In this document: one piece after another, positions 1 through 64,000 of the stretch | Numbering within the stretch: the first letter of the stretch is position 1 | How the letters are laid out: every line of letters starts with the position of its first letter | From: Nitrococcus mobilis | GTDB lineage: Bacteria; Pseudomonadota; Gammaproteobacteria; Nitrococcales; Nitrococcaceae | Length of the DNA stretch: 64,000 nucleotides | Reading direction: 5' to 3' | Assembly: GCA_024102725.1 (NCBI GenBank) | Contig: JAGFJL010000068.1 | Coordinates: forward strand, 62,001-126,000 | Program-made: the position numbers and the translations under genes | The notes under the pieces: model-generated | Told to the model about the DNA's origin: nothing | The model's input: the letters and a program-made list of their open reading frames with translations, nothing else | Database searches by the model: none

Positions 1-1096
1 GGGTAAGGTCGTGCGGCCCAGGACTGGCTTCCGGGTGCCCCTGAAACCCGAATGCCGGATGATCGCGCAGATGGATGCCCTGCAATGAGCCGTCGAAAAG
101 CGAGCGATAACTGACCTGCACGTTTGCCGGCAAGGTCTGCTCATCCACGGCAAAACCATGGTTCTGCGTGGAAATCATGACTCGCCCCGTAGCCACTTCC
201 ATAACGGGGTGGTTGGCTCCGTGATGTCCGAACTTCATCTTTATCGTTCGGGCCCCGCACGCGAGTCCGAGCAGCTGATGGCCAAGGCATATACCAAAGA
301 GCGGTAGTTCGGTCGCCAATAACTCGCGAATGGCCTCGAGAGCGTAACCGCAAGGTTGCGGATCCCCGGGCCCATTGGAGAGAAAGACGCCATGGGGACG
401 TAACGAGAGCACCTCAGCCACAGGCGTTTGGGCCGGCACCACGGTGACCCGACAGCCATGATCGACCAATCTGCGGAGTATGTTGCGCTTAATGCCATAA
501 TCGTAGGCCACCACGTGCCAGGGCAGCTCCTCATCGACGCGCACCGGAGGCTCGCTGTCGGCGCAAGCCAACGACCAACTGCCAAGGCGCCATTCGTAAG
601 GCCGCCGGGTCGTAACCACGGCAGCGAGATCCATACCCTGCAGCCCGGGAAACGAGCGTGCCGCCTCAACCGCGCTCCGCGCATCGCTCGTCCCGGTCAT
701 GATGCAGCCGTTGCGGGCGCCCTGTTCACGAAGGTGGCGTGTGAGCCGCCGTGTATCGATGCCGGCAATAGCTACTACGTTGTTTCGCTCGAGGTAGGCC
801 TGCAGGGTTTCTCGAGCACGCCAATTGCTCATTCGTGGTGGCACGTCCCGAACCACGAGGCCGGCGAGTTTGACGCCGTCCGACTCGGCATCGAGCGGGT
901 TGGCGCCGACATTGCCAATGTGCGGGTAGGTAAGCGTCACGAGCTGACGGGCGTAGGAAGGATCTGTGCAGATTTCCTGGTAACCGGTCATCGCCGTGTT
1001 GAAGCAGACCTCTCCGACGGCCTGCCCATCAATACCGACGGCTCGACCGTGGAACACGGCGCCGTCATCGAGTGCGATAACTGCGGGCCTGTTCAA
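1..1096 (-). CDS. carA: carbamoyl-phosphate synthase small subunit, 3' end outside the window
   Basis: This is the glutaminase subunit of carbamoyl-phosphate synthetase, which hydrolyses glutamine and passes ammonia to CarB for pyrimidine and arginine synthesis. The minus-strand frame is open for 365 codons and runs off the left edge. The N-terminal CarA domain shows [15 protein letters not shown] and LTYPHIGN. The class I amidotransferase domain shows SNGPGDPQP and the nucleophile loop [12 protein letters not shown], and HGANHP follows. The start is TTG (1096-1094), because no ATG or GTG fits the family N-terminus and CGGAGGGG lies just upstream as a strong ribosome binding site. A hairpin with a T run lies 20 bases upstream of the start, suggesting attenuation. 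Confidence 0.95.
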
Positions 1097-1194
1097 TGCC
1101 CCTCCGACTGCTCACAAAAACGGGAGGGATCGATTAGATACCCTCCCGTTACACTTGATTCCAGGAGTCCGAACACCCAGTTGAAAGTAAGCAT
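1093..1194 (-). promoter_or_regulatory. putative carA leader peptide ORF spanning the attenuator
   Basis: A 33-codon ATG ORF (begins MLTFNWVFGLLESS) runs through the hairpin at 1116-1150. Its TGA overlaps the TTG start of carA (CATTGA). A ribosome translating it would cross and melt the hairpin, and termination at the overlap would place it at the carA start. No strong ribosome binding site precedes it. A TATACT hexamer at 1311-1306 on the same strand could be a -10 box. The arrangement is visible in the sequence; the regulatory role is inferred. Confidence 0.4.
1116..1150 (-). terminator. intrinsic terminator or attenuator just upstream of carA
   Basis: A perfect 10-bp inverted repeat (AACGGGAGGG / CCCTCCCGTT, 12-nt loop) is followed on the minus strand by a run of five T. 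The 3' arm CCCTCC could also pair with the carA ribosome binding site CGGAGGGG. The element could therefore act on transcription and on translation. It could instead simply end transcription of an upstream unit. Confidence 0.75.
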
Positions 1195-1356
1195 CAATTG
1201 TACGTCGGCACTGGCGTAAGTGTCTATCCTCTCCCCGCGTGCCGGGCCTCGCGGCACACAAGTAGCCGCGCGGATGTCGGCTTGTCGCAGACAAACCCTA
1301 TCGCTAGTATATCGGCTCTTGCACAGCCGAGCGCCAGCGCCCGCTACCCGCGATGA

Positions 1357-2322
1357 ATGTTACGACCCATGCAGGCCCTATTCCTTAGCAGATTGAACAA
1401 AATTTATGCAAGCGGTGTCCACGCATTGCGCGATGTGGATCTGGTGGTCGATGAGGGGGAGTTCTTCGGCCTGCTTGGGCCCAACGGTGCGGGCAAGTCT
1501 ACGATCATCGGCATCATCAGCTCGTTGGTACGCAAAACCCGCGGCCGCGTGGAGGTTTTCGGCTACTCCATCGACCGTGAACCGTGGCAAGCCAAATCAC
1601 TGCTGGGCCTCGTGCCGCAGGAGTTTAATTTCAATAGCTTCGAGACGGTCAGCCAGATTATCCTGAACCAGGCGGGATTCTATGGCATCAACCGGCGCAC
1701 CGCGCATCAACGCGCCGAGCAGTATCTCACCGAGCTCGGCCTGTGGAGCCGGCGCAATAGTGTATCGCGCACGCTCTCCGGCGGGATGAAACGTCGCTTG
1801 ATGATCGCTCGGGCGCTGGTTCATCAGCCACGCTTGCTCATTTTGGATGAGCCGACGGCCGGAGTCGATATTGAGGTACGCCGCTCGATGTGGGATTTTT
1901 TGCGCCGGATCAATGCAGAGGGCACTACGATTATCCTGAGCACGCACTATCTAGAGGAAGCCGAATCGCTTTGCCGCAATATCGCCATCATTGACCAGGG
2001 GCAAATCATTGAAAACACCGATGTGCGCTCCCTACTGCGTAAACTCACCGCGCAGAGCTTTCTCCTCGACATCGACGGCCGCCTCGCCGATGTGCCGGAG
2101 CTCGGGGATTTTCACGTCGTGCCGGTGGATGAATCCTGCCTGGAAGTCGAAGTTCGCTCGGATCAAAGCTTGAACGAGCTTTTCGCCCGGCTAGCCGAGC
2201 GAAACGTACAAGTCGTGAGTATGAAGAATAAATCCAACCGGCTGGAGGAGCTGTTCATCCGGATGCTCGAACGCCCCCCCGAGGCGCATCGAGAACCCAC
2301 CCAGGTCGAGAAAACCGCATGA
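1357..2322 (+). CDS. ABC transporter ATP-binding protein, YadG-like
   Basis: This is the ATPase of an ABC-2 type exporter of the YadG/NodI/CcmA class and would energise the permease encoded next. The 321-residue protein has Walker A GPNGAGKST near residue 45, the Q-loop PQEFNFNSF, the signature LSGGMKRRL near 143, Walker B LLILDEPTAG, and the H-loop STHYLEEAE. A C-terminal extension of about 90 residues follows the ATPase. An in-frame ATG at 1369 is an alternative start. The last codons overlap the permease start (ATGA, 2319-2322), so the two are translationally coupled. The transported substrate cannot be read from the sequence. Confidence 0.92.
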   Translation: MLRPMQALFLSRLNKIYASGVHALRDVDLVVDEGEFFGLLGPNGAGKSTIIGIISSLVRKTRGRVEVFGYSIDREPWQAKSLLGLVPQEFNFNSFETVSQIILNQAGFYGINRRTAHQRAEQYLTELGLWSRRNSVSRTLSGGMKRRLMIARALVHQPRLLILDEPTAGVDIEVRRSMWDFLRRINAEGTTIILSTHYLEEAESLCRNIAIIDQGQIIENTDVRSLLRKLTAQSFLLDIDGRLADVPELGDFHVVPVDESCLEVEVRSDQSLNELFARLAERNVQVVSMKNKSNRLEELFIRMLERPPEAHREPTQVEKTA

Positions 2323-3116
2323 GGGGCTCCGCCGTATACCCTGGCTACGCACGTCAAACTCTGATTGCCCTGCGCACGATCGCCTGGAAGGAGACCCATC
2401 GTTATCTGCGCATCTGGCTGCAGACGCTGCTGCCACCGGCGATTACCATGACCCTGTATTTCGTAATTTTCGGCAACCTCATCGGGCCTCGTATCGGCCC
2501 CATGGCCGGTCATACGTATATAGAGTTCATCGTTCCGGGCGTCATTATGATGTCCGTCATCACCAACGCCTACATGAATGTCGTCTCATCGTTTTTCGGG
2601 GCGAAGTTTCAGCGCCACATCGAGGAGATCCTGGTCTCGCCCACGCCCAATTACACGATCCTCGTCGGATATCTCGCCGGCGGTGTGGGGCGGGGGCTGC
2701 TTACCGGGCTGATCGTCATCTTGATTTCGATGGCGTTTACTCACATCCAGATCCAGCACCCGTTCATCACGATCAGTGTCGCATTTCTAACCGCATTGCT
2801 ATTTTCCCTCGGCGGATTCATTAACGGCATTTTCGCTCGCAAGTTCGATGACATCGCCATCGTGCCTACGTTCATATTGACGCCCCTGACCTACCTCGGG
2901 GGGGTGTTCTACTCAATTGAGTTGCTTCCTGGGGTCTGGCGCGAACTCTCCCTAGCAAACCCCATCCTCTACATGGTAAACGCCTTCCGCTATGGCCTTC
3001 TCGGTGAATCCGACATTCCGATTCAAACCGCTTATTCGATCATCATCGTCTTTATCATCATTTCGGTGTGCCTGAGCTTATATCTGCTACACCGCGGGGT
3101 GGGCTTGCGAACCTGA
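2319..3116 (+). CDS. ABC-2 type transporter permease, YadH-like
   Basis: This is the inner-membrane partner of the preceding ATPase. The 265-residue protein has about six hydrophobic segments: near residues 40-60, 65-85, a stretch around 115-140, 148-170, 178-198 and 232-255. The family-typical ...FGNLIGPRIG and FIVPGVIMMSVI regions are present, as is PLTYLGGVFYSIE before the fifth segment. Length and layout match the E. coli YadH family of about 256 residues. With the YadG-like gene it forms a two-gene exporter operon. The substrate is unknown. Confidence 0.9.
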   Translation: MRGSAVYPGYARQTLIALRTIAWKETHRYLRIWLQTLLPPAITMTLYFVIFGNLIGPRIGPMAGHTYIEFIVPGVIMMSVITNAYMNVVSSFFGAKFQRHIEEILVSPTPNYTILVGYLAGGVGRGLLTGLIVILISMAFTHIQIQHPFITISVAFLTALLFSLGGFINGIFARKFDDIAIVPTFILTPLTYLGGVFYSIELLPGVWRELSLANPILYMVNAFRYGLLGESDIPIQTAYSIIIVFIIISVCLSLYLLHRGVGLRT

Positions 3117-3149
3117 GCGTCTGGGCTTGACAACGCGATGGCGGGCCCC

Positions 3150-3178
3150 GAGTTCTGGGCCTGTGATGTGGATATAAT
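3150..3178 (+). promoter_or_regulatory. candidate sigma-70 promoter for pncB
   Basis: A consensus -10 box TATAAT (3173-3178) lies 30 bases before the pncB start. The hexamer at the correct distance upstream (GAGTTC, 3150-3155) matches the -35 consensus poorly. A TTGACA at 3127-3132 is 40 bases from the -10 box, too far to pair with it. Confidence 0.5.
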
Positions 3179-3208
3179 TGCCCCCGTACAAACCGACGGG
3201 AGAGTGCT

Positions 3209-4564
3209 GTGGCGATGCTAGAGCTGAGCCGAACGCCCTTACTGACCGATCTCTACGAACTCACCATGCTGCAAACCTACTATGAGCATGGAATGACAGG
3301 AAACGCCGTGTTTGAGTTCTTCGTCCGCTCGGGTAAAAATCCAGGTCGCCGGGGATTCTATGTCAGCGCGGGCCTGGAGCAAGCTCTCGAGTGGCTGGAG
3401 ATGCTGCGCTTTCAGCCGGCGGAGCTGGACTGGGTGGCCAACTGTGGGTTTTTCCGCCCCGAGTTCGTTGATCGCCTCGCCGCCTTGCGTTTTACCGGGG
3501 ACGTCTATGCGATAGCGGAGGGCAGTGTATTCTTCCCTGGGGAGCCGAGCTTACGAGTCAGCGCGCCGTTGCCCGAGGCCCAGCTGATCGAGAGCCGGTT
3601 GATGAATATCCTTCATTACCAAACCCTGATCGCAACCAAAGCCGCACGCTGCCGACTCGCGGCCCAGCAGCGCAAGCTGGTGGACTTCGGCTTGCGCCGT
3701 GCGCATGGCGGTGAAGCCGGCCTGTGGGCGGCACGCGCCACCTACATTGGCGGCTTCAACGGCTCGGCCACCTGTTTAGCCAATGCGTGTTACGGCGTTC
3801 CTGTGGTGGGCACGATGGCCCACTCCTTCATTCTTGCGCACCCGAGTGAAACGGAAGCCTTTTTACACTTTGCCCGGTCGCACCCCACCAACGTCGTCCT
3901 GCTCATCGATACCTACGACACCGAGGCCGCAGCTCGCAAAGTGGTGGAATTGGCGCCCGAGCTCAGCCGACAGGGCATTCAAATCCAAGGCGTGCGCATC
4001 GACAGCGGCAATCTTGCCGAGCATGCACGGCGGGTACGCTCGATTCTCGACGAGGGCAACTTGCGTGAGACCGCAATATTGGTCAGCGGCGGCCTGGATG
4101 AGTACCGAATTCACGAGCTGGTGGCGAGCGGCGCACCCATCGACGGCTTCGGGGTCGGCTCCAAGGTGAATGCATCGGCCGATTTACCCTTCCTCGATTC
4201 AGCCTACAAACTCCACCAATTTGAAGGCAAGGCTTGCGCCAAGTTCTCCGAGGGTAAGTCCGATCTACCGGGAATCAAACAAATTTACCGCCGGTTCGAT
4301 ACGAATCGAATGATGGTCGGCGATGTCATCGGACTGGAAGGCGAACCCATCGAAGGCCAACCACTTCTGCAACCCGTAATGCAAAGGGGCCGGCGCACCA
4401 ACGCACCCGAGTCTTTACAGACACTCCGCGATCGTCTCGATGCGAATGTGGCGGCCCTGCCCGAGCCTTACCTCCGGCTGCAGGCTGCCCCGACCTTCCC
4501 GGTCGTTCTATCCGAAAAGCTGCGCGCCCTTAACCGGAAGTCACCGGCTCACACTGGGCGATGA
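3209..4564 (+). CDS. pncB: nicotinate phosphoribosyltransferase
   Basis: The enzyme joins nicotinate to PRPP to give nicotinate mononucleotide, the entry step of NAD salvage. The 451-residue protein shows the family blocks LTDLYELTMLQTYYEHGM at the N-terminus, FGLRRAHGGEAGLWAARA, GTMAHSFIL near residue 210, LLIDTYDTEAA and VRIDSGNLAEHARRVR, and a C-terminal FGVGSKVNAS phosphate-binding region. It starts at GTG (3209) with GGGAG seven bases upstream; an ATG two codons on is an alternative. It is expressed alone behind a TATAAT box. Confidence 0.95.
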   Translation: MAMLELSRTPLLTDLYELTMLQTYYEHGMTGNAVFEFFVRSGKNPGRRGFYVSAGLEQALEWLEMLRFQPAELDWVANCGFFRPEFVDRLAALRFTGDVYAIAEGSVFFPGEPSLRVSAPLPEAQLIESRLMNILHYQTLIATKAARCRLAAQQRKLVDFGLRRAHGGEAGLWAARATYIGGFNGSATCLANACYGVPVVGTMAHSFILAHPSETEAFLHFARSHPTNVVLLIDTYDTEAAARKVVELAPELSRQGIQIQGVRIDSGNLAEHARRVRSILDEGNLRETAILVSGGLDEYRIHELVASGAPIDGFGVGSKVNASADLPFLDSAYKLHQFEGKACAKFSEGKSDLPGIKQIYRRFDTNRMMVGDVIGLEGEPIEGQPLLQPVMQRGRRTNAPESLQTLRDRLDANVAALPEPYLRLQAAPTFPVVLSEKLRALNRKSPAHTGR

Positions 4565-4579
4565 ATGTAGACTCGAACT

Positions 4580-4602
4580 CGTCATTCCAGCGAAAGCCGG
4601 AC
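4580..4602. repeat. degenerate copy of the CGTCATTCC palindromic repeat
   Basis: CGTCATTCCAGCGAAAGCCGG resembles one half of the dispersed palindrome found at 12584, 17397 and 51478. The second half is replaced by unrelated sequence. Confidence 0.5.
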
Positions 4603-4622
4603 AAATCCGTAGGAACGGATTT
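4603..4622. terminator. hairpin downstream of pncB, weak terminator candidate
   Basis: AAATCCGT and ACGGATTT form a perfect 8-bp stem with a 4-nt loop 38 bases after the pncB stop. No T run follows on either strand, so intrinsic termination is doubtful. Confidence 0.3.
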
Positions 4623-4669
4623 GAACAGCTTCAGCTCACCCGGAGGACGCGAACCAGGGAAGGTTTGCG

Positions 4670-4738
4670 TAATCAAGTAAAATCAATAGCATAGACACAT
4701 GGCTGCGCCGGTGTGACGAATAAATCATGCCCCCTAAC
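4670..4738. repeat. dispersed ~70-bp repeat, family 2, copy 1
   Basis: This stretch aligns along its length with 10048-10118 and 29350-29420. Shared blocks are AATCNAG-AAAATCAA at the left and GNGACGAATAAATCA then CCCCTAAC at the right. It lies between convergent pncB and the H-NS-family gene. Confidence 0.6.
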
Positions 4739-4793
4739 TCGCAGCAAAACCGCAGCGGCCGGCAACCGATCATCCGCGCTCACAGGAGTCGTT

Positions 4794-5108
4794 TTATTCG
4801 ACTCGCAGTTCATCCAGCGAGTGGCCCCTGGCTTCCCATTCCTTGATCCAAGCGGGCTTGCGACCTCGGCCGGACCAGATTTTATCCGCATCTTCGGGGT
4901 GACGAAAACGCACAGCCGTGTTGGCTAGCGTCAGCTTTGCTGTCTGACCGGAAATCAGTTCATTCAAGGTAAAACCATAACGCTCCGCCACCGATTTCAG
5001 TTCCTGCTGTGCCTTCTTGGCATCCAGCTTGCGTCGGGACGTAAGTTCCTTGTCGATATCTTTTTTAAGCCACTGAAGCTCATCGAACGTATACTTAGAA
5101 AGATCCAT
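4794..5108 (-). CDS. H-NS family nucleoid-associated regulator
   Basis: This is a 104-residue member of the H-NS/HvrA/BpH3 family, whose members bind curved AT-rich DNA and silence horizontally acquired genes. The N-terminal half (residues 1-50) is a charged helical oligomerisation region. The C-terminal DNA-binding domain carries VRFRHPEDADKIWSGRGRKP followed by AWIKEW, close to the family signature in which the R-G-R-K-P loop enters the minor groove. It is monocistronic, with GGGAGGGAAC upstream of the ATG. Two long AT-rich tracts in this window (9.9-10.1 kb, 29.3 kb) are plausible targets, but that is inference. Confidence 0.92.
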   Translation of the reverse strand: MDLSKYTFDELQWLKKDIDKELTSRRKLDAKKAQQELKSVAERYGFTLNELISGQTAKLTLANTAVRFRHPEDADKIWSGRGRKPAWIKEWEARGHSLDELRVE

Positions 5109-5532
5109 GTTCCCTCCCTCTTGTGCTTTTTCTCATTCAATCCAGTCGGTAACAACGCACTTAACGAATATTTTGCTGTTCACATTACCCAGCACGGTTC
5201 AACTCGATCGGGCAAGATATAAAACCATTGGGATTCTTACGGGAGATACGATAAAGATGCTGTAATTACGATACAGAAGATCAATGTAACCGCTTTGCCG
5301 AACGATTTCCATATGAGGCTGCGCACCTAGAAATTAGCGCAATGGTCGCTGGCCAACCTTCGTGCCGGGGTAACAAAACGCTGCTTTCGGAACTCCCGTC
5401 CGAGCAAATAATAGCTTTTTACCAGCCATTGCCCAATGACGAGAAATAACCGCTGATATCGCTTATGAATTAAGGTGCACCTTCGGATTGCTAGCGCGCA
5501 ACCGAATAGGTACCGCCTACCGGCAACCTCGC
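5109..5532. other. intergenic region, no gene seen
   Basis: This stretch of 424 bases separates the H-NS-family gene from recR. It is less GC-rich than the flanks and should hold the promoter of the H-NS-family gene. I see no ORF with family features, no RNA gene and no clear repeat. Confidence 0.5.
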
Positions 5533-6135
5533 CTAACGATACTCGCGGCGGCCCGCAAACGCATGGGATAGCGTCCCACTGTCCACGTATTCCAGCTCAC
5601 CGCCTACGGGAACACCGTAAGCGATTCGGCTGACATGAATCGCGTTGTTATAGGCCATCTCGGCGATGAACTGAGCTGTCGCTTCGCCTTCTACGGTCGA
5701 ATTGGTAGCAAGGACAATCTCACGAATTCCGCCCTCGCAAAATCGTTTTTCCAAGCAGTCCAGTCCGAGCTCAGCTGGCCCGATACCGTCCAACGGCGAC
5801 AGCCGGCCCTTGAGCACGAAATAAAGTCCGCTGTAGTCGGTGGCCTGATCCAATGCATAGACATCGGCCGGGTTCTCTACGATGCACAAGGTGCTGTGGT
5901 CGCGCTTAGCGTTGCTACAGATCGCACAAAGCGCCTGCTCGGTCAGGATCCGACAGTACCGGCATTCACCAACCTTCGCCACAGCCTCGGCAAGAACGCG
6001 AGCGAGTCGCGACCCGCCCTCACGCTCCCGCTGCAAGATGTGGAAAGCCATACGCTGAGCTGATTTCGGGCCGACTCCAGGCAAGCAACGCAGCGCCTCG
6101 ATCAGTTCGCTGACCAGCGGTGAGAATTCCGCCAT
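5533..6135 (-). CDS. recR: recombination mediator protein RecR
   Basis: RecR works with RecF and RecO to load RecA at single-strand gaps. The 200-residue length is the family norm. The N-terminal helix-hairpin-helix [17 protein letters not shown] is at residues 19-35, and a C4 zinc finger ([16 protein letters not shown]) is near 57-72. A Toprim domain then begins [15 protein letters not shown] and includes [16 protein letters not shown]. It is the last gene of the dnaX-ybaB-recR operon, four bases after ybaB, an order conserved in gammaproteobacteria. Confidence 0.97.
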
Positions 6136-6139
6136 CGGC

Positions 6140-6469
6140 TCAAAACGGCAGCTTCATGCCGGGCGGCAGCCCCATGCCCTGAGCCAGCCCGGACATCTTC
6201 TCCTGGGTGACCTTCTCCAGCTTTTGAACCGCATCGTTAAAGGCCGCGGCCACCAGATCCTCGACCATTTCTCGATCATCATAGACGCTCTCATCGATAT
6301 TTACGCGCCGAACTTCATGACGCCCCGTCATCACCACATTCACCAGCCCGCCTCCGGCCTGTCCGCTCACCTCCAGGTTGGCGATCTCCTCCTGCGCTCG
6401 CTGCAGATTCTCCTGCATTTTCTGCGCCTGCTTCATCAGATTTCCAATACCACCGCCCTTCATATTCAT
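6140..6469 (-). CDS. YbaB/EbfC family nucleoid-associated protein
   Basis: This is a small DNA-binding protein of the YbaB/EbfC family, coded between dnaX and recR. The ATG at 6469 gives 109 residues, the same length as E. coli YbaB, and has GGGAGAGAAC upstream. A longer reading from 6508 adds 13 residues without a ribosome binding site. The protein begins [19 protein letters not shown], then has a long amphipathic helix and the family core [15 protein letters not shown], and ends [10 protein letters not shown]. Confidence 0.95.
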
Positions 6470-6520
6470 GCCGTTCTCTCCCGCCGATGCAGCCTCTTGA
6501 ACAACCATCTCCAGCCCGCT

Positions 6521-8185
6521 TCAATCCTCGCTAGGCTGAATCGAATCAGGGACAACCCGAGCATCGAAGGCCTCCTGGAAGGCTGCGATGTTGGGATCGT
6601 TTTCGATGGCGAGCTCAGCCGCCTTTTGGCGTTGCTGAAGCTCGCCAAGCTCCCGTTCAGTAACCGTTTCCCCCTCGACCCGGCCTACCTCGATCTGCAA
6701 CCGCAACCGCTCCCCCGCCCGATCCGACAATAGCCTGCACAATCGCTCCTCTATATTAGAATTGAGTAGATGCGCATGGCTCGAATCGATACGCAAGCGC
6801 ACCAAATCGCCTTCCCGGCCAAGCCACAGACAATGGCCGGCCAGTGCCCGAACCATCCCACCGCGCGCGAGCGATCCGACTACCGCATGCCACTCATCGA
6901 GCGATCGAGGCGATTGGCTCGGCTCGGCGGACAATTCCTCTTTACGCTCATTGGGCACGCACGTGGCATTTCGAAGCCCACCGTCATGCCCTTGCCCAAC
7001 GCTCGGGTCACTCGACGCCTCGGTCCGCGGCTTCTTTCGAACCGGTGATGAGTGCCCCTGCGGTGTTTGCGCTGCAGGCATGCTCGGCGCCATCGTCGCC
7101 GGACGAAACGCGAGCATGCGCAACAGCAACATCTCAAATCCCGTCCGTGGATCCGGTGCCAGCGGTAAGTCCCTGCGCCCCGTAAGCCCGATCTGATAGA
7201 ACAGCTGTACGTCCTCCGGAGTCAGCCTTTTCCCCAGATCGAGCAATCGGTCGCGCTCGGGCAGATCTTCGGGTAAGGCATCGGCAACGCTCTGAACCAA
7301 GGCCAGCCGATGCAGGATAAGCAGCAGATCGGCGATAGCTGCACTGAAATCCGGCGTGCGCTCGGCCATTCGAGCCGCTACTTCCAGCAGTGCCCTGCCG
7401 TCCTGAACCGCCAACGCTTCCAAAAGCTCGAGCAGAAAATCACTCTCGATCCCACCGAGCATCTCGCGGACATCCTCATCACGCACGGTGCCAGCCGCAT
7501 AAGCAATGGCCTGGTCCAGCAGACTGAGCGCATCCCGCATACTGCCGTCTGCCGCATGCCCCAGGCGGCGCAGGGCTGCGGGCTCGGCACCGATGCCTTC
7601 CCGCGCCAAGATTTCGGTCAGATACTCGGCGATTCGACCGGCTGGCAATCGCTTGAGATTGAACTGCAGGCATCGGGATAAAACAGTGGCCGGCAGCTTC
7701 TGCGGATCCGTGGTGGCGAGCAGGAATTTCACATGAGGCGGCGGCTCTTCCAGCGTCTTCAACAAAGCATTGAAGCTATGCTGCGAGAGCATATGAACCT
7801 CATCGATAAGGTAGATTTTGAAGCGGCCGCGCGCAGGCGCATATTGAACATTGTCCAGTAACTCGCGCGTGTCCTCCACCCGCGTGCGCGAGGCTGCATC
7901 CACCTCGATCAAATCGACGAAACGTCCCTGATCGATCTCCCGGCAGGCCGTGCACTCGCCGCATGGCTCCGCCGTGATACCCGCCCGCTCGCAGTTGAGG
8001 CATTTGGCCAAAACACGAGCGATCGTCGTCTTGCCGACGCCCCGCGTACCTGCAAAAAGGTAGGCATGATGATAACGACCGTTCGCAAGCCCGTTGCATA
8101 GCGCTCGAAGCACGTGCTCCTGGCCCGCCATCTCGGAGAAGGTTCGGGGCCGCCATTTACGGGCGAGAACCTGGTAGCTCATCAA
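6521..8185 (-). CDS. dnaX: DNA polymerase III subunit tau (gamma/tau)
   Basis: This is the clamp-loader ATPase of DNA polymerase III. The 554-residue protein has Walker A GTRGVGKTT near residue 46, a zinc module with four cysteines (CLNCERAGITAEPCGECTAC) at 63-82, Walker B IYLIDEVHML near 125, SRC finger TVLSRCLQ, and a low-complexity linker around 355-410 before the tau C-terminal domain that contacts DnaB and the polymerase. I looked for an AAAAAAG slippery site as in E. coli and found none, so a frameshifted gamma form is not supported. It heads the dnaX-ybaB-recR operon. Confidence 0.96.
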   Translation of the reverse strand: MMSYQVLARKWRPRTFSEMAGQEHVLRALCNGLANGRYHHAYLFAGTRGVGKTTIARVLAKCLNCERAGITAEPCGECTACREIDQGRFVDLIEVDAASRTRVEDTRELLDNVQYAPARGRFKIYLIDEVHMLSQHSFNALLKTLEEPPPHVKFLLATTDPQKLPATVLSRCLQFNLKRLPAGRIAEYLTEILAREGIGAEPAALRRLGHAADGSMRDALSLLDQAIAYAAGTVRDEDVREMLGGIESDFLLELLEALAVQDGRALLEVAARMAERTPDFSAAIADLLLILHRLALVQSVADALPEDLPERDRLLDLGKRLTPEDVQLFYQIGLTGRRDLPLAPDPRTGFEMLLLRMLAFRPATMAPSMPAAQTPQGHSSPVRKKPRTEASSDPSVGQGHDGGLRNATCVPNERKEELSAEPSQSPRSLDEWHAVVGSLARGGMVRALAGHCLWLGREGDLVRLRIDSSHAHLLNSNIEERLCRLLSDRAGERLRLQIEVGRVEGETVTERELGELQQRQKAAELAIENDPNIAAFQEAFDARVVPDSIQPSED

Positions 8186-8267
8186 AGGCCCATGCTCAAC
8201 TACGTGCGCGGTATTGTACCATCACCGCTATTGAGCGGCGGTGCCTATGGCCGCAACAAAGATTGGA

Positions 8268-8377
8268 GGTAGCGGCGCCAGCCACATCCCGGCACCCGAA
8301 TCCGCTGCTACCGCTGCTCCCTTCCGGGCCTGACGGGGTTTACAACGTATCGTCGCGGGAGGGCCGACGCCACCACC
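8268..8377 (-). ncRNA. ffs: 4.5S RNA of the signal recognition particle
   Basis: The minus strand carries the SRP Alu-less small RNA hallmark: GTCAGGCCCGGAAGGGAGCAG, with the GGAA-type tetraloop and asymmetric loops, then GGTGCCGGGATGTGGCTGG. The two ends (GGTGGTGGCGTCGGCC and GGCTGGCGCCGCTACC) pair over about 16 positions, which sets the limits at about 110 nt. It lies upstream of dnaX in the same orientation, as in many gammaproteobacteria. It pairs with Ffh to target nascent membrane proteins. Confidence 0.93.
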
Positions 8378-8491
8378 ACTGTATACAAACCACTCGACAA
8401 AGCGAGCTGCAATGTAGCAGGAACCCTAAGGTCTGACAAACCGCGGCCACCGGCGGCGTCGGATAAGTCGGATAATCGGTGCTCCCACCGC

Positions 8492-8983
8492 TTAGCCCAA
8501 ATGGATCATGGCTCGAAGTATTCCGTTGCGCGGCATGCTCCGCACTAGCCGCCCAACGCGTCGACTCACCCATGCGAGCGTCGATATACGCGTCAAGCCT
8601 GCCGCAACAACAGAAGGTGTCAGCGACAACGTATCATGAGTCGTGTAGTAGGGAGCGTTCACCCAAAGCAACCAAAACCCGAACAGACCCGCCGCAGTCG
8701 CGACCGTGGCCACAAACCAGTCATTGGACAAAAGCGCATTCTCGGATAAATCAGGAGGACGCCGGATGTGCAGCGGCTGCAAATCAACCTCGTGCTGCGC
8801 CCGGAACTTGGCGTCCATATACGCTTCCTGCAGCTCGATGAACTGCAGCGTGCAGCACGCCTTCTCCTCAGAAGTACGTGCCTTGTCGGGATGAAATCGC
8901 TGGGCCTGGGCCCGGTACGCAGCCTTGATTTTAGCAAGGTCGCGCGTGGGCACGATGTGCAATGTCTGCCACGGATCGTTCAT
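8492..8983 (-). CDS. J-domain membrane protein of unknown role
   Basis: This 163-residue protein has an N-terminal J domain (residues 3-65) beginning WQTLHIVPTRDLAKIKAAYR, with the HPD motif intact in FHPDKA near 32-34. That motif stimulates DnaK ATPase. One or two hydrophobic segments follow (ATVATAAGLFGFWLLWV near 95), so it is probably membrane anchored. The C-terminal part is basic and has no domain I recognise. It would recruit DnaK to the membrane; the client is unknown. Confidence 0.75.
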   Translation of the reverse strand: MNDPWQTLHIVPTRDLAKIKAAYRAQAQRFHPDKARTSEEKACCTLQFIELQEAYMDAKFRAQHEVDLQPLHIRRPPDLSENALLSNDWFVATVATAAGLFGFWLLWVNAPYYTTHDTLSLTPSVVAAGLTRISTLAWVSRRVGRLVRSMPRNGILRAMIHLG

Positions 8984-9228
8984 ATCTTCACAACAACCAT
9001 CCGCACAATATCGATTACACGACGCTGGCCGACTAATTAATCATAGCGGGGACTGAAAAGCATTCACCGCTGCAAAGCGGCACGGTAGCAATAGTATTTA
9101 CTATGGTGTCGCTTGCCTCTTTATCAAAGGAGCCCGCGTTCATCCCCAGTCACTCGGAACATTCAGCTGCAACCGTATTGCCGCGACGTGCAATTGCATC
9201 TGTACAGTAGATCCAGCGTACCGAAGAG

Positions 9229-9681
9229 CTATTCTTTGCCGGCGCCGGCTTGCTGCTCCAGGTAGCTGCGATAGTCCTCCCAAAGCTGTCCCGGTTTGTG
9301 CTGCCGCAGGAAACCTCGCAGCCAGGGAACGAACTCACTCACCTGCTCTCCCTCTTGTCCCCATTCACGCCACGCCTGTAGCACCATGGGTCCATAAGGG
9401 TTGCTCTCCAACCACGTATCGCCCGCACCGGCAGCCGGATCGGTGTCGAGATCCCAACCTTGCCATGTCCGGGTAAGCAGCTCGAACAACGAGTCATGTG
9501 CCGGCAATGCTCGGATAGCCTCGATCACTTCTCGTAACTCCTTGGCGAGCCTATCAACATCCGTTGCTTCCAGCTCCGGATCTCCAGTGGCATCGACACT
9601 GTCGAGTTCGACATGCTCGGCCTCCAGAGTGAAAAGCACGGCATCCTTCACTGTCTTATCTTCCGCAGGCGTCTCGGCCAT
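9229..9681 (-). CDS. acidic hypothetical protein
   Basis: This 150-residue, strongly acidic protein is rich in Glu, Asp and Trp. It reads like a real gene, with a compact helical pattern (DVDRLAKELREVIEAIRAL) and a tryptophan-rich C-terminal half ending EDYRSYLEQQAGAGKE. There is no signal peptide, membrane segment or motif that I recognise. It stands alone, and the function is unknown. Confidence 0.6.
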   Translation of the reverse strand: MAETPAEDKTVKDAVLFTLEAEHVELDSVDATGDPELEATDVDRLAKELREVIEAIRALPAHDSLFELLTRTWQGWDLDTDPAAGAGDTWLESNPYGPMVLQAWREWGQEGEQVSEFVPWLRGFLRQHKPGQLWEDYRSYLEQQAGAGKE

Positions 9682-9904
9682 ATCAGTTCCTCATTTGCTA
9701 GCGCAGTCAGCTGTATATAAAGAAGGCTCGGCTGCATTCGTCACTCGGACGAAGCCGGGCTGGCCACCGCTCCGCAGCCCGGCATTCAGCTTCTCTATGT
9801 CCGAGATTTACAGACACCGTCCTCGGCGCGCGCCCTCCGGGACTGTTTGCGGGCGCTCACAAAAATGGTCTGCAATACGGCAACACCGAGAAGGCCGCAA
9901 ATAA

Positions 9905-10118
9905 ATCCGTTCCTTCCCGTACGGATTGACGGATTGCGCGGTGTTCTCCGAAATACCAAAAATGATTAATTCGGAGTTTTCCTTTGAGAACTCTGGATTA
10001 ATACCCTATTGTCATTTCGACAAAACAATAAATCCATAAAAAACAACAAATCCAGAAAAATCAAATATATGAGAATCAGGCTTCACCGATTTGACAAATA
10101 AATCAGGGCTCCCTAGCC
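9905..10118. other. AT-rich intergenic tract
   Basis: This stretch is markedly AT-rich compared with its surroundings, with many A and T runs and no plausible gene. Its right third is copy 2 of repeat family 2. The remaining intergenic sequence (9682-9904 and 10119-10204) shows nothing I can name. Confidence 0.5.
10048..10118. repeat. dispersed ~70-bp repeat, family 2, copy 2
   Basis: It aligns with 4670-4738 and 29350-29420: AAATCCAG-AAAATCAAA at the left, ATGAGAATCAGGCTT in the middle, and TTGACAAATAAATCAGGGCT then CCCTAGCC at the right. Confidence 0.65.
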
Positions 10119-10204
10119 GAATCGCCAGATGGGGATTCTCACGCAGTTACTCCAGCTAATGGAACGGGGCAGACAGCCACCGAGGCGCCCGCACGATGCG
10201 TAAA

Positions 10205-10280
10205 TGGTGCCGGGACTCGGACTCGAACCGAGGGCCTATCGCTTACGAGGCGATTGCTCTACCGACTGAGCTATCCCGGC
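10205..10280 (-). tRNA. tRNA-Thr (anticodon CGT)
   Basis: The 76-nt cloverleaf includes an encoded CCA. Acceptor GCCGGGA pairs with TCCCGGC, the D arm is GCTC...GAGC, the anticodon stem ATCGC/GCGAT has loop CTCGTAA giving anticodon CGT, and the T arm is CTCGG TTCGAGT CCGAG. It reads ACG codons and is transcribed away from the pilin cluster. Confidence 0.95.
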
Positions 10281-10486
10281 CTATGCGCAGGCGGGTCAGT
10301 ATATAAAACAAGCAACTTACGCACAATCCATAGCCTCTTCCATCGACCGAGCCACTGACCACGCAGTCGATTGACCCGAATGAGGGAAACCGACCGCCAG
10401 ATTGTTTTTTACCGTTTATCGGGCTGATTGTGCAGCTCATCACATATCTCGTGCTTGGCGGATTTGCAGCCTTTATAAGAGAGCTC

Positions 10487-10990
10487 ATGAAAGATTCAAA
10501 AGGATTCACGCTCATCGAGCTCATGCTCACCCTGGCGGTAGCGGCCGTGCTACTCGCCGTGGCTGTGCCGTCTTATCGCGGCTTTGTGCAGGGCAATCGC
10601 GCGGCCGCCCAGGCCAATACCCTGCTGCGGGCGTTGGCGTATACCCGCAGTGAAGCGGTCAAGCGTGCAGCGGTGATCACGATCTGCCGAAGCAGCAATC
10701 AGAACGGCTGTGGCAGTGCCTGGGCGGACGGCTGGATCGTATTCACCGACGTCGATCAAGACGGCGTCCTGGATGCAGGCACGGATATCCTGCTGCAGGC
10801 CGGCGACGGACTCTCCGGGGGCTCGACTCTGACGGCCGGAACAGGATTTGTCCGCTACACCGCCGCAGGCGCTGCGCTCGATACCACCCAGTTCACTCTT
10901 ACCCCGGCCGACTGCCAAGGGGATATGCGACGCCTCATCCAAGTGACCGGCAGCGGCCAGGCCACCGTTCAGAAAGCAACCTGCCCCTGA
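10487..10990 (+). CDS. fimU: type IV minor pilin, GspH/FimT (FimU) family
   Basis: This is a pseudopilin of the tip-initiating minor-pilin complex. Starting at ATG 10487 (AAGAGAG upstream) gives 167 residues with the class III signal MKDSKG | FTLIELMLTLAVAAVLLAVAVPSY, which has the prepilin peptidase glycine and Glu at +5. A GspH-like domain follows, with YTRSEAVKRA in the conserved helix and cysteine pairs in ITICRSSNQNGCG and near the C-terminus. An upstream start at 10430 would add 19 residues ahead of the signal and is unlikely. First gene of the cluster, it sits where fimU lies in Pseudomonas. Confidence 0.88.
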   Translation: MKDSKGFTLIELMLTLAVAAVLLAVAVPSYRGFVQGNRAAAQANTLLRALAYTRSEAVKRAAVITICRSSNQNGCGSAWADGWIVFTDVDQDGVLDAGTDILLQAGDGLSGGSTLTAGTGFVRYTAAGAALDTTQFTLTPADCQGDMRRLIQVTGSGQATVQKATCP

Positions 10991-10999
10991 GGAGCGCCG

Positions 11000-11503
11000 A
11001 TGAAGACGACTCCAATCCACATCACCCGGCCCTTGGGCGCTTGCCGCCTCAGCCGTGGCTTCACGCTGCTCGAGGTGCTGATCGCTCTGCTCGTTCTCTC
11101 GGTTGGTTTGCTCGGCATCGCGGGCCTGCAGCTCACGGGCCTGCGCAGCAATCACAGCGCCTATCTGCGCTCGCAGGCCACGATCCTGGCTTACGACCTC
11201 CTGGATCGCCTGCGCGCCAATCGCGCGCAGGCGCAATCGGGCGACTACAACATCACGATCACCGGGGCCGGCGATTTGCCGTCCATCAGCGGTAGCCCCA
11301 CCCAGGCGGTGACGGATCTCAACGCGTGGGGCTCCAATTTGTTGGCACTGCTGCCCGCGGCGCAAGCCAGCGTGGCCGTGGCAGCCGACAATACGGTAAG
11401 CGTCAGTGTCAGCTGGGACGACTCCCGCGCCGATCGGGCACCGGATCGCAGCGGCACCCCCGTCACCGATCCAACCCAGTTTCAATTCCAAACGGAGCTC
11501 TGA
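11000..11503 (+). CDS. pilV: type IV pilus modification protein PilV
   Basis: This minor pilin has 167 residues. The prepilin signal ends RG | FTLLEVLIALLVLSVGLLGIAG, with Glu at +5. The stretch LGIAGLQLTGLRSNHSAYLRSQA is typical of PilV, as is AYDLLDRLRANR. It is located in the inner membrane until assembled at the pilus tip. GGAG lies six bases before the ATG. It follows fimU by nine bases and precedes pilW by five. Confidence 0.92.
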   Translation: MKTTPIHITRPLGACRLSRGFTLLEVLIALLVLSVGLLGIAGLQLTGLRSNHSAYLRSQATILAYDLLDRLRANRAQAQSGDYNITITGAGDLPSISGSPTQAVTDLNAWGSNLLALLPAAQASVAVAADNTVSVSVSWDDSRADRAPDRSGTPVTDPTQFQFQTEL

Positions 11504-11508
11504 GCATC

Positions 11509-12558
11509 ATGAGACACGTGCGCCGATCTTGGCCCGGTTACACAGGCGGCTTCTCGTTGGTCGAGATCATGGTGGCGCTCACCCTGAGCTTGTTGCTGTT
11601 GGGCGCCGTATTCCAGATCTTCATCAGCGCCAAGGCCTCCTACCGCATGAACGAGGGGCTCGCGCGGCTGCAGGAGACGGGGCGCTTCGCCGTCGATATT
11701 CTCACCGGGGATATCCGGATGGCGGGCTACCAGGGCTGCATGACGCTCGATCAGCTCACGCCGAACGTGATCGTCAAGAATCCGCCGAGCGAACTGCTGC
11801 TCTATGACCCAGCCAACGTCCTGCGGGGCCAGAACGATCTGGCATCCGGCAACGACTTAGTAGACGACCACCGGGCCGTCGTCGGCAGCGACAGCCTGAG
11901 CCTTCTCAAGGCATCACCCGCCGTGGCGCATCTGTCCGGCAACATGACGGCCATCAACGCCAATATCCAGCTCGACGGCAACCCGGCCGGCTTCGAACAG
12001 GACGATATCCTCATGATCACGGATTGCGCCGAGGCGGACATCTTCAAGGCGACCAGCGTCTCCAGCAGTGGCGGCACCGTCACCATCGCTCACGCCAGCG
12101 ACGGGAATACGACCAACAATCTATCTAAAGCCTACCAGGGTGACGCGATGGTGATGGCGTTCGAGTCCAGCACCTATTACGTCGCCGACACCAATCGCAC
12201 CAACGAAGCCGGCGAACCCATCTACGGCCTCTACGTGCAGCGGCTCGGCGGCACACCGGTGGAGTTGGTCGCGGGCGTCGAGGACATGCAAGTCCTCTAT
12301 GGTGAGGACGGTAACGCCGATGGCTCGGTCGACAGCTACGTCAACGCCGGCGCGGTGGCGGACTTCACCAACGTACTCAGCATCCGGGTCGCTTTGCTGG
12401 TCGACTCGGTGACACCGGCCAGCACGCAGCCGGACAGCGCGACCTACACGCTGTTGGACGAGACCGTGGACCCGCCGAACGGGCGCTATCTGCGCAAGGT
12501 GTTCACCTTGACGGCCACAGTGCGCAACCGCGAGCTGCGCAGCACGATGTTCAACTGA
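11509..12558 (+). CDS. pilW: type IV pilus minor pilin PilW
   Basis: This 349-residue minor pilin has signal MRHVRRSWPGYTGG | FSLVEIMVALTLSLLLLG and the PilW-typical LARLQETGRFAVDIL followed by DIRMAGYQGC. The ATG at 11509, just after the pilV stop, was chosen over an upstream start that would place 61 extra residues before the signal. PilW with PilV, PilX and FimU primes pilus assembly and helps place PilY1 at the tip. The C-terminal region ends with the typical RKVFTLTATVRNR. Confidence 0.92.
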   Translation: MRHVRRSWPGYTGGFSLVEIMVALTLSLLLLGAVFQIFISAKASYRMNEGLARLQETGRFAVDILTGDIRMAGYQGCMTLDQLTPNVIVKNPPSELLLYDPANVLRGQNDLASGNDLVDDHRAVVGSDSLSLLKASPAVAHLSGNMTAINANIQLDGNPAGFEQDDILMITDCAEADIFKATSVSSSGGTVTIAHASDGNTTNNLSKAYQGDAMVMAFESSTYYVADTNRTNEAGEPIYGLYVQRLGGTPVELVAGVEDMQVLYGEDGNADGSVDSYVNAGAVADFTNVLSIRVALLVDSVTPASTQPDSATYTLLDETVDPPNGRYLRKVFTLTATVRNRELRSTMFN

Positions 12559-12583
12559 TGGGAACCTCGGATAACCCCAAATG

Positions 12584-12614
12584 CCATCATTCCGACCTAC
12601 GCCGGAATGACGGG
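12584..12614. repeat. CGTCATTCC palindromic repeat between pilW and pilX
   Basis: CCATCATTCCGACCTACGCC and the following GGAATGACGGG form an imperfect hairpin. The flank GGGAACCTCGGATAACCCC resembles the flank of the copies at 17.4 and 51.5 kb. It separates pilW from the likely pilX start. Confidence 0.7.
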
Positions 12615-12680
12615 GGCGGGGGCCTGCGCCGGGGGACGAACTTCGAAAATTGTCTGAAGCCCTCTGAATGGATAAGCACC

Positions 12681-13283
12681 ATGGATAAGCACAGACACTC
12701 ACTAATCGCCCAGGGCATGAGAGGACACCCCTTGATACGCCAGCGACGGCTTCAACGCGGCTCGGTGCTGATCGTCAGCCTGCTCTTTTTGCTGGTGCTG
12801 ACCTTGATCGGCATCACTTCGATGCAAGGGGTCTCGCTCGAGGAGAAGATGGCCGGCAACGCCCGTGGCGGCACGCTCGCCTTCCAGGCGGCGGAGGCGG
12901 CGCTGCGCGATGGCGAGAGCTGGGTCATGGGCATCGACCTGCACGACCCGCCTACGCCGGTAGACACCTGCTCCACCGCCCCTTGCGCGCTGTGGGAGGC
13001 CGGCGAGCCCGAGCCCTACCCGGAGACGAAAGCCATGGCCTGGTGGCAGAGCACTGGGCGGGAGTATGGCGTTACGGGCACCCAAGAGCTCACGGCCTTG
13101 GCGAGCGATCCACGCTTCCTGGTCGAGTACCTGCGCTATGACCCGGCCAACAGTGTCCTGAACAGCAACGAGCGTGCGCGGCACATCGGACCGCATTTCT
13201 ACCGGGTGACCGCAGCAGGCTTCGGCCCCCAGGGCAGCACGCAGCGGGTCCTCCAATCCACGGTGCGGACCTGGAAGAATTAA
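12681..13283 (+). CDS. pilX: type IV pilus assembly protein PilX
   Basis: PilX is a small pilus-assembly pseudopilin-like protein. The segment RGSVLIVSLLFLLVLTLIG with SMQGVSLEEKMAGNA after it is the PilX N-terminal signature, which lacks a classical G|FTLIE site. Downstream is AFQAAEAALRDGE. The start is uncertain: ATG 12681 (200 residues) or ATG 12717 (188 residues), neither with a strong ribosome binding site. A still earlier start at 12558 would translate through a palindromic repeat and is unlikely. Confidence 0.88.
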   Translation: MDKHRHSLIAQGMRGHPLIRQRRLQRGSVLIVSLLFLLVLTLIGITSMQGVSLEEKMAGNARGGTLAFQAAEAALRDGESWVMGIDLHDPPTPVDTCSTAPCALWEAGEPEPYPETKAMAWWQSTGREYGVTGTQELTALASDPRFLVEYLRYDPANSVLNSNERARHIGPHFYRVTAAGFGPQGSTQRVLQSTVRTWKN

Positions 13284-13346
13284 TCGGCCCGGCGCAGCGA
13301 GTCATCCGGGACCGGTGCAAAATCAATCGGATCGAGGGAACGAGCC

Positions 13347-16300
13347 ATGCAACGCTTACAGGGAGTAAAGCGGCTAGGAGCAACCGGACTCACCGCCGCG
13401 GCGCTGCTGCTGGGGGCGCAGGGCGCGCCGCACGCCGCGCCGTTGGCGTTGAGCGACAAGCCCTTGTTTCTGAAAACCGGGGTCGCACCCAACCTCATCA
13501 TCACCTTGGATGATTCCGGCAGCATGGGGCGGGACTATATGCCGGATGATCGGAGCGGAGACTGGCACGAGCGCTTCTACTCGGCGGCCTACAACGGGGT
13601 GGCCTACAATCCGAGCATCACCTATGCACCGCCGCTGCACGCCGACGGCACGCCGTTTAGCACCTCGTTCACCCAAGCCTACCAAAGCCCGTTCACCAAC
13701 ACCTGCAGCAGCGACGGCCGCCGCGGTTGCGGCTCGAGCCGGGATCTGAGCAGTAACTACGTAACCGAAAACCTTTGGGGCAGCGACAAGACCTGGCCGG
13801 CCTTCTACGCGGCGTTCGACTCGAGCAATACCAACTCGGGCGGTACCAATTGCGAGATCACCAGCGACTATGACGACGATGCCTGCTACGACCAGGTGAC
13901 CGTATCCGGCACGGCTGAAGAGCAAAACTTCGCCAACTGGTACAGCTTCTATCGAAACCGCAACCTCGCCACCATCACCGGCGCCTCACGTGCCTTCTAT
14001 TCGCTCGGCAACGACATCCGGGTAGGCTGGCAGCGGCTGAACATCGGCACCGCCATCGAAGAGGTGCGTTTTTTCACCAGCACGCACCGCACGGCTTTCT
14101 ATGATTGGTTGTTTAACCTACCCTCCGGTGGCAGCACTCCGTTACGCTCGGCACTGCAGCGCGCCGGCGAGTACTTCAAAACGGCCCAACCTTATCTCGA
14201 CGACCCCGCCGATTCCGGCTCGGGCTCAGCGTCCTGCCGCCAAAACTACCACGTGCTGATGACCGATGGCCTGTGGAACGGCAGCCTGTCGAATGGGCCG
14301 GATAACTACGATGATTCGAGTCAAACGCTGCCGGATGGCGCCAGCTACAGCCCGCAGGCACCGTTCCAAGACGACAACAGCAATGTATTGGCCGACCTGG
14401 CCTTCAAATACTGGGCAGAAGACCTCAACGCGCTAGCCGACAACGTGCCGCCCTACATGCCGCAGCAAGGGGCGTCGGCCAGCGCGAATTATTGGAATGC
14501 TCAAAACGACCCTGCCAACTGGCAACACCTGGTCAACTTCACGGTGGGCCTCGGCCTTGGCAGCTTTCTGACCAACCCGGCTTGGGGCGGGAGCACCTTT
14601 ACCGGCGACTACCCCCAGCTCGCTGACGGTACCAAGAGCTGGCCAACGGTCACCAGCAATACGCAAAGTACTGTCTCCGACCTCTGGCACGCGGCCATCA
14701 ACAGCCGCGGCCAGTTCTTCAGCGCCGATGACCCCAAGGCCTTGGCGGATGCATTCAAGGCCATCCTCAACCGCATCGCCGACCGCACCTCCTCGGGCAC
14801 CTCGGTGGCCATCGAGTCCGGCGCCATCACCCACTCGGACAATGTCTACATCGCCCGTTTCAACAGCCGCGACTGGACCGGTCAGGTGGTGGCCTACGCT
14901 CTGAGCCACGACCCGGCGACCCTGGGTGACATCGGCGCCGCGGTCTGGGATGCCGCCTGCGCGTTGACCGGCGGCGCCTGCGCCACTGACGGCGAAACCT
15001 ACACCGGGCGCACGACGGCCAACCGGCAGATTGTCACCTACAATCCGACCAGCGGGGCCGGCGTGCCGTTCCAGTGGGCCAATTTGGATTCAAGCCAAAC
15101 GACGTTCCTGAATCAGGCAAGCAATGGCACCGTAGACGGCAAGGGCGAGGCGCGCCTTGATTATCTGCGCGGCGATCGTAGCCAGGAGCAGAGCAACGGC
15201 GGCCCGTTCCGCACCCGCAAAGGGTTGCTCGGCGACGTGGTGGACGCGACACCCGTTTACGTCGGCGCCCCGAACCGGTTTTATCCCGATGACTGGGGCG
15301 TCATAGACAAAGACGACACTCCCGAAGATCAGGCCACCGGAACTTATGCTGATTTCAAGGCCGCCCATAGCAGCCGCGCGGGCGTGGTCTACGTCGGCGC
15401 CAACGACGGCATGCTGCACGCCTTCGCCGCTGCGACCGGCCAGGAGATCTTCGCCTACGTGCCGAGCGCGGTCTACGCTCATCTAAGCGATCTCACCGAC
15501 CCCGCCTACGGCCACCGTTTCTACGTGGACGCCACTCCTACCGAGGGGGATGCCTTCTTCGGCGGCGCTTGGCACACGATTCTCGTCGGCGGACTGCGTG
15601 CCGGCGGCCAGGGCGTTTATGCCCTCGATATCACCGCTGTGCCGGGTGCGGCCGTCGGCGAGACCAGCGTCGCCACCAAGCTGCTGTGGGAGTTCACCGA
15701 TGCCGACGACGCCGATCTTGGTTTCACTTACAGCTCGCCACAGATCGTGCGGCTGCACAACGGCCACTGGGCGGCGGTATTCGGCAATGGCTACAACAAC
15801 ACCGACAGCGATGGACATATGAGCAGCAGCGGCAACGCCGTGCTGTTCATCCGCGATCTTGAAAGCGGCACCGTCATAAAGCTCGACACCCACCGGGGTA
15901 CGGCTGACGATCCCACCGACAACAACCGGCCCAACGGGCTCGCCACGGTGACCCCGACCGATATCGACGGCGACGGCATCGTCGACTATCTGTACGCCGG
16001 CGACCTGTTCGGCAATCTGTGGAAGTTCGACGTCAAGTCAGGCAACACCAGCAATTGGCAGATCGCCTACGGCACCGGCACCAACCCGACACCACTGTTC
16101 ACGGCGGTGGATGCAAACGGTACCCATGAGCCTATCACCACGGCACCCAGCATCCGCCGCCACCCCACGGGCGAGGGCTTCCTGCTGATGTTCGGTACCG
16201 GCAAATACTTGGAGAACCAAGACTCCACCCTTTCCACCAAAAAGCAAAGCGTCTACGGCATCTGGGACCGGGACGGGAGTTCGCTCAAGCCGTTCACCCG

Positions 16301-16886
16301 CAGCAACCTGCTGGAGCAGACCATCGAGCAGGCGACAACCGTCAACGGCACCGACTTCCGAATCCTGAGCGATCACCCGCTCACTTGGGCGGACTCGGAT
16401 CCGACAACCCTGCCGAGTTCCAGCTCGGATGGGTATCTGGGCTGGTATATGGATCTCCTCGCCGGTGAAATGCAGGTGACCGATTCGCTGGTGCGGGGCA
16501 ACCGACTGATCTTCACCACCCTGATCCCGAATGACGATCCGTGTTCGCTCGGCGGCGACAGTTGGCTGATGGTGCTGGATTACCGCGACGGCGGCCGATT
16601 CAACTTACCGGTCTTCGATACCGACAACGACGGCGTCTTCGCGCTCGCCGACCTGGCCGAGGCTGATACCGACGGCGACGGCAACAAGGAGAAGATCAGC
16701 GCCGGCGGCCAGAAATCCAAGAGCGGCATCCTGCAGACGCCCACCTTGGGCTCGGCGCCCAACGCTGATCGGGCCTACTTGGGCGGCTCCGACGGCAAAG
16801 GCACGGACTGCGCCGGCCGGGACTGCACCGACATCGGCCGCGACCCGGCCACTCGCAACCGCCAGTCTTGGCTGCAACTGCGTTAG
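13347..16886 (+). CDS. pilY1: type IV pilus tip adhesin / biogenesis factor PilY1
   Basis: This large secreted tip protein has 1179 residues. A signal peptide occupies about residues 1-31 (ends HAA). A von Willebrand A-like domain contains a MIDAS motif DDSGSMG near residue 55. A C-terminal seven-bladed PilY1 propeller includes VVYVGANDGMLHAFAA, ILVGGLRAGGQGVYALDI and YAGDLFGNLWKFDV. Asp-rich loops DIDGDGIVDY and DTDNDGVFALADLAEADTD look like EF-hand-type calcium sites; calcium binding controls extension and retraction in characterised homologues. AGGGA lies before the ATG. The N-terminal VWA may sense surface contact. Confidence 0.95.
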   Translation: MQRLQGVKRLGATGLTAAALLLGAQGAPHAAPLALSDKPLFLKTGVAPNLIITLDDSGSMGRDYMPDDRSGDWHERFYSAAYNGVAYNPSITYAPPLHADGTPFSTSFTQAYQSPFTNTCSSDGRRGCGSSRDLSSNYVTENLWGSDKTWPAFYAAFDSSNTNSGGTNCEITSDYDDDACYDQVTVSGTAEEQNFANWYSFYRNRNLATITGASRAFYSLGNDIRVGWQRLNIGTAIEEVRFFTSTHRTAFYDWLFNLPSGGSTPLRSALQRAGEYFKTAQPYLDDPADSGSGSASCRQNYHVLMTDGLWNGSLSNGPDNYDDSSQTLPDGASYSPQAPFQDDNSNVLADLAFKYWAEDLNALADNVPPYMPQQGASASANYWNAQNDPANWQHLVNFTVGLGLGSFLTNPAWGGSTFTGDYPQLADGTKSWPTVTSNTQSTVSDLWHAAINSRGQFFSADDPKALADAFKAILNRIADRTSSGTSVAIESGAITHSDNVYIARFNSRDWTGQVVAYALSHDPATLGDIGAAVWDAACALTGGACATDGETYTGRTTANRQIVTYNPTSGAGVPFQWANLDSSQTTFLNQASNGTVDGKGEARLDYLRGDRSQEQSNGGPFRTRKGLLGDVVDATPVYVGAPNRFYPDDWGVIDKDDTPEDQATGTYADFKAAHSSRAGVVYVGANDGMLHAFAAATGQEIFAYVPSAVYAHLSDLTDPAYGHRFYVDATPTEGDAFFGGAWHTILVGGLRAGGQGVYALDITAVPGAAVGETSVATKLLWEFTDADDADLGFTYSSPQIVRLHNGHWAAVFGNGYNNTDSDGHMSSSGNAVLFIRDLESGTVIKLDTHRGTADDPTDNNRPNGLATVTPTDIDGDGIVDYLYAGDLFGNLWKFDVKSGNTSNWQIAYGTGTNPTPLFTAVDANGTHEPITTAPSIRRHPTGEGFLLMFGTGKYLENQDSTLSTKKQSVYGIWDRDGSSLKPFTRSNLLEQTIEQATTVNGTDFRILSDHPLTWADSDPTTLPSSSSDGYLGWYMDLLAGEMQVTDSLVRGNRLIFTTLIPNDDPCSLGGDSWLMVLDYRDGGRFNLPVFDTDNDGVFALADLAEADTDGDGNKEKISAGGQKSKSGILQTPTLGSAPNADRAYLGGSDGKGTDCAGRDCTDIGRDPATRNRQSWLQLR

Positions 16887-16944
16887 GGCGTGCTGCTCTA
16901 TTCCTATTCATCGCACCGGCACGAGCCGATGCCCAGCCGGATTC

Positions 16945-16974
16945 CGGCTCCCCCCACCCGAGCGCGGGGAGCCG
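16945..16974. promoter_or_regulatory. strong hairpin between pilY1 and the pilY2-like gene
   Basis: CGGCTCCCC and GGGGAGCCG make a perfect 9-bp stem with a 12-nt loop, 59 bases after the pilY1 stop. No T run follows, so it may process or stabilise the mRNA rather than end it. The role is inferred. Confidence 0.4.
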
Positions 16975-17022
16975 AAACGGCAAGAAAGCAAGCATCAGGG
17001 GTTTCTCACGGAGTCATCGATC

Positions 17023-17343
17023 ATGACAAAGCATCGCACACGGGGCTTTCTGCTCCGAGCGCTAAGCGCCGGCCTGTTGGGCTGGGGGCTCAGCGCCGCC
17101 GCCCAGGGAGTGGATACCTTCGAGAACAACGGCGTCATTCAGCAACTCGATCCCGTCGGTGAACAAATCGTCATCGACGGCCGGTACTACACTCTGCCCA
17201 CTGCCGTAGCCCAGCAGGCTCGCGATCAGCGCGGGACAAAGATAACGCTGCAACGGGGCATGCGGGTGAGCTTCTACGGCTCGACCTCGAGCCATATCCC
17301 CAAAATCCAGGGCATCAACTTCCTACGCTGGAGTGATCGATGA
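17023..17343 (+). CDS. small exported protein in the PilY2 position
   Basis: This 106-residue protein has a signal peptide (residues 1-27, ending SAAAQG). A compact beta-rich domain follows, with GVIQQLDPVGEQIVIDGRYY and TKITLQRGMRVSFYG. In Pseudomonas, pilY2 lies between pilY1 and pilE and codes for a protein of similar size. The assignment rests on position, size and export signal, not on residues I recognise. GGAG lies 10 bases before the ATG. Confidence 0.6.
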   Translation: MTKHRTRGFLLRALSAGLLGWGLSAAAQGVDTFENNGVIQQLDPVGEQIVIDGRYYTLPTAVAQQARDQRGTKITLQRGMRVSFYGSTSSHIPKIQGINFLRWSDR

Positions 17344-17396
17344 GCCTGGCCGATACAGGAGAAACCTCAATAACTTCCGAATTTCGTATTTTGCAT

Positions 17397-17473
17397 CGTC
17401 ATCCCGACGTCGGCCTGGATCCATCTTGCTGTTCAAAAAAAAAATAGATTCCGGCCTACGCCGGAATGACGGG
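17397..17473. repeat. CGTCATTCC palindromic repeat, split copy
   Basis: CGTCATCCCGACGTCGGCCTGG and, 45 bases on, ATTCCGGCCTACGCCGGAAT then GACGGG are two partial copies facing each other around an A10 run. The outer flanks (CTCAATAACTTCCGAATTTC and AATTCCGAAATTATTCGAG) are inverted relatives. It lies between the pilY2-like gene and pilE. Confidence 0.7.
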
Positions 17474-17523
17474 AATTCCGAAATTATTCGAGACTACCTA
17501 TAGCACCCATTAGGAGGAGAGGC

Positions 17524-17964
17524 ATGAGGGGAGAAACGAGCCGACGGTATGCCAGTGGGTTCACGCTCATCGAGCTGATGATCACTGTGGCGATCCTAGC
17601 AATCATCGCCGCTATCGCTTACCCATCGTACACCCGCCACGTTATAAAATCCCATCGCAGCACCGGCCAGAGCAAGCTGCTGGAAATCATGCAGGCCCAA
17701 GAGCGCTACTTCACGGTCAATAACACCTACACGGCGGATCTCACAGATCTTGGCTACGACGCAGCGACTGCCATTCCCGCTGATGGCGGCTGGTATACGG
17801 TGGCAGCGGCCGCTTGCAGCGCAAGCACCATTAGCCAATGTGTTCTCCTGACCGCAACACCCCAGGACGCGCAGACCGCCGATACCACCTGCGGCAACCT
17901 GACCCTGTCCTCACGCGGCCAAAAAGGCAGCAGCGGAACAGGCAGCCTCGGTGAATGCTGGTAA
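17524..17964 (+). CDS. pilE: type IV pilin PilE-like minor pilin
   Basis: This 146-residue pilin has leader MRGETSRRYASG, then FTLIELMITVAILAIIAAIAYPSY with Glu at +5. The stretch GQSKLLEIMQAQERYFTVNNTYTADLTDLG is characteristic of PilE-type minor pilins. A C-terminal disulphide loop is likely between the cysteines in ADTTCGNL and LGECW. AGGAGGAG lies directly before the ATG. It follows pilY2 in the standard order and may be a core minor pilin bridging tip complex and shaft. Confidence 0.92.
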   Translation: MRGETSRRYASGFTLIELMITVAILAIIAAIAYPSYTRHVIKSHRSTGQSKLLEIMQAQERYFTVNNTYTADLTDLGYDAATAIPADGGWYTVAAAACSASTISQCVLLTATPQDAQTADTTCGNLTLSSRGQKGSSGTGSLGECW

Positions 17965-18148
17965 CTCGGACCAGGATTGGGTAGACTGTGACCCAGTTCC
18001 GAATTTCAGACTTAAGTGAGCGGGTAGTCACATACACCCGCAACCGGTGTTTGGCATACGGAGCATCGAATAACGGCTAAATTTTCGTCAGCCCGACGGA
18101 GTCATTCTGAAGGTGCAATAGAGGCATGATCGTCAAGGAGGACTCATC

Positions 18149-18706
18149 ATGCGCGCCAACCAAGGTACTACGCTCATCGAGCTGCTGGCTGTCATCGCCA
18201 TTCTCGCTTTACTGACCCTCGCCGCCGCGCCCGCGCTGACTCATTGGAGCCACAGCAACCGCCTCACCGCCGGCATTAACCGCTTTCACCGCACTTTGGC
18301 GCTGGCGCGCAACCAAGCCATCGAGCACGGTGGCCAGGCGGTGGTGTGCAAGAGCGGCGACGGGCACGGCTGCACGGCAAGCGGAGGCTGGGAACAAGGC
18401 TGGCTGATCTTCCTCGACCCGGCCGGGGATGAGCAGTGCCAGGATGACGATGTCGATGGGCGCTGTGATCTCGACGGCGGGTTGATCATTCACATCGGTC
18501 AGGGGTTTAATCCCGGTATGACCCTACGCGGCAGCGGCAATACCGCCACTGCCGTAGCCTTCAAAGGCAGCGGCTTCTCGGAAGGTTACCCAGGAACGCT
18601 CACGCTTTGCGATGCTTCCGGCGCCGCGCGTGGCCTGGTACTCTCCATGCAAGGCCGGATCCGACTCGCTCGCCCAGACGAAGGTAATCTGCAATGCCCA
18701 CCTTGA
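18149..18706 (+). CDS. fimT: GspH/FimT family pseudopilin
   Basis: This 185-residue pseudopilin has signal MRANQG | TTLIELLAVIAILALLTLA. The residue after the glycine is threonine instead of the usual phenylalanine; Glu at +5 is kept. The GspH domain has ALARNQAIEHGGQAVVCKS and paired cysteines (CKSGDGHGC). AAGGAGG lies nine bases before the ATG. It is related to the first gene of the cluster and converges on ispH. FimT-family proteins can bind DNA during natural transformation, so a role in uptake is possible. Confidence 0.85.
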   Translation: MRANQGTTLIELLAVIAILALLTLAAAPALTHWSHSNRLTAGINRFHRTLALARNQAIEHGGQAVVCKSGDGHGCTASGGWEQGWLIFLDPAGDEQCQDDDVDGRCDLDGGLIIHIGQGFNPGMTLRGSGNTATAVAFKGSGFSEGYPGTLTLCDASGAARGLVLSMQGRIRLARPDEGNLQCPP

Positions 18707-18713
18707 TGGCCGG

Positions 18714-19691
18714 TTAGCCGACCCGCAACGGACGTTTTTGGATCGCGCGTTGTAAATCGCGCGGCAGAGAAAACACGACATCCTCGGCGTGATGCCCACC
18801 CTGTTCGTCGGGACGCTCCACTCCCCACTCCACCAATCGATCGACCACTCCCTGCACCAGGATTTCCGGAGCGGAGGCCCCAGCCGTGATGCCGATCACT
18901 TCTCGGCCTTCCAACCAGCGCTGCTCCAAATCCGCAGCCGTGTCGATCTGATAGGCGGGCACACCGATGCGCTCGGCCAACTCACGGAGCCGCCGAGTAT
19001 TAGAGCTATTGCCCGAGCCGACCACGAGCATCACGTCCACCTGTCGCGCCAAGCCCATAACGGCGTCCTGACGATTTTGAGTCGCATAGCAGATATCATC
19101 CCGAGTCGGTCCCTGTATATCGGGGAAGCGCCGCCGCAGCGCGCCGATAACCCGTGCAGTATCGTCCATCGACAACGTGGTCTGGCTCACATAGGCCAAA
19201 TCATCGGCATTGCGCACCGTGAGCTGCGCGACATCTTCGGGTCCCTGTACCAGATAGATCGCACCGCGCTCGGCGCCCTCACCCACGTACTGACCGATGG
19301 TACCCGCCACCTCAGGATGCCCGTCATGACCGATGAGGATCACTTCCCGCCCCTCACGCGCATGTTTTTGCACTTCGATGTGCACCTTGGTGACGAGCGG
19401 ACAGGTCGCATCGAACACCCGTAATCCACGCTGGGCGGCCTCCGCGCGAACGGCTTTCGAGACACCGTGGGCACTGAAGATCACCGTGCCGCCATCGGGC
19501 ACTTCGGCCAACTCCTCGACGAATCGGGCACCCTTGCAGCGCAGATCATCGACGACGCTGCGATTGTGCACGACTTCATGGCGTACATAGATCGGCGCAC
19601 CGAACGCTTCCAGCGCCTTTTCTACGATGCTGATCGCCCGTTCGACTCCCGCGCAAAAACCACGCGGATTGGCAAGGAGAATTCTGGGCAT
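18714..19691 (-). CDS. ispH: 4-hydroxy-3-methylbut-2-enyl diphosphate reductase
   Basis: This [4Fe-4S] enzyme makes IPP and DMAPP in the last step of the MEP pathway. From ATG 19691 the protein has 325 residues. The cluster cysteines are in [13 protein letters not shown] (residue 13), [12 protein letters not shown] (near 97) and [14 protein letters not shown] (near 197). [13 protein letters not shown] is also typical. A TTG start at 19712 would add seven residues. The gene is transcribed convergently to the pilin cluster. Confidence 0.96.
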
Positions 19692-19799
19692 GGCGAATCC
19701 AAATAGTGTCAATATGGGCGCGTCAGTATCTCATGCCTGATGGCCAGACCCAACCCATAATATTACCCGAGCCCCAAGCACTCGCGAGACATCAATCCC

Positions 19800-20273
19800 T
19801 TAGCTTCGTCGACGCTCGAACCACAATTGCAGGAGCAATCCGATCAAGCCCAAAGTGATGGCGCTGTCGGCAACATTGAACGCTGGCCAGTGCCAGCGCC
19901 CATAATGCACATCGATAAAGTCGATCACATGGCCATAGCGCAACCGATCGATGACGTTGCCGAGCGCGCCGCCGAGGATGAGCCCCAGCGCGACCGCCAA
20001 CCGGCGCTCGCGCCGCTGCAGCTGGGTGAGCCAGCGCACCAAAAAAAAGCATACGCCGATTGCCACGGCGACGAACAACCAGCGCTGCCAGCCCGCTTGA
20101 TCGCTCAGCAAGCTGAACGCCGCTCCCCGATTGTAGCTCAACGTCAAATTGAGCCACGCAGCGAGCGGCTCCGGATGGTAGGCCGCAAGCCATGTTTGGG
20201 CCAGGAATTTGGTTGCCTGGTCGGCAATGATGATCAGGGCGGCTAGCAAAAGCCCCAAGCGCAGCATCGACAT
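19800..20273 (-). CDS. lspA: lipoprotein signal peptidase (signal peptidase II)
   Basis: This inner-membrane aspartyl protease removes signal peptides from prolipoproteins. The 157-residue protein has four membrane helices. Catalytic aspartates lie in GGALGNVIDRL (near 115) and AFNVADSAI (near 137), and NRGAAFSLL is the third conserved block. It starts nine bases after ileS, the usual ileS-lspA coupling. fkpB, found between ispH and lspA in related genomes, is not here. Confidence 0.96.
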   Translation of the reverse strand: MSMLRLGLLLAALIIIADQATKFLAQTWLAAYHPEPLAAWLNLTLSYNRGAAFSLLSDQAGWQRWLFVAVAIGVCFFLVRWLTQLQRRERRLAVALGLILGGALGNVIDRLRYGHVIDFIDVHYGRWHWPAFNVADSAITLGLIGLLLQLWFERRRS

Positions 20274-20282
20274 TTTCTCTGC

Positions 20283-23105
20283 TCAGGCAAAGTGGCGTAT
20301 TTCGCCCGGCCCCGCCACGTTGCTTACGCACCGGCTGCAAAGCTTCGGGTGCTCGTGGCTCGTGCCCACATCCGCACGCCGCTGCCAACAGCGCACACAC
20401 TTGGCGTGCATCGACGGTCCAACTGCCAAGGCAAGCTCGGCGCCATCATTCAGCGTCACTGCGACCGCCTCCGCAGGAAGCGTGGCAAGATCGTGGACTC
20501 GAGCCTCGGAGGTGATCAGCAAAAAACGCAGCTCCTCACCCAGCGTCTCCCACTGCCGCTTGAGCGAGGCAGGGCAGTAGATCTCAACCACGGCTTCCAG
20601 GCTCGCACCGAGCACGTCGGCGCTGCGCAACTCCTCGATACGCTTGTTCACGGCTTCGCGTAGTGCCAGAATTCTGGCCCAGAAAGGTCGATCGAAAGAA
20701 CCTTCCTCCAAGGGCTGCAGCGCCGGATACCACTCGGCCAAAAACACCGAGGGCTCACGCGGCCCGGGCATATGCTCCCAGATCTCCTCGGCGGTAAAAC
20801 TCAGAATAGGCGCCAACCAACGTACTAAGGCCTCGATGATATGGCACATCGCCGTTTGACAGGAACGGCGTGCTAGGCTATCGGCTTGTGTCGTATACTG
20901 CCGGTCTTTAATGACATCCAAATAGAACCCGCCCATATCCAGCACGCAAAAGTGATGCACCCGCTGGTAGATTTGGTGGAAATCATACTCCCGGTAGGCT
21001 TCTCGAACGGCCTGCTGAAGCTGCCAGGCGCGGTCCACGGCCCAGCGGTCCAGCGCCAGCATCCGCTCGGGCTCCACCTGATGCCGAGCCGGCTCGAAAC
21101 CGGCCAGATTGCCGAGTAAGAAGCGCGCCGTATTGCGAATCCGGCGATAGGCATCCGCTGTGCGCTTTAAGATCTCATCGGATACCGCCATCTCACCACG
21201 GTAGTCGGTGGCGGCGACCCAAAGGCGGAGCACATCGGCTCCCAGTGTTTTCATTACCTTCTGCGGCGCCACCACATTGCCGCGCGATTTGGACATCTTG
21301 CGACCCTGCTCATCGACGGTGAAGCCATGAGTCAGTACGGCACGATACGGCGGTGCGGCACGTACCATCATTGAGGTAAGCAGCGAGGATTGAAACCAGC
21401 CGCGATACTGATCCGAGCCTTCGAGATAGAGATCGGCCGGTTGGCTCAGCTCCGAGCGCCGCTCGAGTACGGTGGTGTGCGTGGTGCCCGAATCAAACCA
21501 GACGTCGAGAATATCGGTCACTTTCTCATAGCGGCTCGCCTCGTCGCCAAGCAGTTCCTCGGGCGCGAGCTCGAACCAGGCGTCGATACCGTAGCGTTCG
21601 ATCCGCTGCGCCAACGCTTCGATCAGCCGCGTCGTATGGGGATGCGGCGCTCCGCTGTCACGATCGACGAACAGCGCAATCGGCACGCCCCAGTTGCGCT
21701 GGCGCGAAATACACCACTCCGGCCGGTTGCGCACCATGGCGTCCATACGCGCCTCACCCCATGGCGGATACCATCGAATCTGCGGCAAGGCGGCGAGAGC
21801 GTGCTCGCGCACGAAATTGGATTCCAGATTGAGGAACCACTGCGGGGTCGCCCGGAATAGAATCGGCGTCTTGTGGCGCCAACAATGCGGGTAACTGTGA
21901 GAGTAACGCTCGTGGTTGAGCAACATGCCGCGCTTTGCCAAAAGCTCGATGATCGCCGAGTTGGCGTCGAACACGAGCTGCCCGGCAAAAAACTCCGTAT
22001 CCGCAACAAAACGCCCCGTGGCATCGACCGGATTGTTCAGCGGCAAATCGTAGCGCTGCCCGGTGAGGTAGTCGTCGCTGCCATGACCGGGGGCCGTATG
22101 CACCGCACCGGTACCGGTATCGGTGGTTACATACTCAGCAAGCACGATCGGCACGACCCGATCATAAAACGGATGCTGCAATTGCAGGTGTTCCAGCTCG
22201 CTACCCCGGCACGGTCGGCCGATGATCCGGAAGGCACCCACTTGATAGCGCGCCAGCGCCTGCTCGTGCAGCGCCGCGGCCAGCACCAGATACTCGCGAC
22301 CGCTGTCCACGGCGACCAGGACATATTCGAGATCCGGATGCACGGCCACCGCCTGATTCGCCGGCAGCGTCCAGGGTGTCGTGGTCCAGATGACCACCGA
22401 CAACGGTGCCGCCTCGATGCGCGCGCCGAAACACTCGGCGAATGCTGCGGTATTGACCACCGGGAAGCGCACATCGACCGCCGGAGAGGTGTGCGGCTCG
22501 TATTCCACCTCGGCTTCAGCCAATGCCGAGCCGCAGTCGATGCACCAATGGACTGGCCGATAGCCCCGCTTGAGATGCCCCTTGGCCACGAGATCGCCCA
22601 GCACGCGCAGAATGTCGGCCTCGGTCTGGAAGTCCATGGTCAAATAAGGATGGTCCCAGTCGCCCACAACCCCAAGGCGCTGGAAATCGCGCCGCTGCCT
22701 CTCGATCTGCTCCGCGGCGAACCGGCGGCAGGCTGCCCGAAAATCCTTGGGAGTGACGGCCTTACCGGCCTCGACAAGGCGTTGCTCAACCTTGTGCTCG
22801 ATCGGCAAGCCATGACAGTCCCATCCCGGCACATACGGCGCGTCCAGGCCATCGAGAATACGGCTTTTGACTATGATGTCTTTTAGAATTTTATTGACTG
22901 CGTGACCGATATGGATTTCACCGTTTGCATAGGGCGGCCCATCATGCAAGATGAAGCGCTTGCGCCCCCGTCGAGCCTCGCGAATCTGCCCATAAAGGTC
23001 GGCGTGATGCCACTGCTGCATGCGCTGCGGTTCACGCTGAGCAAGATTGGCGCGCATTGGAAAGGCCGTTTTGGGCAGATTCAACGTCTCTTTATAATCG
23101 GTCAC
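20283..23105 (-). CDS. ileS: isoleucyl-tRNA synthetase
   Basis: This class I synthetase charges tRNA-Ile and edits valine. The 940-residue protein has the HIGH motif in [11 protein letters not shown] near residue 65, the CP1 editing domain with [13 protein letters not shown] and [26 protein letters not shown] (KMSKS) near 605, and a C-terminal zinc finger with Cys pairs in CVRCWQR and LCSRCVSN. Length and layout match the E. coli enzyme. It lies between ribF and lspA. Confidence 0.97.
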
Positions 23106-23137
23106 ACTATCTCCCTGCGTTATGCGCGGTTGACGGG

Positions 23138-24073
23138 CTAGCCGGCGATCCGCCGTCTAAAATAGGCTCTCGCCACGGCCACATCCCGGGCAATCTGTTC
23201 ACTCAATGCCTCGAGGGAGCTGAACCGGATCTGATCGCGCAGCCGGCGCAGGAACTCGATCTCGATATGCCGGCCATAGAGATCGCCCTCGAAATCCAGC
23301 AAATGAACCTCTAGCACCATTTGCCGACCGTCGACGCTCGGTCGATTGCCTACACTTGCCACACCTGGAAGAATCCCGCCGAGGCCCCGCACGCGCACGG
23401 TAAAAATGCCCTCTAGCGCCGGGCGCGCTCGATGCAACCGGATATTGGCCGTTGGCCAGCCCAGGCGGCGCCCTAGACGCTCGCCACGAATCACGCGGCC
23501 CGAGATCCGATACGTCCGACCCAGCAGATGTGCGGCGAGCTCTAGATCGCCCGCCTCGAGTGCCTGGCGCACCCGGGTACTACTGACCCGGGCACCCGCC
23601 AGCGCCACCGTAGGCACTCGGGTGAGCTCAAAGCCGTGTTCCACGGCCGCCCGTGCGAGCAGAGAATAATCGCCGCGGCGACCGCGACCGAAACGGAAAT
23701 CGTCACCGATCATCAGAAAGCGCACGCCCAGCCCGACCAGCAAAATTTCCCGGACGAAATCTTCTGCCTCCATAGCCGCCAGCCGCGGGCCGAACTCGAG
23801 GCATAACACCCGCTCCACCCCGGCCTGCGCCAGCGCCCGGAGCTTATCCCGGAAGCCGGTGATCCGCGCAGGAGCGGCATCCGGCGCAAAATACTCGCGT
23901 GGGTGCGGCTCAAAGGTCACCACCACAGCGGGCATACCGCGCTCGGCGGCCGCAACGCGCAACCGCTGCAGCACCGCCGAGTGTCCCCGGTGCACGCCGT
24001 CAAAATTGCCGATGGTAGCGGCGCATTCGCGATGGCGCGCTCGGAGATTATGGCCGCCGCGAATGAGCTCCAT
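23138..24073 (-). CDS. ribF: bifunctional riboflavin kinase / FMN adenylyltransferase
   Basis: RibF makes FMN and then FAD. The 311-residue protein has an N-terminal nucleotidyltransferase domain with [15 protein letters not shown] near residue 22 and [10 protein letters not shown]-like [13 protein letters not shown] near 165. The C-terminal flavokinase domain has [13 protein letters not shown] near 208 and the [13 protein letters not shown] block. It lies between murJ and ileS, the standard order. Confidence 0.95.
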
Positions 24074-24126
24074 GCCAGAATGCTCCGGAAAATCTTGAAA
24101 TTATAAGGCACGCATGGGCCTTTGAG

Positions 24127-25701
24127 CTATGCCGTTTGCCGTTTTGCCAGCGGCGGTTCGCGCAGATTGGACAAGCGCAAACCGGTCAGTCGCAACGCCA
24201 CCAAGTAAGTGATCGCGCCAAAGGCAATCGCCGCGGCCAACATGAGCACCCGTTGATAAAGGTCGGCCTGCAGCCAAAGCCCTGTGTGGCTGCCCGGCCA
24301 GTATAAAACCCCCGCCATCGCCAACGTCGCCAGCACCGCCTGGCGCAGCAGCTCGCGCCACCCGGCTCTGGGTTGAAAGACGCCTCGGCGGCGCAGTCCC
24401 CGATACAGCAAAGCGGCATTCACCATCGCTGCTATCGCCGTGGCGAAGGCAAGCCCAGCATGCCCAACGCGGGTGTGGATCAGCATCACCACCAGGGAAG
24501 TGCTCAATACCATGTTCGTCACCAGCGCAGCCAAGGCACACTTGACCGGTGTCACTGTATCCTGGCGCGCGAAATAGCCTGGCGCCAAAATCTTCACCAG
24601 CGCGAACCCCAGCAAACCCAGCGCGTAGGCCACCAGACTCAAGCTGGCCAAATGCACATCCTCGGCCGTAAAGGCCCCATATTGGAACAAAGTCGCGAGA
24701 ATGGGCCCGGCAAGCAACGCCAAACCGACGCTGGCCGGAAGCATCAACACCACCACCAAGCGCAGCGCCCAGTCAAGGGTATGGCTGAAGGATTGTGCCG
24801 ACTGATTGGCATGCTCTTGAGACAGACGCGGCAGAATCACAGTACCCAACGCCACACCGAAGACACCGAGCGGAAACTCCACCAAGCGATCGGACCAGTA
24901 CAGCCAACTTATGCTGCCCGTTACTAAAAAAGAGGCGAGAATCGTATCCACCAGCAGGTTGATCTGCTGCACCGAGGTTCCAAATAACGCCGGGCCCATC
25001 AGCCGTAGAATACGTCGTACTCCCGGGTCCGACCAACGCGGGCGAGCCAACCCGAGCAGCCTGTGGTGGGCGACGAAGGGCAGCTGCAAGAGCAACTGCA
25101 ACACACCGGCCACCAGCACCGCGAACGCAAGCGCGACAACTCCCTGTTCAAGGTGCGGCGCCAACCAAAAGGCTGCGGCGATCATGGACAAATTAAGCAG
25201 AATCGGTGCAACGGCCGGCGGACCGAAAGAGCCGTAGGTGTTCAGAACCGCGCCGGCACAGGCGGTCAGAGAAATCAATGCCAAATAAGGGAAAGTCAGC
25301 CGCAGCATCTCGACCGCGAGCTGGAAACGCTCGGGGTCGTCACTAAAACCGGGGGCGAACACCGACACCAGCCAGGACGCCCCAAACACTCCGAGCAAGG
25401 TGACCGCGGCGAGGGTCATGCCCAACACGCTGACCGTTCGAGCCACCAACTGGCGCACCTCCGCGCGGCTGCGCTGAGCGCGGTACTCCGAGAGCACCGG
25501 AACGAAGGCCTGAGAGAACGCCCCTTCGGCAAAGAGTCGACGCATGAAGTTGGGGATCTTAAAGGCAATGAAGAAGGCATCTGTTGCCGCCGAGGGCCCG
25601 AAGATCACGCCGATCACGATATCCCGCACCAGTCCTAGCACGCGGGAGAGGAAGGTCAAAGAACCGAAAGTGATAACTGAGCGTAGCGATCCCTTTCGCA
25701 C
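24127..25701 (-). CDS. murJ: lipid II flippase MurJ
   Basis: MurJ is a MOP-superfamily flippase that moves lipid II across the inner membrane. About 14 membrane segments span the protein. N-terminal LTFLSRVLGLVRDIVIG and FGPSAATDAFFIAFKIPNFMRRLFAEGAF contain the conserved arginines. The GTG at 25701, with GGAG eight bases upstream, gives 524 residues, near the E. coli length of 511. An ATG at 25839 would add 46 arginine- and proline-rich residues without family similarity. The gene is divergent from rpsT. Confidence 0.93.
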   Translation of the reverse strand: MRKGSLRSVITFGSLTFLSRVLGLVRDIVIGVIFGPSAATDAFFIAFKIPNFMRRLFAEGAFSQAFVPVLSEYRAQRSRAEVRQLVARTVSVLGMTLAAVTLLGVFGASWLVSVFAPGFSDDPERFQLAVEMLRLTFPYLALISLTACAGAVLNTYGSFGPPAVAPILLNLSMIAAAFWLAPHLEQGVVALAFAVLVAGVLQLLLQLPFVAHHRLLGLARPRWSDPGVRRILRLMGPALFGTSVQQINLLVDTILASFLVTGSISWLYWSDRLVEFPLGVFGVALGTVILPRLSQEHANQSAQSFSHTLDWALRLVVVLMLPASVGLALLAGPILATLFQYGAFTAEDVHLASLSLVAYALGLLGFALVKILAPGYFARQDTVTPVKCALAALVTNMVLSTSLVVMLIHTRVGHAGLAFATAIAAMVNAALLYRGLRRRGVFQPRAGWRELLRQAVLATLAMAGVLYWPGSHTGLWLQADLYQRVLMLAAAIAFGAITYLVALRLTGLRLSNLREPPLAKRQTA

Positions 25702-25902
25702 AGTGGTACTCCAACCAGCAGCCCTTGTCCGGCCCGCTCTCAAACGCGGGCCGGAGCACTTTAGCCTGAATGCGTGCCGGCGCAACCCAACCGGCGGCGA
25801 AGATATCCTTTGAATCCCTTGAATCCTTGTTGACAACAAACCGTTGGTGCAGCATATTGCCCGCTCCCCAGCGATCAGGCATCAAAAAGTAGGAGTTCCA
25901 CT

Positions 25903-26169
25903 TTGGCCAATACACCTACTGCAAAGAAGCGCACTCGTCAGGCGGCACGGCGCCGACAGGCCAACCAGGCGCAACGTTCGATGATGCGCACCGCTGTCAA
26001 GAAAGTGCTGCGTGCTCTTGACTCGGGTGATCAAGAGAAGGCCGGCGAAGCTTACCGCCAGGCCGTACCGCTCGTCGATCGTATGGCCAGCAAGGGTTTG
26101 ATCCACAAAAACAAAGCCGCGCGCCAAAAAAGTCGGCTTAACAAGCACATTCGGGCGCTCCAAGGCTAA
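25903..26169 (+). CDS. rpsT: 30S ribosomal protein S20
   Basis: S20 is a primary 16S rRNA-binding protein. The 88-residue basic protein reads MANTPTAKKRTRQAARRR and ends KSRLNKHIRALQG, full family length. The start codon is TTG (25903) with AGGAGT seven bases upstream. In E. coli, rpsT also uses UUG and is translationally autoregulated, so the rare start is probably functional. Its promoter must lie in the 200 bases shared with divergent murJ. Confidence 0.96.
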   Translation: MANTPTAKKRTRQAARRRQANQAQRSMMRTAVKKVLRALDSGDQEKAGEAYRQAVPLVDRMASKGLIHKNKAARQKSRLNKHIRALQG

Positions 26170-26217
26170 TTAGCTATCCCCACTGCCCGTTTACGGCCGT
26201 GCGCCCCCGCCGCATCG

Positions 26218-28403
<2,186 letters not shown>

Positions 28404-28563
28404 TTAGCCGGCCACCCCGCACGCGGAACCAGCCCTAGCCTCGACTGGTTCGATATACGGAAGTCAAGTTATTCATGTGAGCGAAACGGCCCTCGCTCAG
28501 CCAACCTCCCCATCTCAACAATAAAAGTGTTGCGCAGCTAGACGGGGCGGGGCCGCATCACCA

Positions 28564-28592
28564 TAAAAAAAGCCCCGTGCGGCGACGGGGCT
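28564..28592 (-). terminator. intrinsic terminator after rpmA
   Basis: AGCCCCGT and ACGGGGCT pair with a 6-nt loop and are followed on the minus strand by seven T. It ends the rplU-rpmA transcript 24 bases after rpmA and separates it from obgE. Confidence 0.92.
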
Positions 28593-28615
28593 TATCCCGA
28601 ACGGCACACCACCGA

Positions 28616-28879
28616 TCAGCCGGCCCTCGGATGCACGCTCACGAAGCACCGCTGATGCGGTCCTTTGCGCCTGAACACCACTTGACCGTCACTCTTTGCA
28701 TACAGTGTGTGGTCATGCCCGAGCCCGACATTTTCGCCCGGATGAAAGCTGGTTCCGCGCTGACGAACCAGGATATTGCCCGCGTATACGAGCTCGCCGC
28801 CGAAGCGCTTGACTCCAAGCCGCTTGGAATGCGAGTCACGCCCGTTACGGGTACTGCCACCTGCCTTCTTATGCGCCAT
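28616..28879 (-). CDS. rpmA: 50S ribosomal protein L27
   Basis: L27 reaches towards the peptidyl-transferase centre. The 87-residue protein begins [16 protein letters not shown] and contains [24 protein letters not shown] and [16 protein letters not shown], the family pattern at full length. It lies 24 bases after rplU in the same operon and is followed by a strong terminator. Confidence 0.97.
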
Positions 28880-28903
28880 GATCCGGATTTCCTCAACTGT
28901 GCA

Positions 28904-29227
28904 TCAACTACCGGCGCCCGCCGCAATACGGGTGATCTTTACTTCGGTATAGTGCTGGCGGTGACCATGGCAGCGGTGGTAGTTCTTACGCCGTTTGAAC
29001 TTACGCACTTCGATTTTGCGGCCACGCCCCTGCCCGAGCACTTCGGCGCTGACGCGCCCACCCTCGATCAGCGGTGTACCCACCTGGATATCGCCTGCGT
29101 CGGCGATCATCAGTACCTGGTCGAAATCGATGGCCGCCCCCTGCTCCGCCTCGAGCTTCTCGACACGCAGCGTCTCGCCTTCGCTGACACGATACTGCTT
29201 CCCGCCCGTCCTGATGACGGCGTACAT
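28904..29227 (-). CDS. rplU: 50S ribosomal protein L21
   Basis: L21 binds 23S rRNA domain I/II and lies next to L20. From ATG 29227 (GGGGAGAG upstream) the protein has 107 residues, MYAVIRTGGKQYRVSEGE... with KFKRRKNYHRCHGHRQHYT, close to the E. coli length of 103. A longer reading from 29254 lacks a ribosome binding site. It heads the rplU-rpmA operon and is divergent from ispB. Confidence 0.96.
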   Translation of the reverse strand: MYAVIRTGGKQYRVSEGETLRVEKLEAEQGAAIDFDQVLMIADAGDIQVGTPLIEGGRVSAEVLGQGRGRKIEVRKFKRRKNYHRCHGHRQHYTEVKITRIAAGAGS

Positions 29228-29349
29228 GGCCACTCTCCCCTTGCCTTGGCTCACTGCCGGTTAAGCGTGTTAATGTACTGATTAACTCCTGGAACGTCAA
29301 TTAAGAAAACTTTGATTAATTGTTTTCTTGCTCATTCCGGAAAAAGCTG

Positions 29350-29420
29350 TAATCCAGCAAAATCAAAAACATGAACATCGGCTTTCGGCGGCGTGCCGAA
29401 TAAAACAGGGCTTCCTTAAC
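29350..29420. repeat. dispersed ~70-bp repeat, family 2, copy 3
   Basis: It aligns with 4670-4738 and 10048-10118: TAATCCAGCAAAATCAAAAA at the left, ATGAACATCGGCTT in the middle, and TGCCGAATAAAACAGGGCTT then CCTTAAC at the right. It lies in the divergent rplU-ispB intergenic region, which is AT-rich and also holds an AAGAAAAC/GTTTTCTT inverted repeat near 29303. Confidence 0.65.
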
Positions 29421-29506
29421 GACGCTCTCAGCTTGACACCCTATCAACCCGCCCCTAGCATTCCAGCCCGGCGCCATGCAGCATCGCCTAAGGAGCCCAG
29501 CTCCCC

Positions 29507-30475
29507 ATGGAGCTCGATCCAATCCGAGCACTCGTAGCCAATGACATCGAGGCCGTCAATGGGCTCATTCGGGAACGACTGAGTTCGGACGTAGCCCTCA
29601 TTAACCGTTTGGGCAGCTACATCATCAATAGCGGCGGCAAGCGCTTGCGGCCATTGGTCGTATTGCTCGCCGCCCGGGCGTGCGGCTGCCGTGACCACAA
29701 ACACATATTGCTCGCCGCCATCGTCGAGATGATCCACACGGCAACGCTTCTGCACGACGACGTAGTAGACGAATCCGATATGCGCCGCGGGCGCGAAACC
29801 GCACGTCAAATCTGGGGCAACGGCGCCAGCGTCCTGGTGGGCGATTTCCTCTATACGCGTGCCTTCGAAATGATGGTCGAGTTGCAACGAACGGCGGTGA
29901 TGGAAATTTTCTCGCGCGCCACCAACACCATTGCCGAAGGCGAGGTTCTGCAACTGCTCAATATCCATGATCCGGATGTCACTGAAGAGCGCTACCGAGA
30001 TGTCATCTTTCGCAAAACCGCCGCCTTGTTCGAGGCCGGCTGTCGGCTCGCCGCCTTGATGGGCGCACGCTCGGCACAGGATCAGGCCGCCATGGCCGCC
30101 TACGGCCGTCATTTGGGCACGGCCTTTCAGCTGATCGACGATGCCCTCGACTATGATGGTAACGCCGAAGAAATAGGCAAGAACATCGGAGACGACCTGG
30201 CCGAAGGTAAACCCACCATGCCCTTTATTTACGCCATGCGAACCGGCGATGCCAAAACCCGCGAGTTGATGCGCTCCGCCATTCGGCAAGGTGGTCAGAA
30301 GCAGATCGAGGCAGTGCGTGAGGCCATTGAAAAGACCGGAGCCATTACCTACACTTATTTCCTCGCGAACGAAGAGGCCGACCGCGCCGTGGCCATGCTC
30401 GAGCGCTTGGAAACCGGCGTCTATCGCGATGCGCTCGCCGCGCTGGTCCGATTCGCTATCAGTCGCCGATACTAG
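29507..30475 (+). CDS. ispB: octaprenyl diphosphate synthase (long-chain polyprenyl synthase)
   Basis: IspB extends FPP with IPP to make the ubiquinone side chain. The 322-residue trans-prenyltransferase has the first aspartate-rich motif in LLHDDVVDESDMRRG near residue 84, GGKRLRP near 43 and the second motif in QLIDDALDYDG near 210. Product length cannot be read exactly; C40 is expected from the position downstream of rplU-rpmA in other gammaproteobacteria. The gene ends 15 bases before tRNA-Pro. Confidence 0.95.
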   Translation: MELDPIRALVANDIEAVNGLIRERLSSDVALINRLGSYIINSGGKRLRPLVVLLAARACGCRDHKHILLAAIVEMIHTATLLHDDVVDESDMRRGRETARQIWGNGASVLVGDFLYTRAFEMMVELQRTAVMEIFSRATNTIAEGEVLQLLNIHDPDVTEERYRDVIFRKTAALFEAGCRLAALMGARSAQDQAAMAAYGRHLGTAFQLIDDALDYDGNAEEIGKNIGDDLAEGKPTMPFIYAMRTGDAKTRELMRSAIRQGGQKQIEAVREAIEKTGAITYTYFLANEEADRAVAMLERLETGVYRDALAALVRFAISRRY

Positions 30476-30490
30476 ACGAAACAATACTGC

Positions 30491-30567
30491 CGGGGTGTAG
30501 CTCAGCTTGGTAGAGCACTGTCTTCGGGAGGCAGGAGTCGCTGGTTCAAATCCAGTCACCCCGACCA
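30491..30567 (+). tRNA. tRNA-Pro (anticodon CGG), integration target
   Basis: The 77-nt cloverleaf has CCA encoded. Acceptor CGGGGTG pairs with CACCCCG, the D arm is GCTC...GAGC, the anticodon loop TTCGGGA gives CGG, and the T arm is GCTGG TTCAAAT CCAGT. Its 3' half is repeated at 42162 and 43469, which marks it as the attachment gene of the downstream mobile DNA. The intact tRNA stays functional after integration. Confidence 0.95.
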
Positions 30568-30573
30568 TAAAAA
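30523..30573 (+). repeat. attachment site, left (attL, tRNA-Pro 3' half)
   Basis: The 51 bases from TTCGGGAGGC in the anticodon loop to CCATAAAAA are identical at 42162-42212. Such tRNA 3'-end identity blocks are typical attB/attP cores of tyrosine recombinases. Confidence 0.9.
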
Positions 30574-30578
30574 ACAAA

Positions 30579-30605
30579 GGGTTAGGTCAAACGCCTAGCC
30601 CTTTT
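30579..30605 (+). terminator. intrinsic terminator after tRNA-Pro (left copy)
   Basis: GGGTTAGG and CCTAGCCC pair (one G-U) around a short loop and are followed by TTTT. Related terminators follow the second and third copies of the tRNA 3' half; their loops differ from this one. Confidence 0.8.
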
Positions 30606-30614
30606 CTAATTACG

Positions 30615-30634
30615 GGGGGTGCAATAGGGGTGCA
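30615..30634 (+). repeat. 20-bp end repeat, left copy
   Basis: GGGGGTGCAATAGGGGTGCA is identical at 42011-42030 near the other end. It contains GGGGTGCA twice, ten bases apart. It is a candidate arm-type integrase site. Confidence 0.6.
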
Positions 30635-30707
30635 GTTCGCTTTTGCAGAACATCTTTTTAGATATACACCGTACTTAGGTACGGAGTTATGAAGCGGTAC
30701 CCCCGCC

Positions 30708-30791
30708 TATACCCCCCTGTGCAACAGTGCAACCGTGCAACAGCCAATAATGACGCGGGTTTCAGCGATGCATGGGGTTGCGCGGTTGCAG
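30708..30791 (+). repeat. iteron module A
   Basis: TATACCCCCC is followed by three abutting 8-mers TGCAACAG, TGCAACCG, TGCAACAG (30720-30743), then GCGGGTTTC (30755-30763), then two inverted 8-mers GGTTGCGC, GGTTGCAG (30776-30791). The same order occurs at 37181 and, inverted, at 40111-40196. Confidence 0.75.
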
Positions 30792-30922
30792 TGGCGCGGA
30801 GTCAGTAGGAAGGCAGCGGCTATCAGGCGGGATAACAGCGGCGGGAAGGTGTAACCACGTCACAACGGCATCAGTTGTGCATCCTAGAACGCTTCTTGCA
30901 AGGTTGCATAGAGCATTCCAGC

Positions 30923-31087
30923 ATGCAAAGTCATGCCAACTACCGTTTATCGGAAAGTAGTGGAACACCGCGCGGCAATATTCGTGACAGTCACGTTTGC
31001 GAGCGCTGCCGATTGAGGGCGGAAGAGCGTAAACATGTTTACGGTTTGCTAGAAGTCATTGCCGACCGGCGCTACGGCCATTGGTAA
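30923..31087 (+). CDS. possible small protein with a CxxC pair
   Basis: A 54-codon plus-strand ORF ends RCRLRAEERKHVYGLL... and holds a CERC pair. It stops 15 bases before an intrinsic terminator on the same strand, which suggests that this strand is transcribed. The ribosome binding site is weak, the sequence overlaps a 16-bp palindrome (31028-31043) and the first direct repeat, and I recognise no family. It may instead be part of a non-coding control region. Confidence 0.3.
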   Translation: MQSHANYRLSESSGTPRGNIRDSHVCERCRLRAEERKHVYGLLEVIADRRYGHW

Positions 31088-31239
31088 GATGCACGAGTAG
31101 TCGGGACGGTGCCGTCCCTTTTACTCTCCCGAAGTAATCCCTGGTCGGCAGCACGGCCATTGGTAAGACGATGGCAAAGCGTGCATATATGCACGATCCG
31201 CGAAGTAATCCCTGGCCGGCAGCACGGACAATGCAATAG
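31051..31239. repeat. three imperfect ~38-bp direct repeats at the left end of the element
   Basis: Copies begin at 31051, 31130 and 31201. They share GAAGTNATNCC, GGCAGCACGGCCATTGG-like and TAAGA blocks. Copies 2 and 3 are nearly identical over the first 30 bases. Spacings are 79 and 71 bases. A palindrome GTGCATATATGCAC (31181-31194) lies between copies 2 and 3. Confidence 0.7.
31103..31122 (+). terminator. intrinsic terminator, plus strand
   Basis: GGGACG and CGTCCC pair around GTGC and are followed by TTTT. It lies just after the small plus-strand ORF. Confidence 0.6.
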
Positions 31240-31369
31240 CCCCGCTCACACCCTGCACAGTGCATAGCTTTCGAGGCCGATATGCGAGAGGTGCCGATAA
31301 CACCCTCATACAGGCACGCAAGCGATTGATTGGTGGTGCACGCAGCGCCGTGGCACTGGAGTGCTCGAA

Positions 31370-31558
31370 TCACAGCCGCAAACCGGCATGCTTCTCCGTG
31401 ACCTTCAGCAACTCATCCACTGCATCGCGACGCTTGTTCGGGTCACGGCTGCCGGCCCGTATGACCTCGCCCAGCGCACGCGCCAGCAGCAGCGCCCGGT
31501 CGGCCGGGTGGCTCAAGTCGGCGAGCTCGTCCAGAAAGGTACGTTCCGGCTGTGTCAT
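31370..31558 (-). CDS. small protein downstream of the tape-measure gene
   Basis: This 62-residue charged helical protein reads MTQPERTFLDELADLSHPAD... Its start overlaps the end of the tape-measure gene (ATGA, 31555-31558), so translation is coupled. It is the last gene of the element's operon. Phage tail genes often follow the tape measure, but this is too short to assign. Confidence 0.55.
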   Translation of the reverse strand: MTQPERTFLDELADLSHPADRALLLARALGEVIRAGSRDPNKRRDAVDELLKVTEKHAGLRL

Positions 31559-33519
31559 CCGCTCGTCACCACGATGCGGCCGCCGTCAGCCATGTTGTCG
31601 TTGATCGACTCCAAAAGATTTCTAACGGACTTACGGTCGAAACTGTCGCCCCGCAGGCTTATGTTCGTGACCGGCTGCGGCGAAGATTGGCCTGCATCAC
31701 CGCCGACTGGCGTGACTGGCGTTGCTGGTGTGCTTCCTGCCAGTGATGGCGCTGCACCGCCACCGCCCCCGAATGACTGTGCGCGAATAGCGTTTACTTG
31801 CGCAAAACCCGCCGCAGCGTGCGCCGCCGCCATGATTCCGGCCAGTGGCCAGGCATACGTCGCCAAGGTCTTCGTAATGCCCTGCTTAGTGTTGATGATG
31901 GCATTGGCGATTGCGGCCGCCTGGTTGATGCGGAAAAGCACCTTGTTCTGCGTTGCCACGGTGTCAGTCATGGACTGCAATTCACCGGCTACGGTCTTCG
32001 ACTGCTCGGCAAAACTCATGGCAGTGAAGCGCTCCATGGCAGACATGCCACGCCGACGCAGGTCTACTAGCTTCTGCATGTGAGCCGCCTCGGCCTGTTG
32101 CTGAAGCTCACGGAACTCGGCCTCGGTCTCTATCTCGCCTTCCTTGAATCCGCGCTTGATGTCGGCCATGACCTGCAAGTGCTCACGCTGCAATTCCTGC
32201 TCGGTGACAAACCGATTGCGGATGGTCTCCAGTCGACGTTGCCAGTCCTCTTCCTGCTGCTGAGTGTCGCCGCCTGCGGTGAGATCAACATGCGCCGGCG
32301 CATTACGGACCTTCACGACCTCGGCAGCCGCCTGCTGCGCCTTCTCCTGTACTTCGCGGACCCACTGCTCCAGCCCAATCGTAGGCAGGCCACGGCCGGT
32401 GAGCTCCACCAGTTCCGCCCGAGTCTTGCGTACGGCGTCGGTCGCGCCCTCGGTGATGCTGTCGAGCCGCTGTTGCAGCTCTGATCCCTGAAATGAGGTA
32501 ATCAACTCGATATCGATGCCTGGAATCGCGTTTAGGCCGCTAATAACCGCGTTCGTGCCGCTGCTGACGAAATCCAGAAAGCGCGCGACGCCGCGCGTCA
32601 GGTCACTAAGGATGAACCAGAACGCAGAGGCGAATCCCTGAGCCGCAAGCTTGGCGCCGGTGAAGGCGACCTGAAAACTGCCGAATATCATGTCCTCCAA
32701 CTTGAGGATGACTGACCCTATTTGAGCCAACTTGTCCCTAAACCCGCCGGTCTCGCGCGCCGCCTCAGTGAATTTGTTGGCAAGCGCCTCTACGACCGGG
32801 GCAACCTGGACCGCCACGCGCTGAACCACACCCTCAAGCGCATTACCCGCCGAAGCAAGAGCCCGCTGAGCCCGTACCGCCTGCTGCGTGTCAACTTTGC
32901 TCATGGCGAACCCGAACTGCTCTGCCTGATCGGCCGCCTTGCGGAATCCCTCAGCACCGCCGCTCAACGCTGGAATCATGTCGCGCAAGGCATCGCCGCC
33001 AATCATCGCGGCTGCGGCTGCTTTGGTGGACTCGTCCTCGACGCGGCTCATGGCGTCCAGAAACTGCACCCAGACTTTATTGACGTTCTGCGTGAGATCT
33101 ATCTGCCGGCCGCTTGCCTTCTCCAGCAACTTGAAGCCGTCTACGGCCTCGCCTGTGCCAGTCCGCGCCTCGCCTACCCGCTCCGAGAAGTCCGTCAGCG
33201 CATCCGCCGCACGCTCGCTCGAAATCCCGAACCGCCTGGCCTCGACTGTCGCCGCCTGGATGGTGCGAATCTGGATACCAGTGACCTTGTTGAGGCGATT
33301 GATGGCCTGGATGGCGTCCAACTGGCTCTTGACCAGGTGCGCGCCGATAGCCGCACCGGCGGCCGCAGCGGCGGCGCCTAGTGCCGCCAGACGGGACGCC
33401 GTGGCCGCCGCTCTAGCACCAATGCGCTTTAGGCTGCTAGTGGCACGACGCGCGCCGCGTTCTAGGCCGGCGGTATTCGCACCGATTCTTACAACGAGTG
33501 ATCCAACGGGAGCTGCCAT
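31555..33519 (-). CDS. phage tail tape-measure-like protein
   Basis: In tailed phages this protein sets tail length and helps genome entry. From ATG 33519 the protein has 654 residues. The start MAAPVGSLVVRIGANTAGLE with paired ATSSLKRIG repeats resembles tape-measure N-termini. An alanine-rich hydrophobic stretch lies near residues 42-65, a second hydrophobic region near 280-310, a long coiled coil near 425-510, and a glycine/alanine-rich C-terminal part follows. An ORF start 16 codons earlier lacks a ribosome binding site. No tail tube or chaperone gene accompanies it, which is odd. Confidence 0.75.
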   Translation of the reverse strand: MAAPVGSLVVRIGANTAGLERGARRATSSLKRIGARAAATASRLAALGAAAAAAGAAIGAHLVKSQLDAIQAINRLNKVTGIQIRTIQAATVEARRFGISSERAADALTDFSERVGEARTGTGEAVDGFKLLEKASGRQIDLTQNVNKVWVQFLDAMSRVEDESTKAAAAAMIGGDALRDMIPALSGGAEGFRKAADQAEQFGFAMSKVDTQQAVRAQRALASAGNALEGVVQRVAVQVAPVVEALANKFTEAARETGGFRDKLAQIGSVILKLEDMIFGSFQVAFTGAKLAAQGFASAFWFILSDLTRGVARFLDFVSSGTNAVISGLNAIPGIDIELITSFQGSELQQRLDSITEGATDAVRKTRAELVELTGRGLPTIGLEQWVREVQEKAQQAAAEVVKVRNAPAHVDLTAGGDTQQQEEDWQRRLETIRNRFVTEQELQREHLQVMADIKRGFKEGEIETEAEFRELQQQAEAAHMQKLVDLRRRGMSAMERFTAMSFAEQSKTVAGELQSMTDTVATQNKVLFRINQAAAIANAIINTKQGITKTLATYAWPLAGIMAAAHAAAGFAQVNAIRAQSFGGGGGAAPSLAGSTPATPVTPVGGDAGQSSPQPVTNISLRGDSFDRKSVRNLLESINDNMADGGRIVVTSG

Positions 33520-33657
33520 GTCCTTATCCCAAAAAAAGAGGGGCGGGGCCAAGCTACCAGTCCGCACGCCCCCAATAGTCTAAGGATGTCGCCGGTTTCG
33601 CGCTGGAGTGGACGCGGGCACCGGCAAACCCAGCTTTAAGGCAGCCAACCATTTCTG

Positions 33658-34851
33658 TTACGACAAGGCGACCTTGATTACTTTGGCCGCGTGGTCATCG
33701 CGGGTAATCCCGCCGACGCGCTTACGGATGTAAAATTTTGTTTGGCCTGGCTCGGTGATATTCGAGTCGACCGTGATCCGCAGGCCGAAGCTATCCGCAA
33801 TCGTGTAGCCGCGCCGGAAATTACCGAACGCTACCGGGTGCGCATTGGCGCCGATGTCGGGCATGTGCTCGGCGAGCTGCACACGATGGCCGCATAGCAT
33901 GCTTGGCTGGCCCTCGATGAGGCTGTCTTGCCAGATGTAGCGGCCGTCGGCGTCTTTGAACCGCCTAATCACGCCAGCCGTCGAGCTGTTCATCAACCAG
34001 ACCGCGCCCGAGCGGTAGCCGGCACGCAGGGCGTAGACGGTCTGCCACAGCACGTCAGCCGGGTAGTGCTCCGGGGAGCTGGTCGACAGCGTACCGAAGC
34101 CATCCGAGACGCCGGTCGGGATGTACTGGAGCACGCCGAACGATCTCGCGGGCGATCCGTCATCCGCCGTGCTCACCGGGGAAGCGTCCAGGAAGCCGGT
34201 CGGCTTTTTGGTGCCGTCGCCGCTGATGAAGGCCTGGGATTCGGCGATGGCCAGTTCCTCGGAACAGCGGTCCACCAGCCAACCCTGGACATCGAACATG
34301 ATGTCCGCCAATGCCTCTTCAGAGGCTTGCGGGCGGCTGTAGACAATCCCGAATGTCGGGCGCACCTCCGCAAGCTGCGGGGTATTGGTTTCGCTACGAG
34401 AGTCGCCCTCGCCAACCCAGCCGGAACTGGTGCCGCCGATATCAACGAGCTCTACGTAATCGCTGCTCGATACCTGCACCACGCGAGCAACCTGGCGGAT
34501 GGGCGACAAATCCCTCATACGCTGCAGGATTTGCCGAGATAGCTGTTCCGGTACGGCAAAGCCGCCGCCGGGGTCGCTGCCCTCGGTCACCGCCTTCTGC
34601 TGCACCTGCTCCAGATACCCGCGCGTATTCGGCGAGGTCGGGTTGCGCAGCCACGCATCGAAAGCCTTTAAGTGTTCCTGCTGCTCTGGCGTCACGCGCT
34701 GGCCGCTCGGTCCAGCCCGCATCGGCATGTCTCGGTCGCACTCCAACTTAGAGAGCCTTTCTTCAAGCTCAGATTTGTACGCTCTGTCGCGACGGGAAAA
34801 ATCATCCCATTCAGAGTCCAGCTTTTCGATTACTTCATTTACGTTAGGCAT
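33658..34851 (-). CDS. HK97-type major capsid protein
   Basis: This 397-residue shell protein of the HK97 gp5 family has an N-terminal coiled-coil delta-like region (residues 1-45), then VTEGSDPGGGFAVPEQLSRQIL, which usually marks the start of the mature domain near residue 85. FISGDGTKKPTGFLD near 210 and WLMNSSTAGVIRRFKDADGRYIWQ near 275 are typical P- and A-domain motifs. The delta-like region implies cleavage by a prohead protease, but no such gene is present. A helper phage would have to supply portal, protease and large terminase. Confidence 0.92.
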   Translation of the reverse strand: MPNVNEVIEKLDSEWDDFSRRDRAYKSELEERLSKLECDRDMPMRAGPSGQRVTPEQQEHLKAFDAWLRNPTSPNTRGYLEQVQQKAVTEGSDPGGGFAVPEQLSRQILQRMRDLSPIRQVARVVQVSSSDYVELVDIGGTSSGWVGEGDSRSETNTPQLAEVRPTFGIVYSRPQASEEALADIMFDVQGWLVDRCSEELAIAESQAFISGDGTKKPTGFLDASPVSTADDGSPARSFGVLQYIPTGVSDGFGTLSTSSPEHYPADVLWQTVYALRAGYRSGAVWLMNSSTAGVIRRFKDADGRYIWQDSLIEGQPSMLCGHRVQLAEHMPDIGANAHPVAFGNFRRGYTIADSFGLRITVDSNITEPGQTKFYIRKRVGGITRDDHAAKVIKVALS

Positions 34852-34995
34852 GGTAATACTCCGTGCAAATATCTGAGTTTCACGTTTCGATCACCGGCTT
34901 TGCACGGATTTAGCACAACGTCACGCAGGCTTGTAATCTCGGGTGAACTTGAAGCGTCGCGCAGCAAGCTCAAGCCAGTAATTCAAGTATATCAT

Positions 34996-35229
34996 TCAAT
35001 TAAGTGTTTTCGTACCTTCTGCGTCGATTCGGTCGGCAATTCGACGCAACCATTCCGCCGTTTCTGCACTGCCGCTCAATTGAACGCTTGCCTGCAATGC
35101 CGTCTCGAACAGCGCGTGTAAAATGGCCCGCTGCGAAACGCCGGCCTCGGTTAGTTTATTCGCCGCGCCAGAGAAAAGCCGTGCGCATTTCAAACCGTCG
35201 TGGTGTTCGTCTCGAATCTCGTCAGTCAT
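34996..35229 (-). CDS. small helical protein, paralogue of the next gene
   Basis: This 77-residue protein contains AILHALFETALQASVQLSG and AEWLRRIADRIDAE. The upstream gene product has a matching pattern (ALTINWLRGLADRLESE), so the two are tandem paralogues overlapping by eight bases. I recognise no family. It lies just before the capsid gene. Confidence 0.55.
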   Translation of the reverse strand: MTDEIRDEHHDGLKCARLFSGAANKLTEAGVSQRAILHALFETALQASVQLSGSAETAEWLRRIADRIDAEGTKTLN

Positions 35230-35446
35230 TTTGAATCTCCGATTCCAGTCTGTCAGCCAGTCCTCTCAACCAATTAATCGTCAGCGCCCTTCCGCTCGAT
35301 TCTAGAGCAACAACCAACATGGCCTGCGTTATCGAGCGGCCGATAATCTCCTGCGGAATTCTGCGCTCTAGCATGTCGTCAACCAGCTGCCCGAATTCGT
35401 ACGTGCAATCGAGCGCGAGTTGCTCGTCCTTATTCCGTTTGGTCAT
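35222..35446 (-). CDS. small helical protein, paralogue of the previous gene
   Basis: This 74-residue protein reads MTKRNKDEQLALDCTYEFGQLVDD... It shares the C-terminal W-L-R-G/R-L/I-A-D-R pattern with the product of 34996-35229. The start overlaps the end of the preceding gene by four bases (ATGA), so translation is coupled. The role is unknown. Confidence 0.55.
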   Translation of the reverse strand: MTKRNKDEQLALDCTYEFGQLVDDMLERRIPQEIIGRSITQAMLVVALESSGRALTINWLRGLADRLESEIQND

Positions 35447-35718
35447 TTCTCAACCTCCGGCACAACGCCGCTACGTTGGATTAGCTCGTCTCTGATTTCC
35501 TTGGCACGATGGCAGCCGCCGAGCTCTTTATCCGAGCAAGGCTCGCCGCCGTGCAGCCATAGGCTCCTGCACCATGCCGGACTGCATTCCCATGGTTTCA
35601 GCTTCAGCGCGCTGTGCACGCCATCTAGATCACCTTGGCGCCACATCTCCACCACGGCGGCGTCGAGTTGGATTCGCTGGTTCCTCGTCCGCTTTTCACG
35701 CTTTACTGGCATATTCAT
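35443..35718 (-). CDS. small protein with four cysteines
   Basis: From ATG 35718 this gives 91 residues, MNMPVKREKRTRNQRIQ..., with cysteines in WECSPAWC and EPCSDKELGGCHRAK that could bind a metal. An ATG two codons later is also possible and is better spaced from AAGGTGG. A longer reading from 35853 would overlap the neighbouring gene almost fully and is unlikely. It is part of the overlapping operon. The role is unknown. Confidence 0.5.
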   Translation of the reverse strand: MNMPVKREKRTRNQRIQLDAAVVEMWRQGDLDGVHSALKLKPWECSPAWCRSLWLHGGEPCSDKELGGCHRAKEIRDELIQRSGVVPEVEK

Positions 35719-35896
35719 TCCACCTTGGTAGTCCTGGCACTTCATCGCCGAAATATTTCCATCCGGTGTAATCGTGCCAATCATCTGAATCAAACTCGGG
35801 CACTTCGCCAGTTGCGAGTAATCGACGTGCCCATTCTGGGGTATCCATATCACGCCGCTGGCGGGTGCGTTTCGTCCTAGTCGTCGGCATTAGCAT
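35696..35896 (-). CDS. small hypothetical protein
   Basis: This 66-residue protein has a basic N-terminus (TTRTKRTRQRR) and an acidic aromatic C-terminal part (DSDDWHDYTGWKYFGDE). It overlaps the gene on each side by a few bases, as most genes in this operon do. An ATG at 35890 is an alternative start. I recognise no family. Confidence 0.5.
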   Translation of the reverse strand: MLMPTTRTKRTRQRRDMDTPEWARRLLATGEVPEFDSDDWHDYTGWKYFGDEVPGLPRWNEYASKA

Positions 35897-36243
35897 TTAA
35901 CTCCTATTCCGCCGCTAGGCCGGCCTGGCCGGTCCCTTAATGGCTCGAGGTCGAGATTCAATTGTTTCAGAGCGGCCAAAAAGCCGTTTCTAGCGTCTTT
36001 CTCAAGCGCACAGGCCGGGTGTACTTTCGTTTGGCCGTAACGGTCTGTAACGACCTCTCCTTGCGCCTCAATGGCATCTTGAGCCGCGCGCATTCGGTCC
36101 AAACACTCCGACGCCGTTGTCAGTAATGCGAGTCCCGCCGCGTCGTCGATTGCGTATTCAGAAACAACGTCTCGAAATAGCTTTCGGCCATCGGGTTTAA
36201 GGTGCTTTGGTGGTCGCTTCGGCTTCAACATAGTTTCAATCAC
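35890..36243 (-). CDS. phage terminase small subunit, P27 family
   Basis: TerS recognises the packaging site on phage DNA. The 117-residue protein matches the P27 family pattern: KPDGRKLFRDVVSEYAIDDAAGLALLTTASECLDRM, then HPACALEKDARNGFLAALKQLNLDLEPL. The start is GTG (36243) directly after the previous stop; ATG 36231 is an alternative. No large terminase gene follows. Satellites use their own TerS to redirect a helper's packaging motor, so this fits that lifestyle. Confidence 0.88.
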   Translation of the reverse strand: MIETMLKPKRPPKHLKPDGRKLFRDVVSEYAIDDAAGLALLTTASECLDRMRAAQDAIEAQGEVVTDRYGQTKVHPACALEKDARNGFLAALKQLNLDLEPLRDRPGRPSGGIGVKC

Positions 36244-36390
36244 TCAATTTCGACTTTTCGTGGCTGCCTCGCCGGTCCTAGGCTCTTTCCCGCTCAACTT
36301 TTGACGCCCCCGCCGGTCCGGTTTGTTGCGTGGCCGCTGCCGCCACTTGCGCATCAGTCTCCTGGCCCATCCACTACGGGTCTTTCTCAC
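36244..36390 (-). CDS. small basic protein
   Basis: The 48-codon GTG ORF codes for an extremely basic protein (WARRLMRKWRQRPRNKPDRRG). Its start overlaps the previous stop (GTGA), and its stop abuts the terminase start. The dense packing argues that it is translated. It may bind nucleic acid. Confidence 0.45.
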   Translation of the reverse strand: MRKTRSGWARRLMRKWRQRPRNKPDRRGRQKLSGKEPRTGEAATKSRN

Positions 36391-36545
36391 GCTGCTGCCT
36401 CCTGCTGCTCAATCTGCCTCACCGCCTCGGCTATCGCGTCCCACTCATCCTCGCTGTACAGGTCGAGCCAAGCGGGTAGCCGGCCATCGTGCGTGCGTGC
36501 GTGCTCCAGCACCTTGGCTGCTAGGTCGTGAGTGTCATCGGTCAT
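36387..36545 (-). CDS. small acidic protein
   Basis: The 52-codon ORF reads MTDDTHDLAAKVLEHARTH... and contains DLYSEDEWDAIAEAVRQIE. It overlaps the TubC-like gene by 11 bases and the next gene by four bases. The role is unknown. Confidence 0.5.
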   Translation of the reverse strand: MTDDTHDLAAKVLEHARTHDGRLPAWLDLYSEDEWDAIAEAVRQIEQQEAAA

Positions 36546-37071
36546 TGGGCACCCCCACTTGCACACCGAAGACCGTGCTGCCTACGGTGCGGGTCTTTGG
36601 CTTATCGCGGACAAGCTCGGTCGCATACGCCCGCACGGTCGAGGCTGGAATCAACCCATTTGCTATATCGTCGATATCATCCTGAGCACACCACGCGCGG
36701 AACTCATCAGCCGTAATCGGTAGGCCTGCAACGGCGTTGCGGATGACGATGCCCACGTCCTTGCGCCGGGTAGCGGGTATACGCCCACCGGGTACCGTGA
36801 GGGTTGCGGCCGGGGTAGTGGTGCGCGGGTGGCACGCCGAGCACAGCCACGGCCCGTCCCGCTCAGTCTGGTGGTACGCGCCGCTGCCGCAGTGGTGCGG
36901 GTCGGTAGGTTCGACAGGTACCAGCAGATGCAGCAGCTCATCCTTCTCCTGCCGCATCCGCTCCATTAACTCCTGAGTCATGACGTCCGCAGGCGCTCGA
37001 TATCGCACCTGGCCGTGCTCCGCCCATACCTCGACGCCACGCTCGCGAAGGGTGGATAGCAGCGTACTCAT
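36535..37071 (-). CDS. protein with TubC-like N-terminal docking domain
   Basis: From ATG 37071 the protein has 178 residues. Residues 1-50 (MSTLLSTLRERGVEVWAEHG, then RYRAPADVMTQELMERMRQEKDELLHLL) follow the TubC N-terminal docking pattern: helix, W-x-E beta hairpin, helix. This domain also occurs in some phage and plasmid primase-associated proteins. A CxxC pair (WLCSACH) near residue 80 and HHCGSGAYH before it suggest a small zinc site. The start overlaps the primase stop by four bases, so it may partner the primase. Confidence 0.6.
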   Translation of the reverse strand: MSTLLSTLRERGVEVWAEHGQVRYRAPADVMTQELMERMRQEKDELLHLLVPVEPTDPHHCGSGAYHQTERDGPWLCSACHPRTTTPAATLTVPGGRIPATRRKDVGIVIRNAVAGLPITADEFRAWCAQDDIDDIANGLIPASTVRAYATELVRDKPKTRTVGSTVFGVQVGVPNDR

Positions 37072-39326
37072 ATGCTGCCCTCCACGTAGTCGTCGGAGGT
37101 GTTGCACGGTTGCACGCCAGTTTTAGGGGATATAGACCCACTGTCGGAATCCACGCTGTCGTAGTCCGAAGCGGCTCCCCTATATACCCCCCACTGCACA
37201 GCATCAACCGTGCAACCGCTAGGCGTGGCGCGGGTTTCCGGGTTGCACAGTGTTGACGGTTGCGGGAGCACCTCTATGGTCTCGGGTAACGGCTCGCCGA
37301 TTACCCACCTACCGGGACGACCGCGCTTGTCCTCTTTGTTGCGGATGTACCCGCCATCGGCAGCGCGGCGTATCCTTCGGCTCGCAGCAGACTTGTCTAC
37401 GCCTAGCCGCTTCGCCACGTCGGTGACGGTTACGCCGCTCTCGTCGGCGAGCTCATCGACCGCGCTCACTGTTTCCCGCACTGTGTCCGATACAGTCGCG
37501 CCAATGCCTTCGGATACAACACCGGACACCAGCTCCCGCACGGCTACATAATCATCCATGGTGGCGATTATCCGGCCGCTCTTGTCCCTCTCGCGGCTGC
37601 ACTGGTGCAGGATGGCGTGCGCGCGGATAAGCGCGAGCACAGAAGCGAAATCCCGCCGAAGCCGTACAGCTAGCGGTGGGACGGCATCTGCCAGCGTACG
37701 AGAATAGGGAATCGTGACCTTGTGCTCGGCCACCTGCAGCCACGCCTGGAATTTGCGCCACGCCTGCAGATCCACGTCTCTCTCGGATTCATCAGCCATG
37801 GCAGCCAGGACGTTTCGCGTCTGCTCCGCGCCGTCATCCGTGTTAAGCGATAGGATGCGGGTCTCGTTTTCGGAGTGAACTCGGGTCTTAGTGGTCGTAA
37901 AGACTAGGTTGGTCGGTCCTTCCTTCGTGATGCGCTGCGCTGTGTACTGGCCGTCCTCGCCGCGTACAGTCACGTCGTACTCGATCCGGCCTTCTGAGAG
38001 CAACGAGCGCATGAAGTAACTGGCGAGATCGTCTTCATTGCCCTCGCGCAGTCCGGTGACTTCATAAATCACTATCGTGCGGTGACTGTATGAGTCTTCG
38101 CGGTAGATCAGCGCCCGCTCCGACATTCCGGTAAAGGTGACTACCGCCTCTTCCGGGAAGAAATCGAGCACGCGGCCGACAACCCAGCTCTTGCCGCTGG
38201 AGGAATGGCCTTTCACACCGATGGATACTGGCTTGTTCAGCAGCCGGCTGGTTACGGCCAGGTAGAGGAGTTGCGCGGTTGCATATTCGCCAATCAGCCC
38301 ATGCAACCGTACGTCCCGCCGGAAATCAGACAAAATATCCTGTGAATACGCCAACTTAGGCGCTAAAGACTGCGCCATTTCAGTCAGCGGTTGCACGGTT
38401 GCACGGTTGCCCGAGGGGGTGTATAGGCCCTCGAACTGCCGCATAACCTCGTCCAAACCGCGCACGCAGTGCACGTCGTTGAAGTCGCACTTACCGTTTT
38501 CGAGCTCCGGTACGGCCAGTTGCCCGCCAACGGCCTGCGCTGCTTCGGTAGCCTTTGCAACTCCAACATTCTCCGAACCGTCGTCGCGGATATCGTTATC
38601 CGCTGCAATCACCATCTGAATGTCCGGGTACTTCGAGCGCAGTGATTCGGCCACCTTCTTTAAGTTGCCGGCGTTGAATGCGACCGCTACAGCCGCTCCT
38701 GTGGCCTCGTGAATACTTGCGCCGGTAGCGAAGCCTTCGCAGACCACGATCAGATCGTCAGGACGGCCGATGGCGTAATACGTGCCGCATACACGGCCGC
38801 CAGGTAGGAAAAGCTTCTCGCCGGTCGGGTCGATTAACTGAAGGCTGCACAAGGTGCAGTCGGCACTCATAGGGATAATGAGTACGCCGTCCTCGTCAGT
38901 GCGGACCCCATGCGCGCTGATGCCTTTTGCGGTGAGATACGGGTTGTCTGACGGTGCCGGAGAAGCGGTGCGCCATATTTCGAGCGCACGCCGTGCGGCA
39001 TCTGCTTGACGCCTATCCCGTTCGGCTTTGCGCTGCCGCTGGATAGCTCGCCATTTCTCCCGCAGCTTCCTGGCGTCGGACTTGTCGAGCGTATCCGGCC
39101 GCACGGCAGCCCATTTCTGTGTCCAGCCGGTGCGCCAGCATCCGAATGCGCCGGCCGGCATTTCGCCGTCGTGCAGGACGTACCATCCGGCATCGTCACT
39201 GCCTTTACCATTAGTTGAGAATCGGTGCAGGTTGCCATCGGCGATAATGTGCTCCGGGACGGGAAACCCCGCCCCGGAGATCGCCTCAGCGAATGCCCCG
39301 ACTGAATCAGAAGCCGGGGATTTCAT
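37068..39326 (-). CDS. primase/helicase-like replication protein
   Basis: This 752-residue protein has a Toprim-type region with VVCEGFATGASIHEATGAA and MVIAADND near residues 200-245. A P-loop ATPase/helicase domain (GVKGHSSSGKSWVV) lies near residue 370. A C-terminal winged helix-turn-helix (VTVTDVAKRLGVDKSAASRR) is near 650, followed by a low-complexity tail. ATG 39326 has AAGGAG ten bases upstream; 39350 is an alternative. Toprim plus helicase in one chain is usual in satellites and plasmids that start their own replication. Iteron clusters lie inside this gene at 38388-38425 and near its 3' end. Confidence 0.82.
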   Translation of the reverse strand: MKSPASDSVGAFAEAISGAGFPVPEHIIADGNLHRFSTNGKGSDDAGWYVLHDGEMPAGAFGCWRTGWTQKWAAVRPDTLDKSDARKLREKWRAIQRQRKAERDRRQADAARRALEIWRTASPAPSDNPYLTAKGISAHGVRTDEDGVLIIPMSADCTLCSLQLIDPTGEKLFLPGGRVCGTYYAIGRPDDLIVVCEGFATGASIHEATGAAVAVAFNAGNLKKVAESLRSKYPDIQMVIAADNDIRDDGSENVGVAKATEAAQAVGGQLAVPELENGKCDFNDVHCVRGLDEVMRQFEGLYTPSGNRATVQPLTEMAQSLAPKLAYSQDILSDFRRDVRLHGLIGEYATAQLLYLAVTSRLLNKPVSIGVKGHSSSGKSWVVGRVLDFFPEEAVVTFTGMSERALIYREDSYSHRTIVIYEVTGLREGNEDDLASYFMRSLLSEGRIEYDVTVRGEDGQYTAQRITKEGPTNLVFTTTKTRVHSENETRILSLNTDDGAEQTRNVLAAMADESERDVDLQAWRKFQAWLQVAEHKVTIPYSRTLADAVPPLAVRLRRDFASVLALIRAHAILHQCSRERDKSGRIIATMDDYVAVRELVSGVVSEGIGATVSDTVRETVSAVDELADESGVTVTDVAKRLGVDKSAASRRIRRAADGGYIRNKEDKRGRPGRWVIGEPLPETIEVLPQPSTLCNPETRATPSGCTVDAVQWGVYRGAASDYDSVDSDSGSISPKTGVQPCNTSDDYVEGSI
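37100..37265. repeat. iteron modules B and E at the 3' end of the primase gene
   Basis: Module B (37181-37265) starts TATATACCCCCC. It continues with degenerate 8-mers ending ATCAACCG, TGCAACCG (37203-37218), then GCGGGTTTC (37230-37238), then GGTTGCAC and CGGTTGCG. A shorter module E (37100-37133) has TGTTGCA, CGGTTGCA and GGGGATATA. Both lie in the stretch coding for the low-complexity tail. Confidence 0.7.
38388..38425. repeat. iteron module C inside the primase gene
   Basis: CGGTTGCA, CGGTTGCA, CGGTTGCC abut in tandem (38388-38411) and are followed by GAGGGGGTGTATA. This is the inverted half of the composite module seen at 30708, 37181 and 40111. It codes for the linker between the Toprim and helicase parts. 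Confidence 0.7.
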
Positions 39327-39663
39327 CGTCAAATGGCTCCTTTGCTGCACGTAGCTTTATGCCGCCGATCCGCTTGCCGGCGTACCGAACGCTCGGGTCA
39401 ACGAATATTTCTACTCGTGCACCAGCAAAGTCGTCCGTATCATCGGAGCCGGTCAGCTCGGCAAGCTGCTCCAGCGCCGTCATGTTGAGCGGCCAACCCT
39501 TATCAATGCCTTTGAAGTAGATAACCGGCTTCAAATCGTCGCCGACCTCTTCTTCAACGATTCGCTCAACGACGGTCTGGCGCTCCTTCTCTGACATTGC
39601 CTCGACGTCGTCCTTGCGGAGCCACTTGGAATTGCGGTACTTTGCGATCTTCACTTCATTCAC
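39307..39663 (-). CDS. hypothetical protein upstream of the primase
   Basis: This 118-residue protein has a charged helical N-terminal half (WLRKDDVEAMSEKERQTVVE) and a C-terminal FAGARVEIFVDPSVRYAGKR followed by IGGIKLRAA and an acidic end PFDDEIPGF. Its stop overlaps the primase start by 20 bases. An acidic C-terminus next to a primase recalls single-strand binding proteins, but I cannot confirm an OB fold. Confidence 0.6.
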   Translation of the reverse strand: MNEVKIAKYRNSKWLRKDDVEAMSEKERQTVVERIVEEEVGDDLKPVIYFKGIDKGWPLNMTALEQLAELTGSDDTDDFAGARVEIFVDPSVRYAGKRIGGIKLRAAKEPFDDEIPGF

Positions 39664-39765
39664 CTTTCATTGCTTGATCGGCCGGGAACTGCCGGCCTCA
39701 GATCCCACGCTGGGATTCGTTCGCACCCGTCGCGGTAGCCGCCGTGGCGGGTGCCATACTTGCGG

Positions 39766-39993
39766 TTAAGTGCCCCCTGTAGCTCTCACGGTATTACGTT
39801 CGATCCACGCGACGATGTCGGACCGGCGATATCTAATCGCACGACCGATAGCCACGTATGGGAGGTCTCGTAAAGGATTGGAGGGGAGCCGGTGCAGGCG
39901 GGCCGCCTTGAGGGTGCCAGCGGAGACGCCTAAGGCATTAGCGGCCTCTCGCGTAGTCACCAGCTCAGGCTGCGGTATATTTCCGTCGGTCAT
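39766..39993 (-). CDS. small helix-turn-helix protein, AlpA/excisionase-like
   Basis: This 75-residue protein has one MerR/Xis-type winged HTH: LVTTREAANALGVSAGTLKAAR, then GRAIRYRRSDIVAWIERN. Such proteins act as AlpA-type activators of excision or as directionality factors in P4-like elements and satellites. It lies downstream of iteron module D and could bind there. The 100-base gap to the next gene (39664-39765) shows nothing I can name. Confidence 0.75.
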   Translation of the reverse strand: MTDGNIPQPELVTTREAANALGVSAGTLKAARLHRLPSNPLRDLPYVAIGRAIRYRRSDIVAWIERNTVRATGGT

Positions 39994-40110
39994 CGGTGGT
40001 AGCTCCCACGTATCTTCTATTCACGTAGGTCCACCTTATTAGGGAGGGTAGATTGCGTCTTTCCCCAAAGATTATTATTTTTCGAGAAGCGGTAAGTTCG
40101 TGTCTAGGTG

Positions 40111-40196
40111 TGCAACGGTGCAACCTGGTGCAACCCGGAAACCCGCGCCAGTGCTTGCGGTTGCACGGTTGCACTGTTGCGCGGGGGGGTATATAT
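40111..40196 (-). repeat. iteron module D upstream of the HTH gene
   Basis: On the plus strand: TGCAACGG, TGCAACCT and TGCAACCC (40111-40136), then GAAACCCGC (40138-40146), then CGGTTGCA, CGGTTGCA, CTGTTGCG (40158-40181), then GGGGGGGTATATA. Read on the minus strand it follows the same order as modules A and B. Confidence 0.75.
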
Positions 40197-40211
40197 GGGG
40201 CCGCTACATAT

Positions 40212-40745
40212 CTAATCTACATCGTCGGGATTCATAATGTGGGGTTCTAGCAGGGATTTAACCGCTATCGGAGGGTTGCTCATCCGCTCCTTGACACTGT
40301 AGTAATACTCGCTCGCAAGACGCTTTCCTATGTGGAATTCCTTGCCCACTTCATCGAAAAGATGCTCATCAATTGGCATGTTTCGGACTTGATGCCATTC
40401 GCCGTTATGCACCCGCCACTGTGGCTTTAAGTGAAGCTCCCTGATGCGGCCGTAAACGGCGAATTCAAGACGGCGCTTTTTGATATACGCCGCCTTGTGC
40501 TTTCCCTTCGGCCACTGAATACCAAACGCCTCCCCCAGATCATCTGCCGAGCGGCTGATGAATCGGTTCCATGATCTATGCAATTCGCGGTCGACCCATT
40601 CCGGCATCAGCACCCCCCATCTCGCGCAGAACATGAGAGCGTGCATAAGCGCGTCTGAATACCCGGCCTCAAACATCAGGCGGTATTCTTCTAGTTGCGC
40701 TTCCGCAACCTGCTCTGGAAGCTTCTTTTCTGTGTCCATGCTCAT
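40212..40745 (-). CDS. hypothetical protein downstream of the integrase
   Basis: This 177-residue, Trp- and Tyr-rich protein contains ARWGVLMPEWVDRELHRSWN and KRLASEYYYSVKERM. There is no membrane segment and no motif I recognise. Its start overlaps the integrase stop (40742-40745), so the two are coupled. It could be an element-specific regulator. Confidence 0.6.
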   Translation of the reverse strand: MSMDTEKKLPEQVAEAQLEEYRLMFEAGYSDALMHALMFCARWGVLMPEWVDRELHRSWNRFISRSADDLGEAFGIQWPKGKHKAAYIKKRRLEFAVYGRIRELHLKPQWRVHNGEWHQVRNMPIDEHLFDEVGKEFHIGKRLASEYYYSVKERMSNPPIAVKSLLEPHIMNPDDVD

Positions 40746-41983
40746 GCCACGCTCTCCTTGCGGCTCTCTTTCGCCGCCGTGAGACGAGCCACCGCTTCGG
40801 CTTTGTGCTCTGGCGCCAGATGGGCATAGCGCAGCGTCATCATTAAATCACCGTGCCCCAATAGCTCCCGCACGGTATTTAGGTCCACGCCTGCCATAAC
40901 TAGCTTGCTAGCGAAGTGGTGGCGCAGATCGTGGAAGCGGAATCCGGTAATTCCGGCATCCGAGAGCACGCCGCGCCAGGACTTGTTTATATTGTCGAGT
41001 CGCCCGCCGTCCCTACCTGGGAATACCAGTCCCTTGCTAGCCTCCGTCGTCTTCTGCCAGCCCTGCAGCACCGCCAGGGCTTCAGTGTTCAGCGGGATAT
41101 GCCGGGTTTGTCCGCTTTTGGCTCCATAACCGTGCACTGTGAGTATGGAGCGGATCAGGTCCACGTCAGACCACTTCAGGTTGAACAGCTCGCCACGGCG
41201 CAGCCCGGTGTTCATAGCGAGAAGCACCAACGGCCGCAGATGGTCCACGTATGGCACGGCGCGCAGATCGGGCATGATCGGGTAGCCGCGCAATAGCCGC
41301 CACTGGTTGGCGTTTGCCCGTTCGGCCCTGGCCTGCTCTTCGCGCGCAGCTAGCGCCGCACGCAGCCGGGTTTCCTCGTCGTCGCTCAGGTAGCGGACAA
41401 CGCCTCTGCGGTCGAGCTTGGCGGGTTTCACCTTGGCGATGGGGTTGGCGTCGATCACATTCCATTCGACTGCCCGATTTAACGCCGATTTCAGAGCCGT
41501 TACGTCACGGTTGACGGTAGAATGCGCCTTGCCGTCCTTCAGGCGCTTAGAACGCCACTTCTCAACGATCCAATGGGTAATCTCAGGCAGCCTCTTGCCG
41601 CCTATCTCGCTGTCAAAGCACGCCTGCAGGCGGGCCAGCGTGGCAGCGCCGTCCTTTCGGTGTGCTTTCGCCCACGGACCGTATATGTTTTTCAAGTAAT
41701 CCCGAAACGTGGCTGACTTCGCGCGCCGACTCTCTGCGCGTACGTCCTTACCTTTGGCTGCGTCGCCAAGGATTGCCTTTGCCTGCTCACGAGCCTCAGC
41801 AGGCTTCAAATCGGTGAGCCTGCCAAGCGTGTGCCACTTGCCGCGAGCGTAATTCACGCGCCAGCTATGCCGGCCGGATTTGCGCAGCCGAAGAACGAAC
41901 CCGATTAGCTTGGTATCGTAGATGTCCATATCCCGGCCTTCGGGCAGGTTCTTCAGCATGGTGTTGTTTAGTGCCGCCTTCAT
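40742..41983 (-). CDS. tyrosine recombinase / integrase
   Basis: This phage-type integrase should act on the tRNA-Pro attachment site. From ATG 41983 (AGGAAGC upstream) it has 413 residues. The N-terminal DUF4102-like arm-binding part contains IYDTKLIGFVLRLRKSGRHS. A SAM-like core-binding domain spans about residues 95-190. The catalytic domain shows Arg in NTGLRRGEL, HDLRHHFAS (H-x-x-R), LLGHGD and the nucleophile in LRYAHL. A longer reading to 42091 would cross the 20-bp end repeat and is unlikely. It lies next to the right attachment repeat. Confidence 0.95.
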   Translation of the reverse strand: MKAALNNTMLKNLPEGRDMDIYDTKLIGFVLRLRKSGRHSWRVNYARGKWHTLGRLTDLKPAEAREQAKAILGDAAKGKDVRAESRRAKSATFRDYLKNIYGPWAKAHRKDGAATLARLQACFDSEIGGKRLPEITHWIVEKWRSKRLKDGKAHSTVNRDVTALKSALNRAVEWNVIDANPIAKVKPAKLDRRGVVRYLSDDEETRLRAALAAREEQARAERANANQWRLLRGYPIMPDLRAVPYVDHLRPLVLLAMNTGLRRGELFNLKWSDVDLIRSILTVHGYGAKSGQTRHIPLNTEALAVLQGWQKTTEASKGLVFPGRDGGRLDNINKSWRGVLSDAGITGFRFHDLRHHFASKLVMAGVDLNTVRELLGHGDLMMTLRYAHLAPEHKAEAVARLTAAKESRKESVA

Positions 41984-42010
41984 TGCTGTGCTTCCTACAG
42001 CTGCGATTCT

Positions 42011-42030
42011 GGGGGTGCAATAGGGGTGCA
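42011..42030 (+). repeat. 20-bp end repeat, right copy
   Basis: This is identical to 30615-30634 (GGGGGTGCAATAGGGGTGCA) and lies 28 bases upstream of the integrase start. Confidence 0.6.
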
Positions 42031-42161
42031 AATTGGTTGCCTCGCGGTATACCTGAATGCACGACCATTGCCTTAATTGGCACTCTAACACCTTAAATAT
42101 ACTGGGTATAGAGGTGAATCAAAAAAGATGGGAGTATATGGCGGGATAGTTATTGAACGCA

Positions 42162-42212
42162 TTCGGGAGGCAGGAGTCGCTGGTTCAAATCCAGTCACCC
42201 CGACCATAAAAA
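42162..42212 (+). repeat. attachment site, middle (attR of the large element)
   Basis: The 51 bases are identical to 30523-30573. It is only the 3' half of a tRNA gene, lacks the 5' half and is therefore not a tRNA. Confidence 0.9.
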
Positions 42213-42217
42213 CAAAA

Positions 42218-42245
42218 GGGTTAGGTCTATGGCCTGGCCCTTTTT
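42218..42245 (+). terminator. intrinsic terminator after the second tRNA 3' copy
   Basis: GGGTTAGG and CCTGGCCC pair with two G-U pairs, followed by TTTTT. It resembles the third copy more than the first. Confidence 0.7.
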
Positions 42246-42701
42246 CAATGCCTGGAAGTGACCAGGAAGTGCAGGCGGCCCACCTCGTACGACATCGACC
42301 GAGAGCGCATGAGCCCAGCAGGGAATAACCCGCAAATTGTGGCCGTCACATATCCCAGCCGTTCAACCGCCCCAGCTGCCGCCAGGCGGCCACCTTGAGC
42401 GCATTCCATTACACACAAGTCTGTTCCAGTCGATTCAGGCCGCGCCGATGTCATCCAAGTGATTGAAAATACTGGTCCCATCTGCCCAGTCGACATTTAG
42501 TGGAAACAGTCCATAAGCTGTTGTTTCAATTGCATGTTCTGGACTTATGTATAAGGAGATGCCTTGAGCGCGTCGCTGTATTCAGGCGATTGGAGCCGCT
42601 AGGCAGATATGCTCCAATCAATCTTCAGGCGCCGTTTCCATGACTGTGGTCCGGTCGCAGAGCTCGCTACGCATTATCCGCTTTACCTTTGTAAGCTCCA
42701 C

Positions 42702-42731
42702 ACGTATATTGTATATACAAAAGATATACGT
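42702..42731 (+). promoter_or_regulatory. nested palindromes at the toxin-antitoxin promoter
   Basis: ACGTATAT (42702-42709) and ATATACGT (42724-42731) form outer arms around the perfect palindrome TTGTATATACAA (42709-42720). The site ends 14 bases before the toxin start and overlaps TATA-like boxes. It is a likely autoregulatory operator, as is usual for such modules. Confidence 0.6.
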
Positions 42732-42745
42732 GAGGTGTGGGGCTT

Positions 42746-43051
42746 ATGAAGCTAAACATCTCGACTTCAGTCGGGCACAAACTAACTAGCAGACATGGTG
42801 TAAGCGAAGAGGACATCAGGCAATGCTTTGCTAATCGGAATAGTCGGATGCTCAAAGACATTAGGGCGAAACATGATACCCAGCCACCAACAATGTGGTT
42901 CATATCGGAGACGGATTTCGGCAGGAAGCTAAAAGTTGTTTTTATTCAAGAACGTGACGGTAGCATTACAATCAAGACAGCATATGAGCCAAATAGCGAC
43001 GAAATAAGAATATACGATAAGTATGGTAGAGATGGCTCATTGGAAAAGTGA
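42746..43051 (+). CDS. BrnT-like toxin
   Basis: From ATG 42746 (TGAGGTG eight bases upstream) this gives 101 residues. HGVSEEDIRQCFANRN, TMWFISETDFGRKLKVVFI and IKTAYEPNSDEIRIY give a RelE/BrnT-like fold pattern. A related family is often annotated as ADP-ribosyl-(dinitrogen reductase) hydrolase beside CopG-type antitoxins. GTG 42737 is an alternative start. Base composition is more AT-rich than in neighbouring genes, which points to recent transfer. A ribonuclease role is inferred from the family. Confidence 0.7.
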   Translation: MKLNISTSVGHKLTSRHGVSEEDIRQCFANRNSRMLKDIRAKHDTQPPTMWFISETDFGRKLKVVFIQERDGSITIKTAYEPNSDEIRIYDKYGRDGSLEK

Positions 43052-43091
43052 TAACCCAGTTAGCGCGACGGCTAACGTTGGAGCACATGCC

Positions 43092-43427
43092 ATGGGCAAG
43101 AAAGAGCATATCGAGAGCACAACGGAGGCTTGGGAGGAGAGGCAGCTTGGAGCTGATGAGGAGTTCGTTGAAGTTGCCGAGGAGTTTGATGAGAAGGCTG
43201 CAGATGAGGCGCTAGAGCTCAAGATGATCTCGATCCGCTTACAAGAGTCTCTTATAGAGGATCTCAAGGCAATTGCGCAAATTAACGGAATTGGCTACCA
43301 GCCACTGATCCGACAAATTCTAAACAGGTTTGCGGACGCTGAAAAAAAGAAACTTCTCCGGGAGAAACAGAATGAACTAGAGAATAGAGACCCGGATCCA
43401 AAAAAAGGCCTACGGATAACAAGTTAA
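43092..43427 (+). CDS. CopG/BrnA-like antitoxin
   Basis: From ATG 43092 (GGAG eight bases upstream) the protein has 111 residues. An acidic N-terminal half (residues 1-45) would wrap the toxin. A ribbon-helix-helix domain (MISIRLQESLIEDLKAIAQI, then GYQPLIRQILNRF) binds DNA. An earlier start at 43023 overlaps the toxin gene. The toxin-first order is as in BrnTA. An inverted repeat GTTAGC/GCTAAC lies between the two genes (43059-43076). Confidence 0.75.
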   Translation: MGKKEHIESTTEAWEERQLGADEEFVEVAEEFDEKAADEALELKMISIRLQESLIEDLKAIAQINGIGYQPLIRQILNRFADAEKKKLLREKQNELENRDPDPKKGLRITS

Positions 43428-43468
43428 GATAACGGAAAATATCAGGGAGTGATTTTATACCCGCAAAG

Positions 43469-43516
43469 GGCAGGAGTCGCTGGTTCAAATCCAGTCACCC
43501 CGACCATAAAAACAAA
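43469..43516 (+). repeat. third copy of the tRNA-Pro 3' half
   Basis: GGCAGGAGTCGCTGGTTCAA and onward to CCATAAAAACAAA matches the other copies; identity begins slightly later than in the first two. It is the likely outer right boundary of the mobile-DNA locus. It is followed by its own terminator. Confidence 0.85.
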
Positions 43517-43545
43517 GGGTTAGGTCTATGGTCTGGCCCTTTTTT
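43517..43545 (+). terminator. intrinsic terminator after the third tRNA 3' copy
   Basis: GGGTTAGG and TCTGGCCC pair around TCTATGG and are followed by TTTTTT. It was probably the original terminator of tRNA-Pro. Confidence 0.75.
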
Positions 43546-43630
43546 ATTTTCTTAAACTCATCGGGGTACACCACAGGCTGCAGGGGATCCCGTGCGCCAA
43601 GCCTCGACTGTGCTTACGAGAAGTATCTCG

Positions 43631-44332
43631 CTACGCTTCTTTGGCTGATCCGGTTTGCTCGGCAGCGCCGTAATCGAGCTCCAGGTGAGCGGCGTCGTTG
43701 AAACTAAGGATGCGCCAGTGTCGGGTATTGAGCCGGGCGTTGCCGGGTTCGTGCCACAATTTCTCATCCAAAGTGAAATCGAAAACAGCGGTGTTGCGCA
43801 CCCGAACGCCCCAGGTCCGGTCAGTGCCCAGGAACGCGGCCACGATGTGCTGCAGTATGCCACCATGGCTGAACGCTACGATCACATCCGCGCTGCGGTG
43901 TCCCTCGACGAGGGATGCAACGACTCGACGCCCCCGCGCACGGCGCTGCGCCAGGTCTTCGGCGCCTTCCACCACCGCCCAGTCTCCACTCTCCCGAAAC
44001 GCCTGCGCCATTGTAGGATATTGTATGTCGATGTCTTCCCATCTTAATCCGGAGAAGACGCCGACGTTATATTCGATTAGATCGTCCCAAACGATAAGAG
44101 GCGCTTGCCAGGATCGGGATACGATCCGGGCGGTTTCTATCGTTCGCCGCAACGGTGAGCTATAAACATGGGTCGGTTCGAGGCCTTCCATTTGCAAGCG
44201 CTGAAACAGCCGTTCCGCCTGCCGGCGTCCCACCTTGGTCAAATCGAACTCGGCATGCCCCTGCAGCCGACCTTCTGCATTGCCCACAGATTCCGCATGG
44301 CGGACCAATACACAGCGCATCGGCTTCTCCAT
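43631..44332 (-). CDS. histidine phosphatase superfamily protein (phosphoglycerate mutase-like)
   Basis: The RHAESVGNAEG motif near the N-terminus is the phosphohistidine site of the branch-1 histidine phosphatases. The second histidine is in FSHGGILQHIV near residue 155. YSSPLRRTIETARIV is also typical. ATG 44332 gives 233 residues; ATG 44320 with GGAG six bases upstream is equally possible. A longer reading to 44449 is unlikely. The substrate (sugar phosphate, cobalamin intermediate or phosphoprotein) cannot be read. Confidence 0.85.
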   Translation of the reverse strand: MEKPMRCVLVRHAESVGNAEGRLQGHAEFDLTKVGRRQAERLFQRLQMEGLEPTHVYSSPLRRTIETARIVSRSWQAPLIVWDDLIEYNVGVFSGLRWEDIDIQYPTMAQAFRESGDWAVVEGAEDLAQRRARGRRVVASLVEGHRSADVIVAFSHGGILQHIVAAFLGTDRTWGVRVRNTAVFDFTLDEKLWHEPGNARLNTRHWRILSFNDAAHLELDYGAAEQTGSAKEA

Positions 44333-44544
44333 AGTCCTTTTCGAGCACTGCGCCACCCGCTGACGATAACGCCACGCCCAAGTACGCGCACATCGAATCG
44401 TGCACCAGAAGGCTCTCGGGTGCTTTGGCTCATAAATCCTCAGCAGCAAAACGATAGAGTACGCTTGCTCACTTTTATTTGAGAGTTTTATACCATCACA
44501 TCATGAGACCGGGCATCAAAGCCTCGCTGTGCCGCCGGGAAGAG

Positions 44545-44826
44545 TCAGGGTTTATCCTTGCATTCCTTGCATTCGTCGGCTTTTTTTCGCAGCCAACCGC
44601 TTAGCGTATCCGCCTTCCGGGCAATCTCTTCCAAGCGTTGACGCACCTCGCTTGCATCGGCACGCAAAGCATTGTCCACATCTTCGTGTATGAAGCCGGC
44701 CAGACGGCTAAGTGCCCCAAGCGTGTGCGCAAGCTCATTGGTCATAGGAGGGAGTTTTTCATCGAGCTCACGTAGCAGCTCTTCCTCCCTTGCAAGCTGT
44801 TCTTGCCGCTCCCATTCCCGTGCCAT
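44545..44826 (-). CDS. small coiled-coil protein
   Basis: This 93-residue charged protein has heptad-like helices (EQLAREEELLRELDEKL and ASEVRQRLEEIARKAD) and a C-terminal CKECKDKP. No family is recognised. The short Cys motif could bind a metal. Confidence 0.5.
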   Translation of the reverse strand: MAREWERQEQLAREEELLRELDEKLPPMTNELAHTLGALSRLAGFIHEDVDNALRADASEVRQRLEEIARKADTLSGWLRKKADECKECKDKP

Positions 44827-45243
44827 ACAACGGTCTCCTGCAATCTATTTCGCACCGTATGGCTCATTTCTCTCTCAGCTCGCTAAAAATGAGTGCCTCT
44901 CGCGTAATCCACCCCATATTCCTATAGGGAGACCGGGCGCGGCGACTGAGTTCCATGCCAACCTTGCAATCTTTCAATAACGGGTTCAGCCGCGTTCCTT
45001 ACGTTCCTTACATGATGCACGTCTACCATTTGCGCCCCCGGCGCGAGGAAGCGCGCTTCCCGGCTCAACTGGCCGCCGAAATGCATATCACCAGCTGAAC
45101 GAATAGGCCATCTCACCCAGCACGGGCGCCAGGAAGGCGGCACCTCATTGGAACACTGCCGCTACAGGTTCACGTCTCTGGTTATCCGAGATCTGGAAGC
45201 CCCCCAGGCAACCGCCTCGGCTGAAGGCGGGCACGGCCACGGA
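44827..45243. other. intergenic region, no gene supported
   Basis: Short open frames exist on both strands, but none has a ribosome binding site plus family features. The region is as GC-rich as coding DNA and might hold decayed sequence. Confidence 0.4.
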
Positions 45244-46116
45244 CTATCCGGCCGATCGGGAAGGCTCCCGAGGACGGCCTTGCGGGACCTCCGCCCGGGT
45301 TTGCTGCAGCCAAACCGAGGGCGAGGCATCGAATCGGGCCTTAAACGCCCGGGCCAATGCCGCGGGACCACTGTAGCCGACCGCATGCGCAACGATCGTG
45401 ACCGATTTCCCTCGCCTTAGCAACGCTTGCGCCAACCCAAGCCGCCAATGGGCAAGATACTCCCCCGGAGTGACCCCGATCGTGGCACGAAAATGCACCG
45501 CAAAGCGGGCACGGGACATCCCGGCGTGTTCGGCCAGCCGCTCGAGCGTCCACGGGTTGGCTGGATCCTCATGGATCGCATTCAGCGCCTTAGCCAAGCG
45601 CGGGTCAGCAAGTCCTGCAAGCAGGCCGACATCTACCTGATTACGGTCCATGAGGTAACGGAGTAATTGGATCGTCAACAGTTCACACAACCGATCGAGC
45701 GCGGCTTGCCGCCCGCAGCGGCTCTCGAAAGCCTCCTCGAACAGGAGTTCGATCGTGCGCGAGAGCATCTCCAGCTCGGCAAGCGGAATCACGAGCAGAC
45801 GCGGCAAAGCCCGCGCGAGCGGGTTCTCTGCACCCGCACCGAAATCGATGGAGCCGCAGACCGTTTCCGCACCCTCCGACCGAGAAGGCACAAGCCGATG
45901 CGTGGTCGGCCGCATGTAGAACAACAAGGTTGGCGTATTGAGTTCGAAGGTGGCCTCACCGGTTGTTTCGACGCGCAGCGCCCCGCGCAACAAAACGTGA
46001 ATGTGGCCAACGCCGTCTACGGCATCGAAGGTATGGGCCGAGCACAACGGTCCACTGTTGAAAACCCGGGCACGGAGCTCGAAACGACTTGGAAGCGAGG
46101 CCAGTCGATCCACCAC
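45244..46116 (-). CDS. AraC family transcriptional regulator
   Basis: This 290-residue regulator has an N-terminal cupin sensor (residues 15-100, HIHVLLRGALRVET). The C-terminal double helix-turn-helix (about 185-280) has TLERLAEHAGMSRARFAVHF and VGYSGPAALARAFKARF. It is divergent from the cytochrome P460 gene with an 18-bp palindrome between them, so it probably controls that gene and itself. The ligand is unknown. Confidence 0.9.
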   Translation of the reverse strand: MVDRLASLPSRFELRARVFNSGPLCSAHTFDAVDGVGHIHVLLRGALRVETTGEATFELNTPTLLFYMRPTTHRLVPSRSEGAETVCGSIDFGAGAENPLARALPRLLVIPLAELEMLSRTIELLFEEAFESRCGRQAALDRLCELLTIQLLRYLMDRNQVDVGLLAGLADPRLAKALNAIHEDPANPWTLERLAEHAGMSRARFAVHFRATIGVTPGEYLAHWRLGLAQALLRRGKSVTIVAHAVGYSGPAALARAFKARFDASPSVWLQQTRAEVPQGRPREPSRSAG

Positions 46117-46128
46117 AACGATACTATA

Positions 46129-46146
46129 AGTACATAATTAAGTACT
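46129..46146. promoter_or_regulatory. palindrome between the AraC and P460 genes
   Basis: AGTACATAATTAAGTACT has AGTAC/GTACT arms around a central AATT. It lies 13 bases upstream of the regulator start, in an otherwise AT-rich promoter region. It is a candidate operator. Confidence 0.45.
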
Positions 46147-46240
46147 AAAAGATACCAAACGTATTTATTTTTCGTCCACTATCCCTTCCGGGCTACTAAG
46201 GCCACCCGCCCAAATATCTCTAGTAATGGAAGGAGGCACC

Positions 46241-46798
46241 ATGAACAAGCTTTTGAGCTGCCTGATCAGCGCCGGCCTTGCCTTGACGGTGGTAACCGCA
46301 ACGCAGGCAGCGGACCTGGCCGAGCAGACGTTTCAGCAATATGTGGACGCGGACGGCAACATCCAACTGCCAAAAGGCTTCCGCCTTTCATGGACCCATC
46401 TTGGCTCCTGGGTCGTCGCCGACCCGAAAGCCCCCGGCCACGGATTCCACGATGTGTACACGCAACCGGAAGCCGCCAAGGGATATCGTCAAACCGGCAA
46501 GTTCCAGGATGGCACCGTATTGGTAAAGGAAATCCGCAAGATCGGTTCCGGCAAAATGACCACGGGCCAGGCACAGTGGGCAACCGAGCCAGCCATCTGG
46601 TTCGTCATGATTAAAGACGCCGAGAGCCGCTTCAAGGGCCCCCATTGGAGTAAGGGTTGGGGCTGGGCTTTGTTTAAAGCGGAGGAACCGACGGTCAACG
46701 CTTCCGAGGGTTTTGAAAAAACCTGCCGGGGATGCCATGTTCCCGCCCGAGATTCCGATTGGGTGTTCGTCGATGGCTACCCGACTCTGAGCCCCTGA
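46241..46798 (+). CDS. cytochrome P460 family c-type haem protein
   Basis: From ATG 46241 (AAGGAGG upstream) the protein has 185 residues. A signal peptide spans residues 1-23 (ends TQA). A P460-type domain follows, with LGSWVVADP and GFHDVYTQPEA at the N-terminal side. The haem site is KTCRGCHVPARDSDWVFVDG near residue 165. P460 proteins oxidise hydroxylamine or detoxify NO in ammonia and methane oxidisers. Whether this one has the cross-linking lysine cannot be decided here. Periplasmic location is inferred. Confidence 0.88.
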   Translation: MNKLLSCLISAGLALTVVTATQAADLAEQTFQQYVDADGNIQLPKGFRLSWTHLGSWVVADPKAPGHGFHDVYTQPEAAKGYRQTGKFQDGTVLVKEIRKIGSGKMTTGQAQWATEPAIWFVMIKDAESRFKGPHWSKGWGWALFKAEEPTVNASEGFEKTCRGCHVPARDSDWVFVDGYPTLSP

Positions 46799-46972
46799 AG
46801 CTTGATGGAATAGAGAGGCGGTGCCACCGCGTAGCTCCGAGCGCGGCGGCACCACATTAAGAGAGTCTCTCACCCAAAGCTCACTCGCACACCCCGGGAA
46901 CCCGCTCGCCTCAGCACCGACTCCACCCGGGCCATCACATCATCGACGATCATCCCGAAATCGACCGGACGC

Positions 46973-47221
46973 TCACATCGACACCGGCCTTGGCTGGCGT
47001 TGCTCGTCGATCGCGACGTACACGAAGGTTGCCTCGGTCACCTGGATCCGCTCCTCAGAGAAGCGCTCTCGGCGCCAAACTGCAACGGCGACGGTAATGG
47101 AGGTGCGCCCCGTTTTCAGTAACTTCGCGTAGAGGCTGACCTCATCGCCCACGAACACGGGCTTGAGAAAACTCATACCGTCTACGGCGGCGGTGGCGGT
47201 AACGGGATCAAAAATTGCGAT
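46973..47221 (-). pseudogene. truncated YciA-like acyl-CoA thioesterase
   Basis: The frame encodes only the C-terminal half of a hotdog thioesterase: [20 protein letters not shown] and QVTEATFVYVAIDEQRQPRP. Reading upstream, in-frame similarity continues about 15 codons before a TAG; the N-terminal ~45 residues with the catalytic region are missing. No matching remainder was seen in the other frames. Confidence 0.7.
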
Positions 47222-47393
47222 CTACCCTGCATTGCAGCTATGCGCTTGGGCGATCCAAGCGCAGTCTGTACAGTTGGGTTACACCAAAACGCTTCGAAGT
47301 GAGTCCTGCCGCGTCTGCAGTCGAATCGATTTTCGGTCACCTGCAAGGATAGGGTTCGTGCCAAGGATCCACCCGCGTAAGGAGGAACATGCA

Positions 47394-48854
47394 ATGAGAA
47401 ACCCCCGGCGGTTGGAGCGGGACGAGCGCATCGCCCTGAAGCCATTGCGCGAGCTTGCCGATCAGGCCTTCTCGCGCGCGGCCGGTGCACCTTTGATCGG
47501 TGGCAATCAGGTCCGTTTGCTCAAAGATGCACTCGAGAATTATCCCGCATGGCTGAGGGCGATTCGCGCAGCGCGCCACCACGTCCACTTCGAAAGCTAT
47601 ATCATCTATGAGGACGCGGTCGGCTGGGAATTTGCCGATGCCTTGATCGAAAAGGCACGCGAGGGAGTCACCGTCCGGCTTATCTACGATTGGATGGGCG
47701 GTTTCAGGAAGGCCTCGCGAGGGTTCTGGAGCGCTCTGCGCTCGGGCGGTGTCCAGGTTCGCTGCTACAATCCGCCACAGTTGCGCAGCCCGCTCGGCTG
47801 GCTCTCGCGTGACCACAGAAAGCTGTTGGCGGTCGATGGCGAAGTCGCTTTCGTAACGGGCCTGTGCGTGGGCCGTATGTGGCGCGGCGATCCTGCGCGC
47901 AAGGTCGAACCGTGGCGCGATACCGGGGTAGAAATCCGCGGCCGCGCCGTAGCGGAAGTCGAGCGAGCGTTCGCTCGGACGTGGGCCTGGTCCGGAGAAC
48001 CGCTTCCCACAGCAGACATCGCTGGCATACCGGCCCCCGCCGGAGACATGAGCTTGCGCATCGTGGCGAGTGAGCCCGCAACCGCGGGCATGTTTCGCTT
48101 GGACCAACTCGTCGCCGCGCTCGCCCGCAAGCGGCTGTGGCTGACCGATGCCTACTACGCCGCCACCACTTCATATGTCGAAGCGCTGCGCGCAGCCGCG
48201 AAGGACGGCGTCGACGTTCGCCTGCTACTGCCGAACGCAACCGATATCCCGCTGCTCCGGCCGCTCTCGCGGGCCGGCTATCGGGCACTGCTCGAGGCCG
48301 GGGTGCGCGTGTTCGAATGGAACGGAACGATGCTGCACGCCAAGACGGCGGTCGCAGACGGACATTGGGCCCGGGTCGGATCGACCAACCTTAATATTGC
48401 GAGCTGGTGGAGCAACTGCGAACTCGATGCCGTCATAGAAGACGACTCATTTGCGGGCGCGATGGAGGAGATGTATTTGCAAGATCTGGCCAATGCCACG
48501 GAAGTCGTGCTCGATCACAGACGCCGACCCTGTGCGCCTGGCGAACCGCGCCACCCGCGCGTCGAGACCGGCCGCGGCGCAACGGGCAGTACCAGCCGCG
48601 CGGCGGCCGGAGCGGTTCGAATCGGGCACGCCATCGGCGCCGCCTTCACGGACCGGCGCACCTTGGGGCCGATCGAAGCGCGTCTGGCCACCGTTGCCGG
48701 TGGCGTAGTGATCGCGCTCTCGGTGCTGCTTGCGGTATTCCCACGGGTCGTGGCTTACCCCATCGTCGCGTTCGGCCTCTGGAGCGGCCTTGCGCTACTG
48801 TACCGCGGATATCAACTCGCGCGGCAGCATCAGCCAACGGATCCGAGTGAGTGA
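47394..48854 (+). CDS. cardiolipin synthase-like phospholipase D family protein
   Basis: Two HxK-type motifs ([17 protein letters not shown] near residue 145 and [19 protein letters not shown] near 315) define the PLD superfamily; together they form one active site. The 486-residue length from ATG 47394 (AAGGAGG upstream) suits cardiolipin synthase of the ClsB type. It has no N-terminal membrane helices. Two hydrophobic segments at the C-terminus ([20 protein letters not shown] onward) may anchor it. An upstream start at 47163 is not supported. Confidence 0.88.
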
Positions 48855-48872
48855 GGCGGCAACTGAAACCGT

Positions 48873-49250
48873 TCACTCGAAATCGCCTGGGAGGTCCGCG
48901 CGCAACCAGGCCCAGGCATGCGCAACCTCTGAGGTTTTGTAATGCCTTACCGCCGCCCGGGTAAAAGGTTTGAAGAAACGAGTCAGCCACGCCTCCCAGC
49001 GCCCGTCGCCGACCACGACGATGCGCTCGAAATCCGTGTAATGCTTGGTTGCAAACCGGATGTCTTCCCAAACGGCACGCATATCCACGCCAGCAAAGTC
49101 CTCACACTGCACGAAGACGCGAAGCTTGCCTTCAACAGCCAAAATCGCCTCGAGCGCGGGCATCAAAGCTCGGTACTCGGCATCGTGCAGCCGGCCACTC
49201 AGCTTGTAACCGACAATCTTCGGCGAGCCCGTTTGGAGGGGTTCTATCAT
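48873..49250 (-). CDS. SpoIIAA-like STAS/SEC14 protein
   Basis: This 125-residue protein has the SpoIIAA-like pattern VGYKLSGRLHDAEYRALMPAL and VFVQCEDFAGVDMRAVWEDI, then ERIVVVGDGRWEAWL. The family is widespread and its function is poorly known; lipid-binding or anti-sigma links are proposed. It is convergent with the PLD gene. Confidence 0.8.
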   Translation of the reverse strand: MIEPLQTGSPKIVGYKLSGRLHDAEYRALMPALEAILAVEGKLRVFVQCEDFAGVDMRAVWEDIRFATKHYTDFERIVVVGDGRWEAWLTRFFKPFTRAAVRHYKTSEVAHAWAWLRADLPGDFE

Positions 49251-49578
49251 GGCTGGCCGTTCGCCTCCCTACGTCGCCTCGCCATCGTGTTGCCCGTCTA
49301 GCCTAACCACTGAGTCCATCAATAACCCACCTTACTTGAAGTCTATGCCAACCATCCGGCCGAAAACAGCGGACGGCGGCGTAGGTGAGCCATGCCTCTC
49401 ACCCCTCCACCGCCGCAACAATCGTAGTCCGATCATCGGGAGCACTCGTCATCCGCTCGCGCTCCCATATCGACCAGCGGGAAACGACTGACTAAGCTTT
49501 AAGAGCAGTAGACCATTAGCCGTCGCCGCGGCGTATTTCACTGGCGGGCAGCGACGGTCCATCAGGAGGCAAGATGAA
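49251..49578. other. intergenic region, no gene seen
   Basis: This stretch of 328 bases separates divergently read genes and should hold both promoters. No ORF, RNA gene or repeat could be supported. Confidence 0.5.
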
Positions 49579-50223
49579 ATGTTCAAAGACCGTATGGATG
49601 CCGCCGAACAGCTAGCGCACCGGTTGCGGCATCTCAAAGGCGAACGCCCGCTGGTACTCGCTATCCCCCGGGGTGCCGTACCCATGGCGAAGCACATCGC
49701 CGACGCCCTGGGCGGCGAGCTGGATGTGGTGCTGGTACACAAACTGGGGGCGCCCGGCAATCCGGAATACGCTGTCGGGGCGGTGAGCGAAGACGGCACG
49801 GTGGAGCTCTCCGCGCACGGCCGTAAGCTTTGCAGCGAGGATTACATCGAGCGCGAGGTCGACACCCAACTGCGGACCTTGCGCGCGCGGCGGCAATCTT
49901 ACACCCCGGTGCGCCCCCCCATCGATCCGACCGGGCGAGTCGTGATCGTGGTGGACGATGGCAGCGCAACCGGCGCCACCATGATCGCGGCGCTGCAGAC
50001 ACTGCGGCAACACGCGCCCCGCCAGCTCATCGCCGCGCTCGGTGTGGCCCCGCCGGATGCTCTACGCCGCATCGAGGCCGCAGCCGACGCCGTGATCTGC
50101 TTGGCGGCCCCGTCCATGTTCTACGCCGTCGGGCAGCACTTCGCGGACTTCCGCCAAATCAGTGACGAGGAGGTAATCGAACTCCTGCGCCACACCACGG
50201 AGCAAGGCACCACCGACAACTAG
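49579..50223 (+). CDS. phosphoribosyltransferase domain protein
   Basis: The PRPP-binding loop VVIVVDDGSATGATMIAAL is near residues 117-135, and LAIPRGAVPMAKHIADALGG near the N-terminus is the flexible-loop side. The 214-residue type I PRTase is of the uncharacterised kind often found in stress-gene neighbourhoods. The substrate base is unknown. It lies convergently to the PhaC-like gene, 7 bases away. Confidence 0.85.
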   Translation: MFKDRMDAAEQLAHRLRHLKGERPLVLAIPRGAVPMAKHIADALGGELDVVLVHKLGAPGNPEYAVGAVSEDGTVELSAHGRKLCSEDYIEREVDTQLRTLRARRQSYTPVRPPIDPTGRVVIVVDDGSATGATMIAALQTLRQHAPRQLIAALGVAPPDALRRIEAAADAVICLAAPSMFYAVGQHFADFRQISDEEVIELLRHTTEQGTTDN

Positions 50224-50230
50224 CCCGCCA

Positions 50231-51313
50231 CTAGTTACCCTGCACGCTCCTCGCAACCAGCCGCGGCCAAAGCTCGCGGTGGGCGCGCTCGCCGACCAGC
50301 ATCCCCACATGCCGCAGGGAAACGCCCCTATCGCCGTGGTACCAAAACAGCTCCCGATCTTGTGTCCCCATGCGCGCAAGGACTGGCAGAATCGACTCTG
50401 GCGGCACGATATCGCAGTCGCGATCGACCACACAGGTAATCGGGGCAACGATATCGCGCGGCGAGATACGCTTGCCCCCGATCCGCAACCGCCCCGCAGC
50501 GAATGCATCGTCGCGGTAGAGTCGATCGATCAGATCCAGGAACAAGCGGCGAGGCATGGCCGTCTCGTCCAGAGTCCAGCGTTCGACGAGCAGATGCATC
50601 CGCATCCTGGCCGGATCGGCAAACGAGCTGAGGAAATCCATACCTCGGGAGAAAATGAACGTCTGGGGCGAGGCCGCGGCGCTGAGGATGTTGAGCAGCG
50701 ACCCCGGCACAGCTTCGGCAGCGTTGATCAGCGCCCGGGTATCCGGTATCAGCGACACCAGCCGCCCCAAAGCGCCGATGTCCGGGCCGAAGTGAAGAGG
50801 CGTACTCAGGACGGTCAACCCGCGGATCCGCTCCGGATACCGCGCGGCGAACAAGCCGGCCAACAGCCCCCCGATGGAGTGGCCGGCGAGATGGATCCGA
50901 TCCGCGCCGGTCTGCGCGCACACGGCATCGATACCGCGCAACAGCATGGAATCGACGTAATCTGAAAGACCCAACTCTCCATGGTCGTTTGCAAACCGAG
51001 GCCAGATGACCAGATAGACCCGACAGCCCGCCTCCAGATAGCGCCGCACCACACTGACCGACGGCGTCATGTCCCAGATATCGGCACTCTTGATGGGTGC
51101 CGGGACGAGGACCACAACGGGCCCCCGCCCCTCGATGGTCGGGTAGCGGTAACAACACGCCGGCGTGCCTGTCTCGACAACCTCATGGGCGCAATGCGCG
51201 GCGCCAAGCCCGAAGGCATCGCAGATCGCACCCAGCCAGCGCCGATAGCAATCCATGTCGAGGTAGCATTGAGCCGCCGTCGATCGCCACGGATTATTGG
51301 CTGCAACGGCCAT
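50231..51313 (-). CDS. PhaC-like alpha/beta hydrolase with a serine nucleophile
   Basis: The 360-residue protein follows the short polyhydroxyalkanoate-synthase pattern: VVVLVPAPIKSADIWDM, then a nucleophile elbow HLAGHSIGGLLAGLFAAR near residue 150, CVVDRDCDIVPPESI (Asp) and HVGMLVGERA (His). True PHA synthases have Cys in this elbow. Here it is Ser, so esterase or depolymerase activity is more likely. It is convergent with the phosphoribosyltransferase gene. Confidence 0.78.
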   Translation of the reverse strand: MAVAANNPWRSTAAQCYLDMDCYRRWLGAICDAFGLGAAHCAHEVVETGTPACCYRYPTIEGRGPVVVLVPAPIKSADIWDMTPSVSVVRRYLEAGCRVYLVIWPRFANDHGELGLSDYVDSMLLRGIDAVCAQTGADRIHLAGHSIGGLLAGLFAARYPERIRGLTVLSTPLHFGPDIGALGRLVSLIPDTRALINAAEAVPGSLLNILSAAASPQTFIFSRGMDFLSSFADPARMRMHLLVERWTLDETAMPRRLFLDLIDRLYRDDAFAAGRLRIGGKRISPRDIVAPITCVVDRDCDIVPPESILPVLARMGTQDRELFWYHGDRGVSLRHVGMLVGERAHRELWPRLVARSVQGN

Positions 51314-51477
51314 ACGCCCTTATTACCCGTCAACCTTGGAGCCGAGCACGCACGGGCACGACGGCACCTGAGCCGGTCTCTAGCTCGAACACCGCATCCG
51401 CTCCGTTGCTGTACCAGCGCTCCACACGCTTTCAGACCGCATCATCCCACTGGGAACCCCGAACAACTCCCCAATTC

Positions 51478-51505
51478 CGTCATTCCGGCGTAGGCCGGAA
51501 TGACG
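51478..51505. repeat. CGTCATTCC palindromic repeat, perfect copy
   Basis: CGTCATTCCGGC, GTAG loop, GCCGGAATGACG: a perfect 12-bp stem. The left flank (GGGAACCCCGAACAACTCCC) resembles the flank at 12.56 kb. The rest of 51314-51595 shows nothing else. Confidence 0.8.
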
Positions 51506-51595
51506 CTGCCAAATGTGATTTTTCGAGATCCCCTATGCCGCCGGCGGAGCAGCCCTTCACCACTGCTCTGCCGGTATTGACCAGGGTACGCGGGC

Positions 51596-51883
51596 TCACA
51601 AGGAGCTCAGAAACTCCTTCCAGGGCGTGGCGCTGGCGGTCTCCGTTCGTGCATGACCGTATGCCCGTATGAGCATGGCCGCTTTCTCCACCTCTTTGGG
51701 ATCATCGGCCTCCACCAAGTCGACCACATCGAACCGACCGAGCGTGGCGTAGCTGTCCTTCCAGCGCAGCCCAGGGCATTGCTCCTTGATCTTCCTCGAG
51801 ACCGTTTGGGCGATCTCGCGCAGCTCCGCCGGCTCCGAGAACGCATCCGGTGAGATTCGGCTCAAAATCACGTAAGTCGCCAT
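51596..51883 (-). CDS. GYD domain protein
   Basis: This 95-residue protein begins MATYVILSRISPDAF, and the central GRFDVVDLVEADDPKEVEK replaces the GxYDxV... pattern typical of the GYD family. It forms a ferredoxin-like fold in this family. No enzymatic role is known. It stands alone. Confidence 0.75.
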   Translation of the reverse strand: MATYVILSRISPDAFSEPAELREIAQTVSRKIKEQCPGLRWKDSYATLGRFDVVDLVEADDPKEVEKAAMLIRAYGHARTETASATPWKEFLSSL

Positions 51884-52181
51884 AATAGGCCTCCTGACTG
51901 CCGAAAAGCTTTACTAGCGGCCATTCGCCGTGGCCAACTCGTGGCCGCCCACTCCCGTCTCCTCCTTAGTCCACAACAAATCTAGACCCGGAGGCGCACA
52001 GCTTTTCTCCATATAAGAATAGCCAACAACGCCGATTTCCGACCCAACGTGTATTCGATAGCGTAATTACCTCTTGAGACGGCGCCCCAAATCCGATCCA
52101 CTCATAGGATTCGCTGGGTATCTGATCGAGCTAAGCTACACTTCGAACATCCTTTATAGCTCCAACCCGCCAGGAGACCCG

Positions 52182-52589
52182 ATGTCATCGCGTTATCCAA
52201 GCGACTGGATGTGGGCGCGGGCATGCGAGATGCTCGAGCGCGCCGAACGACTACAACAGCAATTTTTCCAGGTCGGACCGGAAACCGATCTGGGCCCGAC
52301 TTGGCACCCTCCCGCCGATGTTTTCGAGACGGCCCGGGAAATCTGGATCATGGCCGCCTTGCCGGGTGTATCGCCGGCGTGTATCGAGCTGCGCATCGAG
52401 TCCGCCACGCTGATCCTCTCCGGCGAACGGCATCTGCCCGCTGCGTTTCGCCAGGCGGCGGTACATCGGCTGGAGATCCCCCATGGGCGTTTCGAACGCC
52501 GCCTGGCTCTGCCTGCCGGACGCTACGAGGTGGCAACGCACGAGATGGTGGATGGTTGCTTGGTAATAAGTCTGCGCAAGTTATTCTGA
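52182..52589 (+). CDS. small heat-shock protein, Hsp20/alpha-crystallin family
   Basis: From ATG 52182 (AGGAG upstream) this gives 135 residues. The alpha-crystallin core runs from PADVFETAREIWIMAALPGV (residue 37) to the C-terminus, with ELRIESATLILSGER and RFERRLALPAGRYEV. The usual I-x-I tail motif is missing, since the protein ends RKLF. ATG 52074 would add 36 residues without a ribosome binding site. It lies 23 bases before lon, so the two probably share a heat-inducible transcript. Confidence 0.9.
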   Translation: MSSRYPSDWMWARACEMLERAERLQQQFFQVGPETDLGPTWHPPADVFETAREIWIMAALPGVSPACIELRIESATLILSGERHLPAAFRQAAVHRLEIPHGRFERRLALPAGRYEVATHEMVDGCLVISLRKLF

Positions 52590-52612
52590 AACAGACCGGA
52601 GATCAGGTGGCT

Positions 52613-54970
52613 ATGGCGAGCGAACCGCAACCGACGGTCTCGACCCAGGACATGCAAGCTCTTCCCGAGGATGCGCTCATCATAGTACCGGTGCGCAGCA
52701 CGGCGTTGTTCCCCGGTATCGTCATGCCTCTCACCATCGGCCGGCGCCAATCCATCGCCGCGGCCCAGGAGGCGGTGAAATCCGAACGCCCCATCGGCAT
52801 CCTGCAGCAGCGCGATACGGCGACGGAGGCACCCACGGCGGCGGATCTCTACCGGGTGGGCGTAGAGGCCGGCATTCTGCGCTATGTAACCGCCCCCGAC
52901 GGGTCGCATCATGTCATTTGCCAGGGGAATCGGCGCTTTCAGGTGGTCGAATTTCTGGAAGGCTACCCGTTCCTGCTCGCCCGGGTGGAGCGCATCACCG
53001 AGGATGAGCACATAACGCCCGCGCTGGAGGCACGCCTGGAGCACCTGCGCCGCGAGTCGGACGAGGCCCTCGAGCTGATGCCCCAGCTCCCCGAAGAGGT
53101 CGGCACCGCGCTGCGCAACATCCGCTCGGCGGGGGCTCTCGCCGATATGATCGCCAACTTCATGGACCTCAAGCCGGCCGAAAAGCAGGAGATTCTCGAG
53201 AGCTTCGATATCGAGCAACGGGTGACCCGCGTGGCCGATCTGCTGGCTCATCGTCTCGCGGTACTGCGCCTCACCCACGAGATCGAGCAACAGACCAAGG
53301 AGACCGTGGATAAACGCCAGCGCGAGTACCTGCTGCGCGAGCAACTCAAGACCATCCAACGCGAGCTCGGCGAGGATACACCACGCACGGCCGAGCTCGA
53401 GGCGCTGCACACGGCAATCGAGAAGGCACGGATGCCGCCGGAGGCAAAAGATCAGGCGCTGCGCGAGCTCGGCCGGCTGGAGCACATGCCCGAGGCGGCC
53501 ACCGAATACTCGATGATTCGGACCTATCTCGACTGGCTCACGGAGCTGCCCTGGGAGTCGCTGAGCGAGGAATCCATCGACATCGCCACCGCCCGCCGAG
53601 TTCTCGACGAGGATCATCACGGGCTGGACAAAGTCAAGCGGCGGATTCTCGAGCAACTGGCGGTGCGCAAGCTCAACCCCCAGGGCCGCAGCCCCATCCT
53701 TTGCCTGGTGGGACCGCCGGGGGTGGGCAAAACCTCGCTCGGCCAGAGCATCGCGCGCGCGAGCGCCCGGCGGTTCGTTCGCGTGGCCTTGGGCGGCGTC
53801 CATGACGAATCCGACATTCGCGGCCATCGCCGCACTTATGTGGGCGCGCTTCCCGGCAATATCATACAAGCGATCCGCAAGGCGGGAACCCGCAACCCGG
53901 TCTTCATGCTCGATGAGCTCGACAAACTCGGCGTCGGCTTTCACGGCGATCCATCGGCTGCCTTGCTCGAGGTGCTGGACCCGGAGCAGAACTCGCACTT
54001 TCGCGACAACTATCTCGCCGTTGCCTTCGATCTCTCGCACGTCATGTTCATCGGCACAGCCAATCGGACGGACACGATCCCGCCGGCACTGCTCGATCGC
54101 ATGGAACTGATCGAACTGCCGGGCTATACGGAGGATGAGAAAGTCGCGATCGCCCGGGACTATCTGGTACAGCGCCAACTGGAGGCCAACGGGTTGAGCG
54201 CCGAGCAATGCCGTCTGAGCGAAGCGGCGCTGCGCCGAATCGTGCGCGATTACACACGCGAGTCCGGCTGCCGCCATCTCGAGCGGGAGATCGGCGCCGT
54301 ATTTCGTCATGTTGCGATGCGCATCGCCGAGGGCTCGACCGAGGCGGTACGCATCGATGCCGATGATCTGCCCCAGATTTTGGGGCCCGCCAAATTCGAA
54401 AGCGAAGTGGCCATGCGGGTGAGCGTACCGGGCGTGGCGACCGGTCTTGCCTGGACCCCGGTGGGAGGCGACATCCTTTTTATCGAGGCGAGCCGCATCC
54501 CGGGCCGCGGTCAGCTCGTCCTGACCGGACAGCTCGGCGATGTGATGAAGGAAAGCGCTCAGGCCGCCTTGAGCCTCGTGAAGGGCCGCCTGGAAGCCTT
54601 GGGTCTCACCGCCGATGTCTTCGAGAAAAGCGACATTCATATCCACGTTCCCGCCGGGGCCATCCCGAAGGACGGCCCGAGCGCCGGCATCGCCATGTTC
54701 ATGGCACTGGTCTCGGTGCTGACCGGGCGCAAGGTCAGAAACGATATGGCCATGACCGGCGAGATCAGCCTGCGCGGCCTGGTGCTGCCCGTCGGCGGGA
54801 TCAAGGAGAAAACCGTCGCCGCCGCGCGGGCCGGAATCACTACCGTGCTGCTGCCTGCAGGCAACCGTAAAGACCTGGATGAGATTCCGCCGGCGGCGCG
54901 CCAGCAGCTTCACTTCGTTTGGCTCGGGGACGTGGACGATGCGATGACGACGGCATTCGGTAGCGCATAA
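52613..54970 (+). CDS. lon: ATP-dependent protease Lon
   Basis: This AAA+ serine protease degrades misfolded and regulatory proteins. From ATG 52613 it has 785 residues; GTG 52607 with GGAG five bases upstream is an equally good start. The LON substrate-binding domain spans about residues 15-210. Walker A GPPGVGKTS is near residue 367, Walker B FMLDELDKLG near 430, and the Ser-Lys dyad lies in KDGPSAGIAM (Ser about 690) and GGIKEKTVAA (Lys about 733). It lies in an Hsp20-lon pair, so it may be a second, stress-specific Lon. Confidence 0.96.
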   Translation: MASEPQPTVSTQDMQALPEDALIIVPVRSTALFPGIVMPLTIGRRQSIAAAQEAVKSERPIGILQQRDTATEAPTAADLYRVGVEAGILRYVTAPDGSHHVICQGNRRFQVVEFLEGYPFLLARVERITEDEHITPALEARLEHLRRESDEALELMPQLPEEVGTALRNIRSAGALADMIANFMDLKPAEKQEILESFDIEQRVTRVADLLAHRLAVLRLTHEIEQQTKETVDKRQREYLLREQLKTIQRELGEDTPRTAELEALHTAIEKARMPPEAKDQALRELGRLEHMPEAATEYSMIRTYLDWLTELPWESLSEESIDIATARRVLDEDHHGLDKVKRRILEQLAVRKLNPQGRSPILCLVGPPGVGKTSLGQSIARASARRFVRVALGGVHDESDIRGHRRTYVGALPGNIIQAIRKAGTRNPVFMLDELDKLGVGFHGDPSAALLEVLDPEQNSHFRDNYLAVAFDLSHVMFIGTANRTDTIPPALLDRMELIELPGYTEDEKVAIARDYLVQRQLEANGLSAEQCRLSEAALRRIVRDYTRESGCRHLEREIGAVFRHVAMRIAEGSTEAVRIDADDLPQILGPAKFESEVAMRVSVPGVATGLAWTPVGGDILFIEASRIPGRGQLVLTGQLGDVMKESAQAALSLVKGRLEALGLTADVFEKSDIHIHVPAGAIPKDGPSAGIAMFMALVSVLTGRKVRNDMAMTGEISLRGLVLPVGGIKEKTVAAARAGITTVLLPAGNRKDLDEIPPAARQQLHFVWLGDVDDAMTTAFGSA

Positions 54971-55029
54971 CGCGGATCAGGCTTGATGCTTGGCGGCGCG
55001 GCCTGCGGCGATCGTCCAGGGAATTTTGC

Positions 55030-56634
55030 ATGCGTTTTTTCACTTTCGGTTTGATGGTGTCTCTGACCCTCGTTTTCGGCGCACTCGGCTATTTTCTCGG
55101 CTTAGCGTGGCTTTGGGGATTGGTAATCCCCTTGCCGCTGGCGCTCATCGGGATTTACGATCTTATCCAGCGCGAGCACAACGTCACACGCAACTACCCG
55201 ATCCTCGCGCACATCCGCTTCATGGCGGAAGCCATTCGCCCGCAAATCCGCCAGTATTTCGTCGAAAGCGACACCGATGGCAAGCCGTTCACCCACAACG
55301 AGCGCAGCACCATTTACAAGCGTGCGCGCGGCGTGGACGACGCCATGCCCTTCGGCACCGAGCTCGACGTCTATCACCTCGAATATGAATGGATCGACCA
55401 CTCGATCGCGGCCAAAGAGAACCCGAACCCGGACAAAATGCCGCGTATCAGCATCGGTGGGCCACAGTGCAGCCAACCGTATTCGGCTTCCGTGTTCAAC
55501 ATTTCGGCGATGAGCTTCGGCGCGCTCGGGTCGCACGCGATCATGGCGCTCAACAAAGGCGCGAGGCTCGGCAACTTCGCCCACGACACCGGCGAAGGGG
55601 GCTTGAGCCCCTACCATCAGGAATATGGCGGCGATCTCATCTGGGAGATCGGCAGCGGTTATTTCGGCTGCCGCAACGACGACGGCACGTTCAATGCCGA
55701 TATGTTCCGCGACCAGGCACAAAGCGATCAGGTGAGGATGGTCGAAATCAAGCTCTCCCAGGGCGCGAAGCCGGGCCATGGCGGGCTGTTGCCGGGCGCG
55801 AAGGTCACCGCGGAGATTGCGGCAACGCGCAAGGTGGCGCAAGGCAAGGACTGCCTGTCGCCGGCAGCTCATTCGGCATTTTCGACGCCGATCGAGCTGC
55901 TGGAATTCGTTGCCAAGCTGCGCGAGCTCTCCGGCGGCAAACCGGCCGGCTTCAAGCTCTGTATCGGCCACCGCTGGGAGTTCCTCGCGATCTGCAAGGC
56001 CATGCTCCAGACCGGCATCCTGCCGGATTTTATCGTAATCGACGGCGCCGAGGGCGGCACCGGGGCGGCCCCCCTGGGGCTGTCCGACTACGTTGGTACG
56101 CCCTTGCGCGAAGGGTTGCTGTTCGCCCATAACGCGCTCGTCGGTGCCGGCTTGCGCGAGCGCATCCGCATCGGTGCGAGTGGCAAGGCCGTCGGGGGAA
56201 TCAGGCTCGCCATGAACCTCGCGCTCGGCGCGGACTGGTGCAACTCGGCCCGTGGGTTTATGTTCGCGCTCGGTTGCATCCAGTCGCAGAGCTGCCATAC
56301 GGGCCGCTGCCCGACCGGCATCACCACAATGAACCGGCTGCGCCAGCGCTCGCTGGTCGTCGAAGACAAGGCACGGCATGTACAGCGTTTCCACCATCAC
56401 ACCGTGCGATCGCTCGGGATCATCACCGCGGCGGCCGGTCTGGATCACCCGGCTGAGCTCAAACCGCATCACATCTGCTTGCGGATATCCTCGGACGAGA
56501 TCCGTACCGCCGCAGAGTTCTACGACTTTCTTGAACCGGCTGCACTGCTCGACGGCGGCGCTCACCCAACTTATCTCCGCTATTGGAAGATGGCGCGTGC
56601 CGAGAGCTTCGCTCCGGCGCTGCTCGACGGGTAG
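55030..56634 (+). CDS. membrane-anchored FMN-binding glutamate synthase-like protein
   Basis: The 534-residue protein has two N-terminal membrane helices (residues 1-45), then the FMN-binding domain of glutamate synthase large subunit: ISAMSFGALGSHAIMALNKG, GAKPGHGGLLPGAKVT and IDGAEGGTGAAPLGLSDYVG. The Fe-S cysteines occur in GCIQSQSCHTGRCPTGI. The amidotransferase domain is absent. Related stand-alone proteins are widespread, and their substrate is not known. Confidence 0.85.
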   Translation: MRFFTFGLMVSLTLVFGALGYFLGLAWLWGLVIPLPLALIGIYDLIQREHNVTRNYPILAHIRFMAEAIRPQIRQYFVESDTDGKPFTHNERSTIYKRARGVDDAMPFGTELDVYHLEYEWIDHSIAAKENPNPDKMPRISIGGPQCSQPYSASVFNISAMSFGALGSHAIMALNKGARLGNFAHDTGEGGLSPYHQEYGGDLIWEIGSGYFGCRNDDGTFNADMFRDQAQSDQVRMVEIKLSQGAKPGHGGLLPGAKVTAEIAATRKVAQGKDCLSPAAHSAFSTPIELLEFVAKLRELSGGKPAGFKLCIGHRWEFLAICKAMLQTGILPDFIVIDGAEGGTGAAPLGLSDYVGTPLREGLLFAHNALVGAGLRERIRIGASGKAVGGIRLAMNLALGADWCNSARGFMFALGCIQSQSCHTGRCPTGITTMNRLRQRSLVVEDKARHVQRFHHHTVRSLGIITAAAGLDHPAELKPHHICLRISSDEIRTAAEFYDFLEPAALLDGGAHPTYLRYWKMARAESFAPALLDG

Positions 56635-56913
56635 ACCACGAGGCGCTGGTCCATGGCATCCCCTTTGCTAACCCTACGTTCGAACCGCCGCCGCTGACCG
56701 GTGGGAAGACGACATTCAAGCTCAGCCGCTCAGCCTTGCGGCGGCGGCAGCTGGCTTCGACGCGGAGGCGCCGCGCCGTATGCCCGTGCCCGGATGATAA
56801 TGAAACCTCGCACTTACGCAGCCGAGCACAGAATTTTTGATCCCACTTTGCTAAATGCTGATCACGCGCACAACGCCGTTCAATGACAACGACAAAGCCA
56901 TGGAAATGGAACG

Positions 56914-58302
56914 ATGATGAATAAACAAGCCCGACTACCGGTAATCGCAGCTCTGGCAATTCTTGCTCTAAGCGGCTGCACGCCACTGCAAGAGTACCGC
57001 ACCGTCTACCCGGCTGTATGCGTCAGCGCCACACAGCGGCCGTCGCCTGAGTGTGCCACTCACGCGCTGCAGCAGCTGCCCACCGCCGAGGGCAAGCACT
57101 ACCTGCTCGGTTTTATTGAATTCGATGACCAGGGCCAACTGTGGGACCGCAAACAAATGGCAGACGTAGTCGGTAAGCTGGCCGAGGAAGCGGGCAAGAA
57201 GGATCTGCTGATGGTGGTATTCGTGCATGGCTGGAAACACAGTGCGGCGCCCTACGATACGAACGTCCAGACGTTTCGCAAGGTGCTGGGAGAGCTTACC
57301 GATGCCGAAATGCAAATCGCCAAGCTCACGGCCACCCCTGCGCGCGCGGTCGTTGGCGTCTATCTTGGATGGCGCGGCGGTTCTGTGACCGTCCCATTGC
57401 TCAAAGAGCTGACTTTCTGGGACCGCAAGAACACCGCGCAAAAGGTTGGCCGCGGCGGCGTCACCGAGGTGTTGAGCCGTCTCGAACTGATCAAGCGGGA
57501 CAAGGAGAGCATCAGCGAAGCCGGTCCCAGCCGCACTCGACTGGTTATCGTCGGTCACAGCTTCGGCGGCGCCGTGGTCCACACCGCCCTCGGTCAAATT
57601 TTGGAGAACCGCTTCGTGCGGACTACCGGACCAACCGGCGTGCAAAGCGACATCGGTGGGTTTGGTGATCTCGTAGTGCTGATCAATCCGGCGCTCGAGG
57701 CCAGGCAATTCTCGGCGCTGAGCGATATATCCACCGAGCGCGGCACATATTTCGCCTCGCAGCTGCCGGTGATGCTGGAGATGACATCACAGGCCGACTA
57801 TGCGACGCGGTACGCCTTTCCAGCCGGGCGCTGGCTGTCCACGCTATTCGAGAAAACGCGTGAGCAGCAACGCTTCAACGCGATCACGCGCAAGCAGGAA
57901 TCCATCAGCGAGTCCGATGCCAATATCACGGCCGTAGGCCACTTCAAGCCCTATCGCACGCATCGACTGTATCCGCTGGACAGCAAGAAAGCCGTGCAGT
58001 CGAAACAGTTGAGTACCATGGATAGCGTTCGGCTGTTTATCCAGACAAGCGCCGATTGGGCGCACGACAAGCCGGGCAGCAAGATTGCATTCGGCAACTT
58101 GATGCTCGAGCGCACAACCACCTCCGCCGGACGCAACCCCTACCTGTTCACATACGTCGACAAACGGCTGATCACCGACCACAACGACATCGACGACCCG
58201 CGCATCATCGAGTTCGTCAAGCAACTGATCCTGATCTCCACACAGAGTCCCGAGCAGACCAACACGATCCGCCAATTGCAAAAACCAGCCGCAACACACT
58301 GA
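56914..58302 (+). CDS. lipoprotein with alpha/beta hydrolase fold
   Basis: A lipobox LALSGC at residues 18-23 marks a lipid anchor. VVFVHGWKHSA (oxyanion region) near residue 105 and a nucleophile elbow IVGHSFGGAVVH near 210 indicate a serine hydrolase of 462 residues. The C-terminal part is unlike known esterases. The stretch before it (56635-56913) shows no gene. An outer-membrane location is likely because residue +2 is threonine rather than aspartate. Confidence 0.75.
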   Translation: MMNKQARLPVIAALAILALSGCTPLQEYRTVYPAVCVSATQRPSPECATHALQQLPTAEGKHYLLGFIEFDDQGQLWDRKQMADVVGKLAEEAGKKDLLMVVFVHGWKHSAAPYDTNVQTFRKVLGELTDAEMQIAKLTATPARAVVGVYLGWRGGSVTVPLLKELTFWDRKNTAQKVGRGGVTEVLSRLELIKRDKESISEAGPSRTRLVIVGHSFGGAVVHTALGQILENRFVRTTGPTGVQSDIGGFGDLVVLINPALEARQFSALSDISTERGTYFASQLPVMLEMTSQADYATRYAFPAGRWLSTLFEKTREQQRFNAITRKQESISESDANITAVGHFKPYRTHRLYPLDSKKAVQSKQLSTMDSVRLFIQTSADWAHDKPGSKIAFGNLMLERTTTSAGRNPYLFTYVDKRLITDHNDIDDPRIIEFVKQLILISTQSPEQTNTIRQLQKPAATH

Positions 58303-58623
58303 CCCCAAGTGCAGCACGCAATGAGACCGCCCCGCTACCAGCGCCGTTCCATAGCGATCAGGATCCGAATACAGGTGCAACGCAGGATTTCACTCAGCGA
58401 CTCGTTCGCCGGACAAAATATTATCCGGATAGACCCGGCTGGCTTTCAAAGCACTCTGCCAAGAGCGCAGCAAAATCCGGGGCTATTTCTCGTAGCCGGA
58501 CTCGGTAAGCGGCGTGACTGGATATATGCTTATGGGCAGGTCTTCCGAAGCGGCGGCCAGTCGCCGAGCGATTACGACCAATCGCCAGGCCGTCGCCTTA
58601 CCATCCCATCGAAGGGGGCCACC

Positions 58624-59043
58624 ATGACAATGATTAGCGAGAAAATCGAGCGCCTCGTGGTGTTGCTGGATGAGGACAAGTCCGCTTATGAGGCCGCACT
58701 GCTCATGTCGGACAAGCACATAGGCTCGGTGGTGGTAACGCGCGCATCCCGTATCATCGGCCTTTTCACCGAGCGTGACCTAATGCGGCAGGTGGTCGCG
58801 AAACGCCGAGACCCGGCGGAGGTCAGGATCAAAGAGGTGATGCGCACCGATATCGTGGACGTGACACCGCGGGAGGAGGTTGAGCATTGCATTGAGCTCA
58901 TGAAGCAGAATCAGTGCCGACATCTGCTAGTCTTCGAAGGCGATGCTTTCATCGGCATCATTTCGCTGCGCGACCTGCTGCTGTTATTGCTCGAGGAAAA
59001 AGAGGAGCTTATCCGTCAGCTGACCAAGTACGTTACGAGCTGA
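58624..59043 (+). CDS. CBS domain-pair protein
   Basis: From ATG 58624 (GGGGG upstream) the protein has 139 residues. Two CBS motifs follow: SAYEAALLMSDKHIGSVVVT with GLFTERDLMRQV, and EEVEHCIELMKQNQCRHLLV with GIISLRDLLLLLL. CBS pairs bind adenosine nucleotides. A longer ORF start at 58309 is not supported. A second, unrelated CBS gene lies at 59939. Confidence 0.88.
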   Translation: MTMISEKIERLVVLLDEDKSAYEAALLMSDKHIGSVVVTRASRIIGLFTERDLMRQVVAKRRDPAEVRIKEVMRTDIVDVTPREEVEHCIELMKQNQCRHLLVFEGDAFIGIISLRDLLLLLLEEKEELIRQLTKYVTS

Positions 59044-59227
59044 CAGCGCCTTCGGGTCACGCCATGCGGGAGCGTATAGGGCCGGATATCTCAGGGAAGC
59101 GAATGACACTCGACCAGTCGTTGGGGGAAGCGCTTGCTGAATAAACGCCCTTCGAGAGGGTTCTTCTGAGCGTAACCGAAGGGGGTTCAGGGTTAACAGC
59201 GAACATATTGACGCCTATCCCTTGTAT

Positions 59228-59274
59228 CCGCTCGTGCTGAGCCGTCAGCGTGCCGAACGGTGAAGCACGAGCGG
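59228..59274. repeat. 11-bp inverted repeat
   Basis: CCGCTCGTGCT and AGCACGAGCGG pair around a 25-base loop. The wording resembles dispersed CTCGTGCTGAGC...GAAGCACGAGCGG repeats common in proteobacteria. The remaining intergenic bases (59044-59326) show no gene. Confidence 0.5.
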
Positions 59275-59326
59275 AACAAAGCAGCGTCTCCCAAGTTAGC
59301 TCAACTCGCCGCCGAACGCCCCACTC

Positions 59327-59794
59327 TCAGTCATCCTCCACCGGAATCGCCCCGCCGAGCTGAGCCACGGCGGTAATGGCGTTATCCGGATGACCCTCGA
59401 TCAGACGATCCGAGTAGGTGAGGTAAATGAGCGCGTTGCGTTTGACGTCGACCATTCGCACCACCCGCACATGCTTGAAAAACACCGACGCGCCCTGCTT
59501 GAACACTTCTTCGCTCAGCGGGAGCGACTTGCCGAAGCGAACCGCCCCCACTTGACGGCAGGCGACGGAGAAGCGGGCCGGATCCTCGGCAAGGCCTACG
59601 GCGCCTTTCAAACCACCGGTTTTAGCACGGGAGAGGTAGCAAGTGATGCCGCTCACATCGGGGTCATCGAAGGCTTCGACCACAATCTTGTGGTCCGGCC
59701 CGAGGAGTTTGAAGGCCGTGTCGACGTGGCCGATTTCCTCGGCATAAAGCCAGACCGGCAAAAAAAATAGCCAAAGGGCGAACAATCGTTTCAC
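59327..59794 (-). CDS. CreA family exported protein
   Basis: This 155-residue protein has a signal peptide (residues 1-18, ending LYA). The family pattern follows: [20 protein letters not shown], then [24 protein letters not shown] and [15 protein letters not shown]. In E. coli creA lies upstream of creBCD; its role is unknown. It is single here. Confidence 0.9.
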
Positions 59795-59938
59795 GCTAAC
59801 AAATCCGATCCGCTAAAAAATTAGATTGGCGACAAAGTCTACCCGAACGTGCCCCGTTTATTCCTATCCGACTCGCACCGCTACGTAACGGCGCCGGCCG
59901 AGACGGACGGGACGGCGCTTCGCTGCCGAGCACCCGCT

Positions 59939-60388
59939 TCAGGGGCGGCGCTCGATTTCGCGCTCTCGCTGACGCCCGACGACCGCGGCCAGATCATCCA
60001 ACATCTCGGCCAGCAGCCCGATCAAGTCATCCACGGCAATAATTCCTACCAATGCCCCATCCGCATCGACCACCGGGACACGGCGAACCCGACGCCCGCG
60101 CATCATCTCTAGGACATCGAATAGACTGTCCTCCTCACGCACCAGAAACGGAGAATCGACAACGATATCCCGCACCGCCAACGTCTCGGGTGCGAGACCT
60201 GGCGCCATGACCTCGACGACGAGATCGCGGTCGGTGACGATACCGATGGGCACACGCTTGCCCTTACGCTCTTCGACAAGCACCACATCACCAACATGGT
60301 GTTTGCGCATGAGCTGCGCGGCAACCTTGATCGACTCCTCGCCGGCGATAACAATCACCTGCCTATTACAGTGCTCACCTACCGTCAT
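59939..60388 (-). CDS. CBS domain-pair protein
   Basis: This 149-residue protein has two CBS motifs: SIKVAAQLMRKHHVGDVVLV with GIVTDRDLVVEVM, and SLFDVLEMMRGRRVRRVPVV with GIIAVDDLIGLLAEML. It is of the BON-less single-pair type and is thought to bind nucleotides. It is separated from the first CBS gene by creA. Confidence 0.88.
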   Translation of the reverse strand: MTVGEHCNRQVIVIAGEESIKVAAQLMRKHHVGDVVLVEERKGKRVPIGIVTDRDLVVEVMAPGLAPETLAVRDIVVDSPFLVREEDSLFDVLEMMRGRRVRRVPVVDADGALVGIIAVDDLIGLLAEMLDDLAAVVGRQREREIERRP

Positions 60389-60518
60389 GGATTCACCTTT
60401 TAGCTACCGCGGCCAAAGCGCCAGCCCCGGCTGTACAATAAGCTTGTCAGGACCATCTTGCAGGGCTTGTATGCAGGGCGCGCCTTGAGCGGCCGGTAAA
60501 GAGCACGCGCCGGGAGTT

Positions 60519-61000
60519 TCAGCCCTTGATGCATACCACGGGCTCCAGCTTGACCACCTTACGCGCCAGCCCGGCTCGATCGGCGGCGAATGCCGCGGGC
60601 AGCTCGGGGTGTCCCGTTCCCAAGGCGCGCGTGGCCCCTTGCGATGCACATAAAGCGGCATCGGTTTACCACAGCCATCACGTGCACTTCCTCCTTGCAC
60701 GTATTATGCGATACGTCATAAAGCAGAGTAAGGTTCGTTTTCGGCAGCACGTCGGCGAACGCTTGACGCCGCCACGCCACCGGTCGGAAAGCCGTAACCC
60801 CAATGTGCGTCGGGCATGGCATAACAGGCCTTTACAATACCTGGCAGCTTCGCCACGTTGGTGACCTGCGTATACACTTTCTCGTCCATGGCACGCATCA
60901 GTGTCTCGTCAGCATAGACGATCGCCGGCACGTGCATGGCCTCACGGGGAGCAACTTCCCAAGCGAATTCGCCACGCTTGGTGAATCGCGAAAGGTCCAT
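60519..61000 (-). pseudogene. rtcB: rtcB remnant, internally deleted and frameshifted
   Basis: Residues 1-80 of RNA ligase RtcB are clear ([16 protein letters not shown], then [20 protein letters not shown]). The frame then breaks, and the next recognisable pieces are [16 protein letters not shown] and, in another frame, MPLYVHRKGPRAPWERD and the terminal PVVCIKG. About 230 central residues, with most of the active site, are lost. It is non-functional. Confidence 0.85.
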
Positions 61001-61164
61001 GATCCCAGTTCTCTTTCAATACCCGGTAATGAATGCGCCTTGCGTCACGCGCAAACCGCTGCTATGCCGCGCCCTCGGTTGCCTTCATCTGTGCTGGCTC
61101 ACCCACCCGCTGGTGTTTAGATAAACTCAGACTGACCGGACACGGCAAAGGAAACAGACACGCT

Positions 61165-61722
61165 ATGACGAAAATCATCGGTATCGCAGGAAGCCTGCGC
61201 CAGGGCTCCTACAACACCGCATTGCTGCGAACCGCCGCGGAGTTGCTCCCGCCCGGCGCCACGCTCGAGATCGCCTCCATCAAGGCCATCCCACTCTACG
61301 ACGGTGACCTGGAAGCCGGCGGCATGCCGCAGCCGGTCTCCCAGCTCAAAGCACGACTCGCCGCAGCGGATGGTTTGCTGCTTGCCTCGCCGGAGTACAA
61401 CAACTCCATCCCCGGTGTGCTCAAAAATGTCATCGACTGGCTGTCCCGGCCGCCGGCCGATATCCCCGTTGTATTCGGCAACCGCCCCGTAGCCCTCATG
61501 GGGGCCACACCGGGTGGTTTCGGCACAGTGCTCGCCCAAAGCGCCTGGCTACCAGTGCTGAGAACGCTGCGTATGCGGCCCTGGTTCGGCGGGCGATTGC
61601 TGGTCTCGCACGCCGGGGATGTATTCGATGAGACGGGCACGATCATCAACGCTCAGGTGCGTGATCAGCTGCAACAGTTCGTTCATGGTTTCGTAACAGC
61701 CCTCAGAACGGGGTCGGCCTAA
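61165..61722 (+). CDS. NADPH-dependent FMN reductase family protein
   Basis: This 185-residue flavodoxin-like protein has the FMN phosphate loop GIAGSLRQGSYNTALLR at the N-terminus and SPEYNNSIPGVLKNVIDWLS near residue 75. The GATPGGFGT loop is near 112. Family members reduce quinones, azo dyes or metals such as chromate. From ATG 61165 the length is typical; the longer ORF start at 61033 is not supported. The true substrate is unknown. Confidence 0.88.
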   Translation: MTKIIGIAGSLRQGSYNTALLRTAAELLPPGATLEIASIKAIPLYDGDLEAGGMPQPVSQLKARLAAADGLLLASPEYNNSIPGVLKNVIDWLSRPPADIPVVFGNRPVALMGATPGGFGTVLAQSAWLPVLRTLRMRPWFGGRLLVSHAGDVFDETGTIINAQVRDQLQQFVHGFVTALRTGSA

Positions 61723-61797
61723 TCGGGTGGAAGAGTCCGCCAGCACGGCTCTGTGGATAACTCACACTCGAAGAAAGTCAGCAACGGAGTCCTGACA

Positions 61798-62394
61798 ATG
61801 CCATACGTCGCTTCCAAAACAAGGATAATAGCCCTCGCCGCCAGCGCTCTAGCGTTTGCCGCCGGCTGTGCGGGCACAGAAGCGAACGTCGCGCCATATC
61901 GCGTGCACCACAGCGAGATCCAGGAACTGGAGACCGGTTACAAGGAGTGTTGCACCAAAGATTGCTGTACCAAACGCCGCACGAACCAGCCGACCGCGGA
62001 GACCACGGCAGTGCGCTTCACACTCACCTCGAAGCAGGACATAGATACGGTACGCGCACGCCTCGAGCAGGCATTCGGCTTCCAGGCCCCGGATAAACCC
62101 GCATCCGCCGCCGCCTCCTCGCCCGCCTCACTCCGACAGGATGTCATCCCCCATCATCGGACAATACCTCGTTCCGATCATAGTGTGCAGGCACGAGGCG
62201 AGATCGGCGGCCATACCGGTGTGATCGAGATCGCTATCAATCGGGACGGCAACGGCAGCCATCTTACGATTCTATACGACGCCGGCGGGAAGGAGCGCTT
62301 CCCACCGGGGGAAGGTTTCCGCAGGCTCGTGGCGGCCAAAATCCATGCGGCGCTGCACGATCAAGCCACCGGCGCTCATGGCTCGGGCAATTAG
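61798..62394 (+). CDS. putative lipoprotein with a double CC motif
   Basis: This 198-residue protein has a signal with lipobox-like FAAGC at residues 20-24. A cluster ETGYKECCTKDCCTKRR near 48-60 holds four cysteines in two CC pairs, suggesting a metal or redox site. The second half has RFTLTSKQDIDTVRARLEQA and a beta-rich end. No family is recognised. GGAG lies nine bases before ATG 61798; 61753 is an alternative start. Confidence 0.6.
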   Translation: MPYVASKTRIIALAASALAFAAGCAGTEANVAPYRVHHSEIQELETGYKECCTKDCCTKRRTNQPTAETTAVRFTLTSKQDIDTVRARLEQAFGFQAPDKPASAAASSPASLRQDVIPHHRTIPRSDHSVQARGEIGGHTGVIEIAINRDGNGSHLTILYDAGGKERFPPGEGFRRLVAAKIHAALHDQATGAHGSGN

Positions 62395-62427
62395 TGGAGT
62401 CACACATAACCGGCTAACATAGAGCGT

Positions 62428-63597
62428 ATGTCAATCCATAGCCTGTACGGCGCAGCTACGTTGCGATCCGAGTGTCTGCTGCTGGTGTTAGTGCTCATAT
62501 CCAGCGCCGTGGCGGCAACCGAGCCGCGAGACGCCAGTGCGCCGCCTAGCGTGGCGCAAACCCCGGCGGTGCCGCTCACTGACCTGCCCCGACTGGCGCA
62601 GATCCAAACGCAGCTCGAAGGTCGACGAGTCGTATTCGTCGGTGAGTTTCACTCACGGCTGCAAGATCACCGCATCCAGCTCGAGGTCATACGCCATTTG
62701 GCCGCGCAGGCGCAACCGCTTGCCATCGGCGTGGAGTGGTTTCAGCAACCGTTCCAGGGGGCCATAGATCGCTACCTCGAGGGTGCGATCGACGTGCGGG
62801 CACTGTTGCAGGCAAGCGAGTACTATAATCGCTGGGGCTACGACTTTCGCCTTTATGCACCCATACTGCGCTTCGCTCGGACGCACGGCATTCCGGTCAT
62901 CGCCCTGAATCTGCCCACGGAACTCACCCGAGCTGCAGCCCGGCAGGATCTCGGCGCACTGCCCCCCGCGCTACGCAAGTGGCTTCCGGATCAGCTCGAT
63001 CGCACGGATGCCGATTATCGGCATCGTCTCAAGCGCATCTATCGCTCGCACGGCGACCACGACAAGCTCGATTTCGAGCACTTCTACACCGTACAACTGC
63101 TCTGGGACGAGGGGATGGCTCAGTGCGCCGCCCATTATCTGGACATGCATCCAAACAGCCGCATGGTGATACTGGCTGGTTCCGGCCATCTGGCTTATGG
63201 TTCCGGCATCCCCAACCGGCTACGGCGGCGCACCGGGATCGACGGCGCGATCCTGCTACCCGGCTGGGAAGGTCCGCTGCAAGCTGGACTGGCAGATTAC
63301 CTGCTGCTGCCAGCCGCTAGGCACCTGCCCAAGCCAGGGCGACTGGGCCTTGCGTTACTGGCCAAAGCGGGGCACCTCATCGTGCACAGCTTCACCGATA
63401 ACAGCTCAGCACAGGCGGCAGGGCTGAAGACCGACGATGTGCTGCTCGCGATCAACGACCAACCGGTAAAAACCATCAACGACGTGCGCGCGGCGCTCTG
63501 GGATCATCCGCCGGGCGATGTAATGCAGGTTCGTGTGCGACGCACCGCAAGGTCCGGCGAGGAACGCCCGATCACGTTTGAGATCACCCTGCACTGA
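62428..63597 (+). CDS. ChaN-like protein with C-terminal PDZ domain
   Basis: The ChaN/DUF399 domain (residues 50-260) has VVFVGEFHSRLQDHRIQLEV, GVEWFQQPFQGAIDRYL and MVILAGSGHLAYGSGIP. ChaN proteins bind haem and are linked to iron uptake. A PDZ domain follows (about 310-389), with AQAAGLKTDDVLLAINDQPV. A signal peptide ends near residue 30 (VAA). This 389-residue combination suggests a periplasmic or surface scaffold. It follows the previous gene by 33 bases. Confidence 0.85.
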   Translation: MSIHSLYGAATLRSECLLLVLVLISSAVAATEPRDASAPPSVAQTPAVPLTDLPRLAQIQTQLEGRRVVFVGEFHSRLQDHRIQLEVIRHLAAQAQPLAIGVEWFQQPFQGAIDRYLEGAIDVRALLQASEYYNRWGYDFRLYAPILRFARTHGIPVIALNLPTELTRAAARQDLGALPPALRKWLPDQLDRTDADYRHRLKRIYRSHGDHDKLDFEHFYTVQLLWDEGMAQCAAHYLDMHPNSRMVILAGSGHLAYGSGIPNRLRRRTGIDGAILLPGWEGPLQAGLADYLLLPAARHLPKPGRLGLALLAKAGHLIVHSFTDNSSAQAAGLKTDDVLLAINDQPVKTINDVRAALWDHPPGDVMQVRVRRTARSGEERPITFEITLH

Positions 63598-63741
63598 TAC
63601 GCCTCCCTACTGACTCTCCTCACGCCCGCGATGCCGGGCCCGAGATCTCCTGCAACGCGCGCCGCAACACCAACCCCCTCCCGGCACATGCGCCGATCTG
63701 CCGGTCCAAGGTGGCGAGGGAGACGGCGGCGGGCAAGAGCA

Positions 63742-64000
63742 TCAAGCGTTCCACGCCGGTCTCGTAAAGCAGGGACTGCGCCGACACCGACGAGCCGCCG
63801 CGGCGATGATCTGCGCACGCTTTGCCTCGGCCGTAACCATCAGCACCGGCAGCACAGCGAGTTCCGGATCCGAGCGTATCCTTTCGAGCAGCTCCAGCCC
63901 TGTCATGCCGGGCATGTTCCAGTCCGTAACGAGCAAGTCGACCCCCCCACGGCGCAGCGCCGGCAACGCCGTATTGCCATCGTCAGCCTCGGCTGACGTT
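63742..64000 (-). pseudogene. response regulator receiver domain, 5' end outside the window, 3' end disrupted
   Basis: The frame shows CheY-type [20 protein letters not shown] with the phosphoacceptor aspartate and [19 protein letters not shown]. The usual K-P-F block should follow, but the frame instead reads arginine-rich sequence and stops at 63742. A different frame downstream ([20 protein letters not shown]) reads like coding sequence, so a frameshift or deletion near 63790 is likely. The N-terminus lies beyond the window. Confidence 0.6.

Follow-up and report, generated by a model that had tools for sequence, protein, structure and literature searches.

Sequence anatomy of the attachment-side control region of a putative PICI/P4-like satellite in a tRNA-Pro gene of Nitrococcus mobilis: arm-type site, candidate origin module and palindrome-repeat array

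Gram-negative PICIs are described, in the part of PMC10111431 drawn on here, as ordered into integration, replication and a late zone with captured late genes. In EcCICFT073, whose genes and origin follow the order int-alpA-primase-ori-late, the rep-ori segment supports plasmid maintenance and deletion of ori lowers that maintenance (PMC6092414). The iterons of this origin lie in both orientations around a box, AATGGCGCGGSTTTCAG. The record of P4 has crr in the interval that separates attP from the end of alpha, with ori located upstream of vis.

The satellite-like element considered here occupies 11.7 kb in a tRNA-Pro gene of Nitrococcus mobilis, within a 64-kb stretch of contig JAGFJL010000068.1 that was analysed as a whole and is called the window below. 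It has the order of integration, replication and late genes described for PICIs, and it shares with EcCICFT073 both the gene order and the presence of iterons in both orientations around a box. It differs from EcCICFT073 in that the latter has a single origin region after the primase with TGTCTACC-like iterons, a primase of the D5/DUF5906 type and, as far as the consulted part of PMC6092414 goes, no TerS. With P4 it shares doubled arm sites on either side of the core and the placing of its repeat modules, A and B on the one hand and D on the other being found at the relative places of crr and ori. The Toprim part of its primase aligns with P4 alpha (34% over 178 aa, E 4e-17), whereas the C-terminal halves of the two replication proteins could not be aligned by BLASTP, and the ori and crr of P4 lack the box and carry GGTGAACAG-like iterons. 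No counterpart of P4 sid, delta or psu was found among 10 of the 14 element proteins searched against Pfam and PHROGs and 3 more searched against Pfam. Judged from its sequence, the region studied here is probably the cis-control end, on the attachment side, of a satellite of the PICI/P4-like kind, in which module A would belong to a family of primase-driven origin modules acting as ori and crr do.

Insertion site and gene content of the element

The intact target on the attL side is a tRNA-Pro (CGG) gene at 30491-30567 of the + strand, called by ARAGORN and by the Rfam tRNA family. The block common to the attL side and attR begins at 30523, within this gene, and a direct repeat of 99 bp (30523-30621 and 42162-42260) with 87% identity brackets the element, the copy at 42162 duplicating the 3' end of the tRNA together with its terminator. 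In 3-kb stretches of two genomes of the same genus (L073 and L074), the left flank finds a match of 92% and the element finds none; the right flank joins the left flank directly in L074, and about 135 extra bases lie between the two in L073. A third partial copy of tRNA-Pro with a terminator was observed at 43469, which suggests a second, 1.3-kb tandem remnant (42162-43540) containing two small genes (42737-43427) that we take to resemble a toxin-antitoxin pair of the BrnT/BrnA type.

Following this site-specific insertion, int, alpA, the primase and then the late zone read in one direction, as is typical of Gram-negative PICIs, and all the named genes of the element lie on the - strand. They encode a tyrosine integrase with an arm-binding domain (40742-42091), an AlpA/Xis-like HTH_17 protein (39766-39993), a Toprim primase with a Walker-type motif (by eye) and a C-terminal winged helix (37068-39350), which is the proposed initiator, a small terminase of the P27 type (TerS; 35890-36243), scoring just under the curated cut-offs of Pfam and NCBIfam, an HK97-type major capsid protein (33658-34851) and a tape measure protein (31555-33567; phrog_9483, 6e-101). 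The primase matched Toprim_3 (5e-14), MarR_2 (1e-8) and the DNA primase family phrog_2249 (4e-76), and its C-terminal 440 aa had no match in phages.

The late cluster (31555-36243) was seen to be reduced, as far as scanned, to TerS, capsid and tape measure. The element proteins (13 of 14 scanned against Pfam and 10 against PHROGs) yielded neither a large terminase nor a portal, the host assembly (185 contigs) gave no hit to the large terminase family PF03354, and the TerL of viral contig L044 had no match in five genomes of the genus, in a search run without a positive control. The capsid scan led to five viral loci and one distant genome locus (22%), and the nearest capsids in viral contigs belong to the packaging clusters of L044 (46%) and L045 (57%), which by eye hold genes for TerS, TerL, portal, protease and capsid. 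Among annotated phages, all the relatives of the tape measure and the capsid stayed below 60% identity (105 and 496 records, respectively), and scans of viral contigs with the tape measure and the primase returned no close relative of the element.

The 764 bp at 30606-31369 lie between the tRNA-Pro gene and the left-reading gene cluster. Between the tRNA and the first gene there are 802 bp, the sole gap above 300 bp between called genes, and the region of about 760 bp is the longest non-coding stretch of the element; the 291-bp gap before terS contains a 52-aa frame of the - strand (36387-36545). The region also holds 4 of the 52 near-palindromic 16-mers with one mismatch in the window, where an even spread would place about 0.6. 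An earlier note on this DNA had described a control region with an arm-type site at the end of a satellite-like element, holding a dense set of features and no firm gene. This description was borne out: all the listed features are present, the main ones far beyond chance, and none of the four scanned ORFs of the region has a Pfam match up to E 10. The ORF near the terminator on the + strand measures 54-70 aa and has no clear GC3 bias; as a weak 54-aa frame (30923-31087, +), it stops 15 bases 5' of the terminator stem, and besides itself it found matches of E 0.06 or worse in 54 genomes, of E 5 or worse in phages and none in Pfam. It is probably not a gene. When 733 bp of the region were searched, phages gave no match, plasmids gave three at chance level (E 0.2-0.7), and 59 related genomes gave, outside the own genome, a single match of 27 bp in a dapF-like gene (label by eye).

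Arm-type sites, candidate origin modules and their box

A doubled GGGGTGCAA motif at 30615-30634 (+; sequence GGGGGTGCAATAGGGGTGCA) constitutes a candidate integrase arm-type site, and an exact co-oriented copy of its 20 bp is located upstream of int at 42011-42030 (+). With up to 3 mismatches allowed, the 18-mer core of the motif occurs at these two places and nowhere else in 64 kb, against an expectation of 0.06. Measured from near the start of the shared core, the distances to the arm centres are about 98 and 145 bp; for the annotated doubled arms of P4 they are 75 and 134 bp, taken from the core centre, and for the doubled motifs of helper-embedded PICIs 81 and 132 bp, taken from the centre of attP (PMC10111431). 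The attP of those PICIs is similar in having two co-oriented doubled motifs that flank the core at comparable distances, but its motif is TGTATTGC, and the target here is a tRNA gene; the authors of that paper do not decide between integrase, AlpA and another protein as the binder of the doubled motifs. The assignment of the putative arm site is well supported by its sequence. It would be bound by the integrase, AlpA or another protein being possible binders as well.

Module A (30700-30793, +) comprises TATACCCCCC, three direct GTGCAAC iterons (at 30719, 30727 and 30735), a box (30744-30765) and inverted iterons (30777-30790). Module D (40111-40200, -), just upstream of alpA, is an inverted copy of A with 79% identity over 90 bp. 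Module B (37177-37255, +) is located at the 3' end of the primase gene, with more iterons at 37101-37115, and a partial module C (38387-38425, -), with iterons and no clear box, is located inside the same gene. A, D and B can be aligned over about 90 bp. With up to 2 mismatches allowed, the iteron 14-mer GTTGCACGGTTGCA occurs 12 times in 64 kb, always inside the element, against an expectation of 0.65 and a maximum of 3 among 100 shuffles. A 33-bp iteron-like match was also seen in another contig of the host (C31; L007:1501-1533), possibly the remnant of a related element.

The clustered arrangement of direct iterons facing inverted ones is that of satellite origins, as is the AT-rich DNA found beside the iterons. 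The stretch 30635-30684 is 60% AT and 40050-40099 is 62% AT (element mean 41%, 95th percentile 54%); the former includes the CCGTAC/GTACGG near-palindrome (30669-30684), a 16-mer with one mismatched pair, and may serve as a melting region. Module B has no AT peak like those by A and D, and by its place at the 3' end of the primase gene it is the module that lies downstream of the primase as the origin of a PICI does, with A, C and D sitting elsewhere.

The box was scored against its counterpart in the origin region of EcCICFT073. The box of A agrees with it at 20 of 22 positions, more than any other site in the window, followed by D with 18 and B with 17; the next best site scores 15, and module C scores 15. 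None of 2549 stretches of A's length outside A reaches 20, while 3 of 2548 equal D and 12 of 2540 equal B; since no stretch outside A reaches 20, those equalling D and B are the ones over better modules. The 17-bp form of the EcCICFT073 box has two matches in the window at up to 3 mismatches, in A and D, where 0.35 are expected and 6 of 100 shuffles reach two. The architecture and box seen in relatives and in EcCICFT073 are thereby found strongly in A, by box score in D and B, and not in C. The family of module A numbers three complete members and a partial one and shows the build expected of a satellite origin, and the candidate origin module itself is well supported by its sequence.

In the flanks of related primases, arrays of a similar kind were encountered. 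The primase search matched 13 of 95 genomes at E <= 1e-20, counting the own genome. The other genomes contributed 14 places, nine of which were examined with their flanks along with one tape measure locus (L034). These 10 loci were scanned for repeat arrays with a k-mer detector that was given no knowledge of the motif of the window. It returned arrays in 8 of them (L035-L041 and L043) and none in L034 and L042; the shuffled means were at most 0.05. In L035, L037, L038 and L041 the arrays show, by eye, direct iterons, a spacer and inverted iterons, with iteron sequences of their own, and are located at the ends of primase/helicase genes or upstream of int. Alignment of the relatives' arrays with modules A, B and D gives a common box around ATGGCGCGGGTTTC.

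This box is significant in L035 (0 of 493 stretches as good) and in one array of L041 (0 of 214), and it is weaker in L038 (10 of 728) and one array of L037 (13 of 347). L035 and L041 are not independent for the box, because both helped to notice it and the window alignment was also in view; the window scores derived from EcCICFT073 are the better test. Against an origin stands the absence or lack of significance of the box in the arrays of L036 (547 of 549 stretches as good), L040 (560 of 569) and L043 (140 of 221) and in the other arrays of L037 (91 of 347) and L041 (83 of 208). It is missing as well from P4 ori, P4 crr and the lambda origin stretch. As a universal origin element the box is ruled out, since the origins of P4 and lambda and the arrays of several relatives are without it. 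P4 does hold a match at 18 of 22 positions near its right end (L199:11549-11570), away from ori and crr. A literature search by sequence string returned no paper on the box: among the papers listed (10 of 16), none has origins as the subject of its title. The search was confined to text, so that figures such as Fig. 2 of PMC6092414, on PICI origins, may show it.

A model built only from the sequences of six modules of L035, L037 and L041 put module A at the top of the 64-kb window (E 0.034) and the EcCICFT073 origin at the top of 35 kb of E. coli CFT073 (E 0.086), out-of-sample values that are modest. Modules B, C and D fell within the noise of this model (E 1.3, 3.7 and 5.0), which counts against the origin, as do the C-terminal 440 aa of the primase without a phage match and the occurrence of iterons at four places, whereas PMC10111431 puts the origin of PICIs downstream of the primase.

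The iteron modules could also be operators of the AlpA-like protein, serving excision and promoter control and not the initiator. Module D stands at the alpA promoter and A near attL, and AlpA activates its own promoter in EcCICFT073 (PMC6092414). However, modules B and C lie inside the primase gene, and the architecture and box match those of origins, including origins of elements with a different initiator protein; we regard such operators as quite improbable. For module A, a packaging or excision site, the kind of signal expected beforehand near such ends, is not supported, and a replication origin is the best reading of it.

The palindrome-repeat array

Further from the tRNA, an array of three units extends over 31028-31238. 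The units begin at 31028, 31103 and 31180 (75 and 77 bp apart), and each consists of a 16-bp palindrome or near-palindrome of its own sequence, 5-11 bases and then a 38-bp repeat. Unit 1 has a perfect palindrome (31028-31043) followed by repeat 1 (31051-31088, +); unit 2 has a near-palindrome with one mismatched pair (31103-31118) that runs into a T-rich tail, resembling an intrinsic terminator (31103-31128, +), followed by repeat 2 (31130-31167, +); and unit 3 has a perfect palindrome (31180-31195) followed by repeat 3 (31201-31238, +). The second perfect palindrome had been given 14 bp in the earlier note and measures 16 bp. The search for terminators returned one site on the + strand, where 1.0 is expected by chance, a count at chance level that makes it weak evidence when taken alone.

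In pairwise comparison the repeats agree at 28, 23 and 31 of 38 positions, and the best direct pair of 33-mers has 30 matches, where 200 simulations reached a maximum of 24. The palindromes at 31028-31043 and 31180-31195 are the two longest perfect ones in 64 kb. None of 3000 simulated regions held two such palindromes; simulation of the whole window (30 runs) gave a mean of 1.9, and two were observed, so it is their clustering that is unusual and not their number.

We consider the array an element separate from the origin module, and our leading guess for it is a packaging site recognised by TerS. Specifically, it might be a cos/pac site, a rather doubtful proposal in which the P27 TerS that the element encodes would bind three R-like elements next to symmetric sites of cleavage or loading. 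The direct repeats are far beyond chance, the element encodes TerS and offers no second gap above 300 bp between called genes, and the array is downstream of the late genes, as are both cos-like sequences of EcCICFT073. The latter resemble lambda cos and are oppositely oriented within the distal late zone (L076:12559-12592 and 13269-13309), after the capsid genes and before the distal end, a similar placing that lends the packaging idea positional support. Lambda cosB has three R elements, and EcCICFT073 has a cosB of its own, with a TerS-Rpp complex as its proposed reader (PMC6739421, in the part consulted); a set of repeats specific to a satellite would therefore not be odd. As with lambda-type cosB, three direct repeats are found near the end of the late genes, and unlike lambda-type cos, no cosN was identified in the array of the element. 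The repeats of lambda cosB presumably differ from those of the array in sequence and length.

The sequence searches do not favour a cos/pac site. The array had no match beyond chance in the own genome, phages, plasmids and viral contigs (the last by one exact 26-letter pattern), and among 369 genomes of the class its only matches other than itself were five short ones (E 4e-4 to 9e-3), roughly what chance would give for so many genomes. The searches of phages, of viral contigs by one exact pattern and of the own genome did not reveal a helper whose cos or pac matches. The two cos stretches of EcCICFT073 have no direct repeats of 12 bp or more, and in viral contig L044 the P27-type terS has, by eye, an HNH-like gene as its neighbour, which makes a site adjoining terS equally possible. 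The expectation that packaging or excision signals would lie near this end of the element is thus plausible for packaging by position and has no sequence support in the array. Binding of Xis to the three repeats, which had been put forward together with TerS binding, is unlikely, as is binding of AlpA: some 500-700 bp separate the repeats from the attachment core, a distance that a usual intasome would not be expected to span, and neither the alpA nor the terS promoter carries a copy of the 18-mer core of the repeats.

Less likely still than a packaging site, the array may be an RNA element, either hairpins and repeats in the 3' UTR of the late operon or a small transcript of the + strand, possibly together with a decayed small gene. 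The palindromes differ in sequence and occupy matching places in the three units, thereby keeping the hairpins, and copies 1 and 2 of the repeat read, by eye, EVIADRRYGHW-stop and EVIPGRQHGHW-stop in one frame. Against it stand the folding z-scores (+ strand: -1.7, -2.0 and +1.2; - strand: -1.4, -1.4 and +1.0); no Rfam match was obtained in the array, and no promoter-like site was found. By inspection, a mini-CRISPR was rejected, the three repeats being divergent, the spacers 41 and 33 bp long and no other copy present in the genome. A resolvase res site, an integron attC and type III toxin-antitoxin repeats were likewise rejected by inspection against the known features of these systems, no partner gene being seen and the spacing being wrong.

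A shared box, the proposed mechanism and its meaning

The pattern CCAGTMATGGCGCGGSYTT matched at least 120 stretches of viral contigs, and the reversed pattern matched 1. None of 193 related genomes, the own genome included, has an exact match to it, the copy in the own genome having diverged. From these stretches, 80 (L078-L157) with 81 sites were surveyed. In a first test, made once duplicates and cut flanks had been removed, 46 of 54 distinct sites had the box inside an iteron array (shuffles: mean 0.74, largest 3), compared with 48 of 1080 random positions; a stricter test with another duplicate rule gave 24 of 61 box sites (shuffles: 0.58, largest 2). Thirteen different 7-mers top the arrays that contain the box, some of them being parts of one iteron.

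At 26 of the 80 box loci there is a primase resembling the one of EcCICFT073 or the one in the window. Phage_rep_O was matched by 3 of 5 scanned ORFs that overlap the box (two under the Pfam cut-off), and two other box loci encode DUF5906/prim-pol proteins or Toprim plus AAA_25 proteins. At L099 the box is antisense to the overlapping ORF, which favours its conservation as DNA over conservation as a peptide. A box of 19-22 bp was thus observed in the iteron arrays of many prophages and satellites with varied iterons and initiator families, EcCICFT073 among them (L076:9183-9204).

We tentatively suggest, as a possibility short of an even chance, that the box of module A is a diverged copy of this 19-22 bp box, constant across differing iterons and initiators (Phage_rep_O, D5/DUF5906, Toprim with AAA_25 and Toprim with a winged helix), and that its reader is a shared host factor or a helicase-loading step and not the initiator of the element itself.

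In the mechanism proposed for the element, the integrase with AlpA would excise and circularise it. The C-terminal winged helix of the primase-helicase would then bind the iterons, and the enzyme would melt the AT-rich DNA beside A and D and start replication. The modules may act jointly, as ori and crr do in P4.

Overall, what had been a vague control-like region acquires a concrete and testable anatomy of arm site, candidate origin module and unassigned array. The satellite-like element to which it belongs has retained TerS, capsid and tape measure and, as far as scanned, has no large terminase. If the box is indeed constant and read in this way, it would be a common cis entry point for the replication of phages and satellites. 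With an origin box conserved over iteron systems that have different initiators, a shared host function becomes a testable question.

Follow-up and report, generated by a model that had tools for sequence, protein, structure and literature searches.

The window analysed here, a 64-kb stretch of Nitrococcus mobilis DNA, contains an 11.5-kb virus-like element inserted in a tRNA-Pro(cgg) gene, flanked by direct repeats of that gene's 3' end, which were delimited with ARAGORN and repeat analysis (Table 1). A third copy of the att-like repeat, at 43462, keeps the core only. The main genes of the element all lie on the minus strand and encode, in order, a tyrosine integrase, a 177-aa protein, an AlpA-type regulator, a 118-aa protein, a primase-helicase, a TubC_N-like protein, a TerS-like protein, an HK97-type major capsid protein and a tape-measure protein; the 177-aa ORF has no assigned function. 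Neither TerL nor portal was recognised among the element genes scanned with Pfam and PHROG, and capsid and tape-measure genes (31555-34851) without these two make an odd mix for a satellite. Classical PICIs have no tail or structural genes of their own, while cf-PICIs carry a full capsid-packaging set. The window element may be degraded or may interfere with capsids.

Three further features lie near the borders of the element. Identical 20-nt repeats, GGGGGTGCAATAGGGGTGCA, stand close to both att ends (30615-30634 and 42011-42030) and are likely to be integrase arm sites. The noncoding end of the element holds three 33-nt direct repeats (at 31051, 31130 and 31201, spanning 31051-31233) that are unrelated to the iterons described below. 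Directly after the element, a second unit of 1.3 kb (42207-43505) has tRNA-Pro 3'-end repeats at its borders and encodes a pair of a BrnT-like toxin and a CopG-type antitoxin (42737-43051, 43023-43427); it forms a very small cassette placed in tandem at the attachment site that the element uses.

Table 1. Features of the element and its repeat modules (positions in the window)
Feature	Position	Strand	Basis or composition
Left att-like repeat (tRNA-Pro 3' end; tRNA at 30491-30567)	30523-30573	+	ARAGORN, direct repeat
Module A, full	30708-30790	+	TATACCCCCC; 3 iterons TGCAACNG at 30720-30743; box GACGCGGGTTTC at 30752-30763; inverted iterons at 30774-30790
TubC_N-like N-terminal domain and conserved C-terminal segment; gene overlaps primase end	36535-37107	-	Pfam TubC_N
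Toprim primase-helicase, 760 aa; C-terminal winged helix MarR_2/HTH_24 (residues 631-676)	37068-39350	-	Pfam; PHROG DNA primase phrog_2249
Modules B and C, candidate replication origin at 3' end of primase-helicase gene	37102-37262		Position and geometry as in arrays of relatives
Module B, partial	37102-37136	-	2 iterons, spacer, TATATCCCC about 10 bp away; no box
Module C, full, degenerate iterons; in primase C-terminal tail	37181-37262	+	TATATACCCCCC; iterons; box GGCGCGGGTTTC at 37227-37238; inverted iterons
Module D, partial; inside primase gene	38388-38424	-	TATACACCCCC; 3 iterons
AlpA/HTH_17 excisionase-type regulator	39766-39993	-	Pfam, PHROG
Module E, full	40111-40200	-	TATATACCCCCCC; 3 iterons; box GGCGCGGGTTTC at 40138-40149; 3 inverted iterons
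Tyrosine integrase	40742-42091	-	Pfam, PHROG
Right att-like repeat	42162-42212	+	Direct repeat of tRNA-Pro 3' end

Repeat modules of the element

The 8-mer TGCAACNG is found 28 times in the whole window, whereas shuffled sequences contain 10.4 copies on average and 18 at most. Within the element there are 15 copies where 2.0 are expected (maximum of 8 over 2000 Markov shuffles), and tandem GCAACnnnGCAAC occurs 10 times against an expectation of 0.05. Of the 10 sites that match TGCAACNGTGCAACNG with at most one mismatch anywhere in the 3.25-Mb genome, 8 fall in the element. The iteron clusters reported in an earlier sequence-only reading of this DNA are thus real, given that the counts exceed those of shuffles in both the window and the element. 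In the primase gene alone, six copies are present against a mean of 0.55, and none of 20,000 synonymous-codon shuffles reached six (maximum five). Therefore, the DNA itself, and not the protein alone, is under constraint, as that reading had suspected.

Five modules sharing one order had been described, and this order is fully kept in three of them. Modules A, C and E consist of TATA(TA)CCCCCC, abutting iterons, the box GNCGCGGGTTTC and inverted iterons; they can be aligned as one composite over about 80-90 bp, are about 71-79% alike over 73-90 bp, and all carry the GCGGGTTTC box. Modules B and D, in contrast, are partial and boxless, and module D has neither a box nor an inverted set beside its TATA/C-tract and iterons; two further single iteron sites lie near it at 38276 and 38302. 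A and E form a 90-nt inverted repeat (79%) with its arms 9.3 kb apart, and their inverted iterons give them the potential to form hairpins (z = -2.5 for A and -3.5 for E). In module C we find no hairpin beyond chance. Module E has no DNA match among plasmid or phage records.

The placement of the modules differs in one respect from the earlier description, which had put two of them in the primase gene: three overlap this ORF, B and C in the part encoding the C-terminal tail and D mid-gene. As described, one module precedes the helix-turn-helix gene (E, at a distance of 118 bp from the AlpA-type gene) and one lies at the far end, near the tRNA (A, about 135 bp from the att repeat). In an excised circle, module A would sit about 250 bp upstream of int. 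B and C lie in the terminal 195 bp of the primase ORF on opposite strands, B as the left and C as the right inner half of the candidate origin, with iteron sets that point outward and are about 83 bp apart. In both, CTATA(TA) adjoins a C- or G-tract on the side that faces the centre. The centre between them has a GC content of 57%, the 40th percentile of the 77-bp windows of the element, with short TATATA elements only. A and E, rather than B-C, contain the best iterons.

The primase-helicase itself is clearly assigned at its Toprim domain (Toprim_3, E = 5e-14) and its winged helix (MarR_2, E = 1e-8). Its helicase has no confident family: no Pfam match to D5/SF3 helicases (D5_N, DUF5906, Pox_D5) was obtained, DUF3631 was not detected, and alignment to other families with hhalign gave weak, generic ATPase similarity. 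The structure of the winged helix, predicted without an alignment, has low to modest confidence, and the domain has no sequence match to the solved P4 alpha domain.

Iteron arrays beside primase genes of relatives

Related primases were sought in genomes from the same class (274), order (54) and phylum (398), and 57 loci with long primase ORFs were compared. An array was counted de novo as at least 7 copies of any one hexamer in 260 bp, at most 600 bp from the primase stop codon. Using this criterion, arrays are found at the primase 3' end in 17/57 relatives versus 4/442 control windows taken elsewhere in these loci; over the full distribution, p = 3.6e-9. The control windows differ in coding content, and 17/57 is not a count of independent events, since some of the loci are interrelated or fragments. 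The other 40 of the 57 are below the threshold, some of them being fragments or primases of conjugative plasmids. The arrays of relatives are inverted with a period of 8-12 bp, and in nearly all loci they are the sole array of that iteron. One recurring layout has inner inverted sets (period 8-9), a centre of 80-100 bp, and, about 42 bp away, outer sets (period 10-12).

Each array has an iteron of its own. For instance, we find CGGAACAAC in L145, GGTGACA in L148, TCCTACCG in L149, TCCACC in L167, TGACAC in L168, CGGGACAAC in L176 and L188, ATGGAACAG in L189 and L190, ATGTGACAG in L193, TGCTACAAC in L142 and GCTACA in L201. Arrays of TGCAAC, the iteron core of the window, are absent beside the 57 Toprim-primase relatives. 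Taken alone, this absence would look like a refutation, but the arrays there have other iterons. The expectation that the motif accompanies the same primase holds for the architecture, which is kept with element-specific iterons, but not for the iteron sequence. Across 39 iterons, aligned with no prior orientation, a degenerate core GKRRC(A), or G(K)(R)(R)C(A), reaches 4.6 bits versus 2.2-2.6 bits in column-shuffled sets.

Between them, the array-bearing primases carry six or more different helicase modules: D5/DUF5906, DUF927, VapE, AAA_25, DUF3631 and DUF3987. D5-type helicase domains are present, for example, in relatives L168 and L171. Searches by family place arrays at 8 of 9 distinct DUF3631 places, mostly with an 8-bp period, in most full-length DUF927 loci, and in about half of the full-length DUF3987 loci. 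No clear array was seen in the loci with homologs of the helicase/winged-helix part of the window protein itself (L130-L138, L183, L184), nor on pM02_c11740, a 4.2-kb single-gene plasmid with a related primase. Several array-bearing primase-helicases, including that of the window (37068-37250), have a C-terminal tail with a short acidic-aromatic end peptide, such as DYEEF, DHEDF, DDFA, SDFA or DFE, with DDYVEGSI in the window (also L174, L181, L176, L043, L116 and L086). Some of these peptides directly follow an iteron-encoded linker, and they resemble the protein-docking tip of SSB.

Similar arrays are found in phages. In Pseudomonas phage phiAH14b, the DUF927 helicase gene is followed, at 54-274 bp, by a GGGAACAGG array, and Idiomarinaceae phage 1N2-2 has a GGTACA array 10-211 bp after its primase-helicase gene, together with CCTATATAGG. 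Among viral contigs, phages with TGCAAC iterons of 8-bp period (L043/L090, L086, L104, L116, L041/L046; L112/L120/L123; L119) carry symmetric arrays at the ends of replicative helicase genes of other families; no match for the primase or for the full composite pattern was obtained in these contigs. Inverted TGCAAC arrays of 8-bp period were also observed in several Bacteroidales genomes (L077, L081, L094). In a search of 84,980 genomes, the triple-iteron pattern also matched apparently unrelated 8-bp repeats in other phyla.

The box of the window is shared with elements whose iterons differ from its own. Three DUF3631 elements (L252, L256 and L257) have an invariant box, GNCGCGGGTTTCNG, that is the same as that of A, C and E (exact GGCGCGGGTTTC). 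Their iterons have the same 8-bp period and wholly different letters (ATCCGT, CGTCAC and GGTCAC versus TGCAAC). The same box with different iterons indicates that one part of the composite is constant and another variable. Across the DUF3631 loci, the box has 0, 0, 0, 2, 2, 3, 4 and 5 mismatches; in other array loci the best match has at least 3, except for L142 with one. As a bare 13-mer the box is unspecific, with about 70 matches in 185 genomes, most of the inspected ones without arrays. A second recurrent companion is the gene directly after the array, which in at least 12 loci encodes a TubC_N-like domain and a C-terminal segment of about 50 residues. TubC_N docking-like domains are known from peptide synthetases, and here one stands in a replication context.

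A candidate replication origin and its alternatives

The gene content and the repeats of the element resemble those of known satellites. In PICIs, the origin lies immediately 3' of pri-rep and has two iteron sets, and pri together with ori replicates a plasmid (PMC6092414). The window element has the same arrangement of iterons in two sets immediately 3' of the primase/initiator gene, as in SaPI and EcCICFT073 (PMC6092414), and the same att repeats, int, excisionase-type regulator, pri-rep and terS. It differs from PICIs in that the centre between B and C is not AT-rich, in having three full and two partial modules over 9.5 kb with the constant box GGCGCGGGTTTC, and in encoding a major capsid and a tape-measure protein with no recognised TerL or portal. 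Satellite phage P4 has the alpha primase-helicase, short iterons and two cis regions, ori and crr. The window element is like P4 in that its primase-helicase combines a Toprim domain with a winged helix at the C-terminus, that its iterons are short and that it has more than one cis region. Its helicase domain has no D5/Pox_D5 match, and its iteron, integrase and satellite cargo are different. The closest likeness in composition is to the DUF3631 elements L252, L256 and L257, which share the 8-bp period, the exact box and, in several cases, the TubC_N-like gene after the array, and differ by a single module, other iterons and the DUF3631 helicase. Iteron plasmids have direct repeats of about 20 bp with DnaA boxes. 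Plasmids of the RepA/pi type (PMC4980987) share short direct repeats at the origin with the window; here, in contrast, the initiator candidate is a primase-helicase and the 8-bp repeats are inverted in two sets.

Based on these data, we propose, with a probability of about two in three, that a satellite-type (PICI/P4-like) replicon uses the modules as iterons to which its initiator binds, with B-C as the origin and A, D and E as extra copies. Because B-C fits the PICI origin in position and layout, we assign the origin to B-C and regard the primase-helicase as the likely initiator. The suggestion of the sequence-only reading that these are replication-origin iterons is well supported by the 3'-end arrays of relatives and by the PICI origins (PMC6092414), and the repeats of the window are probably a known origin type in an unusually reiterated form. 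In this mechanism, the primase-helicase would bind the 8-bp iterons through its C-terminal winged helix, the DNA between the B and C sets would be opened, and the protein would load as both helicase and primase. Further elements of the origin would be the invariant box and the TATA/C-tract. A lies near int in the circle and E upstream of alpA, so both are possible auxiliary replication sites or operators; A, D and E could act as auxiliary replication sites like P4 crr, as operators for the initiator's own operon, or as both.

By analogy with P4 alpha, which is stated to bind origin repeats through a winged helix (PMC4234260), the primase winged helix is the most likely binder of the iterons. 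However, the iteron core is common to helicases of different folds, and the binder could therefore be another protein. The TubC_N-like protein, as a frequent neighbour of arrays, could be such an alternative. The AlpA-type helix-turn-helix protein, also put forward from the sequence, finds no support in relatives, whose arrays do not adjoin alpA.

An alternative that we consider unlikely is that the modules are operators and not origins, with a regulator (AlpA-type, TubC_N-like or the primase) controlling the int and alpA-primase operons. The positions of E, and of A in a circle, upstream of alpA and int would suit this role, as would the TubC_N-like gene that so often follows the array. Against it, three modules (B, C and D) lie within the primase gene, two of these at its 3' end, the arrays of relatives lie at that end and not beside alpA, and E has no strong promoter match. 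Packaging sites (pac/cos-like) for a small terminase are very improbable: one phage group has TGCAAC arrays between helicase and terminase-type genes and the window element encodes a TerS-like protein, but in most array-bearing relatives examined a TubC_N-like or other gene, and no terminase, follows the array, whose constant neighbour is the primase-helicase, and the modules of the window are at five places. We give slightly less credence still to a mobile repeat (REP/MITE-like or a hairpin) that spread in the element with no replication function. The similarity of A, C and E and the hairpins of A and E are as expected of such a repeat, but it is nearly confined to this element within the genome, unrelated elements have the composite, with a different iteron, at the 3' end of their primase gene, and no terminal features or target duplications were seen. 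Lastly, integrase/excisionase arm sites are the least credible reading: A is close to an att repeat, but C, D and E are 2-9 kb from either one, and GGGGGTGCAATAGGGGTGCA (with its GGGGTGCAA repeats), beside both att ends (30615, 42011), is a better candidate.

Returning to the origin interpretation, we tentatively extend it to a broader possibility, which we would not favour at present, that a single evolving origin code runs across primase-helicase elements. Under this proposal, the common geometry and GKRRC(A) would be retained while the letters are element-specific and the helicases are swapped, and the code would set replicon identity and compatibility. In the window element, the module might have been copied to control and att-proximal sites, which would place replication, transcription and excision under a single initiator.

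These findings give a directly testable candidate origin for an uncharacterised satellite. They also indicate that iteron origins linked to a primase, of the kind seen in PICIs and P4, occur with six or more helicase families and in phages, with a separate iteron in each case; therefore, origins and satellite compatibility groups may be predictable from sequence alone. The box common to elements with differing iterons splits the origin into a specificity part and a common part, and the wider pattern is one of constant geometry and box with a variable iteron.
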